Assembly: GCF_024697385.1 (NCBI RefSeq)
Contig: NZ_JAILFV010000006.1
Location: 1-51,337, forward strand
DNA length: 51,337 nt
Reading direction: 5' to 3'
Origin: Anaerovibrio sp.
GTDB taxonomy: Bacteria; Bacillota; Negativicutes; Selenomonadales; Selenomonadaceae
Shown: piece by piece, positions 1-51,337 of the stretch
Numbering within the stretch: the first letter of the stretch is position 1
Layout: each line of letters opens with the position of its first letter
Translations under genes and position numbers: made by a program
Notes under the pieces: model-generated
What the model saw: the letters and a program-made list of their open reading frames with translations, nothing else
What the model was told of the DNA's origin: nothing
The model's database searches: none

Positions 1-142
1 ACGCCATTGTTCAAATTTTTCTTCTTTAGAAGAAAAATCTTCCAATTAGCGTTTCAACGAGCTGGGAGATATGCTCGCCAGCTGTTGTAGTTTGTTTTCC
101 CCCACCTAAAGAGGAAGGGGGACATCTTAAAGCTCGTTATAT
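1..142 (-). repeat. Copy R1 of a dispersed structured repeat (short form, cut by window edge)
   Basis: Read on the minus strand, it begins TATAACGAGC near 142 and ends ACAATGGCGT at base 1, so the last bases lie outside the window. It holds three hairpins: a C-run/G-run stem (99-103 with 117-121, with an inner CCT/AGG tip), a stem AGCTGG/CCAGCT (60-65 with 78-83) around a 12-nt loop, and a T-rich stem (TTTTTCTTC with GAAGAAAAA). It lacks the 24-nt module found in R5 and R6. The gene at 195 starts about 50 bp beyond its end. Family membership is seen directly by alignment with the other copies; function is unknown. Confidence 0.85.
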
Positions 143-194
143 TATTTCAATTTATCACTTCCACTGAAAGGGTCGAATTTTATTTAGAAAGCGA

Positions 195-596
195 GTGGTT
201 TCCTTGTACACATATTTAAAGGAAATGAAGTTGGATGAAGAGCTGCTCCCCTTTGCAAGTATTTCTGATGCTGTGAGAGATAGTTATGATGTTAGATCAA
301 TAGGGAATGCAGTGCCTAAGAGTTTCTTGCGTCGATTGATTACGATTTTCGAGGATGAGGCGGGATTGGTGTATTATGCGCAGAAACCGGACAGCATATA
401 TATGATTAACAGGGTTTTTGGTTGCAGGGAAAAAGTTCTTAAGGTTTTTGAAAAGCTGGATAAGGTCCTTGAGGACAACCCGGCTGTTATTGTAACCATA
501 GAGGAAAACGAATATATTATGAGCCGAACCATGCCAAAGCGCATTTCTATACCCAGGGATCATATGAAACACCTTGATATCAGTGAACTCATATAA
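195..596 (+). CDS. Hypothetical protein, 133 aa
   Basis: I do not recognise this protein. It is a mixed charged, soluble-looking protein with no signal peptide or membrane segment and no cysteine cluster; the C-terminal third is rich in basic and acidic residues. The GTG start at 195 has only a weak upstream purine stretch. An in-frame TTG at 204 and an ATG at 225 (just after AAAGGA) are alternatives, so the first ten residues are uncertain. The minus-frame ORF across the same bases looks like a shadow. It lies directly next to repeat R1 and has no operon partner; the next gene starts 325 bp downstream. It may be lineage-specific. Confidence 0.55.
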   Translation: MVSLYTYLKEMKLDEELLPFASISDAVRDSYDVRSIGNAVPKSFLRRLITIFEDEAGLVYYAQKPDSIYMINRVFGCREKVLKVFEKLDKVLEDNPAVIVTIEENEYIMSRTMPKRISIPRDHMKHLDISELI

Positions 597-650
597 ATAA
601 TCAGCATAGTGTGCTATTCTGTTAAATTAAGTTGATTATTGATACTTTTT

Positions 651-707
651 GTTCCCGGCAGAATACAATGACCCCAGTTCCGGTGGTTATTGTGTCCTGC
701 CGGGAAC
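651..707. other. Long, nearly perfect hairpin in a non-coding gap
   Basis: The outer arms GTTCCCGGCAG and CTGCCGGGAAC pair over 11 bp. After a 3-nt internal loop on each side, ACAATGACC pairs with GGTTATTGT (one G-U) and CCA with TGG closes the tip. There is no T-run after it on either strand, so it is not an ordinary intrinsic terminator. It could be part of a small RNA, a processing site or a protein-binding cruciform. The rest of the 597-920 gap shows no gene; the minus-strand ORF 614-841 overlaps this hairpin and looks spurious. Confidence 0.6.
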
Positions 708-849
708 AGTGCTATTATGAGGGGATTGTGTGACAGGACCCTGAATAAGTGGTGCAGGTTGTATGGATGATGGAAGGAAAACAATGCTTTCCCTCCACGA
801 AATATCATTTTCCCGGAATGAAGTTTTTTGAATTGTACCACAATTATTC

Positions 850-878
850 TTGACTATCTTTAAGGTTTTTAAGAAAAT
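850..878 (+). promoter_or_regulatory. Possible promoter of the hybrid histidine kinase gene
   Basis: TTGACT (850-855) and GAAAAT (873-878) are separated by 17 bp and lie about 40 bp before the start codon. The -35 box is good and the -10 box is weak (4 of 6 matches), so this is tentative. Confidence 0.35.
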
Positions 879-920
879 AGAGTAAAGTATTAGTTTTTTG
901 TAGGAGGAGGAAATATCTAT

Positions 921-3074
921 ATGAGTATTCAGGAAAATGTATCGGCTCTTGATACTTGTATAAAAGAATATTTATGGTGTCTGACTGATGGAAAATGCAA
1001 GGCAGGGGAGCACATGCAGGAGCTTGTTACGGCTCTTCGTGAGTATGTGGGCTGCAGCTTTGCTTTTTTGCTGACAAAAGATGTCTCCAGTGATGTCTAT
1101 ACCTTTTCAGCTTATAGCTCGGAGATTGAGGATATAGATTTCAGTGGTGCAGAATTCCCTATTGGGCAGCATGAGGCTGAAACACTGTCAAAGCTACTTG
1201 ACCATGCTTCCCTGGGAGTAGACAGATTATCCTTTTTGGGGGATGAATTTGCCAATCCGATACTGTATTATGGAATGGTTCAGAATGGAGAGGTATGGGC
1301 GCTGGCTGGGGTTATGGATTTTGACAATCAGCAGCACCAGTGGAAGGACAATGAAAGAAATGCTGTTGCCAGGGTAGGCCGGGCTCTGGAACTGACAATT
1401 GGGCAGGACTATCTCCTTTTGGTCAACAAAAAGCACACTCGTTGTATGGATGAGCAATTAAAAAACGAAGTTGAGCAGCGAAATTTATTGGAGGCATCAC
1501 TCCTTGAGGCTGAGAAGACCAATAAGGCCAGACAGCAGTTTTTGATAAAGATGTCCCATGATATCCGTATTCCAATGAATGCGGTCATCGGTTTTGCCGG
1601 ATTGGCCAGTTCGCATGTTCAGGAATATGATCGGGTCAGGGATTATCTGAACAAAATCACTGATTCGGGAAAGCACATGCTTCGTCTGTTCAATGAGGTA
1701 CTTGATATTACCAATATTGAGGAAGGCCGGGCCCAATTGGATGAGCTGCCTAATTCCCTTCCGGATATCATACATGAGGTGTTTAATGCAGTTAGGGGCA
1801 TAGCCAAGGCAAAGCAGATCAAACTTGTTATGGAAACTGTTGATGTGGTTCATGAACAGATTTTTTGTGATCGGTTGCGTTTCAATCAGGTTTTGCTGAA
1901 CCTGGTGTCCAATGCGGTTAAATATACTGATAATGGAGGCAGTGTTGATGTTACCATTATCGAGAAAAAATCAAATCGGGCTGAGTATGCCTACTTTGAG
2001 TTCCGGGTGAAGGATAACGGTATTGGTATGAGTCCAAGCTTTGTGGCTCATATTTTTGACCCATTTGAAAAGGATGAAAACACCATCAAGAATGTTTTGC
2101 AGGGTACCGGTCTCAGCATGGCCATTACCAAAAACATCATTGATCTGATGCAGGGTGATATTGTCATTAACAGCACTCAGGGCGTTGGGACTGAAATAAT
2201 TGTGGATGTTGGCCTTAGAATACAGCAGGGAATGCATATGAAGCACAGTGATGCTGTATTACCTGTAATCAATGGCAAAAAGGTCCTGGTGTTGGATAAT
2301 TCCCTTGCTACCTGCAACAGCCTGGTGGCAATATTGGAAAGATTCGGGTGTGTGGCAGAGTGGACATTATCCCCAAATGAAGCGGTGCATTGGGCAAAGA
2401 TGGCTGCAGACAAGGATGCGACATATGATGCTTACTTTATTGGATGGCGCATGTCTGAAGTGAATGGCGTGGAAATAGCACGGCAGCTCCGTCAGTTTGT
2501 AGCTGCCAAGGTTCCGATATTTCTTATTGTTGATGAGGATTATGCAGATATCGAAATGGATGCCCGTGAGGCAGGGGTTTCGGAGTTCATTATGAAACCG
2601 CTGTTTTCTTCCGATGTTAAGGCCATGGTATCCCGTCTGATGGAGGAAACCGCTGATTCACAGGATGGAGGTTCATCCCTGCATGATGATTTTATCGGCA
2701 GACGCATTTTGCTGGCTGAGGATAATAAGATGAATCAGGAAATTGCTGTCACCATTCTTGAGGACGCCGGATTTTTTGTGGAAGTGGCTGAAAATGGTGA
2801 AGTAGCGGTGGATAAGGTAATCAATCATTCCAGAGGACATTATGATTTGATTCTCATGGATATAAAGATGCCGGTGATGGATGGCTATGAGGCTACCAGG
2901 CGTATCCGTGCCATGTCTGAAAAGGGCAAGAAGGATGTACCGATAATTGCCATGACAGCAGATGCATTTTTTGAGGACAGGCAGTTGGCCCTGCAATGTG
3001 GTATGAACGAGCATATTGCCAAGCCGGTGGATGTTGACAGGCTGTTTGGTGTGCTCAAGTCTATTATCAGCTAG
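921..3074 (+). CDS. Hybrid sensor histidine kinase with two receiver domains
   Basis: A soluble signalling kinase of 717 aa with no membrane segment. Residues 1-170 form a GAF-like sensory region, followed by a short coiled coil (about 170-205). The dimerisation/phosphoacceptor domain carries KMSHDIRIPMN with His213. The ATPase domain shows the N box (LNLVSNAVKYTDNGG, about 326-340), DNGIGM (365-370) and GTGLSM (395-400). A first receiver (about 454-570) has lost its phosphoacceptor: the position expected to be Asp reads Gly508 in FIGWRM, although the late Lys (IMKP) remains. The second receiver (about 595-715) is intact with DN at 601-602, Asp647 in LILMDIKMP and Lys701. The start has a strong AGGAGGAGG site. 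It is monocistronic, and no separate response regulator is adjacent. The ligand and output are unknown. Confidence 0.9.
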   Translation: MSIQENVSALDTCIKEYLWCLTDGKCKAGEHMQELVTALREYVGCSFAFLLTKDVSSDVYTFSAYSSEIEDIDFSGAEFPIGQHEAETLSKLLDHASLGVDRLSFLGDEFANPILYYGMVQNGEVWALAGVMDFDNQQHQWKDNERNAVARVGRALELTIGQDYLLLVNKKHTRCMDEQLKNEVEQRNLLEASLLEAEKTNKARQQFLIKMSHDIRIPMNAVIGFAGLASSHVQEYDRVRDYLNKITDSGKHMLRLFNEVLDITNIEEGRAQLDELPNSLPDIIHEVFNAVRGIAKAKQIKLVMETVDVVHEQIFCDRLRFNQVLLNLVSNAVKYTDNGGSVDVTIIEKKSNRAEYAYFEFRVKDNGIGMSPSFVAHIFDPFEKDENTIKNVLQGTGLSMAITKNIIDLMQGDIVINSTQGVGTEIIVDVGLRIQQGMHMKHSDAVLPVINGKKVLVLDNSLATCNSLVAILERFGCVAEWTLSPNEAVHWAKMAADKDATYDAYFIGWRMSEVNGVEIARQLRQFVAAKVPIFLIVDEDYADIEMDAREAGVSEFIMKPLFSSDVKAMVSRLMEETADSQDGGSSLHDDFIGRRILLAEDNKMNQEIAVTILEDAGFFVEVAENGEVAVDKVINHSRGHYDLILMDIKMPVMDGYEATRRIRAMSEKGKKDVPIIAMTADAFFEDRQLALQCGMNEHIAKPVDVDRLFGVLKSIIS

Positions 3075-3104
3075 AATTTAATTGGGTAAAAATGATTTAA
3101 TATC

Positions 3105-3166
3105 AAAAACAGGCTGTGCAAAAAGTATGGGAGTAATCCGTGAATACTTTTTACACAGCCTGTTTC
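3105..3166. terminator. Bidirectional terminator between convergent genes
   Basis: AAACAGGCTGTG (3107-3118) pairs with CACAGCCTGTTT (3154-3165), and the inner arms AAAAAGTAT and ATACTTTTT extend the stem. The flanking A-run and T-run let it work for the kinase gene (+) and for the small minus-strand gene that ends at 3167. Confidence 0.8.
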
Positions 3167-3343
3167 TTACCTCTTTGATGACTGATAAATTTTTTTATTC
3201 ATTTCGTTATATGTATCCATTGACATGACTACAATGTTTTTGTCATTGGCACGCTGGACAAATATTACTTCCTGTTCATCCTGTGCCCTGTCAGCATATA
3301 TGGTGAATTCCTTTAAAAATTCAGATGATGAAGCTGCAATCAT
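3167..3343 (-). CDS. Phd/YefM-like small protein (orphan antitoxin homologue), 58 aa
   Basis: This gene is too short for the ORF track. It starts at ATG 3343-3341 after a clear AGAGAGG ribosome site and ends TAA at 3169-3167. The segment VIFVQRANDKNIVVMSMDTY matches the Phd/YefM antitoxin pattern of a basic strand followed by a VVMS strand and then a helix with a tyrosine. Family members usually bind their own promoter and neutralise a RelE/YoeB-type or Doc toxin. Here no such toxin follows: the gene ends 2 bp from a terminator, and the upstream partner (3364-3594) does not look like a known toxin. It is the last gene of the corA operon. The homology call is moderate; antitoxin activity is inference only. 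Confidence 0.65.
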   Translation of the reverse strand: MIAASSSEFLKEFTIYADRAQDEQEVIFVQRANDKNIVVMSMDTYNEMNKKIYQSSKR

Positions 3344-3363
3344 ATTTTTGTACCTCTCTTTCG

Positions 3364-3594
3364 TTAACAGGAGGTTTTGCCCAGCAGTGGATGTACTGTT
3401 GGCTTCAGGCTACGCAGCTGTATCATTCGGATGGCAGCTGCCATATCCAGGTCATCCCTGGTACTGTCATACTCGTATACACACATGGGTGATTCGATGC
3501 CCAGCTCGCTTGCCGGCATGTAGATATATTCTGCGGTATTATTGTCACCAAAGATTATCCCGGCCTTTAATTGTGATTCGGTCATTGTTGCCAT
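3364..3594 (-). CDS. Hypothetical protein, 76 aa, in the corA operon
   Basis: A small soluble protein of unknown function. It has a good AAGGAG site 6 nt before ATG 3594, 15 bp after the corA stop, and it is followed 20 bp later by the Phd-like gene, so the three are probably co-transcribed. The sequence starts MATMTESQLKAG and contains a glycine/asparagine turn (IFGDNN) and an acidic stretch (YEYDSTRDDLD). No toxin motif (RelE, Doc Fic motif or PIN acidic residues) was recognised. The + strand ORF 3225-3686 across it looks like a shadow. Confidence 0.6.
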   Translation of the reverse strand: MATMTESQLKAGIIFGDNNTAEYIYMPASELGIESPMCVYEYDSTRDDLDMAAAIRMIQLRSLKPTVHPLLGKTSC

Positions 3595-3609
3595 GGCATT
3601 CTCCTTATA

Positions 3610-4563
3610 TCAGAACATATCACTTTTCCAGAGCAGCAGTCCGCAAATTCCCACCAGCAGTCCGGCAATGCCAAATATATAGCTGAAGGCCCAATCATTT
3701 TCTGCCATTGGCACCGGTACATTCATTCCGAAAAAACTGGATATAACAGTCGGTATGGCCAGTAGTATGGTGATTGCTGCCAGGAATTTCATGACCTGGT
3801 TCAGGTTATTGGAAATGATGGATGAAAAGGTATCGGCAAGGCGTGCAAGAATCTTGCTGTACATTTCCACCATTTCCTTGGCCTGCTTGTTTTCTATGAT
3901 AACATCCTCCAGCAGGTCCTCGTCTTCCTCGTAATACTTCAGCATGGGACGCATGGTAGTATTTGTGCGCAGGCGCATTAGCTTGTCAAGCACGGCACCG
4001 TTGGAACGCAGGGAAGCATTGAAGAATGTCAGGGATTTTTGCAGCTCCAGCAGCTTCAGGATTTCCTTGTTCTTCATCGAGTGACGGAGCTTTCGTTCTA
4101 TTTCATCTGATTGCTTGCTGATCTGTCTCAGGTAACTGAGGTAAAAGGTAGCAGAGCGGTACAGTATCTGGAACAAAAAGCGTGTCTTCTTGAAGGTCCG
4201 AAAGAACCGTGCATGCTTTTCATTGAAATAGGACAGGACCGGTGTGTCCTCCAAACATACTGTGATAATATAATCCTCGGTCATAATGATCGCCAGTGGC
4301 AGTGTATCATAACCGCCTTCTTCCCTGATGATTGGGACATTGGTCAGGATCATGACACTGTTGTCTTCGATATCAATATGGGAGCGCTCCTCATCATCAA
4401 GTGCAGAACGGAGAAAATCAGGTTCAACCTCGGTAAGGTTGCTCACAACCTTCAGCTCATATGGTGTAGGATCGACGATGTTTATCCAGGCACCATTTTC
4501 CAGGGCCTTCAGACTCAATTCTGCCAGCGGTCCATTCTCATGGGATTTTAAAATTTTGAGCAT
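3610..4563 (-). CDS. corA: CorA family magnesium/divalent cation transporter
   Basis: A 317-aa channel that moves Mg2+ (sometimes Co2+/Ni2+) across the inner membrane as a pentamer. The first 250 residues form the acidic cytoplasmic domain with long helices. Two membrane helices close the protein, and the signature GMN (SSFFGMNVPVP) sits at the end of the first, followed by a short loop containing the MAEND acidic stretch. The length is normal for CorA. The ribosome site AAAGGAG lies 8 nt before the ATG and is the 3' arm of a small hairpin (see leader feature). Two tiny genes follow in the same direction. Confidence 0.95.
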   Translation of the reverse strand: MLKILKSHENGPLAELSLKALENGAWINIVDPTPYELKVVSNLTEVEPDFLRSALDDEERSHIDIEDNSVMILTNVPIIREEGGYDTLPLAIIMTEDYIITVCLEDTPVLSYFNEKHARFFRTFKKTRFLFQILYRSATFYLSYLRQISKQSDEIERKLRHSMKNKEILKLLELQKSLTFFNASLRSNGAVLDKLMRLRTNTTMRPMLKYYEEDEDLLEDVIIENKQAKEMVEMYSKILARLADTFSSIISNNLNQVMKFLAAITILLAIPTVISSFFGMNVPVPMAENDWAFSYIFGIAGLLVGICGLLLWKSDMF

Positions 4564-4650
4564 AATGGTACTCCTTTCGCTAAAAGGAGACCATAATACT
4601 TTATCTTGTCATGTAAAGGCAGGAAAAAAGCGGTACGGTCTCCATATTCT
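4564..4650 (-). promoter_or_regulatory. corA leader with ribosome-site hairpin and competing helix
   Basis: On the minus strand the corA ribosome site AAAGGAG (+ coordinates 4577-4571) can pair with CTCCTTT (4589-4583) across a 5-nt loop, hiding it. The upstream GGTCTCC (4592-4586) overlaps that arm and can instead pair with GGAGACC (4643-4637). The two helices exclude each other, a layout typical of translational switches. I see no M-box consensus, so the signal sensed is unknown. The rest of the 4590-4918 gap shows further inverted repeats (4650-4690) but no gene; the + ORF 4328-4846 is spurious. Confidence 0.5.
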
Positions 4651-4919
4651 TTTTGGGGTTATCCGGGGTTTCCGGGCTAGGATAGTCCGTATCCATTTTT
4701 CCTCACCAGCTTTTCATAAAAAATTTAGACTTGTGGTGTATATTTTTACTACAAGACCATTAAAATATTACTACCAGGTGCGCCTTTCGTCAATGCTTTT
4801 ATCCTATGTTCAGCGGCTAATTCAATTAAATTTTCAGTGGCAGTAAAAACTCCCACTGAAAAGGGCCGTCATCATTTTTTGGGGAGCCTGGGCCGGGGCG
4901 GTGGAGTTTTTCCTTTGGG

Positions 4920-4948
4920 GTGACTATTTTTTGTTGTAGTGATATAAT
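4920..4948 (+). promoter_or_regulatory. Possible promoter of the TVP38/TMEM64 gene
   Basis: GTGACT (4920-4925) and a perfect TATAAT (4943-4948) with 17 bp between them lie about 30 bp before the start codon. Confidence 0.5.
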
Positions 4949-4978
4949 CTCTTGTATTAGTGGTTTAGGGGGCATGAC

Positions 4979-5689
4979 ATGCAAAAAAAGAAATCTGCAG
5001 CTATGATTAAAATTGGGGCAGTGGCGGTAATGATGCTGCTGTTTTTGATTATATACATGATGAATCCTGCATTCTTCAATGAACTGTGGGAGGTCTGTCT
5101 TAGCGGGGATATGGAATTGGTGGCAGCCTACATTAATTCTTTTGGGCCCTGGGCCATGCTGTTCAGTTTCCTGCTGGTGCTGTGTGTAAATGCCATTGGA
5201 TTTCCGCCGGCCATTATTTTTTCGTCGGCAAACGCCCTGATTTTCGGTATCGTGCCGGGAATAATCCTTTCCTGGATTGCTGAAACGGTTGGGGTGACCA
5301 TCAGCTTTCTGCTGTTGCGGTTTCTGTTTCGTGAGGCAGCAGAGGAAGCAATTGCCAAAAATTCATATCTGAAGCAGATTGATGATGTCAGTGGACGGGA
5401 CGGTTTCAAGGTAATGCTTATAGCCCGTCTGGTGCCTTATCTGCCTTCCGGAGTGCTCAATGCCGTAGGTGCCCTGAGTAAAATGAGCCTCAAGGCTTAT
5501 GTCCTGGCAGCTCTTATTGGTAAGCTGCCTTCCACGGCTATTGAGGCCATGATTGGACATGACGCTGTCACGGCCAGTGAAAACCCGTATAGGCTTGTGT
5601 TCAATATTTTATTGGCAGTGGCAGTAGTGGGAGCATTTTTCATCTATGAAAAGCATAACAAGAAAAACAAAAAACAGGAAGATGTATAA
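4979..5689 (+). CDS. TVP38/TMEM64 family membrane protein (DedA superfamily)
   Basis: A 236-aa integral membrane protein. The N-terminus is basic, followed by a membrane helix (about 8-28). The central SNARE-associated/VTT domain shows the conserved NAIGFPPAIIFSSANALIFG region with helix breakers, and the RLVPYLPSGVLNAVGA stretch typical of the family, including the conserved Arg. A last helix (about 205-225) is followed by a lysine-rich cytoplasmic tail. Members are linked to lipid scrambling or undecaprenyl-phosphate recycling, but the substrate here is unknown. An acyltransferase-3 gene follows after 20 bp, so the two probably form an operon. Confidence 0.85.
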   Translation: MQKKKSAAMIKIGAVAVMMLLFLIIYMMNPAFFNELWEVCLSGDMELVAAYINSFGPWAMLFSFLLVLCVNAIGFPPAIIFSSANALIFGIVPGIILSWIAETVGVTISFLLLRFLFREAAEEAIAKNSYLKQIDDVSGRDGFKVMLIARLVPYLPSGVLNAVGALSKMSLKAYVLAALIGKLPSTAIEAMIGHDAVTASENPYRLVFNILLAVAVVGAFFIYEKHNKKNKKQEDV

Positions 5690-5709
5690 ATGTGGAGGAG
5701 TATTAAGCT

Positions 5710-6846
5710 ATGTCGTTTTCAGCAGCCGCTAAAAGATTGTTCTTTTTGGATAATTTGAAGGCCTTTATTGTTTGTTTGATGATAATATTTCATGGTGCCA
5801 TGGCCTATATGGCTTATGGGCCTGCAGGCTGGTATGTGTCAGATCCTGCTGAGCCCCAGATGTCCTTGACGATTTTTATCATATGGGCTGATGCCTTTAT
5901 CGTACCCATAATGTTTTTTGTGGCCGGATATTTCGCCATCAATTCCCTGTCTGTACACAGCAGTGGGGAATTTTGGAAATCAAAGCTGGTGCGTATATTT
6001 ATTCCCTGGGTTTTGGGGGTACTGCTGCTGGCGCCATTGATTACCTATAGTACATTCGTTTCCAGGGATATAGCTATTCCTTACATGGAATTTTGGGGCA
6101 GGATGTTTTTCTTCGGGCCGATATTTTCACATGTGCACTATTGGTTTTTGGGAACATTGTTTTATCTTTATGTAATTCTGTTTGTTGCCGTAAAATTCAA
6201 ATCATCCTTAAAGGAGAGGTTGACTCCTGTGGTGCCTGGCCGCTTGCAGTTTGGCATTACAGCGGTGCTGTCCTATTGCCTTACGGCCGGGGTCTGCCTG
6301 CTTACCGGTGGATATGTTGATTCGTGGTATACGGTATGGCCTGTGTTTGTTTTCCAGCCTACCAGATTGACATTTTATATAATATATTTCTTTCTGGGTG
6401 TGTATGCCTGGAAACGCCAGTGGTTTTCCGCGAAAAATCAGGGGCTGGATTCCACGATATGGCTCCCGGCATTCGTGGTGTTCTCTGTTGTTTATGTGGC
6501 CTATTCACTTTTTGGGGCGACCATTGTCAGGTCCCAGACCAGTTTTTTGCTGGTAAAAATGGCCCTGCAGAGCCTTTATACCATGACAGCCGTATTTGGT
6601 CTTTTGGCAATATTCCGCTCCAGGATGAATTATACCAATGCTTTCCTCACCGCCTTAAGTTCCGGCTCCTATGCCATGTATTATGTTCATCTGGGGATTG
6701 TCATACTGCTTAATATGTGGTTGCTGCAGATGGCCTGGCCGACTTACCTTAAGTTTGCCATTGTCGGTGGAGGGGGCCTGATTATATCCTATATAGTGGG
6801 CAGAATTTTTATGTTATTGCCATTTTTCTCTCCGGGGAAAAGGTAA
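5710..6846 (+). CDS. Acyltransferase 3 family membrane protein
   Basis: A 378-aa protein with about ten membrane helices. It opens with the family's usual LDNLKAFIVCLMIIFHGAMA, where Asp, Arg/Lys and the helix-1 His are the likely catalytic set. Family members transfer acetyl, succinyl or other acyl groups onto sugars of surface polymers, or modify osmoregulated glucans (OafA/OpgC-like). The acceptor cannot be told from sequence. The ribosome site GGAGGA precedes the ATG. It follows the TVP38-like gene by 20 bp. The two + ORFs inside it are frame shadows. Confidence 0.85.
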   Translation: MSFSAAAKRLFFLDNLKAFIVCLMIIFHGAMAYMAYGPAGWYVSDPAEPQMSLTIFIIWADAFIVPIMFFVAGYFAINSLSVHSSGEFWKSKLVRIFIPWVLGVLLLAPLITYSTFVSRDIAIPYMEFWGRMFFFGPIFSHVHYWFLGTLFYLYVILFVAVKFKSSLKERLTPVVPGRLQFGITAVLSYCLTAGVCLLTGGYVDSWYTVWPVFVFQPTRLTFYIIYFFLGVYAWKRQWFSAKNQGLDSTIWLPAFVVFSVVYVAYSLFGATIVRSQTSFLLVKMALQSLYTMTAVFGLLAIFRSRMNYTNAFLTALSSGSYAMYYVHLGIVILLNMWLLQMAWPTYLKFAIVGGGGLIISYIVGRIFMLLPFFSPGKR

Positions 6847-6966
6847 AAAGGGTGATTGGCGCCGCTATCGTCCTTTATGTCCGCTATTTCCATGAATTGA
6901 TATTATGGAAGCAAAAAGTTTAGCCATGTTATTCTGCATGGTAATTAAACCGTGATACCGAGGTGA

Positions 6967-6993
6967 GCCTGACCGGAAAGGTCAGGCCCTTTT
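6967..6993 (+). terminator. Weak terminator-like hairpin after the acyltransferase gene
   Basis: GCCTGACC pairs with GGTCAGGC around GGAAA, followed by CCTTTT. Two smaller hairpins precede it in 6888-6945 (CCAT/ATGG and CCATG/CATGG), so the stretch 6850-6993 could be a 3' UTR or a small RNA. No gene was found in 6847-7218 apart from this and repeat R3. Confidence 0.5.
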
Positions 6994-7043
6994 AGCGTAA
7001 GAAAACAGGGTTTTTCAACTGCTTTGGGCTGCTTCCAGGGAAG

Positions 7044-7182
7044 AAATAACGGGGTGCTGATTTTAACAGGCGGTGAGCATATCTCTAGTCTCGTGCGACG
7101 CAAGGCCAGTGGTCTTGGGGAAAATACTAATTTGGAAGATTTTTCTTCTGGGGGAAGAAAAATTTGAACAATTGCGTTATAA
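7044..7182 (+). repeat. Copy R3 of the dispersed structured repeat (lacks first hairpin)
   Basis: It matches the family from TTTAACAGGCGG to the end GCGTTATAA at 7174-7182. The conserved loop TGAGCATATCTC and the optional 24-nt module (TGCGACGCAAGG...) are present, but the first C/G-rich hairpin is missing or replaced. The H1 stem is partly decayed (AGGCGG against TAGTCT), while the T-rich hairpin is intact with a new loop (TTTTTCTTC and GAAGAAAAA). It ends 36 bp before the DUF4321 start. Confidence 0.8.
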
Positions 7183-7218
7183 TATTGTAGTGTAGATTTT
7201 TAAGATGGAGGTTTTTTT

Positions 7219-7488
7219 GTGAGTGTAATGAGCAGAAGTTATGGCACATTGATTGTGTTTGTGATAATTGGTGCAGTTCTGGGAGGTATATTGGGAGACC
7301 TGCTCAGTGGGTTTGATGCCTTTTCGGGTGTGATGCCGTACCTGGTTCATACCTATCCGGTTCTTGACATTGCACCGGCTGTATTGAATCTTTATGTTAT
7401 CAAGCTGACAGTTGGCTTTTCCTTTACGCCCAATCTCATGAGTATTTTGGGCATGGTCATAGCCATCATACTGTTCCGCCGATATTAA
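7219..7488 (+). CDS. DUF4321 family membrane protein, 89 aa
   Basis: A small protein with two hydrophobic stretches (about 9-29 and 62-86) and a short extracellular or periplasmic-side loop between them. It matches the DUF4321 family, which usually sits just before maf in Firmicutes, as here (10-bp gap). It starts with GTG after GATGGAGG. No activity is known; the neighbours suggest a link to cell shape or division. Confidence 0.8.
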   Translation: MSVMSRSYGTLIVFVIIGAVLGGILGDLLSGFDAFSGVMPYLVHTYPVLDIAPAVLNLYVIKLTVGFSFTPNLMSILGMVIAIILFRRY

Positions 7489-7498
7489 GGGGGGGCAA

Positions 7499-8086
7499 AT
7501 GATAATTTTGGCCTCGGCTTCTCCCCGTAGGAGGGAGCTGCTTACACAGATAGGGTGTAAATTCAAGGTTATTACAAGTCACGCCGATGAATTGTCTGCT
7601 GAGGGACTTTCCCCCGGCGAATTGGTAGTAAAAAATGCGCATTTAAAGGCTGCGGCTGTGGCTGCTGAGCATGGGGAATACCCTGTGCTGGGTGCGGACA
7701 CAGTTGTAAGTCTTGATGGACATATATATGGTAAGCCTCAGGATGAGGAGCATGCCAGGGATATGCTTACAAGGTTTTCCGGCAGGACACATCAGGTTAC
7801 AACCGGTGTGGTGTTTGCCTGGAAAAATAATTTCTGGCAGGCATGGGAGACGACAGAGGTTGTTTTTTCTCCTTTATCCGCAGATCAGATTGATGAGTAT
7901 ATAGCCACCGGTGAACCGGTCGACAAAGCCGGTGCCTACGCCATACAAGGCAGGGCGGCTGTATTTATTGACGGAATCAGAGGTTCTTACTCCAATGTCG
8001 TAGGCTTGCCGCTCCATTGTCTTGATGGTCTTGCCCGGAAAGCGGGGATTGATTTGTATGACAATGGTGAAGGATCTTCCAGTTGA
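7499..8086 (+). CDS. maf: Maf family nucleoside triphosphate pyrophosphatase
   Basis: A 195-aa enzyme that hydrolyses dTTP/UTP or modified nucleotides to the monophosphate and is thought to clean the nucleotide pool; overexpression of family members blocks septation. The signature SASPRRRELL is at residues 5-14, followed by the conserved VLGADTVV and the QGRAA..I.GI.GSYSNVVGLP region. The ribosome site AAGGGGGG lies close to the ATG. It overlaps the start of radC and is part of the DUF4321-maf-radC group. Confidence 0.95.
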   Translation: MIILASASPRRRELLTQIGCKFKVITSHADELSAEGLSPGELVVKNAHLKAAAVAAEHGEYPVLGADTVVSLDGHIYGKPQDEEHARDMLTRFSGRTHQVTTGVVFAWKNNFWQAWETTEVVFSPLSADQIDEYIATGEPVDKAGAYAIQGRAAVFIDGIRGSYSNVVGLPLHCLDGLARKAGIDLYDNGEGSSS

Positions 8087-8744
8087 TGACCGTCCCCGGG
8101 AAAGGCTGATTGCCCATGGCCCGGGAATACTCAGCAACGCTGAGCTTCTGGCAATTTTGCTGGGAAGTGGATCCAAGGAAAAGTCGGCAATGCAGCTGGC
8201 TCAGGAATTATTGAGTCAGCACCGTGAAAGCGGGGTTTCGGCCCTGGCCTCAATGAGTGCCGAGGAGCTGACAGCCCATAGGGGAATAGGTAATGCAAAA
8301 GCTGCATTACTTCTGGCTGCAGTCGAGTTGGGAAAAAGACTCGAACAACATACTGCAGTACAGAGACCTGTTGTGCGCTGTCCCGCAGATGCAGCGGATT
8401 ATGCTATGCCACGGCTGCGTTACCAGCAGCGTGAGCATTTTGCAGTCATACTGTTGAATATCAAGCATCATATTTTGTCCATGCCTATTATATCCATTGG
8501 AAGCCTGACGGCATCTGTGGCACATCCGCGTGAGGTGTTCAAGGCCGCCGTGCAGAATTCAGCCGCAGCTGTTATACTGGTGCACAATCACCCCAGTGGT
8601 GATCCATCCCCCAGCAAGGAGGATATCAGTGTGACACAGCAGATGGTAAGGGCTGGAAAGCTGATGGATATACCTGTTTTGGATCATATTGTACTTGGGG
8701 ATAATAAATATATTTCCCTTAAAGAGGAAGGTATGATACAATGA
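8058..8744 (+). CDS. radC: RadC/JAB domain protein (DNA repair-like)
   Basis: A protein of about 228 aa. The N-terminal helix-hairpin-helix region (GIGNAKAALLLAAVELGKRL) is followed by a JAB/MPN+ metal-binding domain with VHNHPSGDPSPSKEDI. The family is called RadC, but its role in repair is disputed. I start it at ATG 8058 (MTMVKDLPVDDRPRERL), which matches the family's start, rather than at the upstream 8022. Its start overlaps the end of maf by 29 bp. A terminator follows before mreB. Confidence 0.9.
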   Translation: MTMVKDLPVDDRPRERLIAHGPGILSNAELLAILLGSGSKEKSAMQLAQELLSQHRESGVSALASMSAEELTAHRGIGNAKAALLLAAVELGKRLEQHTAVQRPVVRCPADAADYAMPRLRYQQREHFAVILLNIKHHILSMPIISIGSLTASVAHPREVFKAAVQNSAAAVILVHNHPSGDPSPSKEDISVTQQMVRAGKLMDIPVLDHIVLGDNKYISLKEEGMIQ

Positions 8745-8749
8745 CATGT

Positions 8750-8785
8750 GGTCTAAATAATTTTAGACCTACTTTTGGTTTTGTT
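8750..8785 (+). terminator. Intrinsic terminator after radC
   Basis: GGTCTAAA (8750-8757) pairs with TTTAGACC (8762-8769), followed by the T-rich TACTTTTGGTTTTG. A second stem, GGCACTG/CAGTGCC (8790-8796 with 8811-8817), follows and may belong to the mreB leader. Confidence 0.6.
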
Positions 8786-8873
8786 TTATGGCACTGTACC
8801 CTGCAAGGAGCAGTGCCCCAAAAGGCAAAAATAATGTTTAAGCATTTTGCAATATTGAAGGGAGTATTAGTTT

Positions 8874-9911
8874 ATGTGGAGTTTATTTGGTGGATTATCC
8901 CACGATATGGGTATTGATTTGGGTACTGCAAACACTTTGGTACATGTTAAGGGCAAGGGTATTGTGTTGCGTGAACCATCTGTTGTTGCCATAAAAAGTG
9001 AAAATGGTGAAGTCCTGGCGGTAGGTGATGATGCAAAGCGCATGATCGGCCGTACTCCGGGCAGCATTATTGCTATCCGTCCTATGAAGGATGGTGTTAT
9101 AGCAGATTTTGATGTTACCCAGGCAATGCTGAAGTATTTCATCCGCAAGGCCATGAATGCAAAATCATTTGTTCGTCCAAGGGTCGTTGTGGGGGTTCCA
9201 TCAGGTGTCACTGAGGTTGAAAAGAGAGCAGTTATTGACGCTGCTCAGCAGGCAGGTGCCCGCGAAGCATATCTTATTGAGGAGCCTATGGCCGCAGCTA
9301 TTGGTGCTGGTCTTCCGGTTGAGGAGGCTACCGGTTCCATGGTGGTAGATATCGGCGGTGGTACTACTGAAATAGCAGTTATTTCCCTGGGTGGTATTGT
9401 TACCAGCTGTTCAATCCGTATTGGCGGAGATGAGATGGATTCATCCATCATCCAGTATATTAAGCGGGAATACAATCTGATGATTGGTGAGCGTACTGCT
9501 GAGGAAATCAAGATCAGCATAGGTTCTGCCATTGTTAATGTTGAAAATGAAAAAACCATGGATATCCGTGGCCGTGACCTTGTAAGTGGTCTGCCAAAGA
9601 CACTTAATATCAAGGCCAGTGAAATCCGTGATGCTCTTAGTGAACCTGTATACAAGATCATAGATGCTGTTAAGAGCACTTTGGAAAAGACTCCACCTGA
9701 GCTGGCAGCTGATGTAATGGATCATGGCATAATGATGACAGGTGGCGGCTCCCTGCTCAGCAATCTCGATAAGCTGCTGAGCAATGAGACAGGTATGCCT
9801 GTATTGGTTTCCGAGGATGCATTATCCTGTGTAGGTGAAGGTACCGGGCGTTCCCTGGAAAACATTGAATTGTTGAAGCGGGTTGTTATGACTACAAAGA
9901 AGTTGAGATAA
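8874..9911 (+). CDS. mreB: Rod shape-determining protein MreB
   Basis: A bacterial actin of 345 aa that polymerises with ATP under the membrane and guides lateral wall synthesis. Actin motifs are seen in order: phosphate 1 GIDLGTANT (15-23), phosphate 2 [13 protein letters not shown], and the adenosine motif MMTGGGSLL near 287-295. The N-terminus [12 protein letters not shown] can act as a membrane-binding helix. The ribosome site is GAAGGGAG. It heads mreB-mreC-mreD-mrdA, which continues into minCDE. Confidence 0.98.
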
Positions 9912-9912
9912 T

Positions 9913-10845
9913 ATGAGCAAAATTCGACAGAATCATGATTCGCGCAAGGCAAATTGGGTATTGGCTGCTGTTGCTGTCGGTGTATTTCTGTTAATTTTTC
10001 TGGCAGCCAGAGGCACATTAAACCCTGTTCTTACCAATTCGACTGTTATATCTGCATTGGCTCCCTTTCAGCGGGCTATTTCCTGGGTAGAGGCCAAGGT
10101 AAATGGTGCTGCTACTTTCGTGTGGGATGTTACCATGGTATATTATCAGAATAATGAGCTGCGGGAAGAGGTTTTGGCCCTTAGACAGCAAAATCTTCAG
10201 GCTGAGGAATATGTGGCTGAGAATATCCGCCTGCGTGAAATGCTTCATTATAAGCAGTCTGCCGTTCAGTTTGATTTGCTTCCGGCGAAGGTTATTGGCC
10301 GTGAGTCAGCAACCTGGACCAGTGTAATCAGTGTAAACAGGGGTACCTCTGATGGTGTAGCTGTAAATATGCCTGTTATAACTGAAAAAGGTCTTGTGGG
10401 TGTTGTTACTGAGGTTACACCGAATGCTGCCCAGGTACAGCTGCTGTTGGATTCCCGTTTTTCAGTGGGAACGCTGGTACAGCGGTCTGAATCCAGGGTC
10501 GCAGGTATAGTACAGGGTAATCCCAGTGATGCCATGCTGCCACAGATGATTAATATTCCAAGAAATTCTGATATTGTTGAAGGAGATACCATTGTTACCT
10601 CAGGCTTTGGAGGTGTCTTCCCCAAGGGGCTGATGGTTGGCTCCGTGGCCTCCATCAAAAATGATAACGGTGGATTGCTCGATATAGCATATTTATATAC
10701 ATCAGTGGATTTCCAGCGGTTGGAGGATGTTATGATAATAACTGCTTCAAGGGAAGCCCCGCCACAGCCGTTGATACCGCCTGAGCAGACTCCGGGAACT
10801 GAGACTGATAAGGCCGGAAATCCAATAAATGAGGGTGGAAAATAA
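9913..10845 (+). CDS. mreC: Rod shape-determining protein MreC
   Basis: A 310-aa single-pass membrane protein of the elongasome. A membrane helix (about 15-33) is followed by a coiled coil (about 75-110) and the beta-rich MreC domain with NRGTSDGV and KGLVGVVTEV. The C-terminal tail is proline-rich and probably disordered. It starts 1 bp after the mreB stop and shares the TAATG overlap with mreD, suggesting translational coupling. Confidence 0.96.
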   Translation: MSKIRQNHDSRKANWVLAAVAVGVFLLIFLAARGTLNPVLTNSTVISALAPFQRAISWVEAKVNGAATFVWDVTMVYYQNNELREEVLALRQQNLQAEEYVAENIRLREMLHYKQSAVQFDLLPAKVIGRESATWTSVISVNRGTSDGVAVNMPVITEKGLVGVVTEVTPNAAQVQLLLDSRFSVGTLVQRSESRVAGIVQGNPSDAMLPQMINIPRNSDIVEGDTIVTSGFGGVFPKGLMVGSVASIKNDNGGLLDIAYLYTSVDFQRLEDVMIITASREAPPQPLIPPEQTPGTETDKAGNPINEGGK

Positions 10846-11336
10846 TGAAAAAATTTCTGGCCTGGCTATTATTTGTTATTTTGGTATATGCGTTCCAATC
10901 CTCATTCATGCCTTTATTCTATTTTCATGGAATCGGGCCGGATCTTCTGTTGCTCGTGACAGGCTCTGTGGGCTTTTTGACAGACCGAAATAAAGGCTGT
11001 TTTGCCGGATTTTTGTTTGGCCTGTTTGAGGATCTGGCATCAGGTACATTTTTGGGAATAAATACCTTTACCAAGATGATTATAGGCTATGTATGTGGAA
11101 TTTTTTCCAAAAGGGTTCTTAATGACAGCTTTGGTCTGCCGGTAGTCGCTTCAGTTCTGAATACTGTTTTTAGCTTTATCGTCATTGAGATTATTATGCT
11201 TTTGCTGGGATACAGCTTTGATTGGCTGGCACATTTTCAATTCAAGCTAGCACCCCTTATCTGTTATAATTTGGTTTTTGCATGGCCGGTTCACTGTATT
11301 GTCAGATGGATGTGGAATAAAACATCTGATATGTAA
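10845..11336 (+). CDS. mreD: Rod shape-determining protein MreD
   Basis: A 163-aa membrane protein with about five helices and the typical GIGPDLLLL and GFLFGLFEDLASG motifs. It works with MreC and PBP2 in wall elongation. The start overlaps the mreC stop by one base. Confidence 0.95.
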   Translation: MKKFLAWLLFVILVYAFQSSFMPLFYFHGIGPDLLLLVTGSVGFLTDRNKGCFAGFLFGLFEDLASGTFLGINTFTKMIIGYVCGIFSKRVLNDSFGLPVVASVLNTVFSFIVIEIIMLLLGYSFDWLAHFQFKLAPLICYNLVFAWPVHCIVRWMWNKTSDM

Positions 11337-11451
11337 TGTAAAGCGATATGTTAATGGGACCGGAATAACATGGGGAAACAGGCAGCAACAATTTATTTGA
11401 TTTATCCGGGGCACTGGATGGTGCCTTCCGTTGTAGTGGGAGTTTTTTCTG

Positions 11452-13389
11452 GTGAATACGAATGATATAGAGTTTGGTGGGCGCCTAAAGGTAATCGGTA
11501 TTATAATAATACTGATTATTACGGTGCTTATTGGCCGTATGGGGTATTTGCAGATATATAAAGGCGAATATTATTCTCATCTGGCAGATGGTAACAGAAT
11601 ACGCATTGTGCCTGCAGTAGCTCCCCGGGGAAATTTCTATGACCGGAACGGAGTGCTGCTGGTCACCAACAGACCGGGCTTTGCTGTTTCTTTGCTTCCA
11701 TTGACGGAGCCGATTTCAGACGATGTAATCAATCGACTTTCATTGTTATTAAAGGTATCCAGAGATGATATAAAAAAGAAGATTGACAGTCATGTGGGAT
11801 TTGATCCCATAAGAATAAAAACTGGCATAGGTCCTGAAATTTACAGTATTATCGCTGAACAAAAGGATTTGTATCCTGGAGTTGTAATCGAAGTACTGCC
11901 AATTCGTGAGTATGTTTTTAAAGAGCAGGCAGTACATGTTTTTGGGTATGTCAGTGAAATAAACGATGAGGAGCTGGAGGCCAAAAAGGATTCGGCCCAT
12001 AAGTATAAAATGGGTGATATCATAGGTAAGGCAGGCCTTGAGCGCGTTTATGATGTGGAACTCCGTGGCAAGGATGGCGGAGAGCAGGTAGAGGTTGATG
12101 TTACCGGCAAGCCGGTGGATGTTTTGGGAAAGAAATATCCTGTGCCGGGGTGTGATCTTGTCCTTACACTGGATAAGGATATTCAGGCTGCCGCTGAAAA
12201 GGCAGTGGATGAGCAGCTGGTGGCAGTCGGGGCCAAGGCGGCGGCTGTTGTGGTAATGAATCCACAGACCGGTGAAGTGTTGGCCATGGTCAGCCGTCCT
12301 TCCTTTGATCCAAATCTGTTTGTAGGTGGAATATCCTCAAAAAATTGGAATGTCATCAATAATAATCCAAATCATCCTATGGACAACAAGGCGATTACCG
12401 GTGAATATCCTCCGGGGTCGACCTTCAAGATAGTAACTGGTACAGCTGCTCTGGCGGAGCATGTTGTAACCCCTGAGGAAAAGATTTATGATTCCGGTAA
12501 GCACTGGATTGTAGATAAGGGCAACGCAGACGGTGAAGCCTTGGGCTATATTAATTTTGAGGAAGCCATGGCTCATTCCGATAATGTATATTTTTACGAA
12601 ATGGGCAACCGCCTGGGAATTGACAGGCTGGAAAAATATTCCAGGATGTTTGGCCTTGGGAAGCCTACCGGCATCAACCTGTTGTTTGAGGCCGAGGGCA
12701 TAGTGGCATCCCAGTCCTATAAGAGGAAGGTCTTTGATGATGACTGGTATTTGGCAGAGACATTCGATGCTGCCATAGGCCAGGGATTTAATTCAGTTAC
12801 CCCGATACAGGCTGCAATGGTTATGGGGCAGATTGCCGCAGATGGCCAAAGGTTTAAGCCTTATCTGGTAAATAAGATTATTGACCAGGATGGCAAGGTG
12901 GTAAAGCAATTCAAACCGGAAAAGGTTGGTGAGCTGGATGTGCCGCTTGAATACATCAGGCTGGTACAAAAGGGATTAAAGGGAGTTACCAAGTTTGGAA
13001 CAGCTGCATCAGCTTTCTATAATTATCCTGTTGATATAGCAGGTAAGACAGGTACAGCTGAGAATCCTCATGGTCGTGACCATGGCTGGTTTGTTGCCTA
13101 TGGTCCCTTTAATAACCCTAATATAGTGGTTGCTGTTATTGTTGAGCAGGGTGGTTATGGTTCGGCCTCCGCTGTGCCAATAGGCAGGAAGATACTGGAT
13201 GCAGCCTTCCATCTCACGGATCCGTCAAAGGATAAGAAAGCTCCTTCGGTGAAGAATCAGGTCAATGGGCAGCAAGATAACAAATCCGATAAGAACAATT
13301 CCAAGGAAAAGTCTCCGGCACAGCCTGCTGTGGTGAATAATGCACCTGTGCCAGGAAAGGAAAATGATACAGATGGACTGAAAAGATAA
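11452..13389 (+). CDS. mrdA: Penicillin-binding protein 2 (peptidoglycan transpeptidase)
   Basis: A 645-aa class B PBP that crosslinks peptidoglycan during elongation, working with RodA. A membrane anchor (about 13-32) is followed by the PBP dimer domain (R..PRGNFYDRNG near 60-72) and the transpeptidase domain: active-site STFK with Ser323, SDN at 376-378 and KTG at 532-534. The last 55 residues are a low-complexity polar tail (Lys/Asn/Ser/Pro), longer than in many relatives. It starts at GTG 11452, preceded by GTGGGAG. The 115-bp gap from mreD holds a small GGCAC/GTGCC hairpin. Confidence 0.96.
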   Translation: MNTNDIEFGGRLKVIGIIIILIITVLIGRMGYLQIYKGEYYSHLADGNRIRIVPAVAPRGNFYDRNGVLLVTNRPGFAVSLLPLTEPISDDVINRLSLLLKVSRDDIKKKIDSHVGFDPIRIKTGIGPEIYSIIAEQKDLYPGVVIEVLPIREYVFKEQAVHVFGYVSEINDEELEAKKDSAHKYKMGDIIGKAGLERVYDVELRGKDGGEQVEVDVTGKPVDVLGKKYPVPGCDLVLTLDKDIQAAAEKAVDEQLVAVGAKAAAVVVMNPQTGEVLAMVSRPSFDPNLFVGGISSKNWNVINNNPNHPMDNKAITGEYPPGSTFKIVTGTAALAEHVVTPEEKIYDSGKHWIVDKGNADGEALGYINFEEAMAHSDNVYFYEMGNRLGIDRLEKYSRMFGLGKPTGINLLFEAEGIVASQSYKRKVFDDDWYLAETFDAAIGQGFNSVTPIQAAMVMGQIAADGQRFKPYLVNKIIDQDGKVVKQFKPEKVGELDVPLEYIRLVQKGLKGVTKFGTAASAFYNYPVDIAGKTGTAENPHGRDHGWFVAYGPFNNPNIVVAVIVEQGGYGSASAVPIGRKILDAAFHLTDPSKDKKAPSVKNQVNGQQDNKSDKNNSKEKSPAQPAVVNNAPVPGKENDTDGLKR

Positions 13390-13437
13390 ACGAATGCTGA
13401 TTCTAGAATAAATTTATGGCAGATAGGTGGGGAGAGC

Positions 13438-14076
13438 ATGAGCAAGGATTTAATAACAATAAAAGGTGGTAAGGATGGCTTTCGCCTGTTGGTTGACAGC
13501 TCTGCCAGCATGGAACAGATTGAAGCTGAAATTAAAAAGAAGTTGGAGGCCAATCCGGGATTTTTTCCTGAAGGTACTAAATTCGAGCTGGAAGTGGCCG
13601 ATCTGGATCGTTCCGTGAAAAAGGGAATCGATCAGCTGTTGAGTCAACACGGACTAGGTATTGAAAAGTCCGGGAAAAAAGCTCAACCCAGATATACCGG
13701 GGCGCGGGAGAATCATCCAAGACCTGTTGCCCAGGAGCAGCCCGTCGTTCAGGAAATGATGGTAATCAATCATACAATCCGTGGTGGCGAAGAAATATCC
13801 AGCAAAAGTTCAGTGCTTATTTGCGGTAATGTTAATCCCGGAGCACAGATTATTGCCGGTGGAAGTATTGATATCCGTGGCACCTGTCGTGGTACAGTCC
13901 ATGCCGGTGCGTGGGGTGATACCAATGCTGTGATAATAGCTGATAGGCTCATGCCTACTCAGATTCGCATAGCAAACCTTATTGCCCGGTCCCCGGACAA
14001 TATGGAAAAAAATGATTTTGCTGAGCGGGCATACATTAAAGATGGAAAAATTATAATTGAACCAATAGAAAGGTAG
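13438..14076 (+). CDS. minC: Septum site-determining protein MinC
   Basis: A 212-aa FtsZ inhibitor. The N-terminal domain (about 1-85) destabilises FtsZ polymers. A Pro/Gln-rich linker follows (about 85-107), then the C-terminal beta-helix domain (about 110-212), which dimerises and binds MinD: the RGGEEISSKSSVLICGNVNP and GGSIDIRGTCRGTVHAG repeats are typical. The first gene of minCDE, 48 bp after mrdA, with ribosome site GGGGAG. Confidence 0.95.
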   Translation: MSKDLITIKGGKDGFRLLVDSSASMEQIEAEIKKKLEANPGFFPEGTKFELEVADLDRSVKKGIDQLLSQHGLGIEKSGKKAQPRYTGARENHPRPVAQEQPVVQEMMVINHTIRGGEEISSKSSVLICGNVNPGAQIIAGGSIDIRGTCRGTVHAGAWGDTNAVIIADRLMPTQIRIANLIARSPDNMEKNDFAERAYIKDGKIIIEPIER

Positions 14077-14086
14077 GATTGTTTAG

Positions 14087-14890
14087 ATGAGTGAGGTTAT
14101 TGTTGTTACTTCCGGTAAGGGTGGTGTAGGCAAGTCCACAACTACGGCAAATCTTGGTGTTGGCTTGGCGATGCGTGGTCAGAAGGTAGTATTGATCGAT
14201 ACAGATACAGGCCTTAGAAATCTTGATTTGCTTCTGGGACTTGAAAACCGGATTATGTACGACCTGGTAGATGTAATTGAAGGCCGTGTGGAAATCAGAA
14301 AGGCACTGGTTCGTCATAAGAAGTATGAAAATCTTCAGCTATTGCCTACTTCCCAGGTAAAGGATAAATCAGCTGTAAATCCTGCGGACCTGATGGCACT
14401 TTGCGATGAGTTGCGCAAGGAATATGATTATGTAATCATTGATTGCCCGGCAGGTATTGAGCAGGGCTTTAAGACAGCAATTGCCGGTGCGGACACAGCG
14501 ATTGTTGTTACCATGCCTGAAGTATCGGCAGTAAGGGATGCTGATAAGATAATCGGTGAGCTGGGACGCTCCGAAAAAGACAATATCAAGCTGATTATCA
14601 ACAGAATCCGTCCAGCCATGGTCAGCAGCGGTGAAATGATGGATATGGATGATATCAATGACATATTGGCAATTAAGTGTATCGGTCAGGTTCCTGATGA
14701 TATCAAGGTTGTTACATCAGCAAACCGCGGTGAGCCGGTAGTTGGGGACAATGATTCCGAGGCCGGCAGGGCATACGCCAATATTGTTGGTCGCATTATG
14801 GGTGAGGATATTCCTTTTTTGGAATTTGAAAAGCAGGGCTTTTTCACCAAATTGAAAAAGGCTTTTGGAATTTTAGGGGGGGAGAAATAG
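14087..14890 (+). CDS. minD: Septum site-determining ATPase MinD
   Basis: A 267-aa ParA-type ATPase that recruits MinC to the membrane at the poles. The deviant Walker A GKGGVGKSTT is at residues 10-19, Walker B-like VIIDCPAG is about 117-124, and the C-terminal amphipathic membrane helix GFFTKLKKAFGIL is present. It lies 10 bp after minC and directly abuts minE. Confidence 0.98.
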   Translation: MSEVIVVTSGKGGVGKSTTTANLGVGLAMRGQKVVLIDTDTGLRNLDLLLGLENRIMYDLVDVIEGRVEIRKALVRHKKYENLQLLPTSQVKDKSAVNPADLMALCDELRKEYDYVIIDCPAGIEQGFKTAIAGADTAIVVTMPEVSAVRDADKIIGELGRSEKDNIKLIINRIRPAMVSSGEMMDMDDINDILAIKCIGQVPDDIKVVTSANRGEPVVGDNDSEAGRAYANIVGRIMGEDIPFLEFEKQGFFTKLKKAFGILGGEK

Positions 14891-15151
14891 ATGCTAGGTT
14901 CATTGATGCAGATTTTCAGGTCAGAGAAATCCGGCAAGGTAGCAAAGAAAAGACTACAGATGGTACTTATCCAGGATAGGGCCAATGTTTCTCCAGAAGT
15001 TATGGCACAGCTTCGTGACGACATTATTCAGGTTATTTCAAAATATATGGTTATTGATAAAACCGATATGGAAATATCCCTGGAGAATGTGGATGATTCT
15101 GTAGCACTTGTTGCCAATATTCCAGTACAAAATATGAAACACCACAAATAA
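14891..15151 (+). CDS. minE: Cell division topological specificity factor MinE
   Basis: An 86-aa protein that stimulates the MinD ATPase and makes the system oscillate. The N-terminal amphipathic part (MLGSLMQIFRSEKSGKVAKK) is followed by the MinD-binding region with RLQMVLIQDRA and the dimerising C-terminal half. The ATG follows the minD TAG with no gap. The repeat copy R2 begins 2 bp after its stop. Confidence 0.95.
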   Translation: MLGSLMQIFRSEKSGKVAKKRLQMVLIQDRANVSPEVMAQLRDDIIQVISKYMVIDKTDMEISLENVDDSVALVANIPVQNMKHHK

Positions 15152-15152
15152 T

Positions 15153-15310
15153 CATAACGAGATATAGCAGCCTCCTTCTCCCTGCAGGTCGGCAAACAAA
15201 TCATGACGGGGAGCATTCCCCATGTTTCATGGGCTTAAAAAGCTGGTAGTCTTGTTCAGATGCCAATGGGAAATTTTCTTCCGGAGAAGAAGGACCTGAA
15301 CAATGGGGGC
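15153..15310 (+). repeat. Copy R2 of the dispersed structured repeat (strongly diverged)
   Basis: It begins CATAACGAGAT and ends CTGAACAATGGGGG, matching the family's ends. The interior has drifted, but the key shapes persist: an H1-like hairpin GGGG-AGCATT-CCCC at the right place and the T-rich hairpin TTCTTC/GAGAAGAA. It starts right at the minE stop codon and precedes the operon terminator, so it is probably transcribed as the minE 3' UTR. The call rests on order and structure more than on identity. Confidence 0.6.
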
Positions 15311-15337
15311 ATGGATTATCTGTAGTGAAACGAAAAA

Positions 15338-15373
15338 GAGGAGCTGGCTCAGGCTGGTTCCTCATTTTTTTTT
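15338..15373 (+). terminator. Terminator of the mreB-minE gene group
   Basis: GAGGAGCTGGC pairs with GCTGGTTCCTC (11 bp, three wobble pairs) around a TCAG loop and is followed by A and nine T. The + ORF 15303-15542 runs straight through it and is rejected. Confidence 0.85.
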
Positions 15374-15382
15374 GAATCGATA

Positions 15383-15411
15383 TTGTTCTTTGTTTTGGTT
15401 CATGATACTAT
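15383..15411 (+). promoter_or_regulatory. Possible rodA promoter with a long structured leader
   Basis: TTGTTC (15383-15388) and TACTAT (15406-15411) have a 17-bp spacer and lie just after the terminator. The leader to the rodA start is about 160 nt and contains a long inverted repeat (GGGGGCATA near 15481 with TATGC and then CCCCC near 15530). No gene was found in this gap. Confidence 0.5.
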
Positions 15412-15577
15412 GTATTAGTTATTATGAGGTTAAAGCTGTAGCTTGTCTTTGCAGGCTGGGCAAAAAGACCATAACAGGCAGGGGGCATATGCACCCTTTT
15501 ATGGTATGCAAAGCCGGCTCCCCCGGTAAAACTTCATCATAATTGTACTGGAATACAAATCCTTGGAGGGTCTGATT

Positions 15578-16687
15578 TTGTTTATAAATAAAAAGCTGAG
15601 GAAAGTGGATGTTGCACTGGTTGTGTCAGTAACAGCAATTATTATTATGAGCCTTATTACCATAGGAAGTGCAACTCATATAAATACACCATCAGATGAC
15701 AGATATTGGTTTTTGCAGCGCCAGGGAATTTTTACCCTGATAAATGTGGGGATGATTATATTCTTCATGAATTTTGACTATAAAATGCTGCAAATATATG
15801 GAAAAAAAATATATATATTCAATTTAATCATGCTGCTGGCCGTCATGTTTCTGGGGCAGTCGGCTTTGGGGGCACAGCGCTGGATTCAGCTTGGGCCGAT
15901 ATCCCTGCAGCCGTCAGAGTTTTCCAAGATAATGATGATAATATGTATGGCGTCAGTGTTCCAGGACAAGATCGGCAAGCTGAATACCTTTTCCGATTTA
16001 CTTCCCCTGCTGGGGTATGTAGGTCTTCCTTTTTTACTGGTGTTAAAACAGCCTGATTTGGGAACATCACTGGTATTTATTGCTATTTTCCTTGGGATGA
16101 TATTTGCCTGCGGCGTAAATCTTAAACTGCTGTTCTGGATGTTTTCCGCAGCGGTTGCCTGTGCGCCTCTGCTATGGATGTTTGTCCTGAAGGAATACCA
16201 AAAAATGCGCATCATGGTATTTATTGATCCAAATGTAGATCCACTGGGGTCGGGGTATCATATCATCCAATCCAAGATAGCAATAGGATCGGGAATGTTA
16301 TTTGGCAAGGGCCTGTTTTCCGGAACCCAGAGTCAGCTGAACTTCCTTCCGGAAAATCATACGGATTTTATATTTGCAGTAGTCGGTGAAGAGCTTGGCT
16401 TTATCGGTACCACATTTTTGCTATTGATGTACCTGATTCTTATGTGGCGTGGAATCAAGATTGCCCAGCAGGCCCAGGACACCTTTGGCATGCTGTTGGC
16501 TGTGGGCATTACCTCCATGCTGGCCTTCCATGTACTGGTTAATGTGGGAATGACAGCGGGAATCATGCCAGTTACCGGTATTCCGCTGCCTTTTATGAGT
16601 TATGGTGTCAGTGCTCTTACGACGAATATGTTGTCGGTGGCAATACTGCTTAATATTTATCTGCGGAACCAAAAATTACAATTTTAG
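15578..16687 (+). CDS. rodA: Peptidoglycan glycosyltransferase RodA (FtsW/RodA/SpoVE family)
   Basis: A SEDS-family polymerase of about 369 aa that makes glycan strands from lipid II together with PBP2. It has about ten membrane helices; conserved stretches include LGAQRWIQLGPISLQPSEF, KQPDLGTSLVF, NFLPENHTDFIFAVVGEE and the C-terminal GIPLPFMSYGVSALT. I start it at TTG 15578, because the ORF-track start at 15563 overlaps the ribosome site GGAGGG (15565-15570). It has its own promoter and terminator, separate from the mre/min group. Confidence 0.95.
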   Translation: MFINKKLRKVDVALVVSVTAIIIMSLITIGSATHINTPSDDRYWFLQRQGIFTLINVGMIIFFMNFDYKMLQIYGKKIYIFNLIMLLAVMFLGQSALGAQRWIQLGPISLQPSEFSKIMMIICMASVFQDKIGKLNTFSDLLPLLGYVGLPFLLVLKQPDLGTSLVFIAIFLGMIFACGVNLKLLFWMFSAAVACAPLLWMFVLKEYQKMRIMVFIDPNVDPLGSGYHIIQSKIAIGSGMLFGKGLFSGTQSQLNFLPENHTDFIFAVVGEELGFIGTTFLLLMYLILMWRGIKIAQQAQDTFGMLLAVGITSMLAFHVLVNVGMTAGIMPVTGIPLPFMSYGVSALTTNMLSVAILLNIYLRNQKLQF

Positions 16688-16740
16688 ACTGGACCGGTGC
16701 AGCCGGACCGGTCAATGATTGTGCCATTTCTTTGGATGGT

Positions 16741-16780
16741 AAATGGGCTGGCTTATACAGCCCATTTTTATTCTTTATTT
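16741..16780 (+). terminator. Intrinsic terminator after rodA
   Basis: AAATGGGCTG (16741-16750) pairs with CAGCCCATTT (16758-16767), followed by the T-rich tail TTATTCTTTATTTTC. A GC-rich palindromic stem (GACTGG/CCGGTC) precedes it at 16687-16713. Confidence 0.9.
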
Positions 16781-16812
16781 TCAATCGTGTCTATATAAAG
16801 GGAGTTTGAGCA

Positions 16813-18681
16813 ATGGTAAAATTAGAACCTGAAATCCTGCAGGCGGTAGAGAAGCCTGCCCGTTATACAGGTCATGAGCTGAATGCTGTGCATAAAAACT
16901 GGGATGAAGTCAGGTGTCATTTTGCCCTGGCCATGGCTGATACCTATGAGGTCGGCATGTCCAACCTGGGCCTGAAAATCCTGTATGAGGTGCTGAATAA
17001 CCGTGAGGATACCTTATGCGAACGGGTATATGCGCCCTGGACAGATATGGAAGCCATCATGCGTCAACGGGATATTCCCCTGTTTTCCCTGGAGAGCTTC
17101 AGGGAGATAAACAGCTTTGATTTTTTAGGATTTACCCTTCAGTACGAAATGATATATTCCAATGTCCTTAATATGCTGGATTTGGCAGGGATTCCGATTT
17201 GGGCTGAGGAACGCAGTGACAGAGATACCTTTGTGGTGGGTGGTGGCCCTACCGTATATAACACCGAGCCTATTTGTGATTTTTTTGATTTCTTTATATT
17301 AGGCGAAGGCGAGGAGGTTATTTCAGAAGTAGCGGCTGCCTTTGTGGCATGGGATAAAAACAGCCGCCCCGGTGGCAGAAAGGGGTTCCTGCGTGAGGTC
17401 GCAAAGCTGGAAGGCATATATGTTCCTTCCTTTTACAAGGTATCCTATGATGAGGCAGGAGGCTTCAAGTCCATTGAGCCTACAGAGCCTGAGGCAAGAG
17501 AGAAAATATACAAAAGGGTGGTAAAGGATCTGGACAAGGTGCATTTTGTGGAGAAACCTGTGATGCCGTATATTGGAATTGTCCATGACCGCATTATGCT
17601 TGAGCTTTTCAGGGGCTGTACCAGAGGCTGTAGATTTTGCCAGGCTGGAACATCCTATCGCCCTGTCAGGGAAAGAAGCAGGGAATATCTGCGTGAGCTG
17701 GCCCGTAAGCTGGTGGATTCCAGCGGATATAATGAAATGTCCCTGACCTCCCTGAGCTCGGCAGATTATTCCTGCCTTGGTGAGCTGGTGGATGATCTCT
17801 TTGCTGATTTTGAAGGGGAGAAGGTCAGCTTTTCCCTGCCATCATTGCGGATAGACAGCTTCTCCATAGATCTGGCTCACAAGATGCAGCAGGTCAGGAA
17901 AAGCGGACTTACCTTTGCTCCGGAGGCCGGTACCCAGCGTCTTCGTGATGTAATCAACAAGGGTGTCACCGAGGAGAATCTGATGACTGCAGTTGAGGCA
18001 GCCTTTAAGCAGGGTTGGAAGCAGGTAAAGCTGTATTTCATGATGGGACTGCCAACTGAAACAGATGAGGATATCATAGGGATTGCAGAACTGGCAGAAA
18101 AGGTAGCCCGTAAATACAAGGAAGTCACAGGTAAATGGGGAGTGACCATCACAATCAGTGTATCCTGTTTCGTTCCAAAGCCACATACACCTTTCCAGTG
18201 GTTTGGTCAGCTCCCTAAAGCTGAATTTGAGCGACGCCAAAGGCTGCTGAAGGAAAACATCAGGGAAAGGGCTGTAAAATTTCACTATCATGATGCCCGT
18301 GTCAGTGTCCTGGAAGGGGCGATATCACGGGGAGACCGCCGTTTGAGCAAGGTGATTTTCCAGGCCTGGAAGGATGGGGCCAAATTTGATGGCTGGACTG
18401 ACCTTTTTAAGGAGGATGTATGGCATGAGGCCTTTGAAAAATGTGGCATTTCCATGAAGGAATACAATGAGCGCCAGCGCAGTCTGGATGAGCCTTTGCC
18501 CTGGGAGCATACCACACCTGGTGTCAGTCGGGAGTTCCTTCGCCGGGAATATGACAAGGCTATGGCTGCCCGGCTTACTGAAGACTGCCGCCGCGGCAAA
18601 TGCTCCGGTTGCGGGGTTTGTCCATCCCTGAATGTGAGTATCAGGGATTGGAAAAGGGATGAGGTGAGGATTGATGTATAA
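16813..18681 (+). CDS. TIGR03960-type B12-binding radical SAM protein
   Basis: A 622-aa predicted radical SAM enzyme. The N-terminal part (about 1-180) resembles a B12-binding-like domain. The radical SAM core carries C269-x3-C273-x2-C276 (RGCTRGCRFCQAG), the cluster-binding motif. A second Cys group near the end (RRGKCSGCGVCPS) may bind another cluster or metal. The family pairs with a DUF2344 protein, here encoded next with an 8-bp overlap, or is fused to it in other species. The substrate is not established; linkage to rng suggests an RNA- or ribosome-related role, but that is inference. Confidence 0.92.
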   Translation: MVKLEPEILQAVEKPARYTGHELNAVHKNWDEVRCHFALAMADTYEVGMSNLGLKILYEVLNNREDTLCERVYAPWTDMEAIMRQRDIPLFSLESFREINSFDFLGFTLQYEMIYSNVLNMLDLAGIPIWAEERSDRDTFVVGGGPTVYNTEPICDFFDFFILGEGEEVISEVAAAFVAWDKNSRPGGRKGFLREVAKLEGIYVPSFYKVSYDEAGGFKSIEPTEPEAREKIYKRVVKDLDKVHFVEKPVMPYIGIVHDRIMLELFRGCTRGCRFCQAGTSYRPVRERSREYLRELARKLVDSSGYNEMSLTSLSSADYSCLGELVDDLFADFEGEKVSFSLPSLRIDSFSIDLAHKMQQVRKSGLTFAPEAGTQRLRDVINKGVTEENLMTAVEAAFKQGWKQVKLYFMMGLPTETDEDIIGIAELAEKVARKYKEVTGKWGVTITISVSCFVPKPHTPFQWFGQLPKAEFERRQRLLKENIRERAVKFHYHDARVSVLEGAISRGDRRLSKVIFQAWKDGAKFDGWTDLFKEDVWHEAFEKCGISMKEYNERQRSLDEPLPWEHTTPGVSREFLRREYDKAMAARLTEDCRRGKCSGCGVCPSLNVSIRDWKRDEVRIDV

Positions 18682-19378
18682 GTACAGGGCACAGCTGACA
18701 AAGGGTGATGAAATAAGATATATTTCACATCTTGATTATGCCGGGGTCATGGAACGGGCCATACGCCGGGCGAAGCTACCGGCTGCCTACACAGAGGGCT
18801 TCAACCCGCATCTGAAAATGTCTTTTGCATCACCCCTTTCTCTTGGTGTAACCAGTGATGCCGAATATATGGATTTTGAACTGACCAAACCATTGTGCCA
18901 GCCTGAGGTTTTTGATAAACTCAGCAGCGCCCTGCCACCGGGAATCAGGCTTCTGAAACTGAAGCCGGTGAAGGAGCCAAAAGCCTGTCAGGGAAAAAAA
19001 CACAAGGCCCTTATGGCAGAAGTGGAGCAGGGGATATATGAAATACTGCTTCCCCTTCTTGGTGACTGGGATAAGGCCGTCAATGCAGTGAAGAGCTATA
19101 ATACAGCTTCCGAGGTTAATTATCATAGGGTAACGCCCAAAAAGACCAGGGATATAGAGGTCAAGCAATACATGGTTGAACCTGTGGCACTTTCCATGTC
19201 AGGAGATTTACTGAAGCTCACAATGAAAATAGCCATCACTCAGTCGGGAAGCATAAAACCCGCAGAAATCCTGGAAATTCTTGTGAAAACATATGGTTTG
19301 CCCGGTGATATGGGCAAGGCCCTGATTAACCGCAGCATGCTACTGGGACAGGGCAAGCCCCTTATTGACCTGGTGTAA
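18674..19378 (+). CDS. TIGR03936/DUF2344 radical SAM-associated protein
   Basis: A 234-aa partner of the upstream radical SAM protein. The N-terminal half shows the family pattern RYISHLDYAGVMERAIRRA and YTEGFNPHLKMSFASPLSLG. I start it at ATG 18674 (MYKYRAQLTKG) with AGGTGA six nt upstream; the ORF track's TTG at 18671 is too near that site. It overlaps the upstream gene, so translation is probably coupled. It carries no catalytic motif that I recognise. Confidence 0.9.
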   Translation: MYKYRAQLTKGDEIRYISHLDYAGVMERAIRRAKLPAAYTEGFNPHLKMSFASPLSLGVTSDAEYMDFELTKPLCQPEVFDKLSSALPPGIRLLKLKPVKEPKACQGKKHKALMAEVEQGIYEILLPLLGDWDKAVNAVKSYNTASEVNYHRVTPKKTRDIEVKQYMVEPVALSMSGDLLKLTMKIAITQSGSIKPAEILEILVKTYGLPGDMGKALINRSMLLGQGKPLIDLV

Positions 19379-19414
19379 CGAGGGCCGATATTTTTTTGAG
19401 AGGAGGAAAGGTCT

Positions 19415-20848
19415 GTGAAAACCATATATATTAATGTCATGCCGGAAGAGACCAGGATGGCCGTAACCGAAGATGGAGAACTTACCGGTCTTGAGCTGGA
19501 AAGGGCAAATCATGCCCATCTGGTAGGAAACATATATAAGGGACAGGTCCAAAATGTTTTAAAGGGCATGCAGGCCGCCTTTATTGATATCGGACAAAGT
19601 AAAAACTCCTTCCTATATATAGGCAACGGGAAGGTAGCCACTGCAGCCAAGGCAAATGCACCCCGGGAAAACATAACTGTGGGACAGAACATCATAGTAC
19701 AGATAATCAAGGATGAGGTGGGGAGCAAGGGCCCCAGGGCAACCATGCACCTGTCAATTCCTGGACGGCATGTTGTCCTGATGCCCAATTCGGCCTATAT
19801 AGGAATTTCACACCGTATTGAGGACCAGGATGAGAGAAACCGCCTGCGGGATATTGTGGCCGGGGCCTGTCCTGAGGGAATGGGAATAATAATACGGACT
19901 GCAGCTGTGGGGCAACCTGCCGAAAGCCTGATAAATGATATACGATATCTCTCCAGGGTGTGGGAGGAAATATCTGCCAAGGCAAAAAGGGCAGAAACCA
20001 GTTCACTTCTTTATCGGGATGCCGATCTGGTCATACGCATTGTCCGTGATTATTTCACGGCTGATGTTGGCAAAATGATTATTGACGACCAGAGGGTTTT
20101 TAATCGTGTAAGAGACCTGGTGCAGTCGATATCCCCTGATTCCGTGGATAAAATAGAGCTGTATACCGGTGCCAATCTCTTTGATGCCTACGGTATATCC
20201 GAAAGCGTATCAGGGCTCAACAGCCGGGTAGTACAGCTGAAATCCGGTGGCTTCCTGGTCATTGACAAAACCGAGGCCATGACGGTGATAGATGTCAACA
20301 CCGGCAGCTTTGTGGGGGATCTTAATCTTGCCGATACGGTATACAAGCTGAACATCGAAGCGGCAGACGAAATCATGAAGCAGCTGAGGCTCCGCGATAT
20401 TGGCGGAATAATACTCGTTGATTTTATAGACATGGAAGACCCGGCCCACAATGATGAATTGTTGGAGCGTCTTCGTCAAAAGGCGGTGCTGGATAGGTCA
20501 AAAACCAAGGTGGTGGACATGACACCTTTGGGGCTGGTGGAAATTACCCGCCGTAAATCCCGCAAGAACCTGGAAAGCCTGCTGTATTGCCAGTGTCCAT
20601 CCTGTGAGGGCTCCGGACGGGTCCTGTCACCTGAGGCAATTGCCATAAAGGTGTGCCGCGATATACGGCGGGTGGAAGTAAAAAAACATGCCCAGGAGGG
20701 TTACCTTTTACAGCTCAATCCCCAGGCTGCCAACGAGATAAGAGCCATGGACAGCTTTAGAAATTTAAGGCGGGAATTTGGTCTGGAGATTGATATCAGG
20801 TCATCCCGTGATGTTGTGCCGGGATGCTATATCCTGACACAAAAATAA
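19415..20848 (+). CDS. rng: Ribonuclease E/G family protein (RNase G)
   Basis: A 477-aa endoribonuclease that cuts single-stranded AU-rich RNA. The S1 domain (about 35-115) is followed by the catalytic domain with metal-binding aspartates in MTVIDVNTG and GGIILVDFIDME, and the Zn-link motif CQCPSCEGSGR near 389-399. It has RNase G length: no long RNase E degradosome tail. It starts at GTG 19415 behind GAGGAGGAAAG. No terminator separates it from rpsB, but a possible new promoter does. Confidence 0.95.
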   Translation: MKTIYINVMPEETRMAVTEDGELTGLELERANHAHLVGNIYKGQVQNVLKGMQAAFIDIGQSKNSFLYIGNGKVATAAKANAPRENITVGQNIIVQIIKDEVGSKGPRATMHLSIPGRHVVLMPNSAYIGISHRIEDQDERNRLRDIVAGACPEGMGIIIRTAAVGQPAESLINDIRYLSRVWEEISAKAKRAETSSLLYRDADLVIRIVRDYFTADVGKMIIDDQRVFNRVRDLVQSISPDSVDKIELYTGANLFDAYGISESVSGLNSRVVQLKSGGFLVIDKTEAMTVIDVNTGSFVGDLNLADTVYKLNIEAADEIMKQLRLRDIGGIILVDFIDMEDPAHNDELLERLRQKAVLDRSKTKVVDMTPLGLVEITRRKSRKNLESLLYCQCPSCEGSGRVLSPEAIAIKVCRDIRRVEVKKHAQEGYLLQLNPQAANEIRAMDSFRNLRREFGLEIDIRSSRDVVPGCYILTQK

Positions 20849-20860
20849 GGTAAAAACAGG

Positions 20861-20963
20861 TTGCATTATTACAATGCATATGATAAACTATCAAACGGTG
20901 TAATAAACAAAACGCACGCTGGAGGACGATTGCCCTGTGCCCTGAATATGGGTGGCGCAGTCG
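20861..20963 (+). promoter_or_regulatory. Possible rpsB promoter and leader hairpin
   Basis: TTGCAT (20861-20866) and TAAACT (20884-20889) are 17 bp apart. Downstream, CGATTGC (20927-20933) pairs with GCAGTCG (20957-20963) around an inner GCCC/GGGT stem. A stem in this position could be an S2-binding leader that autoregulates rpsB; that is inference from position. Confidence 0.4.
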
Positions 20964-21003
20964 GATGAGGCTGGCGGAGGAAAAAAACAGGAGGTGCACC
21001 ATT

Positions 21004-21720
21004 ATGTCAGTTGTTTCAATGAAACAGTTATTAGAAGCTGGTGTTCACTTTGGACATCAGACCAGAAGATGGAACCCTAAGATGGCCAAGTACATCTTCA
21101 CCGAGCGCAATGGTATTTATATCATTGATCTTCAGAAGACCGTTAAAAAGGCTGAAGAGGCTTACAATTTTGTCCGCAGCGTTGCTGAGGAAGGCAAGTC
21201 AGTTCTGTTTGTTGGTACCAAGAAACAGGCTCAGGAGGCTATCAAGGAAGAGGCCATTAAGGCTGATATGTTCTATGTCAACGAGCGTTGGCTGGGCGGT
21301 ATGATGACCAACTTCAAGACCATTCAGGCCCGTGTTGAGAGACTTAAGGAGCTCGAGACCATGGCAGAGGATGGTACCTTTGATGTTCTCACCAAGAAGG
21401 AAGTTCAGGGTTTGAGACATGAAATGGAGAAGCTGGAGAAGTATCTTGGTGGTATCAAGGAAATGAAAGAGCTTCCAGGTGCTTTGTTTATCGTTGATCC
21501 ACGCAAGGAAAGAATCGCTGTGGCTGAGGCTCACAAGCTGAACATTCCTATCGTTGCTATTATCGATACCAACTGTGATCCTGATGAGATTGATTATCCA
21601 ATTCCTGGTAATGATGACGCTATCCGTGCAGTGAAATTGCTTACCGGCAAGATTGCTGACGCTGTTATCGAAGGTCGTCAGGGACAGGCTGCTGAGGCTC
21701 CAGCAGAGGAAGCTGAATAA
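21004..21720 (+). CDS. rpsB: 30S ribosomal protein S2
   Basis: A 238-aa small-subunit protein. It starts [20 protein letters not shown] with AGGAGGTG eight nt upstream; the ORF track's start at 20965 is too early. Family landmarks [35 protein letters not shown] and [19 protein letters not shown] are all present. The tail is Ala/Glu-rich. In most bacteria tsf follows directly; here a strong terminator and a repeat copy lie between. Confidence 0.98.
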
Positions 21721-21730
21721 AGAGAAACCT

Positions 21731-21768
21731 AAACAGGGGTAAGGGGATATCCCTTACCCCTGTTTTTT
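21731..21768 (+). terminator. Strong intrinsic terminator after rpsB
   Basis: ACAGGGGTAAGGG pairs perfectly with CCCTTACCCCTGT around GATAT and is followed by a T6 run. It should cut rpsB off from tsf. Confidence 0.93.
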
Positions 21769-21811
21769 ACGGCAATATCAGATAAAAGCTGCCAACAGGC
21801 GAGGTTTTATC

Positions 21812-21963
21812 ATGGCGTTATAACGAGCTTAAGATGTCCCCTTCCTCTTAAGGTGGGGGGAATCAATCTTTAACAGCTGGTGAGCATATCTCCCAGCTCG
21901 TTGAAGCGCTAACTGGAAGATTTTTCTTTTTTCAAAAGAAAAATGTGAACAATGGCGTTATAA
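21812..21963 (+). repeat. Copy R4 of the dispersed structured repeat (short form)
   Basis: The unit runs from GTTATAA (21817-21823) to GTTATAA (21957-21963), 140 bp, and both ends carry ATGGCGTTATAA, as if a second unit had once lain upstream. First hairpin: CCCC 21838-21841 with the G-run at 21855. Second: AGCTGG 21875-21880 with CCAGCT 21893-21898, loop TGAGCATATCTC. The third, T-rich stem shows paired changes (TTTTTCTTTT with AAAAGAAAAA). The 24-nt module is absent. No promoter for tsf is obvious between it and the gene; a GGAC/GTCC stem follows at 21964-21984. Confidence 0.88.
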
Positions 21964-22024
21964 GGACCGGGATGATCCGTGTCCGGCATTTGATTTTAAT
22001 TTATTGTTTGGGAGGAAATTAATA

Positions 22025-22897
22025 ATGGCACAGATTACTGCTGCATTAGTAAAAGAGCTGCGTGAACTTACCGGCGCCGGTATGATGGATTGCAAGAAAG
22101 CTCTTGTTGAGTGTGATGGCGATAAGGACAAGGCTATAGATTATCTTCGTGAAAAGGGAATTTCCAAGGCAGCCAAGAAGGCCGGCCGTATTGCATCAGA
22201 GGGCGTTGTTGCTTCTGCTTATGATCAGGCCACCAACACAGCATGCCTGGTAGAGGTTAATTCTGAGACTGACTTCGTTGCCAAGAATGATAACTTCAAG
22301 GATCTGGTAAAGAAGATTGCCAATCATATTATTGCTACCAAACCTGCTGATTTGGATGCATTGAATGCTTCCATGCTGGACGGCAAGACCGTAGCTGATG
22401 TTATGACCGAGGCTGTAGCCTCCATTGGTGAGAAGCTGTCCCTGCGCCGCTTCGTGGTATATACCTCTGAGCACAAGCTGGCTACTTACATTCATATGGG
22501 TGGTAAGATCGGTGTAGTAGTAGAGCTGACTGGTGGCAGTGATGAGCTGGCACAGGATGTTGCCCTGCAGATTACTGCACAGAAGCCTACCAGCATTGAC
22601 CGCAGCGGTGTAGACCCTGAGGCTCTTGCACATGAGCGTTCTGTATTGCGTGCACAGGCTCTGGAAGAGGGTAAGCCTGAGGCAATCGTTGACAAGATGG
22701 TTGATGGCCGTATCAACAAGTATTATAAGGAAGTTTGCCTGGTTGAGCAGGAATTCTTCAAGTCTTCAGAGCACGAGACTATTCAGGATATTCTCGGCAG
22801 TGAGAAGGTTCTTCGTTTTACCCGTTTTGAGATGGGTGAAGGCCTTGAAAAGAAAAATGAGGATTTTGCAGCTGAGGTTGCAGCTCAGATGAAATAA
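22025..22897 (+). CDS. tsf: Translation elongation factor Ts
   Basis: A 290-aa nucleotide exchange factor for EF-Tu. The N-terminal UBA-like part shows [20 protein letters not shown], and the core has [14 protein letters not shown] start it at ATG 22025 ([12 protein letters not shown]) after GGAGGAAAT, not at 22004. It is separated from rpsB by about 300 bp holding a terminator and repeat R4. Confidence 0.98.
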
Positions 22898-22917
22898 TGT
22901 GAATATATTTCTAGTTG

Positions 22918-22952
22918 AAAAGGGACTGTATGATGCGGTCCCTTTTCTTACA
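22918..22952 (+). terminator. Terminator after tsf
   Basis: AAAAGGGAC (22918-22926) pairs with GTCCCTTTT (22938-22946), followed by CTTA. The T-run is short, so readthrough into pyrH is possible. Confidence 0.65.
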
Positions 22953-23032
22953 AACGAACAAGGATTATTTTGATAGTTGTCGAAAATAACTAGAGGTAAT
23001 CTGTGTAAATCTTAAATATGGAGGTTGTTGCA

Positions 23033-23749
23033 GTGGGAAAATACAAACGCGTTGTATTAAAGCTTAGTGGAGAATCTTTGGCAGGCGAACAGGGCTTTGG
23101 TATTAATCCTGTAGTGGTTGAGGCTATCGGCAAGCAGATTAAGCGTGTGCATGAAGCCGGCATTGATGTAGCTATCGTAGTAGGTGGTGGAAATATTTGG
23201 AGGGGACTGGCTGGCAGTGCCAAGGGCATGGATCGTGCCCAGGCTGATTACATGGGCATGTTGGCTACAGTTATCAACTCCCTGGCTATCCAGGATGCCC
23301 TGGAGCAGCAGGATGTTCCATCCCGTGTCCAGAGTGCTATTGAAATGCGTCAGGTGGCTGAGCCTTATATCCGTCGCAAGGCTATTCGTCACATGGAAAA
23401 GGGACGCGTTGTTATTTTTGGTGCTGGTACAGGTAACCCGTATTTTTCAACTGATACTACAGCAGCCCTTAGGGCAGCTGAGATCGAGGCGGATGTTATC
23501 CTCATGGGTAAAAAAGGTACTGAGGGTATTTATGACAAGGATCCAAATACCAATGACGATGCTGTTAAATTTGAGCAGATAAGCTATTCTGAAATCCTGC
23601 TCCGCCGTCTTTCTGTAATGGATTCCACAGCAACCAGCCTTTGCATGGATAACGACATACCTCTGGTTGTGTTCAAGATTGATGATTATGAGAATATTTA
23701 TAGGGCGGCTGTCGGTGAAAATATCGGCACCACAGTAGGAGGTAAATAA
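23033..23749 (+). CDS. pyrH: Uridylate kinase (UMP kinase)
   Basis: A 238-aa enzyme that phosphorylates UMP to UDP, as a hexamer of the amino acid kinase fold. Seen: [23 protein letters not shown] and the ATP region [17 protein letters not shown] start it at GTG 23033, because GGAGG (23020-23024) lies at the ORF track's ATG 23018 and points to the GTG eight nt on. frr follows after 3 bp. Confidence 0.96.
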
Positions 23750-23752
23750 TTT

Positions 23753-24310
23753 ATGGTTAATGATATTATAGCTTCCAATGAAGAGCGTCTTAATAAGTCT
23801 ATTGATGCGCTCAAGAGAGAATTTGGCTCACTGCGTGCCGGTCGTGCCACACCTTCCCTGCTGGATAAGGTAATGGTGGATTATTACGGGACTCCTACAC
23901 CTGTGAATCAGGTAGCCAAGGTTTCTGTTCCGGAGCCACGCATGATTATGATTCAGCCATGGGAAAAATCCATTCTCCATGAAATCGAAAAGGCAATAAT
24001 GAAATCGGAGCTGGGACTTTCTCCAAATTCTGATGGTACTGCAATCCGTCTTTCCATTCCACAGCTTACCCAGGAACGCCGCAAGGAGCTGGTTAAATCA
24101 GTAAACAAGAAGGGTGAGGAAGCAAAGGTGGCCATAAGAAACATCCGCCGGGATGCGAATGAAGCCATCAAGAAGCTGGAAAAAGACAAGGAAATCACTG
24201 AGGATGAGGCCAAGAAGGGCTTGGAGAAATTCCAGAAGGTTGTCGATGGCTTTATCAAGAATGTTGATACCCTGAAGGAAGCAAAAGAAAAAGAAATAAT
24301 GGAAGTCTGA
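23753..24310 (+). CDS. frr: Ribosome recycling factor
   Basis: A 185-aa tRNA-shaped protein that splits terminated ribosomes with EF-G. Typical stretches: LRAGRATPSLLDKVMVDYYG, QPWEKSILHEIEKAI and LSIPQLTQERRKELVK. The ribosome site AGGAGG overlaps the end of pyrH. A 75-aa unknown gene begins 1 bp after its stop. Confidence 0.97.
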   Translation: MVNDIIASNEERLNKSIDALKREFGSLRAGRATPSLLDKVMVDYYGTPTPVNQVAKVSVPEPRMIMIQPWEKSILHEIEKAIMKSELGLSPNSDGTAIRLSIPQLTQERRKELVKSVNKKGEEAKVAIRNIRRDANEAIKKLEKDKEITEDEAKKGLEKFQKVVDGFIKNVDTLKEAKEKEIMEV

Positions 24311-24311
24311 T

Positions 24312-24539
24312 ATGGAGCTTGATGTTGTTGGCAGACCATGGGATTTGGCTAAAACCTTGCTTAATAATGCTAATATAAGGTATAATGTATCAGTAACCCA
24401 TCCAACGAAAGATTTTTTTCCGCTTGATACTGATCAATATTATGTAATCAGGCAGAGAAGGTTAGATGATGGTACATTTGATATTAGACTGGCAGCTCGA
24501 CTGCTTAAGGAGGTGGCTTGTAATGGCTTACAAGATTGA
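24312..24539 (+). CDS. Hypothetical protein, 75 aa, between frr and a ferredoxin
   Basis: A small, soluble, unrecognised protein (MELDVVGRPWDLAKTLL...). It starts 1 bp after the frr stop and overlaps the ferredoxin start by 17 bp, so the AAGGAGGTG site of the ferredoxin lies inside it. That tight packing supports a real, translationally coupled gene. It contains a basic stretch (YYVIRQRRLDDG) and no cysteine motif (one Cys only), so it is unlikely to bind a cluster itself. Confidence 0.6.
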   Translation: MELDVVGRPWDLAKTLLNNANIRYNVSVTHPTKDFFPLDTDQYYVIRQRRLDDGTFDIRLAARLLKEVACNGLQD

Positions 24540-24693
24540 AGAAGGGTGCATTTCTTGCGGTACTTGTGCAGGTACTTGTCCTGTAGAGGCAATTTCCGAA
24601 GGTGATGGCAAGTATGAAATCAATCCGGATGTTTGCGTTGAGTGTGGTGCTTGTGCAGCAGGTTGCCCTGTAGGTGCTATTGTAGCTCCTTGA
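24523..24693 (+). CDS. 2[4Fe-4S] ferredoxin, 56 aa
   Basis: A small clostridial-type electron carrier. It begins MAYKIEEGC; the two cluster motifs are CISCGTCAGTCP and CVECGACAAGCP, each C-x2-C-x2-C-x3-C-P, giving two [4Fe-4S] clusters. The start at ATG 24523 is set by AAGGAGGTG eight nt upstream; the ORF track's longer start at 24466 is rejected. Acidic and very small, as usual for the family. Its redox partners are not in the window. Confidence 0.95.
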   Translation: MAYKIEEGCISCGTCAGTCPVEAISEGDGKYEINPDVCVECGACAAGCPVGAIVAP

Positions 24694-24735
24694 TGAGACA
24701 TACATCAGATCGTTCTGACTGGTACATGTCAATAT

Positions 24736-24772
24736 GCCCCTCAATTGTGTGTTTGAGGGGCTTATTTTCTTT
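24736..24772 (+). terminator. Intrinsic terminator after the ferredoxin gene
   Basis: GCCCCTCAA (24736-24744) pairs with TTGAGGGGC (24753-24761), followed by TTATTTTCTTT. Confidence 0.85.
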
Positions 24773-24791
24773 GAGTTGGAGTTATTAAATT

Positions 24792-25589
24792 ATGTGGAAA
24801 AAAATATTTGGCAAAAAGAAATCTCCAAATATCGATTTAGATCAGGATTTACTCGCGACAATAGACAAAGAGACCCTGCCACGCCATGTTGCCATAATTA
24901 TGGATGGTAATGGCCGTTGGGCGAATAAAAAGGGCATGCTCAGATCTGCCGGGCATGTCGCTGGGGTAAAGGCCCTGAAAAGAACCTTGAAAGCTGCCAT
25001 TTATCTCAATTTGGAGGCTTTGACGGTTTACGCCTTTTCAACGGAAAACTGGAAACGCCCCACTGAAGAGGTGGATTTTCTCATGAAGCTGTTTTCCGAT
25101 TATCTGGAAAAAGAACTTGATGAGATGGACAGGGATAATGTTCATATAGACTTTATTGGAAGGGTGGATGGATTTTCCGCTCATCTGCAAAAAATGATGG
25201 AGGACGCCAAGCAGCGCACTGCTGACAATACCGGGGTCAGATTTACCGTTGCGGTGAATTATGGCGGACAGGACGAGATGGTGAGAACCGTTCAGTCCCT
25301 GGCCAGGGATGTTGCAGCCGGAAAGCTTGCTCCGGAGGATATAGACGCCGGACTTATTGATTCCAGTTTGGATACCGGTGATCTGCCACCAGTGGATTTG
25401 GTTATCAGGACAAGCGGAGATATGCGGCTGAGTAATTTCCTGATTTGGCAGACAGCATACGCTGAATTCTGGTTTACGGATACCAACTGGCCGGATTTCT
25501 CAAAGGATGATTTTGCTGAAGCCCTTATTGATTTCAGCAAAAGAGACAGAAGATTTGGTGGCCTTAGCAAAAGAAATGGGGATAAATAG
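24792..25589 (+). CDS. uppS: Undecaprenyl diphosphate synthase (isoprenyl transferase)
   Basis: A 265-aa cis-prenyltransferase that extends farnesyl diphosphate to the C55 lipid carrier for peptidoglycan and other envelope polymers. The signature HVAIIMDGNGRWA holds the catalytic Asp; TVYAFSTENWKRP and the C-terminal RTSGDMRLSNFLIWQTAYAE are conserved. It heads a group with cdsA (2-bp gap), then dxr, rseP, ispG and proS, the common Firmicute order. Confidence 0.97.
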   Translation: MWKKIFGKKKSPNIDLDQDLLATIDKETLPRHVAIIMDGNGRWANKKGMLRSAGHVAGVKALKRTLKAAIYLNLEALTVYAFSTENWKRPTEEVDFLMKLFSDYLEKELDEMDRDNVHIDFIGRVDGFSAHLQKMMEDAKQRTADNTGVRFTVAVNYGGQDEMVRTVQSLARDVAAGKLAPEDIDAGLIDSSLDTGDLPPVDLVIRTSGDMRLSNFLIWQTAYAEFWFTDTNWPDFSKDDFAEALIDFSKRDRRFGGLSKRNGDK

Positions 25590-25591
25590 AA

Positions 25592-26419
25592 ATGCTTACT
25601 CGTACAATTGCCGGAGTGGTGGGAATAATCCTGGCGGCCTTTGTTATTCAGACCGGTGGGACACTGTTTGCCATAGCCGGCCTGTTGTTGGCACTGGGTG
25701 CATGGTATGAATATTGTCGGGCATTTCGGCAAAAAAATATAAATGCAGCTCTTGTGACCGGGGCATTACTGCTGGTGGTGATGTGGACCAGTGGTTGGCT
25801 GGGCGGAAGCACCATGCTGGTCGGTGCCACTATGCTTTCCGCGTTGGTAATAATGCTGCTGACTGTAATCAGACATGAACGCTTTACTGTAATTGATGCA
25901 GCTGTTTCCATGACAGGCGTTTTTTATATAGGATTGGCCTTTGTCCATCTTGTGATGCTCCGCTTTGTTGGTGCCGGGCAGGTTATAAACACATCCTTGG
26001 GAGAATTTCAGACCGGATGTGCATTTATTTGGGTAGCTCTCATTGGCACCTGGGCCAGTGACACCTTTGCTTATTTCGCCGGCTGTTTCTTTGGTAGGCA
26101 TAAGCTATGTGTATCAATCAGTCCCAAGAAGACCATTGAGGGATTTGTTGGTGGCTTAGTCGGCACCACCTGTTCCGTGGCAGGCCTGGGGCTGTTTTTT
26201 GGCTTTGATACGGTGCTCATGGCATTGTTGGGGCTGATTATATGCATTATTGCCACATTGGGTGATTTGGTGGAGTCGGTGGTCAAAAGATATACCGGCA
26301 TAAAGGATTCAGGAAATATCATACCGGGACATGGAGGTATCTGGGACAGATTTGACAGCGTTATTTACACTGCACCCTTTGTATATTATTTCATGTATTT
26401 TACAAAGCTGGCCGGTTAA
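25592..26419 (+). CDS. cdsA: Phosphatidate cytidylyltransferase
   Basis: A 275-aa membrane enzyme making CDP-diacylglycerol from phosphatidic acid and CTP, the branch point for phospholipids. About eight membrane helices; the C-terminal signature runs from SPKKTIEGFVGG to GDLVESVVKR and KDSGNIIPGHGGIWDRFDS. It is coupled to uppS. Confidence 0.96.
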   Translation: MLTRTIAGVVGIILAAFVIQTGGTLFAIAGLLLALGAWYEYCRAFRQKNINAALVTGALLLVVMWTSGWLGGSTMLVGATMLSALVIMLLTVIRHERFTVIDAAVSMTGVFYIGLAFVHLVMLRFVGAGQVINTSLGEFQTGCAFIWVALIGTWASDTFAYFAGCFFGRHKLCVSISPKKTIEGFVGGLVGTTCSVAGLGLFFGFDTVLMALLGLIICIIATLGDLVESVVKRYTGIKDSGNIIPGHGGIWDRFDSVIYTAPFVYYFMYFTKLAG

Positions 26420-26544
26420 TTTTCCCTTGGGGACAGGTCAGCTGCGTCAATGAAATATTGGCGCCTGCAGGGAGCTCCGGCACATGCCCTGTGTGCAATA
26501 AGCTTCTTTCAGAAAGTAACAGGCTGCCAGTGTGGATATTCCTG

Positions 26545-26571
26545 CAGGGGGGAGATATATGCTCCCCCCTG
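26545..26571. other. GC-rich perfect hairpin between cdsA and dxr
   Basis: CAGGGGGGAG (26545-26554) pairs with CTCCCCCCTG (26562-26571) around seven bases. There is no T-run, so it may be a processing or attenuation site rather than a terminator. The 195-bp gap holds no gene. Confidence 0.6.
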
Positions 26572-26614
26572 TTATGCTTAACTTTCATCGGATTGTGTTG
26601 AAGGAGTATAAAAA

Positions 26615-27763
26615 GTGAAAAATTTAGTCATTTTGGGTTCAACAGGTTCAATTGGTACACAGACCCTGGATGTAGTCAGGGAGAATCCCGGACTTTTCCA
26701 CATCTCAGTACTGGTGGCCAACACCAGTGATGAGCTTATTGAAAAACAAATAATGGAATTTAAGCCTGAACTGGCAGTGCTTTCAGACAATGATGCAGCA
26801 GAGCGCCTGAAAAGCAGGTATTCCGGCCCTGTCAAAATCCAGGGAGGCCGACAGGCAGTCCTGGAAGCGGCTGTTTATCCTGATGCGGATGTGGTAGTGA
26901 CATCACTGATGGGATTTGCAGGCTTGGAGCCTACCCTGGCAGCGTTGGATGCTCATAAGGATATTGCCCTGGCCAACAAGGAGACATTGGTGGTGGCAGG
27001 TGAGCTGGTAATGGCCAAGGCCCGGGAAAAGGGCTGTGCCATTTTGCCTGTGGACAGCGAGCATTGCGCATTGTTTCAGTGCCTTCAGGGACAGGACAGA
27101 AAGGCTGTTGAAAAGCTGATACTCACCGCTTCCGGTGGGCCTTTCCGGGGCAAGAAAACCAGTGACCTTACCAATGTTACCAAAAAGGATGTCCTGGCGC
27201 ATCCAACCTGGAATATGGGGCAGAAAATAACAGTTGATTCAGCTTCCCTGGTCAATAAGGGACTGGAGGTCATTGAGGCAAAATGGCTTTATGGTGTTTC
27301 ATATGATCAGATACAGGTGGTTGTTCATCCACAGAGCATCGTTCATTCCATGATCCAGTATCATGATGGCACTGTAATGGCCCAGCTGGGCTGTACTGAC
27401 ATGCGTCTGCCGATACAATATGCCCTGACATACCCGGACCGGGTGAAATCCCATTTTCCGAGGGTGGATTTTTATGAGTTGGGAAAGCTGACCTTTGAAA
27501 AACCGGATATGGAAACCTTCCGCGGTTTGAAGCTGGCCTTTGAAGCCGGAAGAACCGGAGGTACCATGCCATGTGTCATGAATGCTGCCAATGAGGTGGC
27601 AGTTGGGGCATTCCTCAAAGGGGAAGCAGGGTTCCTGAAAATTTATGATCTGATAGAAAATGCCATGGATAAGGCAAAGGTGGAGTATAATCCATCCCTT
27701 GAGCAGCTTCTCGAGGCAGATAGGTGGGCTCGTGAAATTACTCAGAAGGAACTGTCTAAATAA
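26615..27763 (+). CDS. dxr: 1-deoxy-D-xylulose 5-phosphate reductoisomerase
   Basis: A 382-aa NADPH enzyme converting DXP to MEP, the committed step of the MEP isoprenoid pathway. The NADPH motif LGSTGSIGTQTLDV is at residues 5-18; the metal/substrate region includes LPVDSEHCALFQCLQG and LTASGGPFRG. It starts with GTG after AAGGAG. Together with ispG nearby it shows that this organism uses the MEP pathway. Confidence 0.97.
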   Translation: MKNLVILGSTGSIGTQTLDVVRENPGLFHISVLVANTSDELIEKQIMEFKPELAVLSDNDAAERLKSRYSGPVKIQGGRQAVLEAAVYPDADVVVTSLMGFAGLEPTLAALDAHKDIALANKETLVVAGELVMAKAREKGCAILPVDSEHCALFQCLQGQDRKAVEKLILTASGGPFRGKKTSDLTNVTKKDVLAHPTWNMGQKITVDSASLVNKGLEVIEAKWLYGVSYDQIQVVVHPQSIVHSMIQYHDGTVMAQLGCTDMRLPIQYALTYPDRVKSHFPRVDFYELGKLTFEKPDMETFRGLKLAFEAGRTGGTMPCVMNAANEVAVGAFLKGEAGFLKIYDLIENAMDKAKVEYNPSLEQLLEADRWAREITQKELSK

Positions 27764-27778
27764 GGGAGTAAAAGCATT

Positions 27779-28810
27779 ATGTTACTGACTATAATATCTG
27801 CAATTTTTGTTTTTGGCCTGCTGGTACTGGTGCATGAATTAGGACACTTTATCACGGCCAAAATGACCAATATGCGTGTTGATGAGTTTGCCATCGGCTT
27901 TGGTCCAAAACTGATAGGCTGGAAAAAGGGGGAAACCCTTTATGCTATCCGGGCCATACCCTTGGGTGGATTCAACAGGATTGCCGGAATGGACCTGGAT
28001 GAAGACGAAAATGATGCCGGTGACAGGGCGTATTTCAGACGGCCTATATGGGCAAGGATGATTGTTATCCTTGCCGGCTCCTGCATGAATTTCCTTTTGC
28101 CGGTAATACTTTTCTTTTTGATTTTCTTTTTCAGTGGCGTTCAGTCACCAAATCCGGAGCCTGTTATCGGCGGTATTATGGATGGCCGTCCGGCTGCTTC
28201 TGCTGGTTTGATGGCAGGAGACAGAATTCTGGCAATCAATGGCCAGGAGATAACCCAATGGTCAGATATATCCGATCACTTCAAGGATTCGGCAGGCAAG
28301 CCATTTGAAATAACATATTCCCGTGACGGAGAGACCGGTTCCAGCACTATAATACCCGTGGAGGATCCAACCTCCAAACGCGCAGTGATAGGTATCCAGG
28401 GCTCACTTCTCACCCAGGAGGTTTCCCTGGGTGAGGCAGCTGCACTGGCTGTGGACAAAACCTGGTTCATTTTCAAAACAATGCTCGGTGCACTGGCCAT
28501 GATTTTTACCCAGGAAGGAGCCTCTGCAGAGATTTCCGGCCCAATAGGAGTAGCCCAGATGGCCGGCGAGGTGGCCCAGCATGGTTTTATCCCGTTGCTT
28601 AATTTTGCGGCATTTCTCAGTCTCAACCTGGGAATAGTAAATCTTCTGCCGGTACCGGCGCTGGATGGCGGACATTTTGTCACCTTGGTGATTGAGGCTG
28701 TCCGGGGAAAACAGATGAGCAAGCGGGCCATGTATTACATACAGGTAACAGGTGTTGTAATCCTCATGAGCCTGATGATTTTTGCCACATTCAATGATGT
28801 TACACGATGA
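27779..28810 (+). CDS. rseP: Site-2 intramembrane zinc metalloprotease RseP
   Basis: A 343-aa membrane protease that releases membrane-bound regulators. The zinc motif H19-E-L-G-H23 ([11 protein letters not shown]) lies in the first membrane helix, a PDZ domain covers about 125-200, and the second metal motif [10 protein letters not shown] is near 295. One PDZ domain and this length are typical of Firmicute members. Its substrate here is unknown; no anti-sigma factor is encoded nearby. Confidence 0.95.
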
Positions 28811-28824
28811 CGGGAGGGGAATGG

Positions 28825-29889
28825 ATGATAAAGCGCAGGAAAACCAGACAAATTCATATTGGTAATGTTGCAATTGGTGGCGATGCCCCAGTATCCGTTC
28901 AATCCATGACCAATACCAAAACCACCGATACCGGGGCCACTGTGGCCCAGATAAATGCCCTTCAGGCAGCAGGCTGTGACATCGTAAGATTGGCTGTGCC
29001 TGATATGGCCGCAGCCCTCAACCTTGGTAATATCATAAAAAAGGTAAATATCCCTTTGGTAGCCGATATCCATTTTGATTACAGGCTGGCCCTGGAGGCC
29101 ATCAACCAGGGGATTTCGGCCCTGCGGCTCAATCCTGGTAACATTGGCGGTGAGGCCAATGTAAAAGCGGTTGTGGCAGAAGCCAAGAAGCATAATATTC
29201 CAATCCGCATTGGCGTCAATGCAGGCTCCCTGGACAAAAAGCTTCTGGCCAAATACGGGGGCATCACACCGGAAGCCCTGGTAGAATCAGCCATGGAACA
29301 TGTCCGTATACTTGAGGCACAGGATTTTTATGATATGAAAATATCATTAAAGGCCCATGATGTACCACTGACCATAGCTGCCTATCAGCTTATGTCAGAG
29401 ACGGTTGACTATCCGCTGCATCTGGGGATTACCGAAGCCGGAACTGCCCGTACCGGGATGATTAAATCGGCTGTGGGAATCGGAGCCTTGCTGAGCCAGG
29501 GGATAGGTGATACCTTCCGCATTTCCCTTACCGGTGACCCGGTAGTTGAAGTTCAGGTAGCCAATGAAATACTTAAGTCCCTGGGAATGCGCGAATACGG
29601 TCCGACACTGATTTCCTGTCCTACCTGTGGGCGTACAAGCATTGATTTGGCCAGCATAGCCGATGAAGTGGAAAAAAGACTGCAGGGAATACAGAAGCCT
29701 ATATCTGTAGCCGTTATGGGCTGTGTTGTCAATGGCCCCGGAGAAGCAAGAGGTGCCGATGTTGGCATTGCCGGCGGCGTGGGTGAAGGCTTGGTGTTCC
29801 GTAAGGGTGAGATAGTCCGTAAGGTAAAGGAAACAGACCTGGTAGAGGAATTGTTCAAGGAAATAGACAGCATATTACAGGAGGATTAG
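28825..29889 (+). CDS. ispG: 4-hydroxy-3-methylbut-2-enyl diphosphate synthase
   Basis: A 354-aa [4Fe-4S] enzyme of the MEP pathway. The TIM-barrel part opens with [14 protein letters not shown], and the C-terminal cluster cysteines are in SCPTCGRTS and [12 protein letters not shown] start it at ATG 28825 ([14 protein letters not shown]), since GGGAGGGG lies between it and the ORF track's 28807. It follows rseP closely. Confidence 0.96.
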
Positions 29890-29893
29890 GATA

Positions 29894-31603
29894 TTGCGAG
29901 CAACTAGATTATATGCACCAACTTTGAGAGAGACCCCTGCTGAGGCTGAGGTAAAAAGCCATCAGCTGATGCTCAGGGCCGGCATGATCAGAAAGGCAGC
30001 CGGCGGTTTATATACATATATGCCATTGGCCTGGCGTACCCTGAAGAAAATAATGAACATTGTCCGTGAAGAAATGGATGCAGCCGGGGGACAGGAAATC
30101 GCCATGCCTATAGTCCAGCCATCGGAAATCTGGAAGGAGACCGGCCGCTGGTCCGTTTATGGAGAGGAGATGTTCAGGGTAGCTGACCGTCACGGTCGGG
30201 AATTTTGCCTTGGACCAACCCATGAGGAAATGGTTACCACCCTTATCCGGGATGAGGTCCGTTCCTACAAGCAGCTCCCTTTGATGCTGTATCAGATTCA
30301 GAACAAGTACCGGGATGAAATCAGACCGCGTTTCGGTCTGATGCGCGGCCGTGAATTTATAATGAAGGATTTGTATTCCTTTGATAAGGATGAAGCGGGA
30401 ATGAATGAATCCTACAAGCTGATGTACGATGCCTACACCCGTATTTTCTCCAGGATGGGATTGGATTTCAGACCTGTAGAGGCTGATAACGGGGCAATCG
30501 GCGGCGGTCATTCCCATGAATTCACCGTACTGGCCGAAGCAGGGGAGTCCAATATTGCGTACTGTACCAGCTGTGATTATGCCGCTTCTGATGAAAAGGC
30601 TGAATTGAAAGTAATAAAGGCGCCTGAGGAGGATATGAAGAGCCTGGAGAAGGTTCCTACCCCGGGAGCACATACCATTGCCCTGGTTGCCCAGTGCCTG
30701 AATCTGCCATTGGAGAAAACCATTAAGGCAGTGGCCTTCCAAAGCGACAGGGATGACCTGATTCTGGCCTTTGTACGCGGTGATCATGATGTAAATGATG
30801 TGAAGGTAGTCAATCTTTTTGAGGATGCCATAGAGCTTCATATGGCTTCTGATGAAGCCATTATCGCTGCTGGTGGTGTACCGGGCTTTATGAGTCCTAT
30901 TGGCCTTAAGGAAGGCACCAGGGTAGTAGTTGATGCTACTGTAATGGAAATGTTCAATGCCTGTGCCGGAGCCAATGAAAAGGATGTGCATTACATAAAT
31001 GTAAATCCAAAGAGGGATTTCAAGGATGTAACAGTAGCTGATATCCGCATGATAAAGGAAGGGGATGCCTGTCCTCATTGCGGTGCACCTGTAAAGATGA
31101 CCCGAGGGATAGAGGCCGGTCAGGTCTTTACCCTGGGAACAAAGTATTCCCAATCACTGCATGCTACCTTCCTTGATGAAAACGGCAAGGAAAAGCCTCT
31201 TGTAATGGGCTGCTACGGTATAGGCGTTAGCCGTACCATGGCTGCAGCCATTGAGCAGAACAATGATGAAAATGGAATCATCTGGCCAAAGGCCATAGCA
31301 CCTTTTGAAGTTGTCGTTGTGCCGGTCAATGCAAAGAATGAGGATCAGCTGCGCATTGCCGAGGAAATATATGATGAACTGAAAAACAAGGGGGTTGATG
31401 TACTGCTTGACGACCGTAAGGAGCGGGCAGGTGTCAAGTTTAAGGATGCAGACCTGATTGGATATCCACTGCGTATTACAGTAGGGCCAAAGGCTGTAGA
31501 CGAAGATACTGTTGAGCTCAAGATTCGGCGTAATGGTGAGGTATGTACTGCTGCAAAGGCTGATGTTGCAGCAAAGGCGATTGAAATGCTGGAGGAACTC
31601 TAA
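29894..31603 (+). CDS. proS: Prolyl-tRNA synthetase (bacterial type)
   Basis: A 569-aa class II synthetase charging tRNA-Pro. The catalytic core has [11 protein letters not shown], the motif 2 region [16 protein letters not shown], and [17 protein letters not shown]. The inserted editing domain lies about 225-400, and the anticodon-binding domain is C-terminal. It starts at TTG 29894 with AGGAGG nine nt upstream. Its stop overlaps the ATG of the next gene (TAATG). Confidence 0.97.
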
Positions 31604-32490
31604 TGAAAAAAATAGCTTTGATTTTGTCGTGTATTATGTTGTTTGCCCTGTTCGGCTGTGGCCGGGACAATGCGCCTGCCGCTGACAAGGACACAGGAGA
31701 GATTACTGTCTTGACGAGCTTTTTTCCAATGTATGTGGCGACTATTAACATTACGGATGGCGTTGAAGGTGTTAAGGTCGTGAACATGACAAAGCCTCAA
31801 ACAGGCTGTCTCCATGATTATCAGCTTACCACCCAGGATATGGCCATGATTGAAAAGGCCGATATCATGGTAGTGAACGGCGGCGGTATGGAGAGCTTTT
31901 TGGAAAAGGCAGTAAAGCAGCAGCCAAAATTGAAGCTGGTGGATGCCTCCAAGGATATTCCTATGCTGGAGGACAATCCACACCTTTGGGTCAGTGTAAC
32001 CAATGAGATAAAACAGGTGCAGAATATTGCTGCCCAGTTAAGTGAAATCGATCCAAAGCACAAGGAGCAATACGAGAAGAATTGTGCAGCCTATGTGAAG
32101 AAGCTGGAAAAGCTTGGTCAGGACATGCACGCCAAGCTGGATGGCTTCAAGGGCAGGAAGATTATTACCTTCCACGAGGCATTCCCGTATTTTGCCAAGG
32201 AATTTAACCTGGAGATTGCCGCAGTGATTGACAGGGAACCAGGCACAGAACCGACTCCAAAGGAGCTTGAGGATACAATAAATATCATAAAAGGTTCCAA
32301 TATAAAGGTGATTTTCACCGAGCCACAGTATTCGGCAGGTGCTGCCAAGACCATCTCGGCAGAGACAGGAGCAGCAATTTATGAGCTTGACCCGGCTGTT
32401 ACCGGAGAATCCAATCCGGATGCAAAGGATGCTTATATAAAAACCATGAGCAAAAATGCCGAAGTGTTGGCAGAGGCACTTAACAAGTAG
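31603..32490 (+). CDS. Metal (probably zinc) ABC transporter substrate-binding lipoprotein
   Basis: A 295-aa cluster A-I binding protein (ZnuA/AdcA/MntC type). The signal peptide ends in lipobox LFGC with Cys19, so it is membrane anchored. Likely metal ligands are His in GCLHDYQ, His in DNPHLW and His in TFHEAFPYFA, plus a late acidic residue in the YELDP region. It lacks the long His-rich loop of many ZnuA proteins. No permease or ATPase gene is adjacent. It shares one base with the proS stop, so it is probably translated by coupling. Zinc or manganese cannot be decided from sequence. Confidence 0.9.
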   Translation: MKKIALILSCIMLFALFGCGRDNAPAADKDTGEITVLTSFFPMYVATINITDGVEGVKVVNMTKPQTGCLHDYQLTTQDMAMIEKADIMVVNGGGMESFLEKAVKQQPKLKLVDASKDIPMLEDNPHLWVSVTNEIKQVQNIAAQLSEIDPKHKEQYEKNCAAYVKKLEKLGQDMHAKLDGFKGRKIITFHEAFPYFAKEFNLEIAAVIDREPGTEPTPKELEDTINIIKGSNIKVIFTEPQYSAGAAKTISAETGAAIYELDPAVTGESNPDAKDAYIKTMSKNAEVLAEALNK

Positions 32491-32603
32491 TCTGACCTTG
32501 TATATGCGGTCCGGAAACTGTTTGATACCGGGGAAATTTTGTCAAGGTATTTCTCTTGACAAACCATATTGCTGTGGCTATAATAAATGAGGTCGATATC
32601 TAT

Positions 32604-33116
32604 ATGATGAAAATAAATGTAACAGAAGCCAATGAAAAGCTGGGTATCGCGGTTCCCTTTGAGTTTGTCACAACTGCCGGGGAGATATCTGCTGTTCACG
32701 AAGATTATTCCTTTGATGGAGATATTACCGTCAGGGGAGAGTGTGTAGCAACCGGTAGGGGATATCGCATCAGTGGCCGGATTTCCTGCACTAAGTCCTT
32801 TGTTTGTGATCGTTGCCTGGAGCAATCAGCTGTGCAGCAGGTGCACGATTTTGATGAGGCGTACCAAAAGCGGGGAAGCGGTTACAATGAAGATAACCAG
32901 GATGTGAATTATTTTGATGGTGATCAGGTGGATATATCACAGATGATAAGGGATGTCCTCCTGTCTGACCAGCCATTGAATAATATATGCAACGCTGATT
33001 GTCGCGGTCTGTGTCCGAAGTGTGGCGCAAACCTCAATCATGGCGATTGTGGCTGTGACCGTACCGTGATTGATCCAAGACTGGCGGCATTGCAGCAATT
33101 ATTGATTAAGAAATAA
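32604..33116 (+). CDS. yceD: YceD/DUF177 family protein
   Basis: A protein of about 170 aa of the DUF177 family, usually found directly before rpmF, as here; some members are implicated in rRNA processing. It shows CTKSFVCDRCL in the middle and a C-terminal zinc-like group CRGLCPKCGANLNHGDCGC. I start it at ATG 32604 (MMKINVTEAN), with a GAGGT site upstream, instead of the ORF track's 32556; ATG 32607 is also possible. The rpmF ribosome site follows 30 bp after its stop. Confidence 0.9.
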   Translation: MMKINVTEANEKLGIAVPFEFVTTAGEISAVHEDYSFDGDITVRGECVATGRGYRISGRISCTKSFVCDRCLEQSAVQQVHDFDEAYQKRGSGYNEDNQDVNYFDGDQVDISQMIRDVLLSDQPLNNICNADCRGLCPKCGANLNHGDCGCDRTVIDPRLAALQQLLIKK

Positions 33117-33158
33117 TTCTGATTTCAGTGAATGTTTCGTTAAGGAGGTGTATCCCAA

Positions 33159-33338
33159 ATGGCAGTACCAAAGCGTAAAATGTCTAAGGCCCGTCGTGAT
33201 TCCCGTCGTGCCAATTGGAAACTGGAGGTTCCTGGTTTCGTTGAGTGCCCACAGTGCCACGAGCCTAAGATGCCTCATCATGTTTGCACAGAGTGTGGTT
33301 ACTATGATGGCAAGGAAGTTGTTGCCGCAGCTGAATAA
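33159..33338 (+). CDS. rpmF: 50S ribosomal protein L32
   Basis: 59 aa, missed by the ORF track, which shows a shifted frame at 33148-33342. It starts [20 protein letters not shown] after AAGGAGGTG. It keeps the zinc ribbon C30-x2-C33 and C43-x2-C46. It follows yceD, as in most bacteria. Confidence 0.97.
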
Positions 33339-33347
33339 TTGACTGCT

Positions 33348-33380
33348 AAATGGGCAGGCTGAAAGGCCTGCTCATTTTTA
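33348..33380 (+). terminator. Intrinsic terminator after rpmF
   Basis: AAATGGGCAGGC pairs with GCCTGCTCATTT (one wobble) and is followed by TTAG. It separates rpmF from the FapR-controlled group. The remaining gap to 33658 holds the fapR promoter region and no gene. Confidence 0.75.
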
Positions 33381-33439
33381 GTGCATATATGTACAACAAC
33401 AGGATGGAAAATATTTTTTAGTAGCTGATAATATTTTTC

Positions 33440-33497
33440 TTGCCTTTTGTGATTAAAATCTATATAATCATATGCAGTTAGTAGTAGGTGGTACTAA
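33440..33497 (+). promoter_or_regulatory. fapR promoter with an overlapping FapR-like operator
   Basis: TTGCCT (33440-33445), 17 bp, then TATAAT (33463-33468). Ten bp further on lies the palindromic TTAGTAGTAGGTGGTACTAA (33478-33497), which resembles the FapR box (TTAGTAC...GTACTAA type) and would cover the start of transcription. In relatives FapR represses here until malonyl-CoA releases it. GTAGGT inside the box also pairs with ACCTAC downstream. Confidence 0.7.
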
Positions 33498-33658
33498 TTT
33501 TTAATTATACCTACACCAGACAGGCATTGTGATGTATCAGATTACCAAACGGATTGATGAATAGCGTATGGATTCATTTGTTAAACTGATAATCGGCAAT
33601 GTTTGGAATGTTAAGATGTTTTGTGCTATGATTAGTATGTTGCAAAAGGTGAGAAAGA

Positions 33659-34222
33659 ATGGCGCGTATCAAGAAAAAGGAAAGGCATACTGCTTTAATG
33701 CGTCAGGTCAATGAAAAACCTTTTTTGACCGATGAGGAATTGGCCAAGTTATTTAAAGTAAGTATCCAGACAATTAGACTGGACCGCATGGAATTAGGGA
33801 TTCCCGAAGTCCGGGAACGGATTCGTCAGGTAGCTGAAAAGGCCCGTGAAAAGGTTACCACCATCGAAAATGATGATCTGGTAGGCGAGCTGATAGAGCT
33901 TAATCCGGGGCATTCAGGCGTTTCACTGCTGAAGGTCACCGAGGATATGGTTTTTGCCAAAAATCAAATTGCCAAGGGACATTATATTTTTTCCCAGGCC
34001 AATTCATTGGCCCTGGCACTTATAAGTGCACCAAGGGCTGTTACCGGGGTCGCCAATGTCAAGTACAAGGTTCCGGTAAAGGCTGGAGAGATGCTGGTGG
34101 CAAAGGCTGAGGTGATCAGACAGCGCAGCAATAAATTCTTCGTCTGGGTAATAACCAGAAATGATAAACAGGAAGTGTTTAGAGCAAAATTCATCGTTGT
34201 TTCATTGAATGACAACGAGTAG
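33659..34222 (+). CDS. fapR: Transcription factor FapR (malonyl-CoA responsive repressor)
   Basis: A 187-aa regulator of fatty acid and phospholipid synthesis. The N-terminal DeoR-like helix-turn-helix is about 24-45 (TDEELAKLFKVSIQTIRLDR); the C-terminal hot-dog domain (about 95-187) binds malonyl-CoA in relatives, with the conserved NSLALALISAPRAVTG region. It lies first in fapR-plsX-fabH-fabK-fabD-fabG-acpP, behind its own candidate operator. Confidence 0.93.
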   Translation: MARIKKKERHTALMRQVNEKPFLTDEELAKLFKVSIQTIRLDRMELGIPEVRERIRQVAEKAREKVTTIENDDLVGELIELNPGHSGVSLLKVTEDMVFAKNQIAKGHYIFSQANSLALALISAPRAVTGVANVKYKVPVKAGEMLVAKAEVIRQRSNKFFVWVITRNDKQEVFRAKFIVVSLNDNE

Positions 34223-34233
34223 GAGGCTTGAAG

Positions 34234-35262
34234 TTGAAACTTGCAGTAGATGCTATGGGTGGGGATTACGCACCAAAGCAGATAGTTATGGGTGCAATTG
34301 AAGCTGCACGAAAATTTGATTGCGAAATTGTTCTTGTTGGAGATAAAGATCAGATAGAGGCCGAGCTGAAGGCTAATAACGGCCAGAATTTAAAGAATAT
34401 CACAGTTCACCATACCACAGAGGTCATTGAAATGGGTGAACATCCTGTGGAGGCCATCCGAAAGAAAAAAGATGCCAGTCTGGTGGTTGCTACCAAGCTG
34501 GTGAAAAATGGCGAGTGTGACGGTGTGCTGTCTGCGGGAAGTACTGGTGCAGCCACTGCCGCAGCACAGCTGATGCTGAGGACTATTAAGGGCGTTGACA
34601 GACCATCTATTGCCACACCGCTTCCTACATCTGACGGCCTTGTGCTGCTTCTGGATTCCGGTGCTATTGTGGACAGTAAGCCAAAGGATTTGACAGAGAT
34701 GGCCCTGATGGGTTCCCTGTACAGTCAGTATGTCTATGGAATTGAAAACCCCAAGGTGGGGCTGCTCAATGTAGGTGAGGAGGAAACCAAGGGCAACAAA
34801 AAGGTCCAGACCACTTACCCGATGCTCAAGAGCATGGACTCAATCAATTTCATAGGAAATGTTGAAGGTCGCGATATACCGACTGGTATGGCAGATGTAG
34901 TAATTTGTGATGGATTTGTTGGTAATATTGTGTTAAAATTTGCAGAGGGTTTGGCAGTAACATTATTCAAGCTGATTAAGGACGCCATTAAGGGCGGAGG
35001 AATATTGGCACAGCTGGGAGCCTTTTTGGTTATGCCTGCCCTGAAGAAACTGGGTAAGCGTCTTGATGTGACAGAGTATGGTGGAGCACCATTACTGGGA
35101 GTAAATGGCTGCTGCATAATCTGTCATGGTTCTTCAACCGCAAAATCCATTTGCAGTGCTATTAATGTTGCAAACAATTATGTAAAAAGCAATGTTATAG
35201 AACGCATCAGGGATAGCATAGAGAAGGAGGAGATGCTCAAGAATGACAGCGAAGAAAATTAA
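34234..35262 (+). CDS. plsX: Phosphate acyltransferase PlsX
   Basis: A 342-aa enzyme converting acyl-ACP and phosphate to acyl-phosphate for phospholipid synthesis. It opens MKLAVDAMGGDYAPKQIV and keeps SAGSTGAATAAAQL and the NGCCIICHGSS end. I start it at TTG 34234; the TTG at 34228 sits one base after AGGAGG, too near. It overlaps fabH by 20 bp. Confidence 0.96.
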   Translation: MKLAVDAMGGDYAPKQIVMGAIEAARKFDCEIVLVGDKDQIEAELKANNGQNLKNITVHHTTEVIEMGEHPVEAIRKKKDASLVVATKLVKNGECDGVLSAGSTGAATAAAQLMLRTIKGVDRPSIATPLPTSDGLVLLLDSGAIVDSKPKDLTEMALMGSLYSQYVYGIENPKVGLLNVGEEETKGNKKVQTTYPMLKSMDSINFIGNVEGRDIPTGMADVVICDGFVGNIVLKFAEGLAVTLFKLIKDAIKGGGILAQLGAFLVMPALKKLGKRLDVTEYGGAPLLGVNGCCIICHGSSTAKSICSAINVANNYVKSNVIERIRDSIEKEEMLKNDSEEN

Positions 35263-36247
35263 CGCAGGCATATTGGGTACAGGGTATTATCTCCCGGAAA
35301 AAATACTTTCCAATAATGATCTTGAAACGATTGTCGATACAAGTGATGAGTGGATAACTGAGAGAACTGGTATCAAGGAACGGCGAATAGCTGCTGATGA
35401 TGAGGCAACATCTGATTTGGCAATCAGGGCTGCGGAGATGGCCTTGAAGGATGCAAAGACATCTCCGGAGGAGATTGACCTGATTATCGTGGCTACATTG
35501 ACCTCTGATAGGATTATTCCATCAACTGCCTGCATGATTCAAAACAGACTCGGCGCCTCAAGGGCTGCAGCCTTTGATTTATCAGCGGCCTGTGCAGGGT
35601 TTGCATACGGCCTTACCGTTGCTGCACAGTTTATTGAGACCGGGGCATATAAAAAGGCTTTGGTCATAGGCGCAGAAACTCTTTCCAAGTACATCAACTG
35701 GGAAGACCGCAACACCTGTGTGCTGTTTGGTGATGGTGCCGGCGCAGCTGTAATAGGTCAGGTAGAGGATGGCTTTGGGCTGCTGAGCTTTGATCTTGGC
35801 AGTGATGGTGCCGGTGGCGATGCCATACAGATACCATCCAGTGGCAGCTTGATGCCGGTGAGCAAGGAGTCCATTGATCAGAGACTGAACCTCATTCACA
35901 TGAACGGCAAGGATGTATTCAAGTTTGCCGTCAAGGTCATGGGAAATACAGTTAAAAGGTCCCTGGAAAAGCTGGATATGCCGAAGGAAAAAATAGACTG
36001 GCTTGTACCACATCAGGCGAATATACGGATTATCCAATCCGCAGCCAGACGATTGGCCATGCCTATGGACAAAGTAGTTGTAAACATTCAGAAATATGGA
36101 AATATGTCGGCAGCCTGTATACCAATTGCATTGGCAGAAGCTGCTGCTGAGAAGCGCTTTCACAAAGGCGATATAATAGCACTGTCTGGTTTTGGTGCAG
36201 GCCTGACATGGGCGTCCTGTATTATCAGATGGTCTAAGGAGGATTAA
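35243..36247 (+). CDS. fabH: 3-oxoacyl-ACP synthase III (FabH)
   Basis: A 334-aa ketoacyl synthase that starts fatty acid chains from acyl-CoA and malonyl-ACP. The triad is visible: Cys117 (DLSAACAGFAYG), His in VPHQANIRI and Asn in KYGNMSAACI. It overlaps the plsX end, with AAGGAGG upstream. fabK starts 1 bp after the stop. Confidence 0.96.
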   Translation: MTAKKINAGILGTGYYLPEKILSNNDLETIVDTSDEWITERTGIKERRIAADDEATSDLAIRAAEMALKDAKTSPEEIDLIIVATLTSDRIIPSTACMIQNRLGASRAAAFDLSAACAGFAYGLTVAAQFIETGAYKKALVIGAETLSKYINWEDRNTCVLFGDGAGAAVIGQVEDGFGLLSFDLGSDGAGGDAIQIPSSGSLMPVSKESIDQRLNLIHMNGKDVFKFAVKVMGNTVKRSLEKLDMPKEKIDWLVPHQANIRIIQSAARRLAMPMDKVVVNIQKYGNMSAACIPIALAEAAAEKRFHKGDIIALSGFGAGLTWASCIIRWSKED

Positions 36248-36248
36248 C

Positions 36249-37196
36249 ATGTTTGAAAAAAATCCGATTTGTAAGTTATTGAATATTAAGTATCCAATTT
36301 TCCAGGGTGGAATGGCCTGGATCGGTACTGCTGAATTGGTATCTGCCGTATCCAATGCCGGTGGCCTTGGCATAATTGGTGCTGGTCATATGCCTCCGGA
36401 CATTCTGAGGGCGGAGATCCAGAAGGCAAAAAAATGGACTGACAAACCTTTTGGCGTTAATATCATGCTCATGTCCCCATTTGTCAAGGAAGTAATGCAG
36501 GTGGTTGTTGATGAGCGTGTTGCGGTAGTAACCACAGGAGCAGGCAATCCTGCAGAGTATTTGCCGGCCCTTAAGGAGGTTGGCACCAAGGTTATTCCGG
36601 TAGTAGCTTCTGTGGCCCTGGCCAAGAGACTGGTCCGTTCAGGAGTTGATGCTGTAATTGCCGAGGGTACTGAGTCCGGTGGACACATCGGGGACATTAC
36701 TACTATGGCGTTGGTTCCACAGGTTGTGGATGCAGTTGATGTACCAGTTATCGCCGCCGGTGGTATTGGTGATTCCCGTGGCTTTGCAGCTGCTATTGCC
36801 CTGGGTGCTTCCGGTATCCAGATGGGAACCCGTTTCGTGGTTTCTGAAGAGTGTATTGCTCATGAAAATTATAAAAATCTCGTACTGAAGGCCAAGGATC
36901 GCTCCACAGTTGTTACAGGCCGTTCCACAGGACATCCTGTCAGGGTTATTGGCAACAAGATGACCAGGGAATACTCAGAGATGGAAGCCAGACAGGCTTC
37001 TACCGAGGAGCTTGAGAAGTTTGGAGCAGGCCGCCTGAACCTGGCAACCCACAAGGGTGATGTAGAAAACGGCTCCGTAATGATCGGCCAGATTTCCGGC
37101 ATGCTGGATGAAATCAAGCCGGTATCAGTTATTATTGAAAATATGGTTGCAGGCCTGGTTCCTGTTAAGGACAGGGTCAATGATTTCCTGAAATAA
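36249..37196 (+). CDS. fabK: FabK-type enoyl-ACP reductase II (flavoprotein)
   Basis: A 315-aa FMN TIM-barrel enzyme reducing enoyl-ACP. Typical stretches: PIFQGGMAWIGTAELVSAVSNAGGLGIIG, EGTESGGHIGD (catalytic-site His), VIAAGGIGDSRG and GIQMGTRFV. It replaces FabI in many Firmicutes and, by family knowledge, is insensitive to triclosan. A second, related flavoprotein lies at 39360. Confidence 0.93.
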   Translation: MFEKNPICKLLNIKYPIFQGGMAWIGTAELVSAVSNAGGLGIIGAGHMPPDILRAEIQKAKKWTDKPFGVNIMLMSPFVKEVMQVVVDERVAVVTTGAGNPAEYLPALKEVGTKVIPVVASVALAKRLVRSGVDAVIAEGTESGGHIGDITTMALVPQVVDAVDVPVIAAGGIGDSRGFAAAIALGASGIQMGTRFVVSEECIAHENYKNLVLKAKDRSTVVTGRSTGHPVRVIGNKMTREYSEMEARQASTEELEKFGAGRLNLATHKGDVENGSVMIGQISGMLDEIKPVSVIIENMVAGLVPVKDRVNDFLK

Positions 37197-37308
37197 TTTA
37201 TATTATTAGTTTGTGACTCGTGAGGATGACCATTTACTCCGAGTTTTATCATGTCAGTTTTATGCATTATTTTACAGGTATGTTGTATGACAGAAGATGG
37301 AGAATAAA

Positions 37309-38995
<1,687 letters not shown>

Positions 38996-39035
38996 TATAG
39001 ATTATAGATGAAACCTGTTTGAGGAGGTGAACCAG

Positions 39036-39266
39036 ATGACAACCTTTGAAAAAGTTGTAGAAATCGTAGTCGATCAGTTGAGTGTTGATCCTGATGACGT
39101 TGCAATCGAATCTACTTTTATCGATGATTTAGGCGCTGATTCTCTTGATATTGTTGAGCTCATTATGGCATTTGAGGAAGAGTTCGGTATCGAGATTCCA
39201 GATAGTGCAGCTGAAAAGATTAAGACAGTTCAGGATGTTGTAACTTTCATTGATCAGAACAAATAA
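39036..39266 (+). CDS. acpP: Acyl carrier protein
   Basis: A 76-aa acidic carrier of growing acyl chains. The phosphopantetheine site is Ser36 in [10 protein letters not shown]. It starts at ATG 39036 ([11 protein letters not shown]) after GAGGAGGTGA; the GTG at 39027 lies in that site. Confidence 0.97.
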
Positions 39267-39281
39267 GCATTTTGCGTCTTA

Positions 39282-39329
39282 CCTTTAAGAAAGTCCCGTG
39301 AATTTATTCGCGGGACTTTCTAAAAAAGG
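39282..39329 (+). other. Long hairpin after acpP without a T-run
   Basis: AGAAAGTCCCG pairs with CGGGACTTTCT, extended by CCTTT/AAAGG outside. It is followed by A-rich sequence on the + strand, so it is more likely a processing or stabilising element, or a partial terminator, than a strong stop. Confidence 0.6.
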
Positions 39330-39359
39330 TGAGTACCGCCCATGAATGGAGGAGTAATT

Positions 39360-40304
39360 TTGAAACTTCCTGAACTTAAAATTGGCGATAAAATTGCAAA
39401 GATGCCAATTATTCAAGGCGGCATGGCAATCCGTTTATCAACTGGTAGGCTGGCAGCAGCCGTTGCAAATCAGGGTGGTATCGGCCTGATTGCTGCTTCA
39501 GGGATGACAAATGATGAGCTTCGATATGAAATCAGGCTGGCACGGGCATTATCCAAGGGAATAATCGGCATCAATATAATGTTTGCTGCAAGGAAATTTG
39601 CAGAAATTGTAACAACAGCTATTGATGAAGGTATAGACCTGGTAGTTGCAGGTGCAGGCTTTTCTCGTGATATTTTTGGCCTGGGCCAGAAGTCCGGAAC
39701 TCCTGTTGTTCCAATAGTATCATCCGTAAAATTAGCGAAAATTTCTCAGCGTCTTGGCGCCGCAGCCATTGTGGTTGAAGGCAAGGAGGCTGGCGGTCAC
39801 CTGGGGACTGATCAATCCATCAAGGACATTATCCCTGATATAGTGGCTGCTGTAGATATACCTGTCATTGCGGCAGGTGGTGTTCTCCACGGTCAGGATA
39901 TTGCTGATTTAATAAATATGGGTGTAAGTGGTGTCCAGATGGGATCCCGCTTTGCTGCTAGTGTTGAGGCGAATAGTGCCCCAGCCTTGAAACAATATTA
40001 TTTGAAGGCAAAGCCGGAGGATGTTGTGGTTATTCACAGTCCTGTAGGCTTACCTGGTCGCGCAGTTAAAAATCCATGGGCTGCAAGGATCATGGAAGGT
40101 CCTGTGCCGCCAAAACAATGTGATAACTGCCTTAAGGCCTGCAAACATAATTTCTGCATTATCCGGGCCCTGAGCCGTGCTCAGCAGGGGGATGTGGAGA
40201 CAGGCCTTGTGTTTACTGGTGAATATTTACCAACGATAGATAAAATATTGACTGTAGAAGAGATCTTTCAGCAGATAAAGGCAGAAGTAGCTGCTATTAA
40301 TTGA
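39360..40304 (+). CDS. FabK-like/nitronate monooxygenase family flavoprotein with C-terminal Cys motif
   Basis: A 314-aa FMN TIM-barrel protein related to FabK and nitronate monooxygenases ([56 protein letters not shown]). Unlike FabK at 36249, it ends with a cysteine group [13 protein letters not shown] (C-x2-C-x3-C-x4-C), which could bind a metal or an Fe-S cluster. It sits between acpP and fabF. I start it at TTG 39360, since GGAGGAG lies inside the ORF track's longer start. Its exact reaction is open: second enoyl reductase, or a nitronate or other oxidoreductase. Confidence 0.85.
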
Positions 40305-40321
40305 AATGTGAGGTGTTAAGT

Positions 40322-41566
40322 TTGTCTAATCGTGTTGTAATTACCGGTCTTGGTGTAATCAGTCCAATTGGCACAGGCAAGGATGTTTTTTGGAATTCCC
40401 TGCTTGCCGGCAAAAACGGAATAGATAAAATTACCCGCTTTGATGCAACTGAGTACAAATCCCAGATTGCAGGCGAGGTAAAGGATTTTGATCCTGCTGA
40501 TTACATGGACAAGAAAGAGGCTAAGCGTATAGATCGCTATGCACAGTTTGCTGTTGCTGCAGCAAAAATGGCTGTTGATGATGCTAAGCTTAATCTCGAA
40601 GCCGAGGATTGCGACCGTATCGGTACCTTTGTAGGTAGTGGTATCGGTGGTATAGAGACTATGCATGGTCAATACGAGAAACTGTTCGAAAAGGGACCTA
40701 ACAAGATCAGCCCGTTTTTCATTCCAATGATGATTGGTAACATGGCTGCCGGTCATGTGTCCATAGCATTGGGCCTGCGTGGTCCAAGCAGTTGTGTTGT
40801 TACTGCTTGTGCAACCGGTACTAACAATATTGGTGATGCCTTCCGTGTGCTCCAGCGTGGCGACGCGGATGTCATGGTTGCCGGTGGTACTGAGGCAAGT
40901 ATTTCCCAGGCTGCTGTTGCAGGCTTCTGTGCCATGAAGGCTCTTTGCAGTGATCATAATGATGATCCACAGCATGCCTCCAGACCTTTTGATGCCAACC
41001 GCAGCGGATTTGTAATGGGTGAGGGTGCAGGCATTGTGGTGTTGGAGACCCTGGAGCATGCAAAGAAGCGTGGAGCCCATATTTATGCTGAAATTGTTGG
41101 TTATGGTGCCAACTCCGATGCATATCATATTACCAGTCCGGCACCTCATGGTGAGATGGCTGCCAAGTGCATGGCCAAGGCCCTGGAGGATGCAGGCCTG
41201 AAGCCTTCTGAGGTTGATTACATCAATGCCCATGGCACATCTACACATCTGAATGATCTGACTGAGACAGAGGCTATCAAAACTGTATGGGGTGACCATG
41301 CAAAAGATGTATCTGTCAGCTCTATCAAGTCCATGACCGGTCATCTGCTGGGTGCTGCCGGTGGTGTGGAATGTATCGCGACTGCCCTGGCAGTTGTCAA
41401 TGATATGCTTCCGCCTACCATCAACTATGAGACCCCTGATGAGGGCCTTGACCTGGATTATGTGCCTAACAAGGCAAAGGCCAAGACTGTTCGGGCTGCC
41501 CTGTCCAACAACCTGGGCTTTGGTGGGCATAATGCCTGCATTGTATTAAAAAAATATTCTGAATAA
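40322..41566 (+). CDS. fabF: 3-oxoacyl-ACP synthase II (FabF)
   Basis: A 414-aa elongating ketoacyl synthase. Nucleophile Cys163 is in [12 protein letters not shown]; the two His are in [11 protein letters not shown] and [12 protein letters not shown] start it at TTG 40322 ([15 protein letters not shown]) with GAGGTG seven nt upstream; the ORF track's 40301 is rejected. The long minus ORF 40316-41530 is its shadow. Confidence 0.97.
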
Positions 41567-41582
41567 AGTTGAGTGATTTGTT

Positions 41583-42299
41583 ATGAATGAGCGTGTGACT
41601 GCAGAGCGCAGGAAGCGTTTGGAAGAGCTGGCCGGCCGATTGGGTGTTCACTTTAACAATATCTGTTGGCTGCATCAGGCTCTGACACATACTTCCTATG
41701 CCAATGAGTCTCGCTTTAAGGTAGAACATAATGAACGCTTGGAATTCTTAGGAGATGCGGTGCTGGAGCTTGCTATCAGCACCTATCTTTTTGAGCGTTT
41801 CCCAGAACTTCCTGAGGGAGAGCTTACAAAATCAAGAGCAGCAGTGGTCTGTGAGGCCAGCCTGTCCAGCAGGGCTGCTGAATTAAATCTTGGGGATTAC
41901 CTGTTACTGGGCCATGGAGAGATGTTGTCCGGTGGACGCAGGAGATCATCGATGCTGGAGGATGCCTTTGAGTCGGTAATCGGTGCCATATATATGGATC
42001 AGGGCTGGGAACCGGCTAGGAAATATGTTGTCCGTCAGCTTGAGGAGCATTTGAAGCAGGTTGGAGCCGGTGCGTCAGCCGTAAAGGATTATAAGACAAT
42101 ACTCCAGGAGCTGGTTCAGTGTCACGGTGAGAATAAAATCCGTTATGTGATGCTGGGAGCAACAGGTCCGGACCACGCCAAGATATTTGAATTTGATGTA
42201 AGGCTTAATGATGAAGTTTTAGGAACCGGAACAGGTCCAAGCAAAAAAGCTGCAGAGCAGCAGGCTGCCAAAAAAGCATTGGAAAAATTGAATAAATAA
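41583..42299 (+). CDS. rnc: Ribonuclease III
   Basis: A 238-aa double-strand RNA endonuclease for rRNA and mRNA processing. The RNase III signature ERLEFLGDAVLEL and the acidic EDAFESVIGAIY carry the metal ligands; a dsRNA-binding domain follows (about 165-236). The ribosome site is weak. The gene ends the fatty acid group, as in other Firmicutes. Confidence 0.97.
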   Translation: MNERVTAERRKRLEELAGRLGVHFNNICWLHQALTHTSYANESRFKVEHNERLEFLGDAVLELAISTYLFERFPELPEGELTKSRAAVVCEASLSSRAAELNLGDYLLLGHGEMLSGGRRRSSMLEDAFESVIGAIYMDQGWEPARKYVVRQLEEHLKQVGAGASAVKDYKTILQELVQCHGENKIRYVMLGATGPDHAKIFEFDVRLNDEVLGTGTGPSKKAAEQQAAKKALEKLNK

Positions 42300-42301
42300 T
42301 T

Positions 42302-42338
42302 GAAGGACTGTTGCGTTATTTGTAACAGTCCTTTATTA
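42302..42338 (+). terminator. Intrinsic terminator after rnc
   Basis: AAGGACTGTT (42303-42312) pairs with AACAGTCCTT (42324-42333), followed by TATTATG. Confidence 0.7.
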
Positions 42339-42417
42339 TGTAAGGTGAAGATTTAGTTTTTAAGCATTAAAAGTAAAAAAATAATTTCATGTATCTATTC
42401 ATTATAGGGGGGATAGT

Positions 42418-43227
42418 ATGAAGAAAATTATTTTTCTTGGTACCGGCAATGCCATGGTTACCAAGGTATTTAATACCTGCTTCTTGATTGAACTGCCGGA
42501 CGGGGAGCTTTTCCTTACAGATGCCGGTGGTGGAAACGGGATATTGCGGCAGATGGAGCTGGCAGGTGCTGATTACAATAAAATGCATCACATGTTCATC
42601 ACTCACGCTCATACAGATCATGTCATGGGTGCCGTATGGGTAATCCGGAAGATTTCTTCACTGATAAATAAAAACAAATATGACGGAGTTTTCCATATTT
42701 ATTGTCATGACCTTGTAAAGGACATCCTTCTCAGTATGTGTGAAATGATGCTCAAGGAAAAGGACTATGAAAACATTGGTGAAAATATTATCATTCATCA
42801 GGTATGGGATGGCCAGGTATTAAATCTGGAGCAGATGGAAATTAATGTTTTTGATATATATTCTACCAAGGCCAAGCAATATGGCTATCAGCTGCGTTTT
42901 ACAGATGATGATACCATGCTTACCTGCCTGGGGGATGAGCCTTACAATGACGGTTGTGAGGAATATGCCGAGGGCTCGGACTGGTTGCTCTCAGAGGCTT
43001 TTTGCAAATATAGTGACCGGGACATTTTCAAGCCTTATGAAAAGCATCACAGCACCTGCAAGGAGGCCGCAGAGCTGGCCCAGAAGCTTCATGTGAAGAA
43101 CCTGGTGCTGTATCATACCGAGGACAAAACCATCGATACACGCAAGGAGGCATATGCCTCTGAGGCCAGACAGTATTTTTCAGGAAAGATATTTGTTCCT
43201 GATGATCTTGAGGTTATTGAGCTGTAA
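42418..43227 (+). CDS. MBL fold metallo-hydrolase (RNase Z-like)
   Basis: A 269-aa metallo-beta-lactamase fold protein. FLGTGNAMVTK opens the fold and THAHTDHVMG is the metal-binding HxHxDH motif; a late His occurs in LYHTEDK. The closest general pattern is RNase Z/phosphodiesterase-like, but the substrate is unknown. It is monocistronic with a GGGGG-rich ribosome site. Nothing clear lies in the 220-bp gap after it except a TATAAT at 43267-43272. Confidence 0.85.
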   Translation: MKKIIFLGTGNAMVTKVFNTCFLIELPDGELFLTDAGGGNGILRQMELAGADYNKMHHMFITHAHTDHVMGAVWVIRKISSLINKNKYDGVFHIYCHDLVKDILLSMCEMMLKEKDYENIGENIIIHQVWDGQVLNLEQMEINVFDIYSTKAKQYGYQLRFTDDDTMLTCLGDEPYNDGCEEYAEGSDWLLSEAFCKYSDRDIFKPYEKHHSTCKEAAELAQKLHVKNLVLYHTEDKTIDTRKEAYASEARQYFSGKIFVPDDLEVIEL

Positions 43228-43447
43228 TTTTAATCTGATTTTAAGAAAACATAGCTTAGGTGATTGTATAATGGTAAGGTAAGGCAAATTAGCTATTAAA
43301 ATATTTGTTTTATCAAGGGACAAGGACAATTATTTATAGGGTAATGGGATCTGTTATTTTCCTGGAGAGCAGGATCAGTAGTAATAGTGCAAAGTGTGAG
43401 GGATTTTGTTTTGTGCGTTGCTGACATTACATTAAGGAGGAATAAAT

Positions 43448-44614
43448 TTGTTATCAAAAAGAGGAATTGTAATAGTTGCTGTTGTGGCTATTGCTGCAAT
43501 AATTGGTGGATATATGTTCCTTATGGGACAGATGTCTGGTCAGCGTACCGGCGGTGCTGCACAAGTAAAGGTAATGAATGTTATCCACAGGGATACACCG
43601 CTTACTCTTGAGTATCCTGGTACAGTTAAGGGCAAGGATACTGCCCAGGTTACTGCCAAGGTTTCCGGTACTGTTGTAGAAAAGTATATCAAGGGTGGAG
43701 ATCAGGTTACTGCCGGTCAGGCCTTGTATCGTATAGATTCAAGGACTTATCAGGCTGCATTGCTCAACGCCCAGGCTAATTTAGCCCAGGCCCAGGCCAA
43801 CCTGAACAATGCCAAGGTTGATTTGGTAAGAAATCAGCAGCTCTACGCAGCTCAGGCTGTTTCCGAGCAGGTAGTTACCAACCAGCAGGCACAGGTTAAT
43901 GCCCTGGAAGCCAATGTTTCTGCAATGGAGGCATTAGTTCAGAATGCTCAGCAGAATTTGGATGATACAGTAGTATATGCACCTATGAGCGGCAAGCTGG
44001 CAGTTGATGATGTGGCTGTCGGTACCTTTGCTGCTGCCGGAAGCACACCACTGGTTACCATCGGCACCAGCAATCCTATGATGGTGCAGTTCAGCATCAG
44101 TGAAGCTGAGTATCTCAAATATATTGGCCAGGATGTAGTACCTGGTAATGCACTTCCTAGCAAGAATGTCCGTATAGTCCTCAGTGATGGCAAGGAATAT
44201 CCTGCCCTGGGCAATGTGGTTGGATTAGACCGTGCCATGGATGGCAATACTTCTTCCTTGCTGGTAAAGGCAGAGTTTGACAATCCAAACGGTGTACTCA
44301 TTCCAGGTATGTTTGCCCGTGCCCGTCTTGTTGGCGACACCATAAAGGATGCTTTGCTGGTACCTCAGCGTTCAGTTCAGCAGCTTTTGGGCAAATCCTT
44401 TGTTATTGTTGTGGGTGAAGATAACAAGTCTGTTGTTGTTCCTGTAGAACTCGGACAAAAGGTAGGCAGTTATTATGTTATTACAAGTGGCCTGAAGGGC
44501 AATGAGCAGGTAGTTGTTGAAGGCCTGACAACTCTTACAGAGGGTATGGATATGGAAGTGACAACCGTTTCTGCTGATGATTTGAGCTTTTCGTTTATTG
44601 ACAAGCACGAATAA
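43448..44614 (+). CDS. RND efflux periplasmic adaptor subunit (AcrA/MexA type)
   Basis: A 388-aa membrane-fusion protein that links the inner-membrane pump to an outer-membrane channel. An N-terminal membrane anchor (about 5-27, no lipobox Cys) is followed by a lipoyl-like half (VTAKVSGTVVEKYIKGGDQV), a long coiled-coil hairpin (about 95-175, Gln/Ala rich), the second lipoyl half (APMSGKLAVDDVAVG) and beta-barrel domains. It starts at TTG 43448 behind AAGGAGG. The pump gene follows after 12 bp. The substrate is not predictable. Confidence 0.95.
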   Translation: MLSKRGIVIVAVVAIAAIIGGYMFLMGQMSGQRTGGAAQVKVMNVIHRDTPLTLEYPGTVKGKDTAQVTAKVSGTVVEKYIKGGDQVTAGQALYRIDSRTYQAALLNAQANLAQAQANLNNAKVDLVRNQQLYAAQAVSEQVVTNQQAQVNALEANVSAMEALVQNAQQNLDDTVVYAPMSGKLAVDDVAVGTFAAAGSTPLVTIGTSNPMMVQFSISEAEYLKYIGQDVVPGNALPSKNVRIVLSDGKEYPALGNVVGLDRAMDGNTSSLLVKAEFDNPNGVLIPGMFARARLVGDTIKDALLVPQRSVQQLLGKSFVIVVGEDNKSVVVPVELGQKVGSYYVITSGLKGNEQVVVEGLTTLTEGMDMEVTTVSADDLSFSFIDKHE

Positions 44615-44626
44615 GGGGGTAGACAG

Positions 44627-47600
44627 GTGTCTAAATTTTTTATACATAGACCGATATTTGCTATAGTTATATCCCTTATTATTGTTATTGGTGGTCTGAT
44701 TTCTGCTGCGCAGCTTCCTATTGCCCAGTATCCTCAGATTGCACCACCTACGGTAAGGGTTAGTACCACTTATATTGGTGCGAACGCCAAGGTCGTTAAT
44801 GAAACTGTTGCCCAGATTATTGAGCAGCAGGTCAACGGTGTTCAGGGCATGGACTATATGAACTCCAACTCCTCTGACTCCGGTTATTATTCCATGTCTG
44901 TAGTATTCGAGCTGGGTACTGATGGAGATATGGATGCGGTAAAGGTACAGAATGCAGTAGCTGTTGCTAATCCAAGCCTGCCGGAAAGTGTTAAGTCAGT
45001 AGGTGTTGTTACTGCCAAGTCCTCTGAGAACATGGCATTGATGGCAGCGGTTGTTTCACCAAATGGTACCTATGATAGCACATGGATTAAAAATTATGCA
45101 GATATCTATTTGATAGATAAAATCAAGCGTGTTGAAGGTGTAGGTTCCGTACAGGCCTTCGGCGCTAACTATGCCCTGCGTATCTGGTTGAATCCTGATA
45201 GACTGGCAGAGCTTGATATGACCGCAGGAGATGTGGCAGCTGCCATTCAGGAGCAAAACCTTCAGGCACCGGCAGGTACCGTGGGTGCGTTGCCTATTTC
45301 CAATCAGCAGGAGAAACAGCTCACCGGTAAGATTGATGGTCGACTTGTTACACCTGAACAGTTTGGTAATATCGTAATCAGGACCAACGCCAATGGTACC
45401 ATGGTACGAATCAAGGATGTTGCCAGGGTGGAAAATGGTGCTGAGCAGTATGCAGTATTTGCTGATATGAATGGCAACAAGAACACTGTGGCATTTGGTA
45501 TTCAGCTCACAGAAAGTGCCAATACCATGACTACAGTTGCCGAATGTCGTAAGATTTTAGCCGATGTAGAGAAGGATTTCCCACCGGATCTTACCTTGAA
45601 TTATATCGTTGATACCACTGATTACATCAGTACCTCCATCAAAGAGGTTGTTAATACCTTCTTTGAGGCACTGATGCTGGTAGTACTGGTTGTATTCTTA
45701 TTCCTGCAGAGCTGGCGTGCTACGTTGATTCCATTGCTGGCCGTTCCGGTTTCCCTGGTAGGAACATTTATCGCCTTTATAATCCTGAATTTCTCAATAA
45801 ATACCCTGACCCTTTTCGCCATGGTATTGGCCATAGGTCTGGTAGTAGATGATGCCATAGTTGTTATCGAGAATGTAGAGCATCATATGAGTACAGGACT
45901 TACCCCTATAGACGCCACAGAGCGTGCCATGGATGAGGTACAGGGGCCTGTTGTGGCCATAGCCTTCGTTTTGGCAGCAGTATTTATTCCTGTAGCTTTC
46001 CTGGGTGGTATGATGGGTGTACTGTACCGACAGTTTGCCCTTACCATAGCCATATCAATGGCCCTTTCTGCTTTCGTGGCCCTTACCCTTACTCCGGCCC
46101 TGTGTGCAACTCTTTTGAAGCCGGTAGATAAGGACAAAAAGGAAGACAAGAGCCTTTTGGGCAGATTCTTTACTAAATTCAATGACAAATTTGATTCCAT
46201 GCGAATCAGTTATCAGGGCGTTGTTGGCTGGTTTATCGGAAATGCCCGGTATGCCGTTATCCTGACGGTTATCGTTACCGGCCTTACAGGATTGTTGTAC
46301 AAGATTGTACCAAGTACCTTCGTTCCTGATGAAGACCAGGGATATTATGCAGTATCAGTATCCCTTCCTGAAGGTACCTCCATCAACAATACCGTTACTA
46401 CAATGGATAAGGTATCCAGTGGTATCAAGACCATTGATGGCGTAAAGAATGTTATGGCCATCACCGGCTTTGATATTTTCTCCTTCGGTAGTAAGCCTAA
46501 TGCCGGTACTATGTTTGTAGGCCTGGATAATTGGGATGACCGTAAATCATTGGAAAAATCCCTTAATGCACTTCTGGGCAAAACCTTTGCTGTAGGTGGC
46601 CAGGTAGCACCAGAAGCCCAGGTTATAGCCTTTAATATGCCTGCATTGCCAGGTCTTGGTAATGTCGGTGGTTGGCAGATGGAGCTGCAGGATTTGGCCG
46701 GTCATTCAGATGAAGAACTGAATGAAACTGCCCAGAAAATCGTAGCAGCTGCAAATCAGCGCCCTGAACTCCAGGGTGTCCGGTCCACCTTCAAGATTAA
46801 TTCTCCGATAGTTAAGTACGATGTTGACCGTGATAAAGCCAAGAGCCTTGGTGTCCAGATGTCTGATATCTTTACCACTATGCAGGTATTCTATGGCGGA
46901 ACTCAGGTAAATGACTTTAATGAATTTGGCCGTACCTACAAGGTAGTATTGCAGGCTGATCAGAATTACCGTACTGCCTCTGATGACATGCGGTTCATGT
47001 TTGTTCGCAATGCTGCTGGTGAAATGATTCCTCTGGAATCCCTGCTGACTCCAAAACTCAGTACAGCACCTTCCATTGTTCACCGCTTCAATGCAGCCAA
47101 TGCCGTATCCATCCAGGGTAATGCAGCCAGTGGGTATTCTTCAGGACAGGCAATTGCCGCCATGGAAGAAATCGTTAAGGAAGTTGCACCTGCCGGTTAC
47201 AATGTAGAGTGGTCAGGTCAGGCCCGTGAGGAAATCAAGAGCGGAAGCTCCACCAGTACCGTATTGGCCTTGGCCCTGGTATTCGTATTCCTCTGCCTGG
47301 CAGCTCTTTACGAGAGCTGGAGCGTACCGTTTGCGGTACTGATGGCTGTGCCTGTAGGTATATTTGGCGCCCTGTTCTCCGAGCTATTTATGAGCCTTGT
47401 GGAGACATTGACTGTTGGACCTAACCCTGGTCTCCAGAACAGTGTATACATGCAGATCGGTGTCATAATGCTGATAGGACTTTCGGCGAAGAATGCAATA
47501 CTGATTGTAGAGTTTGCCAAGGCCCGTACAGACGCCGGCATGAATCCTTTGAAGGCTGCCATAGAGGCAGCAGGCCTCCGTCTCAGACCAATATTGATGA

Positions 47601-47821
47601 CATCCTTTGCCTTTATCATCGGCTGCTTGCCTTTGGTCAGTGCCAGTGGTGCCGGTGCTGCGGCCCGTAATGGTATGGGTGTTGCAGTAGTTGGTGGTAT
47701 GCTCTTTGCAACCTTTATCGGTATCTTCATTATTCCGGCCTTCTACATCATAACCGTAAGGTTCTCTGACATGATTGGCCTGAAGAAGGAGAAAAAAGGT
47801 CACGACAAGATGTATATCTGA
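44627..47821 (+). CDS. RND efflux pump, inner-membrane subunit (AcrB/HAE1 family)
   Basis: A 1064-aa proton-driven transporter with 12 predicted membrane helices and two large periplasmic loops. The proton relay is visible: the Asp pair in LAIGLVVDDAIVVIENVEHH and Lys in IGLSAKNAILIVEFAKA. It starts at GTG 44627 behind AGGGGGT. Its adaptor is just upstream; no outer-membrane channel gene follows, so it must use one encoded elsewhere. Its presence is strong evidence for an outer membrane. Confidence 0.96.
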   Translation: MSKFFIHRPIFAIVISLIIVIGGLISAAQLPIAQYPQIAPPTVRVSTTYIGANAKVVNETVAQIIEQQVNGVQGMDYMNSNSSDSGYYSMSVVFELGTDGDMDAVKVQNAVAVANPSLPESVKSVGVVTAKSSENMALMAAVVSPNGTYDSTWIKNYADIYLIDKIKRVEGVGSVQAFGANYALRIWLNPDRLAELDMTAGDVAAAIQEQNLQAPAGTVGALPISNQQEKQLTGKIDGRLVTPEQFGNIVIRTNANGTMVRIKDVARVENGAEQYAVFADMNGNKNTVAFGIQLTESANTMTTVAECRKILADVEKDFPPDLTLNYIVDTTDYISTSIKEVVNTFFEALMLVVLVVFLFLQSWRATLIPLLAVPVSLVGTFIAFIILNFSINTLTLFAMVLAIGLVVDDAIVVIENVEHHMSTGLTPIDATERAMDEVQGPVVAIAFVLAAVFIPVAFLGGMMGVLYRQFALTIAISMALSAFVALTLTPALCATLLKPVDKDKKEDKSLLGRFFTKFNDKFDSMRISYQGVVGWFIGNARYAVILTVIVTGLTGLLYKIVPSTFVPDEDQGYYAVSVSLPEGTSINNTVTTMDKVSSGIKTIDGVKNVMAITGFDIFSFGSKPNAGTMFVGLDNWDDRKSLEKSLNALLGKTFAVGGQVAPEAQVIAFNMPALPGLGNVGGWQMELQDLAGHSDEELNETAQKIVAAANQRPELQGVRSTFKINSPIVKYDVDRDKAKSLGVQMSDIFTTMQVFYGGTQVNDFNEFGRTYKVVLQADQNYRTASDDMRFMFVRNAAGEMIPLESLLTPKLSTAPSIVHRFNAANAVSIQGNAASGYSSGQAIAAMEEIVKEVAPAGYNVEWSGQAREEIKSGSSTSTVLALALVFVFLCLAALYESWSVPFAVLMAVPVGIFGALFSELFMSLVETLTVGPNPGLQNSVYMQIGVIMLIGLSAKNAILIVEFAKARTDAGMNPLKAAIEAAGLRLRPILMTSFAFIIGCLPLVSASGAGAAARNGMGVAVVGGMLFATFIGIFIIPAFYIITVRFSDMIGLKKEKKGHDKMYI

Positions 47822-47845
47822 TAGAAATTATGATTTAGATTAATT

Positions 47846-47881
47846 AAATGAAGCTATTTATCTAAATAGCTTCATTTTTTT
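47846..47881 (+). terminator. Intrinsic terminator after the RND operon
   Basis: AAATGAAGCTATTTA and TAAATAGCTTCATTT pair almost perfectly across a very short loop and end in a long T-run. Confidence 0.92.
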
Positions 47882-47922
47882 ATCTTAATATAGTATAATA
47901 CATATAAAAATAAACATCTAAA

Positions 47923-48095
47923 GTTATAACTCGGTGTAAGATTTCCTCTTCCTCTATAGGTGGGGGGGACAATCTTTAACAGGTGGTGAGTATATCTCCC
48001 GCCTCGCGCGACGCAAGGCGAGTGCCCTCGTTGAAACGCTAATAGGAGTATTTTTCTTAATAAATGAAGAAAAAATTTGAACAATGGCGTTATAA
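47923..48095 (+). repeat. Copy R5 of the dispersed structured repeat (long form, tandem with R6)
   Basis: The unit runs from GTTATAAC (47923) to CGTTATAA (48088-48095), 166 bp to the next unit. Second hairpin: AGGTGG 47981-47986 with CCGCCT 47999-48004, loop TGAGTATATCTC. The optional 24-nt module (CGCGACGCAAGG...) follows directly. The T-rich stem is present but weaker. The minus ORFs over this region are products of the repeat, not genes. Confidence 0.9.
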
Positions 48096-48259
48096 CGAGG
48101 CAAAAGATGTCCTCTTCCTCTATAGGTGGGGGGACAATCTTTAACAGGTGGTGCGTATATCTCCCACCTCGTGCGACGCAAGGCGAGTGCCCTCGTTGAA
48201 ACGCTAATAGGAGTATTTTTCTTCATAAATAAAGAAAAATTTGAACAATGGCGTTATAA
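48089..48259 (+). repeat. Copy R6 of the dispersed structured repeat (long form)
   Basis: It is joined head to tail with R5 through the perfect palindrome CGTTATAACG. The hairpin AGGTGG 48146-48151 with CCACCT 48164-48169 is a perfect pair, loop TGCGTATATCTC. The 24-nt module is present. It ends GCGTTATAAG, 10 bp before the recA -35 box. It is very similar to R5, suggesting a recent duplication. Confidence 0.9.
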
Positions 48260-48297
48260 GAACAGGTGTTGTAATTAAAACCTTTGTTTGGTATAAT
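48260..48297 (+). promoter_or_regulatory. recA promoter with a possible LexA/SOS-like box
   Basis: TTGTAA (48269-48274), 17 bp, then TATAAT (48292-48297), with TGG just before it (extended -10). GAACAGGTGTTG (48260-48271) overlaps the -35 box and resembles the Gram-positive LexA box core GAAC-N4-GTTC with one mismatch. The promoter is likely; the box is tentative. Confidence 0.6.
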
Positions 48298-48371
48298 ACA
48301 TAACGGTGATATTAGATTACGGAGTAAAATCAGAATAAAAATAATTTCTCATAGAAGGGAGTTTATTGTTA

Positions 48372-49415
48372 ATGGAGAAAGAAGAAGCGTTAAAAAGTGC
48401 CCTTAAGCAGATAGAAAAGGATTACGGTAAGGGGGCCATTATGCGCCTTGGCGATGCTGCCAACGATATGAATGTGGAGGTTATTCCTACAGGTATATTG
48501 CCTCTGGATATTGCCTTGGGCGTTGGTGGTATTCCCCGTGGACGAATCATAGAGATTTATGGCCCGGAATCCTCTGGTAAGACTACAGTTACCCTGCATA
48601 TGATAGCTGAGGCCCAGAAGAACGGCGGTATTGCAGCATTTATAGATGCTGAGCATGCCCTGGACCCGGTATATGCCAAGAAATTAGGCGTGGATATTGA
48701 TAACCTGCTTATTTCACAGCCGGATACAGGGGAGCAGGCCCTGGAAATTGCTGAGGCACTGGTAAGAAGTGGTGCCATTGATATTATTGTCGTTGATTCC
48801 GTTGCAGCTCTCGTACCAAAGGCTGAAATCGAGGGTGAGATGGGTGATGCCCATGTGGGTCTTCTGGCCCGCCTTATGAGTCAGGCCATGCGCAAGCTCA
48901 CAGGTGTTATCAGTAAGTCCCGTACAACAGCCATATTCATCAACCAGATTCGTGAGAAGGTCGGCGTGATGTATGGCAATCCTGAAACCACCACCGGTGG
49001 CCGGGCTCTGAAATTCTATGCCTCTGTCCGTCTGGATGTGCGCAAATACGATACCGTGAAGCAGGGGACCAATATTCTCGGTAACAGGACCCGTGTCAAG
49101 GTGGTCAAGAACAAGGTAGCACCACCATTCAAGACTGCTGAGTTCGATATTATGTATGGTGAAGGTGTATCCCGTGAAAGCAGCCTCATCGATATAGCCT
49201 CTGATCTGGAGATACTCCAGAAGAGCGGGTCATGGTATTCCTATAATGGCAGTCGTCTTGGACAGGGCAAGGATACCATCAAGGAAATTCTCCGCAAGCA
49301 GCCTGAGCTTTGCGCAGAAATTGAAGGCAAGGTTCATGAGATGCTCAAGGACGATGAGGTCATGCAGCGCCTGACATCACCATCCAAGAAGACAAAGGCC
49401 GGCAGTGATGACTGA
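48372..49415 (+). CDS. recA: Recombinase RecA
   Basis: A 347-348-aa ATPase for homologous recombination and SOS induction. Walker [12 protein letters not shown], Walker B region [15 protein letters not shown], and the L2-type loop [22 protein letters not shown] are present. I start it at ATG 48372 ([13 protein letters not shown]); a TTG at 48366 is also possible, given AAGGGAG at 48355-48361. recX overlaps its end. Confidence 0.97.
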
Positions 49416-49905
49416 TAAGGAATCCGCCAGACCGGCCAGGGGGAAGTCCAGCCCCAGGCCTTCCGCCAAGGCCAAGGCCGTTGATCTTTTATCCCGCAGT
49501 GATCAGAGCGTACGCCTGCTGTCCACCAAGCTGGCCAGGAAGCAATACAGCGAGGAAGAAATCCAGGAAGCGGTCCAATGGCTTCAGGAGAAGCACTATA
49601 TAGATGATGAAGCCGGCTGTAGGAGGCGCTTTGATTATCTCTATAATTCCTCCAGTTACAGCGTAAAGCAGATATGTGCCAAGCTGATGCAGAAGGGGTA
49701 TGACAGCAGTCTGGTGCAGGACTGCGTTCCGGATGATATATATGAACGGGAATTTCAAAAGGCCATTAAGGTGCTTACAGGCAAATTCAAGGGGAATGCA
49801 TCCTTTCAGAAAATGATGCAGTACCTTTATCAAAAGGGATTTTCCTACGATGCTGCCCGAAATGCCGTAGAACATTTCATGGCAGAATTTTCCGTTGAAC
49901 AGTAA
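49408..49905 (+). CDS. recX: Regulatory protein RecX
   Basis: A 165-aa RecA modulator. Three-helix repeats typical of RecX can be seen ([46 protein letters not shown] and the C-terminal [17 protein letters not shown]). A basic N-terminal tail precedes them. It overlaps the recA end by 8 bp, so translation is probably coupled. The start could be GTG 49405. Confidence 0.92.
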
Positions 49906-49920
49906 ATTGAACAGTAATCA

Positions 49921-49997
49921 AAAAGGAACTGTTGATTACCTGTGTGATTTTCCGGGGGAGCCCCTGGGGTCATAGTGGTAATGGCAGTTCCTTTTCA
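49921..49997 (+). terminator. Long terminator-like hairpin after recX
   Basis: AAAAGGAACTG pairs with CAGTTCCTTTT, with inner pairing of GATTACC against GGTAAT and a GGGG/CCCC tip. It ends in TTTTCATAATT. Because it lies just before the guaA promoter, it mainly ends recA-recX. Confidence 0.7.
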
Positions 49998-50011
49998 TAA
50001 TTATTGGGTTA

Positions 50012-50020
50012 TGTTATAAT
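50012..50020 (+). promoter_or_regulatory. Extended -10 promoter of guaA
   Basis: TGTTATAAT is a perfect extended -10 element (TG-N-TATAAT), 34 bp before the start codon; no good -35 box is seen. No purine riboswitch fold was found in the short leader. Confidence 0.6.
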
Positions 50021-50053
50021 GTTTTAGACAAAAACTTAAGGAGGATAAAGCTC

Positions 50054-51337
50054 TTGGCAAATGAAATGATACTGGTATTGGATTTTGGTGGTCAGTACAA
50101 CCAGCTGATTGCCCGTCGTGTCCGTGAGTGCAATGTATACTGTGAGGTGCATCCTAATACCCTGAGTATGGAAAAAATCAGGGAAATGAATCCAAAGGGG
50201 ATTATTTTCACAGGCGGACCAAACAGCGTATACAAGCCTGAATCTGCTACTATCAGCACGGAGATTTTTGAATTAGGGGTGCCGGTTCTTGGAATTTGCT
50301 ATGGGTCACAATTGATTGCCCATCTCCTGGGCGGGAAGGTGGATACTGCTCCTGTCAGTGAATATGGTAAAACCGAGGTGTCAATCAAGAGCGCAGACTC
50401 CAAGCTCTTTGACGGTGTATCCGAAAAAACCGTTTGCTGGATGAGCCATACCGATTATATCGCCAAGGCTCCTGAGGGCTTTGCCGTTACAGCAGATACT
50501 CCTGTATGCCCTGTGGCCGGTATGGAGGATGAATCCCGTGGCATTTATGCCGTACAGTTCCATCCTGAGGTCCTGCATACCGTAGAGGGCTCCAAAATGC
50601 TAAGCAATTTCGTTTACAAGGTATGTCAGTGTGCCGGAGATTGGCGGATGGATTCCTTTGTAAACACTACCATCCAACAGCTCAAGGAAAAAATCGGCAA
50701 TGGAAAGGCCCTTTGTGCCCTTTCAGGCGGTGTGGATTCTTCAGTGGCAGCTGTGTTGATGTCCAAGGCTATTGGCAGGCAGCTGACCTGCGTATTTGTT
50801 GACCACGGTCTTTTGCGCAAGGACGAAGGCGATCAGGTAGAGGCTGTATTCGGTCCTGATGGTCCATATGACCTGAATTTTATCAGGGTCAATGCCCAGG
50901 AGCGTTTTTATGAAAAGCTCAAGGGAGTAACAGAGCCTGAGGCCAAGCGCAAGATAATCGGTGAGGAGTTTATCCGGGTGTTTGAAGAAGAAGCCAAGAA
51001 AATCGGTGCCGTGGACTTCCTGGTACAGGGTACCATTTATCCTGATGTTATTGAGAGCGGTCTTGGCAAATCAGCAGTAATCAAGTCCCATCATAATGTA
51101 GGTGGCTTGCCGGATTATGTGGATTTTAAGGAAATTGTGGAACCACTGAGGCTTCTTTTCAAGGATGAAGTACGAAAGGCCGGTCGGGAGCTGGAGATTC
51201 CTGAATATCTGGTAAACCGCCAGCCGTTCCCGGGTCCTGGATTAGGTATCCGCATTATCGGCGAGGTTACGGCAGAAAAGGTGAAAATTGTCCAGGAAGC
51301 CGATGCAATTTACCGTGAGGAGATTGCCAAGGCAGGA
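50054..51337 (+). CDS. guaA: GMP synthase (glutamine-hydrolysing), 3' end outside window
   Basis: Missed by the ORF track because it has no stop inside the window; 428 codons are present. It converts XMP to GMP. The class I amidotransferase domain has Cys82 in GICYGSQLI and His170-Pro-Glu172 in FHPEV. The ATP-pyrophosphatase domain has the P-loop [12 protein letters not shown]. The window ends in the C-terminal dimerisation domain after [18 protein letters not shown]. It starts at TTG 50054 with AGGAGG nine nt upstream. Confidence 0.97.

Follow-up and report, generated by a model that had tools for sequence, protein, structure and literature searches.

Transposases of the IS200/IS605 group work with subterminal hairpins and a tetranucleotide in the flank, on the lagging-strand template (PMC6006769), and REPINs are thought to move in trans by means of a Y1 enzyme (PMC3116915, PMC6006769). 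Regarding the PATEs, the palindrome-associated transposable elements of Haloquadratum, their authors were unable to reconcile mobility with tnpA genes that were all broken (PMC3119063). The repeat family described here, which we followed from a stretch of 51,337 nucleotides of an Anaerovibrio draft genome (the window), is of this already known, PATE/REPIN-like kind; what is new is its architecture, its host group and the missing Y1 enzyme.

An iterated profile search (nhmmer) of the window and other pieces of its genome recovered all six intergenic copies that a sequence-only reading had proposed, together with a seventh, partial piece (Table 1); the profile hits for the six span 1-141 (-), 7052-7181, 15154-15308, 21819-21962, 47925-48094 and 48091-48258. 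Copies 4, 5 and 6 are intact, as is copy 1 save for the cut at the contig start; copy 2 is without its left end, and copy 3 is decayed, with a right hairpin of 17.9 bits against 62-78 bits for the others. The repeat had also been called structured, and the folds of the window copies are indeed not due to chance, none of 200 shuffles folding as well as the copies at 21816-21963 (z = -4.9) or 48085-48259 (z = -3.8).

Table 1. Copies of the repeat in the window, with the gene next to copies 5 and 6.
Feature	Position	Strand	Description	Basis
Copy 1	1..144	-	Long form, 25-nt module absent; contig start truncates the 3' end (last bases of GCGTTATAA)	nhmmer 141..1, 3.1e-41; right-hairpin model 1-55 (-), 72.1 bits, truncated at 3' end
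Copy 2	7052..7182	+	Left end missing; complete right hairpin at 7121-7182	nhmmer 1.1e-20, from model position 41; right hairpin 61.9 bits
Copy 3	15154..15308	+	Decayed	nhmmer 7.3e-16; right hairpin 17.9 bits
Partial left half (seventh piece)	15417..15532	+		nhmmer 3.1e-6, model positions 4-122
Copy 4	21824..21963	+	Long form, 3' of TATAA (21819-21823), ends GCGTTATAA	nhmmer 2.7e-42; right hairpin 21903-21963, 74.8 bits; DNA fold z = -4.86
Copy 5	47930..48095	+	Long form with optional extra stem module, 3' of TATAA (47925-47929)	nhmmer 4.6e-39; right hairpin 48033-48095, 71.4 bits; absent at orthologous site in related genomes examined
Copy 6	48096..48259	+	In tandem with copy 5; left flank is the terminal TATAA of copy 5 (48091-48095)	nhmmer 1.2e-39; right hairpin 48198-48259, 78.2 bits; RNA fold z = -3.83
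recA	48366..49415	+	Downstream of copies 5 and 6; neighbour, outside the element	ORF

The family in Selenomonadaceae is much larger than six copies. BLAST with a single copy as the query found it in at least 46 places of the window's genome and a covariance-model search in at least 36, mostly on other contigs, and by our own count the two lists combined give at least about 75 places. Among the matches listed for a covariance model of the right hairpin (R1) are 63 of the 151 Selenomonadaceae genomes, representing 15 of the 30 genera; within Anaerovibrio, the repeat is present in ten of the 16 genomes and missing from the other six. At least 93 stretches of named genomes, all Anaerovibrio or Selenomonas, contain the exact 20-mer TTTGAACAATGGCGTTATAA. 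Copies measure about 80-175 bp and encode no protein. One plasmid copy was found, on Selenomonas pSRC1, whereas 50,697 phage records held no repeat and viral contigs no exact right end. Rfam gave no match above the gathering score in the whole window or in a lax search over copies 5 and 6, and the open literature (subscription papers and ISfinder being outside its scope) yielded no published description, the motif itself included, in agreement with the earlier reading, which could not match the repeat to a named family. As grounds for refutation that reading had offered a genome-wide search yielding six copies only, or an exact match to a known element; the search instead gave dozens of copies in many genera and no match, and the reading was not refuted. 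Many contigs of the window's genome start within a copy (e.g. C36, C38, C77, C89, C94, C109, C112 and C187, and the window itself at 1-144), the right hairpin at such starts ending at about 137-141, and the repeat is therefore probably the cause of much assembly breakage in these genomes.

Ten comparisons of filled and empty orthologous sites establish that the family is mobile and has inserted recently. The copy stands directly after ATAA, and the empty site holds a single such motif. Nine pairs come from the genomes taken to be A. lipolyticus DSM 3074 (G001) and LB2005 (G002), which are about 94.5% identical around recA, and the tenth from RM50 (G005). Four pairs (L284, L287, L289 and L294) are base-perfect, and the flanks of the others have diverged by a few bases; at L289, with slashes marking the junctions, the filled site reads ...GCATAATAA/CGAG...GCGTTATAA/CGTCAATT and the empty one ...GCATAATAACGTCAATT. 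The tandem copies 5 and 6 are also absent from the orthologous place in the related genomes examined, in which recA is conserved and, in the closest comparisons, a few tens of bases separate the two flanking matches. A burst genome from another genus (G057) carries about 30 nearly identical copies. The description of the family as structured, intergenic, mobile and transposase-free is supported.

Two further observations concern individual sites. DSM 3074 (G001:C28:73597-73748) and RM50 (G005:C1:199315-199467) carry a copy at the same site, at which LB2005 is cleanly empty even though RM50 is the more distant genome, and these copies resemble each other much more closely than the locus does overall (81%); the pattern is explained either by a precise loss together with gene conversion or by more than one insertion at the same ATAA. 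At four loci of A. lipolyticus (L259, L260, L261 and L264), a duplicated gene family, which by eye we take to encode a Nif11-like leader peptide, is accompanied each time by a short-form copy with similar flanks; gene and repeat were probably copied as one unit.

The two-hairpin fold is conserved and covaries across genera. Its core of about 80-145 bp consists of ATAA, the hairpin SL1, a G(A) linker, the hairpin SL2 (AACGC...GCGTT) and ATAA, and in the minimal unit of 78-93 bp the linker is 1-2 bases and SL2 contains an inner stem. The sequence of SL1 is nearly free provided that its arms pair (GAG/CTC, GACATGT/ACATGTC and GGGCG/CGCCC were seen), and SL2 shows compensatory changes (AACGC:GCGTT, AAGGC:GCCTT, AACAC:GTGTT); in the long form, which is common to several genera, SL1 encloses two inner hairpins with conserved loops. 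In the right hairpin, 94.5% of cells were paired and 14 were double-changed, against 2.9 after shuffling (0/500), while the full long form from several genera gave 36 double-changed cells against 11.4 +/- 2.4 shuffled (0/500) and at most 12 in slid-alignment controls. An optional module of about 25 nt between the main hairpins was present in four of 20 fresh G057 loci and is the main difference between the orthologous Anaerovibrio sites L263 (G002:C15) and L266 (G001:C31). It contains GCGAAGC, an unusually stable DNA mini-hairpin.

Among variants of the fold, nearly the same 25-nt module occurs in two genera, and it is present or absent among otherwise equal copies (L380-L399, G057). The long form at L045 (556-854), L110 and L121 (one Anaerovibrio MAG) has on its hairpin-b side an additional and larger structured insert of about 110 nt. 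Two forms of the left arm recur across genera, AACGAGG and AACTCGG, and in the latter CGAG has become its reverse complement CTCG with the partner arm still CCTCGTT, resulting in a 2x2 mismatch.

Regarding the ends, junction profiles of 123 copies read (T85/A12)-A96-T98-A100-A100 before the initial C on the left and GGCGT-T98-A99-T97-A96-A96 on the right; the left flank (T/A)ATAA directly precedes CGAG or CTCGG, and on the right the element ends in GGCGTTATAA. Neither these profiles nor alignments across genera contain terminal inverted repeats beyond the palindromic ATAA region, and the two inner ends differ. The earlier assignment of MITE-type inverted repeats, TTATAACG/CGTTATAA, consequently has to be given up: the two junctions have in common only ATAA, part of the target or cleavage site, and the apparent flanking TTATAACG arises because TTATAA is palindromic and the adjoining C and G are the feet of two different hairpins. 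The filled/empty pairs likewise point to insertion 3' of ATAA more than to a duplication of the transposon type. Canonical bacterial MITEs, ERIC and Correia elements resemble the repeat in size, intergenic location and lack of coding capacity, but are defined by the terminal inverted repeats that it does not have outside its palindromic target. Since the base at -5 is variable on the left and fixed on the right, and since some copies (L035, L250) have GTAA on the left and ATAA on the right, the right ATAA looks element-borne rather than a copied target, and the junction sequences appear to favour insertion 3' of a pre-existing ATAA over target duplication. A promoter at the terminal TATAAT was considered and rejected, as only half of the copies have T after TATAA and no -35 element was seen at the right spacing.

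Judged by its sequence features, the repeat would share most of the working definition of PATEs (PMC3119063): it is free of a transposase and of terminal inverted repeats, has palindromes close to both ends (the covarying SL1 and SL2), differs between strains in filled and empty sites, and occurs in core-deleted short versions. It may also resemble PATEs in having no clear target duplication: ATAA flanks filled sites on both sides and is single in empty ones, but deviating left flanks have no counterpart on the right. The repeat is set apart by its abutting two-hairpin architecture, cross-genus covariation and optional module, by the archaeal hosts of PATEs, and by the match of PATE palindromes to IS605 ends, whereas its own hairpin resemblance is weak, the inner CCCCCACCTCTTTAGGTGGGGG hairpin resembling the left-end hairpins of Anaerovibrio IS605 elements at E of about 0.004-0.05. 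Similar to REPIN/REP sequences with their RAYT (TnpA-REP) enzymes, it is a short intergenic hairpin element of high copy number that forms tandem clusters (PMC3116915, PMC6006769), but at 80-175 bp it contains no inverted REP pair and no GTAG/GGAG foot, no GTAG-like guide tetranucleotide being seen at the hairpin foot in sequences and alignments, and several of the richest genomes have no RAYT/Y1 gene. Like IS200/IS605 elements it has subterminal hairpins, a short fixed target 3' of which it inserts, and a preference for the lagging-strand template, but it carries neither tnpA nor tnpB, and the IS605 elements seen in the genus end mostly in TCAA, the repeat in ATAA.

This preference was measured by GC skew, which places 95 of 122 copies in leading-strand orientation (p = 4.6e-10). 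In a joint fit the skew effect (0.90 +/- 0.32) survives beside that of the neighbouring-gene strand (0.83 +/- 0.41), and of 25 copies between neighbouring genes of opposite direction, 18 are still leading-strand. Only three of 137 copies lie within an ORF. The orientation bias is partly tied to gene strand, and selection on RNA could contribute to it.

Considering the lack of terminal inverted repeats together with the end hairpins, the fixed short target 5' of the element and the replication-strand bias, a single-stranded route is the best inference, and we give a probability of about one half to a non-autonomous, PATE/REPIN-like mobile element that is moved as folded single-stranded DNA by a trans-acting HUH-type enzyme. 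We infer both the intermediate and the enzyme class from this combination of features. An IS200/IS605- or RAYT-like enzyme would recognize the hairpins in trans and cut at ATAA sites, as proposed for PATEs and REPINs, and the folded element would then be inserted directly 3' of (T/A)ATAA, preferentially in leading-strand orientation, i.e. on the lagging-strand template.

Against this reading, the Y1 transposase domain (PF01797) is absent or fragmentary in several of the richest genomes: no match was obtained in G002, G005, G006, G012, G013, G041, G046 and G077, many of them repeat-rich, and only a fragment in the burst genome, while the E. coli control matched. TnpB (PF07282) was found mainly in Anaerovibrio genomes without the repeat, and reverse transcriptase had no match in six repeat-rich genomes (the window's own, G000, and G002, G006, G008, G012 and G015); Y1 transposase, TnpB and reverse transcriptase were all rejected as candidates, as their presence is not associated with repeat-rich genomes. 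Left-end and right-end searches of five genomes revealed no autonomous copy with a gene between the ends, left ends being paired with right ends at element length, and 32 right-end loci at which the left end was missed or divergent proved to be full, short, decayed or truncated copies, most inspected with up to 4 kb upstream. The genes recurring beside copies were only common ones (chemotaxis receptors, ABC transporters) and the one duplicated unit, and none suggests a candidate mobilizer. Most of these genomes are drafts, in which a multi-copy transposase could hide in assembly gaps.

A less probable but tenable variant is that an enzyme of a class not yet recognized, distinct from Y1 HUH, TnpB-linked and resident DDE enzymes, acts on the folded single strands and cuts at ATAA. 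If true, the structured substrate would be all that is visible of a new transposition system spread over half of the genera of the family.

Somewhat more doubtful is insertion of a circular form by a tyrosine recombinase, either host XerC/D-like or a prophage or plasmid integrase, through strand exchange in a short common core, TTATAA; as for integron attC sites, the substrates might be folded single strands. A circle junction GCG-TTATAA-CGAG that recombines reciprocally with a target ATAA would yield the observed junctions, and a Xer-like recombinase gene lies near the copy on pSRC1; on the other hand, the base at -5 on the left is not tied to the core and no recombinase gene recurs beside copies. 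The integron attC/cassette reading itself was rejected, as the ends differ from the attC consensus and the one candidate enzyme examined, that of pSRC1, is Xer-like rather than IntI, with 70 bits against the integron-integrase cut-off of 265 bits.

That the repeat is an unusual MITE, mobilized by a DDE transposase and duplicating a fixed 4-bp target (ATAA), is unlikely. At filled sites ATAA does occur left and right of the repeat, and empty sites have it once; however, left flanks that deviate from ATAA are not mirrored at the right end, the two ends form no inverted repeat, and neither hairpins nor an orientation bias would be expected.

To an equally low degree we credit a mainly functional RNA element, such as a 3'-UTR or regulatory structure, that is selected for its RNA fold and has spread secondarily. 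Its fold covaries, and copies are frequently found behind a stop codon and oriented with it, at a median distance of 30 bp, but they occupy non-orthologous sites that differ between near relatives and lie beside unrelated genes. Moreover, RNA selection should favour G-U over A-C exchanges, and in the helices the two are about equal by a fixed-geometry count (18 vs 15 cells, 10 vs 10 events), a weak indication that DNA and not RNA is under selection. We discarded an asymmetry of wobble pairs between the strands, as the automatic fold that had given 92 G-T pairs was biased and the fixed-geometry count showed none. A route guided by RNA or running through reverse transcription (omega-RNA/TnpB-like, or a retroelement based on structured RNA) is highly improbable, for although the RNA-like fold is conserved and ATAA is placed where a TnpB adjacent motif would be, TnpB is absent from most repeat-rich Anaerovibrio genomes, reverse transcriptase is without a match as described above, and Rfam gave none.

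The Selenomonadaceae of the rumen and gut gain a large, recently active family of mobile elements, none having been found described there. Its recent activity set against the missing Y1 transposase restates the puzzle of the archaeal PATEs in a form that can be tested with isolates in culture (A. lipolyticus DSM 3074 and LB2005, Anaerovibrio sp. RM50), and since the junctions are precise, the fold is conserved and burst genomes are known, the missing enzyme can be hunted. As a minor observation, the right hairpin also occurs in tandem with a period of about 70 bp, at G077:C93:8466/8536/8606, G017:C7:3722/3792 and G017:C2:93078/93149.
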